Assembly (NCBI GenBank): GCA_014189675.1
Contig: DVAE01000008.1
Coordinates: 1 to 11,410 of the forward strand
Source: Candidatus Undinarchaeales archaeon SRR5007147.bin71
GTDB lineage: Archaea > Undinarchaeota > Undinarchaeia > Undinarchaeales > Undinarchaeaceae
Direction: 5' to 3'
DNA: 11,410 nucleotides
Shown: positions 1 to 11,410 of the stretch, one piece after another
Layout: each line of letters opens with the position of its first letter
How positions within the stretch are numbered: position 1 is the first letter of the stretch
Made by a program: the position numbers and the translations under genes
The notes under the pieces: model-generated
What the model saw: the letters and a program-made list of their open reading frames with translations, nothing else
Told to the model about the DNA's origin: nothing
Databases searched by the model: none

Positions 1-305
1 CACCTATAGATTACATTTCAAGGTTTTCATCTTCCCTGAAACTTTCCCCATCTGTTCAGGAAGAGGCAATTAAAATACTCAAACAGGCTCAGGAGCACGA
101 TCTTGTTTCTGGTCGCGGGCCAACAGGTGTTGCCGCAGCGGCCATATACGTCTCCTCAACTTTGTCAAATGAAAAGAGGACTCAGAGAGAGGTTGCAGAG
201 GTTGCAGGAGTTACTGAAGTTACAATAAGAAACCGCTATAAGGAGCTCATAGATGAGCTCGGAATCGCTGACAAAATGAGTGAAGCTTCAGCGAAAGAAG
301 AATAA
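1..305 (+). CDS. tfb: Transcription initiation factor B (TFB), C-terminal part
   Basis: This is the 3' end of a gene that begins left of the window. The frame starting at base 3 reads about 100 residues to TAA at 303-305. It matches the second cyclin-like repeat of archaeal TFB: the string [14 protein letters not shown], followed by [23 protein letters not shown], which is the family's helix-turn-helix that contacts the BRE element upstream of the TATA box. TFB bridges TBP and RNA polymerase at promoters. The tail is short and charged (SEASAKEE). Only 2 nt separate its stop from the convergent trm1 stop. The N-terminal zinc ribbon and first cyclin repeat lie outside the window. The family assignment is secure; which TFB paralogue this is cannot be told. 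Confidence 0.95.
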
Positions 306-307
306 AC

Positions 308-1381
308 TCATTTACTAAATTTTTCTGACCTAATTGCCGTCGGGCTGAAATGTGTTCTCGTTGCCTTTATTCCCTTCTCATTTAATTTTTCTATAGCCTC
401 AGCAATTCTTGGAACATTTCCTTTGTAGCGTTTATGGAGGTCGTAATAAAATGCAGACCCTCTAACTTCTTCTTTCATTAATTCTAAAGTTTTTATCAGT
501 CTTTTCTGTGTTCCAAAGTCCTGTGTTTCCAAGATTTTCAAGCCACTCCGTATAAATTTCTCATCAAAGATTGAGCCACTCCATATTGGTCCAAATTCTG
601 ATAGTTTTTTCTTACACTTGCATTTTTTCTTGAAACCATGTTCACCACAGTCAAAACAGTGGTAAGCCGGTTCTATATTCTCCAGGGATTTGTTTGCACA
701 TTCTGCGCCTTCCGTCACTCTTAGTGTTATTCTGAGGTAGTGGTCAGCATTTAGAACCGAGAGAACTTGTATTCCCTTTTCAAATCTTGCGGCAGCTCTG
801 GCAGAAGCAGCTATAACAAGTCTGGCTCCAGTCTCATGACAGTATTCTGTTCTAAGAGAAGTTCCTCCATAATTTCTCTTTGCCACTTTTGGATAGATTC
901 CGCAGAGTGCTGTCATATCAGTCGCCGTTATTCCAACAATTCCTTTGTTTCTAATGCTCCTGAACGCAGGTTCAAAGAAGGGTGCAGGACTTCCAAATGG
1001 GTCGAGATCAATAAAATCAAATTTTCTTTCATTCATAAGGGCTGCAGCGTCTCTATTAAGAATTTCGGCAACTACTTTGTTTCTTTTCACATTCTTCTTT
1101 ATCATACTTATTGCTCCTTGGCTTAGGTCATTTATTGTAACTTCAAGACCCTCAATTTCTTTGCAGAATCGTATTCCCCTTATTCCTGAGGCTCCGAATG
1201 CGTCAAGTGCTTTCCATCCCTTTCTGCGTACAGCGGCAAGCGTCGCCACAGTAAAGTCCCTATTAAATTCCATTCGTGGGTTGTAAAAGCCTACAGTCTT
1301 TTCAGGCTTATGCTCTCCACCCTGTACTAGGATTTTTACTCTTCCTTCTGATATTTCCGTGCTACTCTCTCCCATAAACAT
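308..1381 (-). CDS. trm1: tRNA (guanine(26)-N2)-dimethyltransferase Trm1
   Basis: This 357-residue SAM-dependent enzyme methylates G26 of tRNAs to m2,2G. Visible hallmarks are the N-terminal FYNPRMEFNRD (about residues 32-42), the SAM-binding loop LDAFGASGIRG (59-69), the acidic ND at 84-85, and the catalytic motif DLDPFGSPAPF beginning at 125. A Trm1 zinc site follows, with Cys242, Cys245, Cys254 and Cys256 in a CxxC...CxC pattern. The length is normal for archaeal Trm1. The start is the ATG at 1379-1381, with a second in-frame ATG two codons later. A TATA-like TATTTATTA on the minus strand at 1401-1409 lies about 25 nt upstream, so the message is probably leaderless. The gene ends in TGA. 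Both tRNAs in this window have G at position 26 and are plausible substrates. The gene diverges from the ORF at 1438. Confidence 0.95.
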   Translation of the reverse strand: MFMGESSTEISEGRVKILVQGGEHKPEKTVGFYNPRMEFNRDFTVATLAAVRRKGWKALDAFGASGIRGIRFCKEIEGLEVTINDLSQGAISMIKKNVKRNKVVAEILNRDAAALMNERKFDFIDLDPFGSPAPFFEPAFRSIRNKGIVGITATDMTALCGIYPKVAKRNYGGTSLRTEYCHETGARLVIAASARAAARFEKGIQVLSVLNADHYLRITLRVTEGAECANKSLENIEPAYHCFDCGEHGFKKKCKCKKKLSEFGPIWSGSIFDEKFIRSGLKILETQDFGTQKRLIKTLELMKEEVRGSAFYYDLHKRYKGNVPRIAEAIEKLNEKGIKATRTHFSPTAIRSEKFSK

Positions 1382-1409
1382 TATATATCTAACAAGTTAG
1401 TAATAAATA
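1381..1409. promoter_or_regulatory. Overlapping divergent TATA boxes with an imperfect palindrome between them
   Basis: Only 56 bp lie between the divergent starts of trm1 and the ORF at 1438. A plus-strand TATA (TTATATAT, 1381-1388) overlaps the trm1 start codon and would start transcription near 1412. A minus-strand TATA (TATTTATTA, 1401-1409) sits about 25 nt before the trm1 ATG. Between them lies CTAACaaGTTAG (1389-1400), a 5-bp inverted repeat that could be an operator. The promoters are inferred from spacing and consensus only. Confidence 0.5.
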
Positions 1410-1423
1410 CAATGAATTCCTTT

Positions 1424-1429
1424 GGTGAT
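1424..1429 (+). promoter_or_regulatory. Shine-Dalgarno site for the ORF at 1438
   Basis: GGTGAT lies 8 nt before the ATG at 1438 and matches the core complementary to the archaeal 16S rRNA 3' end. It supports that start and a leadered message, unlike most first genes in this window. Confidence 0.65.
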
Positions 1430-1437
1430 GCCCGTTT

Positions 1438-3039
1438 ATGGATGTAAACACACTTCTTGACTTTTCAGACGAACTTCTTAGTATGTATGGATACGTTACT
1501 CGCAGAAATGTCGGTGTCCGGGGGGGAAAAATTTTAACGGCCGAGCTTGCAAAGGAAACTGGGAAGGAGGGAGAAATAGTTCCTTCAAAGGAAGAAGCAG
1601 GAGTTCTCTATAAGGTAGATATACTTGCAGAAAAAAAGGACATTGAGAGACCCTTCGGTCGAGTGGTTGTTCGATATACGCGTGGAAACGATCCCGCTGA
1701 TGCAGGAGATGTAAACCACATAAATGCTGTGATGAAGGCAGCGCAGGGATATTCTGCAATACTTCTTTCAACAACAGGCTTCACAGAGTCTGCAAAAAAG
1801 GCTGCTGATTCTCTTGGAACAGTTACTCTCATGGGTCCAAAGAAGCTACAACAACTTCTTGGAAAAGCTATAGTGAAGGAACAGTGGTGGCAAAATGCCC
1901 CTGCTTTCCCTGTACTCTGGGATTATGAGAAAGTAAGGTGGAAGCTCAAATGGTTCTTCGAGAAGATGCTGTTCATAAATTTCAATACTATCTGGTTCAT
2001 GACTAAGATGCTAGTTTATGAGCCATACTGGAAGTTCTCTTATTCTGTGTCATATCACGGCCAGATAAAAGAAGGAACCTTTGCTATAAATGCCGTTACT
2101 GGGGAGCTAGATCTTTGGAGAGATATTGATCCAGAACTCTGGGCAGAGATTAAGGGCAGCAAGAAAGAGGCTATTTTCGACCAGGAAATAATTTACCAGA
2201 TTGAGAGTCTGCACATGGCTCCAAGAACTAAAATAAAGAAACCAAAACTCCCTGCTGGTGTCCATTTTGATGTTCTGCGCCCTGTTATGGAAAAACACGA
2301 GGCCAAACTCGCAGCGATGCAGTGGGTTTCCTATGTTGAGGACGTCAAAGCGGAAGATGTAGTTATAACAAGCCGTGAGCTTATTTATGCTCCTTGGTGG
2401 AAGTTCTTCTACTTCTACAGACCTATAGTCAAAAACGCCTGGGAAGATACAGAGTTTTACGGAATTAAGATGACTGCTGTCTTCGGAGATATATTCAACC
2501 AGTGGAAGAATTATAGTTTCAAGCGCGACATAATTTACTATTATATGGAGAAGTCTCTTCTGCGTCTTCTTGGCCGTGATAGGTATGTAAGTTTCATGAG
2601 GAAAGTTACTTACGGTATTGCTTCGATGTGGTGGAACTATGAACTTGTCATAAAACCAAGTTATATATGGGGAATGCTTATGCTGGTGACAGCAGGAACA
2701 ATGTACGCATTCATCACAGCAAGCTGGGGGATGGGGCTTGTTCTCGGTCTTCTAATGATTGTGATTTTCCTCGGTCCTGGTTATGCATTCCTCTATCTTC
2801 TTCAGGATTATCTCAAGAAATATCCTGATCCTGCCTATCCTCACCCAGGTATGACAAAGAAGAGATATGATAGAGTTCTCAAACCTATACATGATGCAAA
2901 GGATGCAATGAGGTCTCTAGAAATACTTGACGAAGAGGGCAAGCTCACAAAAAGGGAGAAGAAACTCCTTCACAAAGTTAGGGGTAAAAAGGTCAGAGTG
3001 CTCTATAAAAAAGCTAAGAGGCACAGGAAGAAACTGTAA
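1438..3039 (+). CDS. Membrane protein with a degenerate Mrr-like nuclease-fold N-terminus
   Basis: This is a 533-residue protein of unknown function. Residues about 1-140 resemble the Mrr/restriction-endonuclease-like fold: a helical start, VDILAEKK (60-67), the strand VVVRYTRG (76-83), then a helix and a strand/loop ILLSTTGF (108-115) followed by AKKAAD. The position where active members have E/Q-x-K reads V-R-Y-T, so catalysis is probably lost. Two related aromatic modules follow, LVYEPYWKFSY (192-202) and LIYAPWWKFFY (315-325), each leading into a strand-rich stretch; the first contains NAVTGELDLW. Two hydrophobic helices (about 409-427 and 430-452) precede a strongly basic C-terminal tail ending KKAKRHRKKL. 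The protein is unusually rich in Trp and Tyr. It has an SD at 1424-1429 and overlaps the next gene by one base, so the two are probably translationally coupled. The fold is inferred from motif spacing; the function is unknown. Confidence 0.8.
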   Translation: MDVNTLLDFSDELLSMYGYVTRRNVGVRGGKILTAELAKETGKEGEIVPSKEEAGVLYKVDILAEKKDIERPFGRVVVRYTRGNDPADAGDVNHINAVMKAAQGYSAILLSTTGFTESAKKAADSLGTVTLMGPKKLQQLLGKAIVKEQWWQNAPAFPVLWDYEKVRWKLKWFFEKMLFINFNTIWFMTKMLVYEPYWKFSYSVSYHGQIKEGTFAINAVTGELDLWRDIDPELWAEIKGSKKEAIFDQEIIYQIESLHMAPRTKIKKPKLPAGVHFDVLRPVMEKHEAKLAAMQWVSYVEDVKAEDVVITSRELIYAPWWKFFYFYRPIVKNAWEDTEFYGIKMTAVFGDIFNQWKNYSFKRDIIYYYMEKSLLRLLGRDRYVSFMRKVTYGIASMWWNYELVIKPSYIWGMLMLVTAGTMYAFITASWGMGLVLGLLMIVIFLGPGYAFLYLLQDYLKKYPDPAYPHPGMTKKRYDRVLKPIHDAKDAMRSLEILDEEGKLTKREKKLLHKVRGKKVRVLYKKAKRHRKKL

Positions 3040-3629
3040 TGTCAAAGAATACCTTATCTAAAAAAGCGGACATGCACTTTAAAGAAGTGCTAGCTGCGAT
3101 AAAGAAAAAGAAGGATTGGCTCTCTGGGGATTTTAAAGGACTTACTCAGCCGGCAAATAATCCAAAAAAAGAACTAAATATTCTTCTAGATTTAATTGGA
3201 GAGCTTGGAGATGATGAAGAAGACCTAAAGGCAGCTCTCCTTGCCGTAGGAGTTGAGACACGCCGTCTTTTAGATTCCATTGAGTCTGAGGAAGAGCTTG
3301 CACATTTCGGGAAGAAAGGAGAGTTTTTACTTGGGAAGGAGAAAGAGCTTTCCAGGGAAATTGACCATCAAGTAAATCTCCTATATAATCTTCATAATCT
3401 GATAAGGGATGTGATTTCAGATATTCTTAAGAAATCTGATCTTCACATAAAGTCAGGAGCGGTTCTTTCTAATATTGATAATCAACTTTCCTACCTTGAA
3501 ACTATAATATTTGAAGAAGAGCTTCCAAATCTAAGCATTTCATTCAATGAGTTGGAATTTAAACACTGGCCGGAGATGCACAAGCGCTTGCATGAGCTAA
3601 AGCTTAAGGTAAAGCCCATGCCTTCCTAG
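3039..3629 (+). CDS. Hypothetical helical protein coupled to the upstream membrane protein
   Basis: I do not recognise this 196-residue protein. Its ATG shares a base with the upstream TAA (TAATG junction at 3037-3041), so it is probably translated by coupling with the 533-residue membrane protein and may work with it. It has no membrane segment, no signal peptide and no cysteine. The composition is mostly charged residues plus Leu and Ile, predicting helices throughout. The middle (about 88-135, containing KEKELSREIDHQVNLLYNLHNL) has amphipathic heptad-like spacing that could form a coiled coil. A Trp-rich patch near the C-terminus (FKHWPEMHKRLHELKLK) ends it. The stop is TAG. It looks like a soluble partner or adaptor, but that is inference from context. 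Confidence 0.7.
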   Translation: MSKNTLSKKADMHFKEVLAAIKKKKDWLSGDFKGLTQPANNPKKELNILLDLIGELGDDEEDLKAALLAVGVETRRLLDSIESEEELAHFGKKGEFLLGKEKELSREIDHQVNLLYNLHNLIRDVISDILKKSDLHIKSGAVLSNIDNQLSYLETIIFEEELPNLSISFNELEFKHWPEMHKRLHELKLKVKPMPS

Positions 3630-3644
3630 CTGTCCCGCACAACC

Positions 3645-3653
3645 TTTAAATAA
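3645..3653 (+). promoter_or_regulatory. TATA box of the rps13 operon
   Basis: TTTAAATAA lies just after the TAG of the preceding gene. Archaeal start sites fall about 25-27 nt downstream of the box, which places transcription start near 3673-3677, at the left arm of a hairpin. It is the only good TATA-like sequence in the 82-bp gap before rps13. Confidence 0.6.
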
Positions 3654-3674
3654 GAGATTAACTGTCTAAATAGA

Positions 3675-3699
3675 GTGCGTTCTTTCTATAACAACGCAC
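3675..3699 (+). promoter_or_regulatory. 5' leader hairpin of the ribosomal protein operon
   Basis: GTGCGTT (3675-3681) pairs perfectly with AACGCAC (3693-3699) across an 11-nt loop. This gives a 7-bp stem starting almost exactly where transcription is predicted to begin. It lies 12 nt before the rps13 ATG, and the intervening stretch (GGTTTTAATATC) has no Shine-Dalgarno motif. It could be an autoregulatory site bound by a product of the operon (S4 or S13), or a 5'-end stabiliser. The role is inference. Confidence 0.5.
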
Positions 3700-3711
3700 G
3701 GTTTTAATATC

Positions 3712-4158
3712 ATGGCAGAGAAAATAAAGACTATAATCAGACTCCTAAGAAAGGATGTTCCTGGAGATCTTACTATAGAGAATGCCCTCACACGTGTGAA
3801 TGGTATAGGCTTTTCTGTTGCTAGTGCAGTTCGTCTTAAACTTGGCATTCCACGAAGCACAAGACTATCTGAGCTCAGTGATGAACAGCTAAAGGAACTT
3901 AATCGCCTTCTGGAATCGACTGAGGAGTTAAATCTTCCTGAATGGATGAGGAACAGAAGGAAGGACAATGAAAGCGGCACAGATGTTCATCTTCTTGATA
4001 CAAATCTAATGTTTGCAAACAGAGATGATCTTATCAAGTACAAGAAGCTAAAGAATTATCGTGGTCTCAGGCACATGTTCGGTCTTAAAGTCCGTGGTCA
4101 GAGAACGCGTTCAACCGGGAGGAAAGGAAGCTCCATGGGAGTTTCAAGGACTAGCTAA
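3712..4158 (+). CDS. rps13: 30S ribosomal protein S13 (uS13)
   Basis: This 148-residue protein sits in the head of the small subunit and contacts the P-site tRNA and the inter-subunit bridge. The N-terminal half has the S13 helix-two-turn-helix region (TRVNGIGFSVASAVRLKLG, about 23-41). The C-terminal half has the diagnostic NYRGLRHMFGLKVRGQRTRSTGRKG, rich in Arg and Lys for rRNA contact. Length and order are those of archaeal S13. It is the first gene of the operon and is preceded by a TATA box and a leader hairpin but no clear Shine-Dalgarno site. Its TAA overlaps the rps4 ATG (TAATG), which indicates coupled translation. Confidence 0.97.
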   Translation: MAEKIKTIIRLLRKDVPGDLTIENALTRVNGIGFSVASAVRLKLGIPRSTRLSELSDEQLKELNRLLESTEELNLPEWMRNRRKDNESGTDVHLLDTNLMFANRDDLIKYKKLKNYRGLRHMFGLKVRGQRTRSTGRKGSSMGVSRTS

Positions 4159-4856
4159 TGGGTGATCCAGTTAAAACAAGAAAAAAATATTCCACACCTT
4201 CTCATATGTGGATTCAGGAGAGAATAACTCGGGATACTAAACTTTCTGGGCAGTACGGTCTAAAAAAGAGGCAGGAAATTTGGAGGGCTGAATCACTCGT
4301 TAAAAAATTCAGGTCTCTGGCAAGGCAGATAGCCGGAATCAAGGGTGATTCCTCTGCCGAGCAGGAGAGGCTTCTTGGAAAGCTACTCAGAATGGGTGTA
4401 ATTGGCAGCGATTCAAAACTCAATGATATACTAACACTGGACGCTACAGATTTCCTCGAGAGGCGTCTTCAGACTATAGTTCACAAAAAGGGACTTGCAA
4501 GCACAGCTAAAGAGGCAAGGCAGATTGTTCTTCACGGATTTGTTACCGTAGATGGAGAAAGGAGAAGGGTTCCTGGATCTCTTTTGTCTGTTAATGAAGA
4601 GGATTCAATTGCCTATGTTGGTCCATCACGGGAGCAGAAAGTTCAGAAGCCTAGGAAGGCACTTGAAGAAGCTGCAGATGAAAAGTCAGAGAAATCAAGC
4701 GACGAGAAAGCACTTGAAGAAGCTCCTAAGAAATTATCTGCAGAAGAAAAGATTGGAGAAGTTGTAGAAGAAAAAACTGAGGTCTCCCCAGCTGAAGAAA
4801 AGAAGGAAGAATCTAAAGAAGAAGCGAAAGAAGGACTGAAAGGAGGCTCTTCATAA
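4158..4856 (+). CDS. rps4: 30S ribosomal protein S4 (uS4) with long acidic/lysine-rich tail
   Basis: S4 is a primary 16S rRNA-binding protein that starts assembly of the small-subunit body. Residues 1-165 follow archaeal S4: an N-terminal region containing KLSGQYGLKKRQEIWRAE (about 29-46), then the S4 RNA-binding domain from about 104 (LERRLQTIVHKKGLASTAKEARQIVLHG, continuing through VTVDGERRRVPGSLLSV). About 65 further residues form a low-complexity Glu/Lys/Ser/Ala tail ending LKGGSS. The tail contains two copies of KALEEA, encoded by an exact 15-bp direct repeat (4659-4673 and 4710-4724). At 232 residues it is longer than typical archaeal S4 proteins of about 180. The tail is predicted to be disordered. 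Both neighbours overlap by one base through TAATG junctions. In bacteria S4 represses its own operon, a possible parallel for the leader hairpin here. Confidence 0.96.
   Translation: MGDPVKTRKKYSTPSHMWIQERITRDTKLSGQYGLKKRQEIWRAESLVKKFRSLARQIAGIKGDSSAEQERLLGKLLRMGVIGSDSKLNDILTLDATDFLERRLQTIVHKKGLASTAKEARQIVLHGFVTVDGERRRVPGSLLSVNEEDSIAYVGPSREQKVQKPRKALEEAADEKSEKSSDEKALEEAPKKLSAEEKIGEVVEEKTEVSPAEEKKEESKEEAKEGLKGGSS
4659..4724 (+). repeat. 15-bp direct repeat within the rps4 tail
   Basis: GCACTTGAAGAAGCT occurs exactly at 4659-4673 and 4710-4724. The copies are 51 bp (17 codons) apart and in frame, each encoding ALEEA. The conserved codons suggest a recent in-frame duplication that lengthened the charged tail of S4. 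Confidence 0.8.
4841..4846 (+). promoter_or_regulatory. Shine-Dalgarno site for rps11
   Basis: AGGAGG lies 9 nt before the rps11 ATG, inside the last codons of rps4. It is one of the strongest ribosome-binding sites in the window and supports the overlapping start. Confidence 0.75.
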
Positions 4857-5248
4857 TGGCGAAAGAAGGACGGAAAGCAATAATCAGAATATATTCATCA
4901 TTTAATAACACACATCTAACTGCAACTGATGTTACCGGGGCAGAGACCATCTCATCAATGTCTGGTGGAATGGTGGTCAGGCTTGGCAAAGACAAGTCAA
5001 AGCAGTATGCTGCCGTTCAAATGGCATCACAAGTTTCCGAAGAGCTTGTTGCAAAAGGTTTCACATCTGCGGATGTTCACGTCAGAGCTCCTGGTGGAAA
5101 CAAATCACGTTCACAGGGTCCTGGAGCAAAATCTGCTATAAGGACTCTTACGAGAAGCAGCCTTAAGATAAATAAAATTGAGGATTCAACACCAGTTCAG
5201 CATGGCCATCTCAGGAAGAAGGGCGGCAGGAGAGGGAGGAGAGTATAA
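4856..5248 (+). CDS. rps11: 30S ribosomal protein S11 (uS11)
   Basis: This 130-residue protein of the small-subunit platform lies near the mRNA exit and binds 16S rRNA. It shows the S11 signatures IYSSFNNTHLTATDVTGAE (about 12-30), a central GGMVV...KDKSKQYAA, VHVRAPGGNKSRSQGPGAKSAIRTL, and the C-terminal DSTPVQHGHLRKKGGRRGRRV. The length is standard for archaea. The ATG overlaps the rps4 stop (TAATG) and has a strong Shine-Dalgarno site at 4841-4846. The Gly/Arg codons at its own 3' end also supply the ribosome-binding site of rpo3, whose start is 1 nt after its TAA. Confidence 0.98.
   Translation: MAKEGRKAIIRIYSSFNNTHLTATDVTGAETISSMSGGMVVRLGKDKSKQYAAVQMASQVSEELVAKGFTSADVHVRAPGGNKSRSQGPGAKSAIRTLTRSSLKINKIEDSTPVQHGHLRKKGGRRGRRV
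5235..5239 (+). promoter_or_regulatory. Shine-Dalgarno site fixing the rpo3 start
   Basis: GGAGG lies 10 nt before the ATG at 5250. The same frame is open to an upstream ATG at 5178 inside rps11, but that start would add 24 residues unlike any Rpo3. The site therefore favours 5250. Confidence 0.7.
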
Positions 5249-5249
5249 G

Positions 5250-5813
5250 ATGAAAATTAGCAATGTAAAAAAAGAAGATGATGTTCTTGAGTTTACTCTT
5301 GAGGAAAGTACAAGCGCCTTTGCCAACGCTATCAGAAGAATTATTATGTCAGAAATTCCTGTTCTTGCTATAAGGGATGTAACTTTCATAGATAATGGTT
5401 CAGCTCTTTATGATGAGGTTCTTTCCCACAGGCTTGGTCTCATTCCCCTTAAAACTCCGGCAAGAATGAGGGCCGACACTGAAGTCAAATACACTCTAGT
5501 TAAAAAAGGTCCATGTACTGTATATTCTGGGGATATGAAATCTTCTGATTCTAAACTTGCACCTTCAGATGAAAAGATTCCTATTGTAAAGTTACTTGAA
5601 GGTCAAAATATTAAACTTGAAGCCACAGCAAGTCTTGGAACTGGAAAGGACCACGCCAAGTGGCAGGCTGCAATAGCTTCATACAGTATTGACAAAGACA
5701 AGTTCAATTTCAGAGTTGAGAAAACTGGCGCGATGGATCCTGAGAGAGCTGTCGTAAGTGCCGCAAAAGTTCTCGGTGGAAAGGCAAAAGAGCTCGAGAA
5801 GCTTGCAAAGTAA
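5250..5813 (+). CDS. rpo3: DNA-directed RNA polymerase subunit Rpo3 (RpoD), short form
   Basis: Rpo3 pairs with Rpo11 to form the platform on which archaeal RNA polymerase assembles, equivalent to the bacterial alpha dimer. From the ATG at 5250 it is 187 residues. The start MKISNVKKEDDVLEFTLEES is followed by the alpha-motif region FANAIRRIIMSEIPVLAI (about 24-41), then SHRLGLIPLKTP (about 61-72), an insert domain, and a C-terminal dimerisation part with FNFRVEKTGAMDPE. Many archaeal Rpo3 proteins are about 240-265 residues and carry an extra ferredoxin-like domain with cysteines. Here that domain is absent and only one Cys remains (in KKGPCTVYSG). It is the last gene of the operon. The usual downstream rpl18e, rpl13 and rps9 are missing, and a tRNA gene follows 47 bp later. 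Confidence 0.95.
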   Translation: MKISNVKKEDDVLEFTLEESTSAFANAIRRIIMSEIPVLAIRDVTFIDNGSALYDEVLSHRLGLIPLKTPARMRADTEVKYTLVKKGPCTVYSGDMKSSDSKLAPSDEKIPIVKLLEGQNIKLEATASLGTGKDHAKWQAAIASYSIDKDKFNFRVEKTGAMDPERAVVSAAKVLGGKAKELEKLAK

Positions 5814-5817
5814 AACT

Positions 5818-5826
5818 TTTTAATAA
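5818..5826 (+). promoter_or_regulatory. TATA-like box for tRNA-Leu
   Basis: TTTTAATAA starts 4 nt after the rpo3 stop and lies about 39 nt before the mature tRNA-Leu 5' end. That spacing predicts a short leader of about 12 nt. The T-run could also help end transcription of the ribosomal operon. The assignment rests on spacing only. Confidence 0.45.
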
Positions 5827-5860
5827 GTTCGGATATTATCTTAAAGCCACTATAGATTAT

Positions 5861-5944
5861 GCGAAGGTGGCGGAGTGGTCAAACGTGCTAGGTTGAGGGC
5901 CTAGTCCCTTAGTGGGTACGCAGGTTCGAATCCTGTCCTTCGCA
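5861..5944 (+). tRNA. tRNA-Leu (anticodon GAG)
   Basis: This is an 84-nt class II tRNA. The acceptor stem GCGAAGG (5861-5867) pairs with CCTTCGC (5937-5943), and the discriminator is A5944. The anticodon stem CTAGG/CCTAG (5888-5892/5900-5904) frames loop TTGAGGG, with GAG at 5895-5897 reading CUC and CUU. A long variable arm with a CCC/GGG stem is typical of Leu. The T-arm is GCAGG-TTCGAAT-CCTGT. There is no intron and CCA is not encoded. Position 26 is G (5887), the target of Trm1. It lies just after rpo3, where the archaeal r-protein cluster normally continues; tRNA-Leu at this junction is also known in haloarchaea (recalled, not checked). Confidence 0.96.
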
Positions 5945-5987
5945 TATAGGTCTTTAGTTCATTGCCCAACCTATCCTTATATATGAC

Positions 5988-6112
5988 CTTTTTCCCTCGT
6001 CGCTCCGCTCCTCGGCAAAAACCTTGACGAAAAACAATGCTCATAAATGAGCAAGCTTGCCGACTTCGTCGTCAGACGTGACAAACACAAGATACCCTGC
6101 TTCGCAGATATG
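5988..6112 (+). repeat. Dispersed repeat copy A, downstream of tRNA-Leu
   Basis: This occupies most of the 220-bp gene-free gap after tRNA-Leu. Block 1 (5988-6036) matches the reverse complement of 10139-10184: 49 versus 46 nt, two substitutions and three single-base gaps, with the shared core CTTTTTCCCTCGTCGCT. Block 2 (6080-6112) matches the reverse complement of 10106-10137 at 24 of 33 aligned columns, and most differences are transitions. Between the blocks, copy A has 43 extra nt that are highly palindromic: TGCTCAT-AA-ATGAGCA (6038-6053), GCAAGCTTGC (6051-6060) and CGAC-TTC-GTCG (6061-6071). No ORF is credible. It could be a miniature mobile element, an intergenic repeat family or a structured RNA. 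Confidence 0.75.
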
Positions 6113-6132
6113 GATATACGTATTTCAATATC

Positions 6133-6140
6133 TTTTTATA
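6133..6140 (+). promoter_or_regulatory. TATA box of the methyltransferase gene
   Basis: TTTTTATA is centred about 28 nt before the ATG at 6165. This predicts transcription starting at or very near the start codon, which is a leaderless message. Confidence 0.55.
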
Positions 6141-6164
6141 TCACAGTACTGAAGATACTCACTT

Positions 6165-6881
6165 ATGTCTAAGTTGAAGGATTCAATTGGTTTTGGTGAA
6201 TACTCCACAAGGGGGGATTACCACCGTAGCCCGAATAAGAAGTGGCTCTACTATCCAATCTTTATGGAAAAGCAGAACTATGTTAAAAAACTCTGCAAAA
6301 ATCTTAACACAGAAGGCAGTAAATTCCTTGATGTCGGCTGTGGCGAAGGAGTCCTTGTCGATGAGCTCTCAAAGAGCGGAATTGACATAAGCGGTCTAGA
6401 TTTAAATTACAAAAGTAAATTAGTGAAGAGGGGGAGTATCTTAGACATACCGTTTAAGGCTAATAGTCTTGACGTCGTTCTCTGTCTTGACGTTCTTGAG
6501 CACATAGATTATAATGGGCAGAAAAAGGCACTTTCAGAAATAAAAAGAGTTCTCAAAAAAGGCGGTACTGCGATAATTTCCCTTCCAAATATTGGACATA
6601 TTGCAGGACGCTTTGTCTTTCTTCTGGGTGGGTTTTCAAGGACTGCCGCTCCTGAGCGCCACATAGGAGAAAGAACCTACACAGAGTGGAAAAATTTGAT
6701 AGGCGAGGAACTTTCTGTAAAGGACTCTAAAGGTCTTTTTCCAACCTTTCCCTTAATCTCTCTCTATACTCTTGCCTCACCAAAGGCCTCCCTCTGGCTT
6801 CACAGGCTGGAAAATACCTTATTTGGTGGATGGCTTCAGAGTTTTTGTTTCCTGAGCGTTTTTACAGCTTCCAAAAACTAG
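6165..6881 (+). CDS. Class I SAM-dependent methyltransferase (Methyltransf_11 type)
   Basis: This 238-residue soluble enzyme transfers a methyl group from SAM to an unknown substrate. The Rossmann-type SAM site is clear. Motif I is FLDVGCGEG (54-62); the acidic residue ending the second strand is in GLDLN (77-81); the post-motif is LDVLEH (108-113), followed by EIKRVLKKGGTAIISLPN. The N-terminal 50 residues (containing YHRSPNKKWLYYP) and the C-terminal aromatic and hydrophobic stretch (from about residue 150) probably shape the substrate pocket. This resembles methyltransferases acting on lipids, quinones or glycans, but the sequence does not decide. It has its own TATA box at 6133-6140, with the ATG where transcription should begin. 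The gene ends 37 bp before the next one, which has a separate TATA. MetK in this window makes its cofactor. Confidence 0.9.
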   Translation: MSKLKDSIGFGEYSTRGDYHRSPNKKWLYYPIFMEKQNYVKKLCKNLNTEGSKFLDVGCGEGVLVDELSKSGIDISGLDLNYKSKLVKRGSILDIPFKANSLDVVLCLDVLEHIDYNGQKKALSEIKRVLKKGGTAIISLPNIGHIAGRFVFLLGGFSRTAAPERHIGERTYTEWKNLIGEELSVKDSKGLFPTFPLISLYTLASPKASLWLHRLENTLFGGWLQSFCFLSVFTASKN

Positions 6882-6891
6882 TTCAAAACTA

Positions 6892-6899
6892 TTTATATT
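6892..6899 (+). promoter_or_regulatory. TATA box of the Lon-like protease gene
   Basis: TTTATATT is centred about 24 nt before the ATG at 6919 and fits a leaderless start. It sits in the 37-bp gap after the methyltransferase gene. Confidence 0.55.
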
Positions 6900-6918
6900 T
6901 CCTTGATTTATAGCGAGC

Positions 6919-8703
6919 ATGGAAAATCGCAGGAGGCTACTGTCGCTAAGTCTTATACTATTCATAATTATTTCACCTTCGGTTGTGTCTGACTCAGAAA
7001 ATATTGTCAGCATAATGGCACCTGCCGTCACTCTAGATGGATCTGGTGTCCTTACTGAGATAGAGATTGAGGTAATTCCTGGTAGAGGGAGAGTTTTGCT
7101 GAATACAGAGCCTTTTATTGGCCTGCAGACTCAGAACTCAGAAAAAATTGCTGCGGACATAGCCAGCAAGTACACTGGAATTGACCATTCTGACAAGGAT
7201 ATCATAGTTACTTTCAGGGTAAATGCTACTAGCATCGACGGTCCGAGTGCAGGTGCTGCAATTACAACGGCGATAATTTCTGCAATATCAGGAACTGAAA
7301 TGAGGACAGATGTAGGTATATCAGGAACTATTGAGCCTGACGGAAGTGTCGGACCTGTTGGTAGCCTTCCATCTAAAATAGAGGCCTCTGCTAATGCAGG
7401 GCACGTGATTTTCCTTATTCCAAGTGAGCAGGAATTCATTCCAGTTATTGTTGAAGTGGAGGAGTCTCCTGTTCCTGGCTGGACAATTGTGCGTTCCGAG
7501 ACAATCTATCTTAATTTGATTGAATACGGTAAGGAAAATTTTGACATAGAAATTTTGCCAGTTCGCACAATAAGTGATGTTGTGGATGTTATGCTCAATG
7601 GAAAGCTCCAGCCCACAGGGGTGGATTTTGGGGAGGACCTTGGTATTGTTCTTGGGGAGCTCAACCTTAGTGAGACAATCAAACCTCTCAAATATCTTGC
7701 TGACAAAACTATAGAGGAAGCGGCACGGCTTCTCAAGGATGCTGAGAACAGACTTAGTAACAGTAATTTATCAGAAGTTCAAGTATCAGTTTCTTCTTCT
7801 CTCATAGATTCTGCAAGGATAGAGCTTGCCTCTTCTAAAAACGCATATACTAAGAAGGTTTTATACGGAGCAGCAAATCATGCCTTTAGGTCTGTAATAA
7901 ATTCAAGGATTGCGCTAGATCTCTTAAAATATAATTCACTTGATTATGAATCCAGCCTTAGTTACTTAGGGGGTAGGATATCTGAAACTGGAAGGAAACT
8001 GGACGCTGTAAAGATAGACTTGGCAAATCTTAATCACTATGCTTCTGACCGTGATTCCTATGAATGGGCTGTTGCTGCCCAGCAAAGAATGACTCAGGCT
8101 GAAATGCAGTTCTATTCTCAGGGAGCGGATGAGGAGGAAATATTCAGGACACTTGCTATTACAGAAGGCTGGTTAAACATTGCAGGAAATTTTTACGATA
8201 TTGCTGTTGATATGTCCTCCAGAAAACGCTTCGATTCGTCTGCATTTAAAGCTCTGGCATCAGAAAGTCTTGTGAACTCTACATCTCTTGCAACACAGTT
8301 CTATGATATTTCTGAATACGGACCTTTCTGGTACGTTTCTCTTGCAGAAGAGAACCTAAACAAGACTTGGTTTGTTGCTTCATATGCGGATTCAATGGCT
8401 GCAACGACTAAAATGTACAGTCAGCAGGAAATGAATCTTCGAGGTTTGGAGGACCTAATAATTTTCATTGATATGGAACTTTCTTCACTAGATACACGGG
8501 ATTCTGTGTGGTCTGAGTTATATCGTGACTATGCATTCTTTCTTCTTGAACAATCTCAAGAAGTTCAGAGTATAAATCTACTCGAGGATTCAATGTTTTA
8601 TCTCAGGCTTTCAGAAGCTCATTCTGGATTGAAAAATACAGTAGCTTCTATGCCAGATGAGCGGTCAAAGGACTTATGGGGCTCAGACATAGTACTTCCA
8701 TGA
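6919..8703 (+). CDS. Secreted Lon-like (S16 family) serine protease without ATPase domain
   Basis: As called this encodes 594 residues. Residues 1-24 form a signal peptide (basic NRRR, then a hydrophobic LLSLSLILFIIIS). A Lon proteolytic domain follows at about 30-200. It shows the nucleophile motif DGPSAG with Ser110 and the partner Lys153 in PVGSLPSKIEA. The spacing of 43 residues equals that of Lon, so the Ser-Lys dyad is intact. There is no AAA+ domain. The remainder (about 240-590) is largely helical and rich in Ser, Leu, Ala and Glu. This is the architecture I recall for archaeal proteins of COG1750, which often end in a membrane anchor. Here the ORF stops at TGA (8701-8703), but the same frame continues into a hydrophobic segment and basic tail (see 8704-8790). 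It acts outside the membrane; the substrate is unknown. Confidence 0.9.
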   Translation: MENRRRLLSLSLILFIIISPSVVSDSENIVSIMAPAVTLDGSGVLTEIEIEVIPGRGRVLLNTEPFIGLQTQNSEKIAADIASKYTGIDHSDKDIIVTFRVNATSIDGPSAGAAITTAIISAISGTEMRTDVGISGTIEPDGSVGPVGSLPSKIEASANAGHVIFLIPSEQEFIPVIVEVEESPVPGWTIVRSETIYLNLIEYGKENFDIEILPVRTISDVVDVMLNGKLQPTGVDFGEDLGIVLGELNLSETIKPLKYLADKTIEEAARLLKDAENRLSNSNLSEVQVSVSSSLIDSARIELASSKNAYTKKVLYGAANHAFRSVINSRIALDLLKYNSLDYESSLSYLGGRISETGRKLDAVKIDLANLNHYASDRDSYEWAVAAQQRMTQAEMQFYSQGADEEEIFRTLAITEGWLNIAGNFYDIAVDMSSRKRFDSSAFKALASESLVNSTSLATQFYDISEYGPFWYVSLAEENLNKTWFVASYADSMAATTKMYSQQEMNLRGLEDLIIFIDMELSSLDTRDSVWSELYRDYAFFLLEQSQEVQSINLLEDSMFYLRLSEAHSGLKNTVASMPDERSKDLWGSDIVLP

Positions 8704-8790
8704 GCATTCGGAGGCTTAATTTTGGTTTGTGCAATATTGAGCTACACCAACCAGCGAAGAATCTTGCTTCCAAAATCTAGGCGCCGATAA
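8704..8790 (+). other. In-frame extension beyond the protease TGA: membrane anchor and basic tail
   Basis: Directly after the TGA the protease frame stays open for 28 codons to TAA at 8788-8790. It encodes AFGGLILVCAILSYT, then NQRR and a tail ending PKSRRR: a hydrophobic helix followed by positive charges, the standard stop-transfer layout for a C-terminally anchored extracytoplasmic protein. The frame would overlap the metK 3' end by 14 bp. It may be a decayed or sequencing-error-split C-terminus, or be reached by readthrough. It has no start codon of its own. Confidence 0.6.
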
Positions 8791-9940
8791 GCTCTTTTAA
8801 TTCCTGTACTCTGTCAGTTTTTTCCCAAGTAAATTCTGCCTCACTTCTTCCAAAGTGTCCGTAAGCTGCGGTTTTCCTGTATATGGGTCTTTTCAAATTT
8901 AGATAATCTATTATTTTTCCTGGCCGGAGGTCAAAAACCTTCAGAACTGCAGATTTTATTTCAGCTTCAGGATATTTTCCCGTTCCAAAAGTATCAATAT
9001 ATACCGAAACTGGTTCTGAAACTCCTATTGCGTAGGCAATCTGAACTTCGCACCTATCCGCTAGCTCGGCGGCAACAATGTTCTTTGCAAGGTGCCTTGC
9101 CATATATGATGCGCTTCTGTCTACTTTTGAAGGGTCCTTTCCTGAGAAGCATCCACCTCCATGGCTTCCAACTCCTCCATATGTGTCTACAATTATTTTT
9201 CTTCCGGTAAGTCCGGTATCTGCGCCTGGACCGCCTCTTATGAAGGCTCCTGTGGGATTAATATGGTAGTTTGTTTTTTCGTCAAGCCAATCTCCACAAA
9301 CTGGCAATATAATTTTTTCTTTAATTTCCTTCACTATTTGTTCATGTTTTACATCACTTGAATGCTGAGTTGAGACAACTACTGTATCTGCTCTGATTGG
9401 TTTTCCATCTTCATACTCTATAGTTACTTGGGCTTTTCCATCTGTTCTTATCCAAGGTATATCTCCACTTTTCCTAAGTTCTGCCAGTTTCTGTGTTATC
9501 TTGTGTGAAAGCATTATTGGAAGTGGCATAAACTCTTTCGTTTCGTTTGTAGCGTATCCGAACATCAATCCTTGGTCTCCTGCTCCCTGTCTTTCCTTTG
9601 TTTTTTTCGTCACTCCTTTAGATATATCCGGACTCTGCTCGTGCAGTGAAACTAGAACAGAGCAATCATCGTAGTTGAAGCCACTCTCTCCAAGCTTGTC
9701 GTAGCCTGCTTCTTTTATGACTTTTCTTACAACTTCTTGAATGTCTATATACGCCTCTGTGCTAACTTCCCCTGCAACTACTACAAGTCCTGTCGTTGCT
9801 AGGCTTTCAACAGCAACTCTGGCCTCTGAGTCCTTTTCCAAAATTGCATCAAGAACTCCATCTGATATCTGGTCGCAAAGCTTGTCCGGATGACCTTCCG
9901 TTACGGATTCAGATGTAAAGTGATATTTTCCTCTTATCAT
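8777..9940 (-). CDS. metK: S-adenosylmethionine synthetase, bacterial type (MetK)
   Basis: MetK makes SAM from methionine and ATP. From the ATG at 9938-9940 it is 387 residues. It has all the hallmarks of the bacterial/eukaryotic family: [13 protein letters not shown] (8-20), [50 protein letters not shown], and the near-C-terminal YGHFGR. It is not the divergent archaeal MAT family used by most archaea, so its ancestry is probably bacterial. The frame opens at a GTG (9979) with another ATG at 9949. I chose 9940 because bacterial MetK begins a few residues before FTSES, and because a minus-strand TATA (about 9965-9972) lies about 27 nt upstream, fitting a leaderless start. The gene converges on the protease. 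Its product supplies SAM to Trm1 and the methyltransferase. Confidence 0.96.
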
Positions 9941-9960
9941 GCAGGGCATTTGTCCTGTCT

Positions 9961-9995
9961 TAATTATATATTTATTCACTCACAAATTATATAAG
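9961..9995. promoter_or_regulatory. metK / tRNA-Ile divergent promoter region
   Basis: TTATATAA at 9987-9994 is a perfect palindrome. On the plus strand it lies about 32 nt before the tRNA-Ile 5' end, so transcription would start near 10018 with a very short leader. Read on the minus strand it could serve metK with a leader of about 24 nt. A second minus-strand box (TAAATATATAATTA, 9961-9974) would give a leaderless metK. The assignments rest on consensus and spacing. Confidence 0.5.
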
Positions 9996-10022
9996 ACCGC
10001 TAATCACCTAAACACTAATTCC

Positions 10023-10097
10023 GGGCCCGTGGCTTAGTCTGGCTAGAGCGTTCGACTGATAATCGGAAGGTCGCCGGTTCAAATCCGGCCGGGCCCA
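10023..10097 (+). tRNA. tRNA-Ile (anticodon GAT)
   Basis: This is a 75-nt tRNA. The acceptor GGGCCCG (10023-10029) pairs with CGGGCCC (10090-10096), and the discriminator is A10097. The anticodon stem TTCGA/TCGGA holds loop CTGATAA, with GAT at 10058-10060 reading AUC and AUU. The variable loop is 5 nt (10068-10072). The T-arm is GCCGG-TTCAAAT-CCGGC. There is no intron and CCA is not encoded. G26 (10050) is present, a Trm1 target. The last 15 nt of the gene plus four flanking bases are duplicated exactly 110 bp downstream, with repeat copy B between the two. Confidence 0.97.
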
Positions 10098-10211
10098 TTC
10101 AAATTCATACCTGCTAATCAGATATCTCACGCTTGTCGTGTTTTTCGCAGGTTTTGCCGAGGAGCAAAGCGACGAGGGAAAAAGTGCTGAGGATCCGGCC
10201 GGGCCCATTCA
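10083..10211 (+). repeat. 19-bp direct repeat of the tRNA-Ile 3' end
   Basis: ATCCGGCCGGGCCCATTCA occurs at 10083-10101 (T-arm 3' side, acceptor 3' strand and four flanking bases) and again exactly at 10193-10211. The 91 bp between them (10102-10192) contain repeat copy B. The second copy is followed by TTTTTG, a likely original tRNA terminator. The pattern is either an att-like scar of site-specific integration at a tRNA 3' end or a long target-site duplication. The copy is not itself a tRNA gene. Confidence 0.85.
10106..10184 (-). repeat. Dispersed repeat copy B, downstream of tRNA-Ile
   Basis: This is the second copy of the family seen at 5988-6112, in the opposite orientation. Block 1 is 10139-10184 and block 2 is 10106-10137, with only one base between them, whereas copy A has a 43-nt palindromic insert. 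It lies wholly inside the pair of 19-bp tRNA-Ile repeats. It fills most of the gap between tRNA-Ile and nnrD and has no credible ORF. Confidence 0.75.
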
Positions 10212-10223
10212 TTTTTGTCAAAC

Positions 10224-10231
10224 TTTATAAA
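10224..10231 (+). promoter_or_regulatory. TATA box of nnrD
   Basis: TTTATAAA is centred about 28 nt before the ATG at 10256. This predicts a leaderless message and supports that start over an in-frame ATG at 10133, which lies inside the repeat. Confidence 0.6.
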
Positions 10232-10255
10232 CTCCACTTCTATATCCAGATTAAT

Positions 10256-11050
10256 ATGAAGATTACATTGGAAAGGCATTCAGATTCGCACAAAGGAAGC
10301 AATGGCCGCGTTTTGGTAATTGGTGGCTCTGAAATATATACAGGCGCGCCAGCTCTTACTGGAGAAGCTGCGTTCAGGAGTGGAGTTGATATAGTCTACA
10401 TCGCCTCTCCTTATCGAGCTGCGGATGTATGCTCTAACTGGCTTCCTGATTTTATTACGCTTCCTTTACATGGAAATATTTTTGAGCACAGACATATAGA
10501 AGAGCTTGATAAGTGGGTTAAGAAATCAACTAGTATCGTAATTGGTCCTGGCCTTGGACGTGATGAAAGAACTCTGGTTGCCGTCAAAGAACTTATACTT
10601 GAAATTGACAAGCCATTGGTCATAGACGCCGACGGACTCAGGGCAATCTTTGACGACCTCTCAGTTCTCAAAGATAAGGAAGTTGTTCTTACTCCCCATC
10701 GTCTTGAGTTTGAGATGCTCTCAGGGAAAAATTCCATAAAAACGAATATCACAAAATTTGCAAAGAAAAACAAGTGCGTCGTTTTGCTGAAGGCCCCACG
10801 TGACATAGTTTCTGACGGGAAAGAGACTTATCTCAACAAAAGTGGGAATGCCGGTATGACTGTTGGCGGAACAGGTGATGTTCTGGCAGGAATTGTTGCC
10901 GGCTTCCTAGCTCAGGGTCTTTCAAGTTATGATGCGGCTCAGTATGCGGCATATATAAATGGCAGAGCTGGCGATGAGTGTTACAGGCAATTTGGCTATA
11001 GTTTTATAGCATCAGACCTTTTGAAAATGATACCGCAGGTTATTGACTAG
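10256..11050 (+). CDS. nnrD: ADP/ATP-dependent NAD(P)H-hydrate dehydratase (NnrD)
   Basis: This ribokinase-like repair enzyme restores NAD(P)H from its hydrated form (S-NADHX) using a nucleotide. From the ATG at 10256 it has 264 residues. Motifs are GRVLVIGGSEIYTGAPAL (from about 17), IGPGLGRDE (from about 96), LVIDADGLRAI, VVLTPHRLEFEML, and NAGMTVGGTGDVLAG (198-212) with the likely catalytic Asp208 in GTGD. In many archaea and bacteria this domain is fused to the epimerase NnrE. Here there is no N-terminal epimerase domain and no room for one, so the repair pair must be split or incomplete. The frame is open upstream to 10133, but those 41 residues translate the repeat and the tRNA duplication. 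A TATA box at 10224-10231 fits a leaderless start at 10256. Its 3' end overlaps the convergent gene by 11 bp. Confidence 0.94.
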   Translation: MKITLERHSDSHKGSNGRVLVIGGSEIYTGAPALTGEAAFRSGVDIVYIASPYRAADVCSNWLPDFITLPLHGNIFEHRHIEELDKWVKKSTSIVIGPGLGRDERTLVAVKELILEIDKPLVIDADGLRAIFDDLSVLKDKEVVLTPHRLEFEMLSGKNSIKTNITKFAKKNKCVVLLKAPRDIVSDGKETYLNKSGNAGMTVGGTGDVLAGIVAGFLAQGLSSYDAAQYAAYINGRAGDECYRQFGYSFIASDLLKMIPQVID

Positions 11051-11410
11051 GGTATAATATTTTGTAGCGTCCGCCTGCCACTTCTACAATCTTCTTGCAG
11101 ACCTTTTCAAGAGCTTTTTCAATATCTTTCTGAGGAATGTCCTTGTTTCCCTGGACGCATACAATGGCATTTCTTGTGTATAGTGTAACTTTCACTCTCT
11201 CATTCTCCTTCGTCAGCCAGCGAGTTATCACATTGTCGTCCTCGTCTGCAAGAACGTACTCATTCTTCTCTATTTTAGAGGGACGTGAACTTCCTATTGC
11301 GGTAAATTTTTCCTTTCCGTCTGTGACTTTCAGTCTGACATTTCCTGAAATTCTTTCTGCGTCATAGACTCCCATTATCAGGCCTGTTTTGAAAGCCTCC
11401 ATATTGTAAA
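11040..11410 (-). CDS. B3/B4 tRNA-binding domain protein, C-terminal part (partial)
   Basis: This is the 3' end of a minus-strand gene. An ATG at 11400-11402 could begin a 120-residue protein, but the frame remains open to the window edge (Tyr and Asn codons just before). The series MGVYDAERISGNVRLKV, YVLADEDDNVITRW and ERVKVTLYTRNAIV matches the second half of the B3/B4 domain, in which upstream residues are also conserved. The gene is therefore probably truncated here and the ATG internal. B3/B4 is the editing domain of the phenylalanyl-tRNA synthetase beta subunit and also occurs as a stand-alone protein that may bind tRNA or edit in trans. The C-terminal 25 residues form a basic helix and the tail GGRYKILYPSQ. 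The gene ends in TAA, overlapping the nnrD 3' end by 11 bp. Confidence 0.75.
   Translation of the reverse strand, partial: YNMEAFKTGLIMGVYDAERISGNVRLKVTDGKEKFTAIGSSRPSKIEKNEYVLADEDDNVITRWLTKENERVKVTLYTRNAIVCVQGNKDIPQKDIEKALEKVCKKIVEVAGGRYKILYPSQ

Follow-up and report, generated by a model that had tools for sequence, protein, structure and literature searches.

The 3′ ends of tRNA genes are classic landing sites of mobile DNA. To our knowledge, the known elements that land there carry an integrase. Casposons, which occur in Methanosarcina and Aciduliprofundum, use an integrase of the Cas1 family, and tandem insertions at one site are known (PMC6977970, PMC4046053, PMC6563490); a range of 1–27 with a median of 15 is given for them in genomes (same references). 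Like the elements described below, casposons insert at tRNA 3′ ends with long target duplications (PMC6977970, PMC4046053). Unlike casposons, the present elements have no genes and no terminal inverted repeats, no Cas1 was found, and the duplication extends over tRNA positions about 59 to 73, whereas that of casposons includes only the last 4–7 nt of the tRNA. In tyrosine-recombinase elements (SSV, pT26-2, and thaumarchaeal elements), as here, the tRNA gene remains whole, and a second copy of its 3′ part lies at the far end (PMC8371274). Unlike these, the present elements are tiny and gene-less, with one family at many tRNAs, host-specific tails on both sides, and no integrase found. The elements show no att core of their own that is identical to the target: as inferred from integrated copies only, the tails follow the host tRNA and not the element family.

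Miniature inverted-repeat elements (MITEs) are likewise short, non-coding, multi-copy, dispersed, and non-autonomous, with target-site duplications, but the present elements lack terminal inverted repeats and show a strict tRNA 3′-end specificity and duplications of unusual length. Integron gene cassettes with attC sites are comparable in being structured, non-coding units, some of which bear one gene, arrayed in tandem at a single site; they differ in that here the targets are tRNA genes, the target is duplicated, and no tyrosine recombinase is detected. Casposons, tyrosine-recombinase elements, and MITEs each fail a tested defining feature at these loci. We did not find such elements described in the open-access literature (subscription literature and preprints were outside the scope).

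The window analyzed, 11,410 nt in length, is contig C30 of the 623,718-bp, 39-contig archaeal MAG SRR5007147.bin71 (G000), a marine Undinarchaeales genome (PMC7414124). The sister genomes of the same genus are ARS1358 (GCA_002687935.1; G001) and UBA55 (GCA_002495465.1; G002). The window contains two copies, A and B, of one element, with the following features.

5860 to 5945, + strand: tRNA-Leu(GAG), host of copy A, intact (ARAGORN)
5946 to 5994, + strand: transplanted tRNA-Leu(UAA) 3′ trailer, 49 nt identical to contig C12, moved together with copy A (sequence identity)
5985 to 6117, − strand: copy A element, antisense to its tRNA (covariance-model match; empty site)
6037 to 6079, no strand assigned: 43-nt insert with hairpin GCTCATAAATGAGC, copy A only (sequence)
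10023 to 10097, + strand: tRNA-Ile(GAT), host of copy B, intact (ARAGORN, Infernal)
10083 to 10101, + strand: target duplication, proximal copy ATCCGGCCGGGCCCATTCA, tRNA positions 59 to 73 plus 4 nt (direct repeat)
10102 to 10192, + strand: copy B element, 91 nt, in the tRNA sense, no protein-coding gene recognized (bounded by direct repeats)
10107 to 10125, + strand: hairpin H1, family ATACCTGC..GCAGGTAT, imperfect in copy B (fold)
10128 to 10145, + strand: hairpin H2, CACG-CTTGT-CGTG plus T5, terminator-like (4/4 pairs covary in the family)
10147 to 10189, + strand: hairpin H3, A/T-rich stem around GAGGAGCAAAGCGACGA (fold)
10193 to 10211, + strand: target duplication, distal copy, partial tRNA-Ile 3′ end (the tRNA tail of the sister genome aligns here)

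A sequence-only reading of the window had proposed a repeat in two blocks. Block 1 (5988–6036 against the reverse complement of 10139–10184) is confirmed far above chance, with a local score of 67 vs. 22 at most among 2000 shuffles and a genome-wide BLAST E of about 1e-9. Block 2 (6080–6112 against the reverse complement of 10106–10137) is weak alone, its score of 19 being reached by 3 of 2000 shuffles. Yet a covariance model built without copy A matches copy A end to end (5985–6117, minus strand, 54.5 bits, E 1.6e-10), across both blocks and the insert. Because such a copy-A-free model recovers copy A at full length and antisense, block 2 is homologous and forms one unit with block 1. The same reading had restricted a 43-nt middle to copy A and placed a tRNA gene beside each copy; both statements stand, copies A and B lying directly 3′ of the Leu-GAG and Ile-GAT genes. 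It had overlooked the perfect 19-nt direct repeat that copies the tRNA-Ile 3′ end on both sides of copy B, and the identity (49/49) of 5946–5994 with the trailer of a tRNA-Leu(UAA) on another contig. Copy A is an inverted version of the element of copy B, with the 43-nt extra piece and the transplanted tRNA-Leu(UAA) trailer; it has no tail duplication. In ARS1358, copy B is absent with an exact empty site, the empty site for copy A lacks the segment following 5945, and a similar trailer is native at tRNA-Leu(UAA).

A whole-genome search (E < 0.1) gives 10 copies or partial copies in G000, each at the 3′ end of a different tRNA gene: Leu-GAG, Ile-GAT, Leu-TAA (trailer only), Thr-TGT, Val-TAC, Arg-GCG, Phe-GAA, Pro-TGG, Leu-TAG, and Val-CAC (truncated). 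All 10 fall near tRNAs, where the 200-nt downstream zones represent about 1.2% of the genome, and the idea of a dispersed family tracking tRNA 3′ flanks is supported. UBA55 has copies at Pro-TGG and, on contig C1, next to a gapped tRNA sequence. Common boundaries are present, with tRNA position about 59 on one side.

The opposite orientations of copies A and B correspond to two classes, sense with a tail duplication and antisense without. In sense copies, an element of ~90 nt separates the intact tRNA from a second copy of its own 3′ end, with a repeat period of 109–115 nt in the five full-length sense copies and of 81 nt at Pro. The second tail starts at tRNA position 56–59 (T-loop) and ends 0–7 nt beyond the predicted tRNA end. 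The duplicated tails (Arg 22 nt, Phe 23, Ile 19, Thr 18, Val 18, Pro 16) are perfect or near-perfect and each matches its own host tRNA. In antisense copies (Leu-GAG, Leu-TAG, and Val-CAC), the tail copy is absent. Terminal inverted repeats were not found in the element, the complementarity of its ends not exceeding that of shuffles. At the 3′ flank of tRNA-Val(CAC) in G000 (contig C24), the truncated antisense element is fused to an apparent 3′ part of another tRNA gene.

Alignment of the tRNA flanks across G000, ARS1358, and UBA55 reveals clean empty sites in the sister genomes. Filled and empty sites differ by 115 nt at Arg, 113 at Val and Thr, 111 at Ile, 109 at Phe, 81–82 at Pro, 57–58 at Lys and Val-GAC, and 47 at Glu-TTC. 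At filled sites, the tRNA tail of the sister genome aligns to the distal copy. Flank identity between G000 and UBA55 is about 94–95%; since a sister genome ~95% identical has empty sites, the insertions are recent. These comparisons establish insertion at the level of sequence, and the enzyme is only inferred.

The elements could be satellites or scars of tyrosine-recombinase integrative elements, with attL/attR reduced to about 90 nt and mobilized by a viral integrase. Indeed, archaeal att sites lie most often at tRNA 3′ ends (PMC8371274, PMC6563490), the inserts are flanked by direct repeats of the tRNA 3′ end, and one insert contains a viral-type gene. We nevertheless consider this origin unlikely. 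The Ile and Phe elements are 90% identical, yet each tail pair is that of its own tRNA type, and the near-identical Thr, Val, and Arg elements also have host-identical tails on both sides; a conservative attP × attB exchange would leave one donor-type tail. Near-identical Ile and Phe elements with different tails argue for a de novo target duplication and not for conservative exchange, and this is the main argument. As far as sequences can tell, host-specific tails point to target-site duplication rather than to attP/attB exchange. In addition, no match to the tyrosine recombinase family (PF00589) is present at E ≤ 10 in G000, ARS1358, UBA55, or G005.

In the tRNA sense, the element presents H1, then H2 with T5, then H3. 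In nine copies, there are 91.5% paired cells, nine pairs are changed on both sides, and H2 is compensated at 4/4 pairs. The covariation score is 0.229 vs. 0.037–0.086 for slid structures, a control that favors the tested fold because this fold was partly derived from one of the nine sequences. The early proposal of a miniature element or a structured RNA holds in both halves, with a mobile-like insertion and a covarying three-hairpin fold. H2 with T5 resembles a transcription terminator, but this role stays an inference because a consensus terminator scan gave it no score (the stem has only four pairs). At the gathering level, Rfam finds nothing except tRNA in the window and at both loci; at E ≤ 5 near both copies, the only matches besides tRNA are at chance level. 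A known structured RNA family was rejected, no non-tRNA Rfam model having reached its gathering score; the Plastid-ycf2 match, under its gathering score, falls on the strand opposite the tRNA.

A structured RNA or terminator of benefit to the host, located on tRNA genes, spread by recombination and maintained by selection, with mobility incidental, would fit the covarying fold, the T5 after H2, and the related hairpins common in tRNA trailers. The sister genomes, however, lack the element at most of the same tRNAs, the distal tails of the ARS1358 copies are decayed, and the gathering-level Rfam matches are to tRNA only, so that such a role as the cause is very improbable.

Within the genus, other hairpin families with the same architecture occur at Lys, Glu, Val-GAC, Ser, and Pro-GGG. 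At tRNA-Ser(TGA) and tRNA-Pro(GGG) of G000, a tail-plus-hairpin unit (58 bp and 84 bp, respectively) is present in two perfect tandem copies. A uniform scan (22-nt tail, ungapped score at least 11, within 180 nt, other tRNAs masked) was applied to G000, G001, G002, Naiadarchaeum SRR2090159.bin1129 (G003), G005, and the archaeal genome G064. Tail duplications were found at 27/220 tRNAs in these six small genomes, the five besides G000 having other hairpin families in this arrangement, and at 0/103 in three larger archaeal control genomes; the same scan with the tRNA 5′ end or with shuffled flanks found none. In a slightly looser list of 30 candidates (in which Arg-GCG of G064 is apparently a neighboring tRNA, to be discounted), the foot of a hairpin lies 0–7 nt ahead of the distal tail in 27, with a mean folding z of −1.32. 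Most duplications are 11–23 nt long, with outliers of 30–63 nt and, in tandem copies, longer. A comparison of tRNA trailer folding energy across genomes was set aside as confounded by G+C content.

A hairpin motif, GGAGGTATCGG..CTGAT, with compensatory stem changes, occurs directly before the duplicated tail in the distant archaeal genomes G003 (one locus) and G064 (two loci). Weak covariance-model matches occur in G064 (two loci) and G003 (one locus), several directly 3′ of tRNAs without tail duplication, which suggests similar hairpins as native tRNA trailers. The motif TCGTCGCNNNGCTCCTCG, searched in 394 genomes, has tRNA-adjacent matches beyond its own genome only in G064. In IMG/VR, searches by exact pattern for the window family and two other hairpin families gave no match, nor did the exact scan for the hairpin GGTATCGG..TTCTGAT common to G003 and G064.

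A dedicated enzyme may not be needed at all. Trailer hairpins could spread among tRNA loci by template switching during replication or by break-induced copying, with the conserved T-loop/T-stem and the T-rich trailers providing the microhomology. The boundaries do lie in the most conserved part of the tRNA, a tRNA-Leu(UAA) trailer has been transplanted with copy A, duplication lengths vary, and in G064 T-run/A-run hairpins occur in the trailers of tRNAs without tail duplication. Against these stand the same architecture at many tRNAs, the near-constant element length (period of 109–115 nt in five sense copies), and the lack of a tail-duplication signal in the control genomes. As a full account, enzyme-free copying seems doubtful to us; a copying mechanism nonetheless stays possible because duplications vary in length and a Leu trailer has been transplanted.

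Some inserts at tRNA sites bear genes. At tRNA-Glu(CTC) of G000 (contig C26), a short hairpin element is followed in tandem by a 694-bp insert with the gene for a class-I glutamine amidotransferase (PF00117, E 3.6e-33). The tRNA 3′ end and its trailer are repeated between the two inserts and again after them, with a third tail copy beyond the 694-bp insert. In UBA55, tRNA-Leu(GAG), the same tRNA as the host of copy A, has a 612-bp insert (L029:14498-15109). Its 113-residue protein shows a weak similarity, below the cut-off (E 0.013), to the CoiA nuclease domain and has relatives 49–56% identical in two IMG/VR viral contigs. The use of the same site by the inserts with the Glu amidotransferase and the UBA55 Leu nuclease-like ORF supports the insertion model. 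At tRNA-Thr(TGT) of ARS1358 (contig C2), a 367-bp insert contains a truncated ABC-transporter ATPase, with no clear tail copy and a degenerate tRNA-Thr-like sequence upstream.

No candidate enzyme was identified. Cas1 (PF01867) is absent in 7 genomes (incomplete MAGs; the control is positive in 9/14), and reverse transcriptase (PF00078) is absent in 6 genomes. For the Y1 (HUH) transposase (PF01797), nothing exceeds the cut-off in 6 genomes, the best match (E 0.096) containing a stop. On these grounds a retroelement and a REP/RAYT or IS200/IS605 derivative, respectively, were rejected. Reverse transcription stopping at the modified A58, considered since the tails begin near 59, was also rejected, without a reverse transcriptase and with tails that run into genomic trailers, as was a single-stranded-DNA mini-hairpin (GCGAAGC), the strand being inconsistent across families. 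A missing enzyme is not proof of absence because the draft genomes or MAGs are 75–98% complete and viral or plasmid contigs may not have been binned.

On balance, we lean toward copies A and B being miniature, gene-less, hairpin-structured, non-autonomous mobile elements, inserted directly behind tRNA genes and, we infer, moved in trans by an unidentified integrase making a staggered cut. Of the two nicks, one would fall within the tRNA gene, in its T-loop part, and the other shortly past the gene. The element would be joined as small linear or folded single-stranded DNA, and gap filling would duplicate the tail and leave the tRNA intact. The hairpins may be the recognition feature of the enzyme, and the terminator-like H2 with T5 could keep the insertion from harming the tRNA gene. 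The enzyme would probably be encoded by a virus or plasmid outside the bins, or be of an unrecognized type. Several points weigh against this explanation: no enzyme, a variable duplication length unlike that of a fixed-stagger transposase, no terminal inverted repeats, antisense copies without tail duplication, and no excision or transposition observed. A bolder proposal, possible but held only tentatively, is a new class of site-specific mobile element, without genes, coded by hairpins and duplicating tRNA positions about 59 to 73, with an integrase outside the known families, common to tiny-genome archaea and occasionally capturing genes; tRNA genes would then be integron-like cassette platforms.

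In these very small archaeal genomes, recurrent, recent, and gene-less insertions copy the tail of the host tRNA, and no known enzyme accounts for them. If confirmed, they would imply a new integrase or else a new route of copying without an enzyme, and empty vs. filled tRNA loci would offer a clear assay. They would also suggest how archaea regarded as poor in mobile elements could gain genome plasticity and capture genes.
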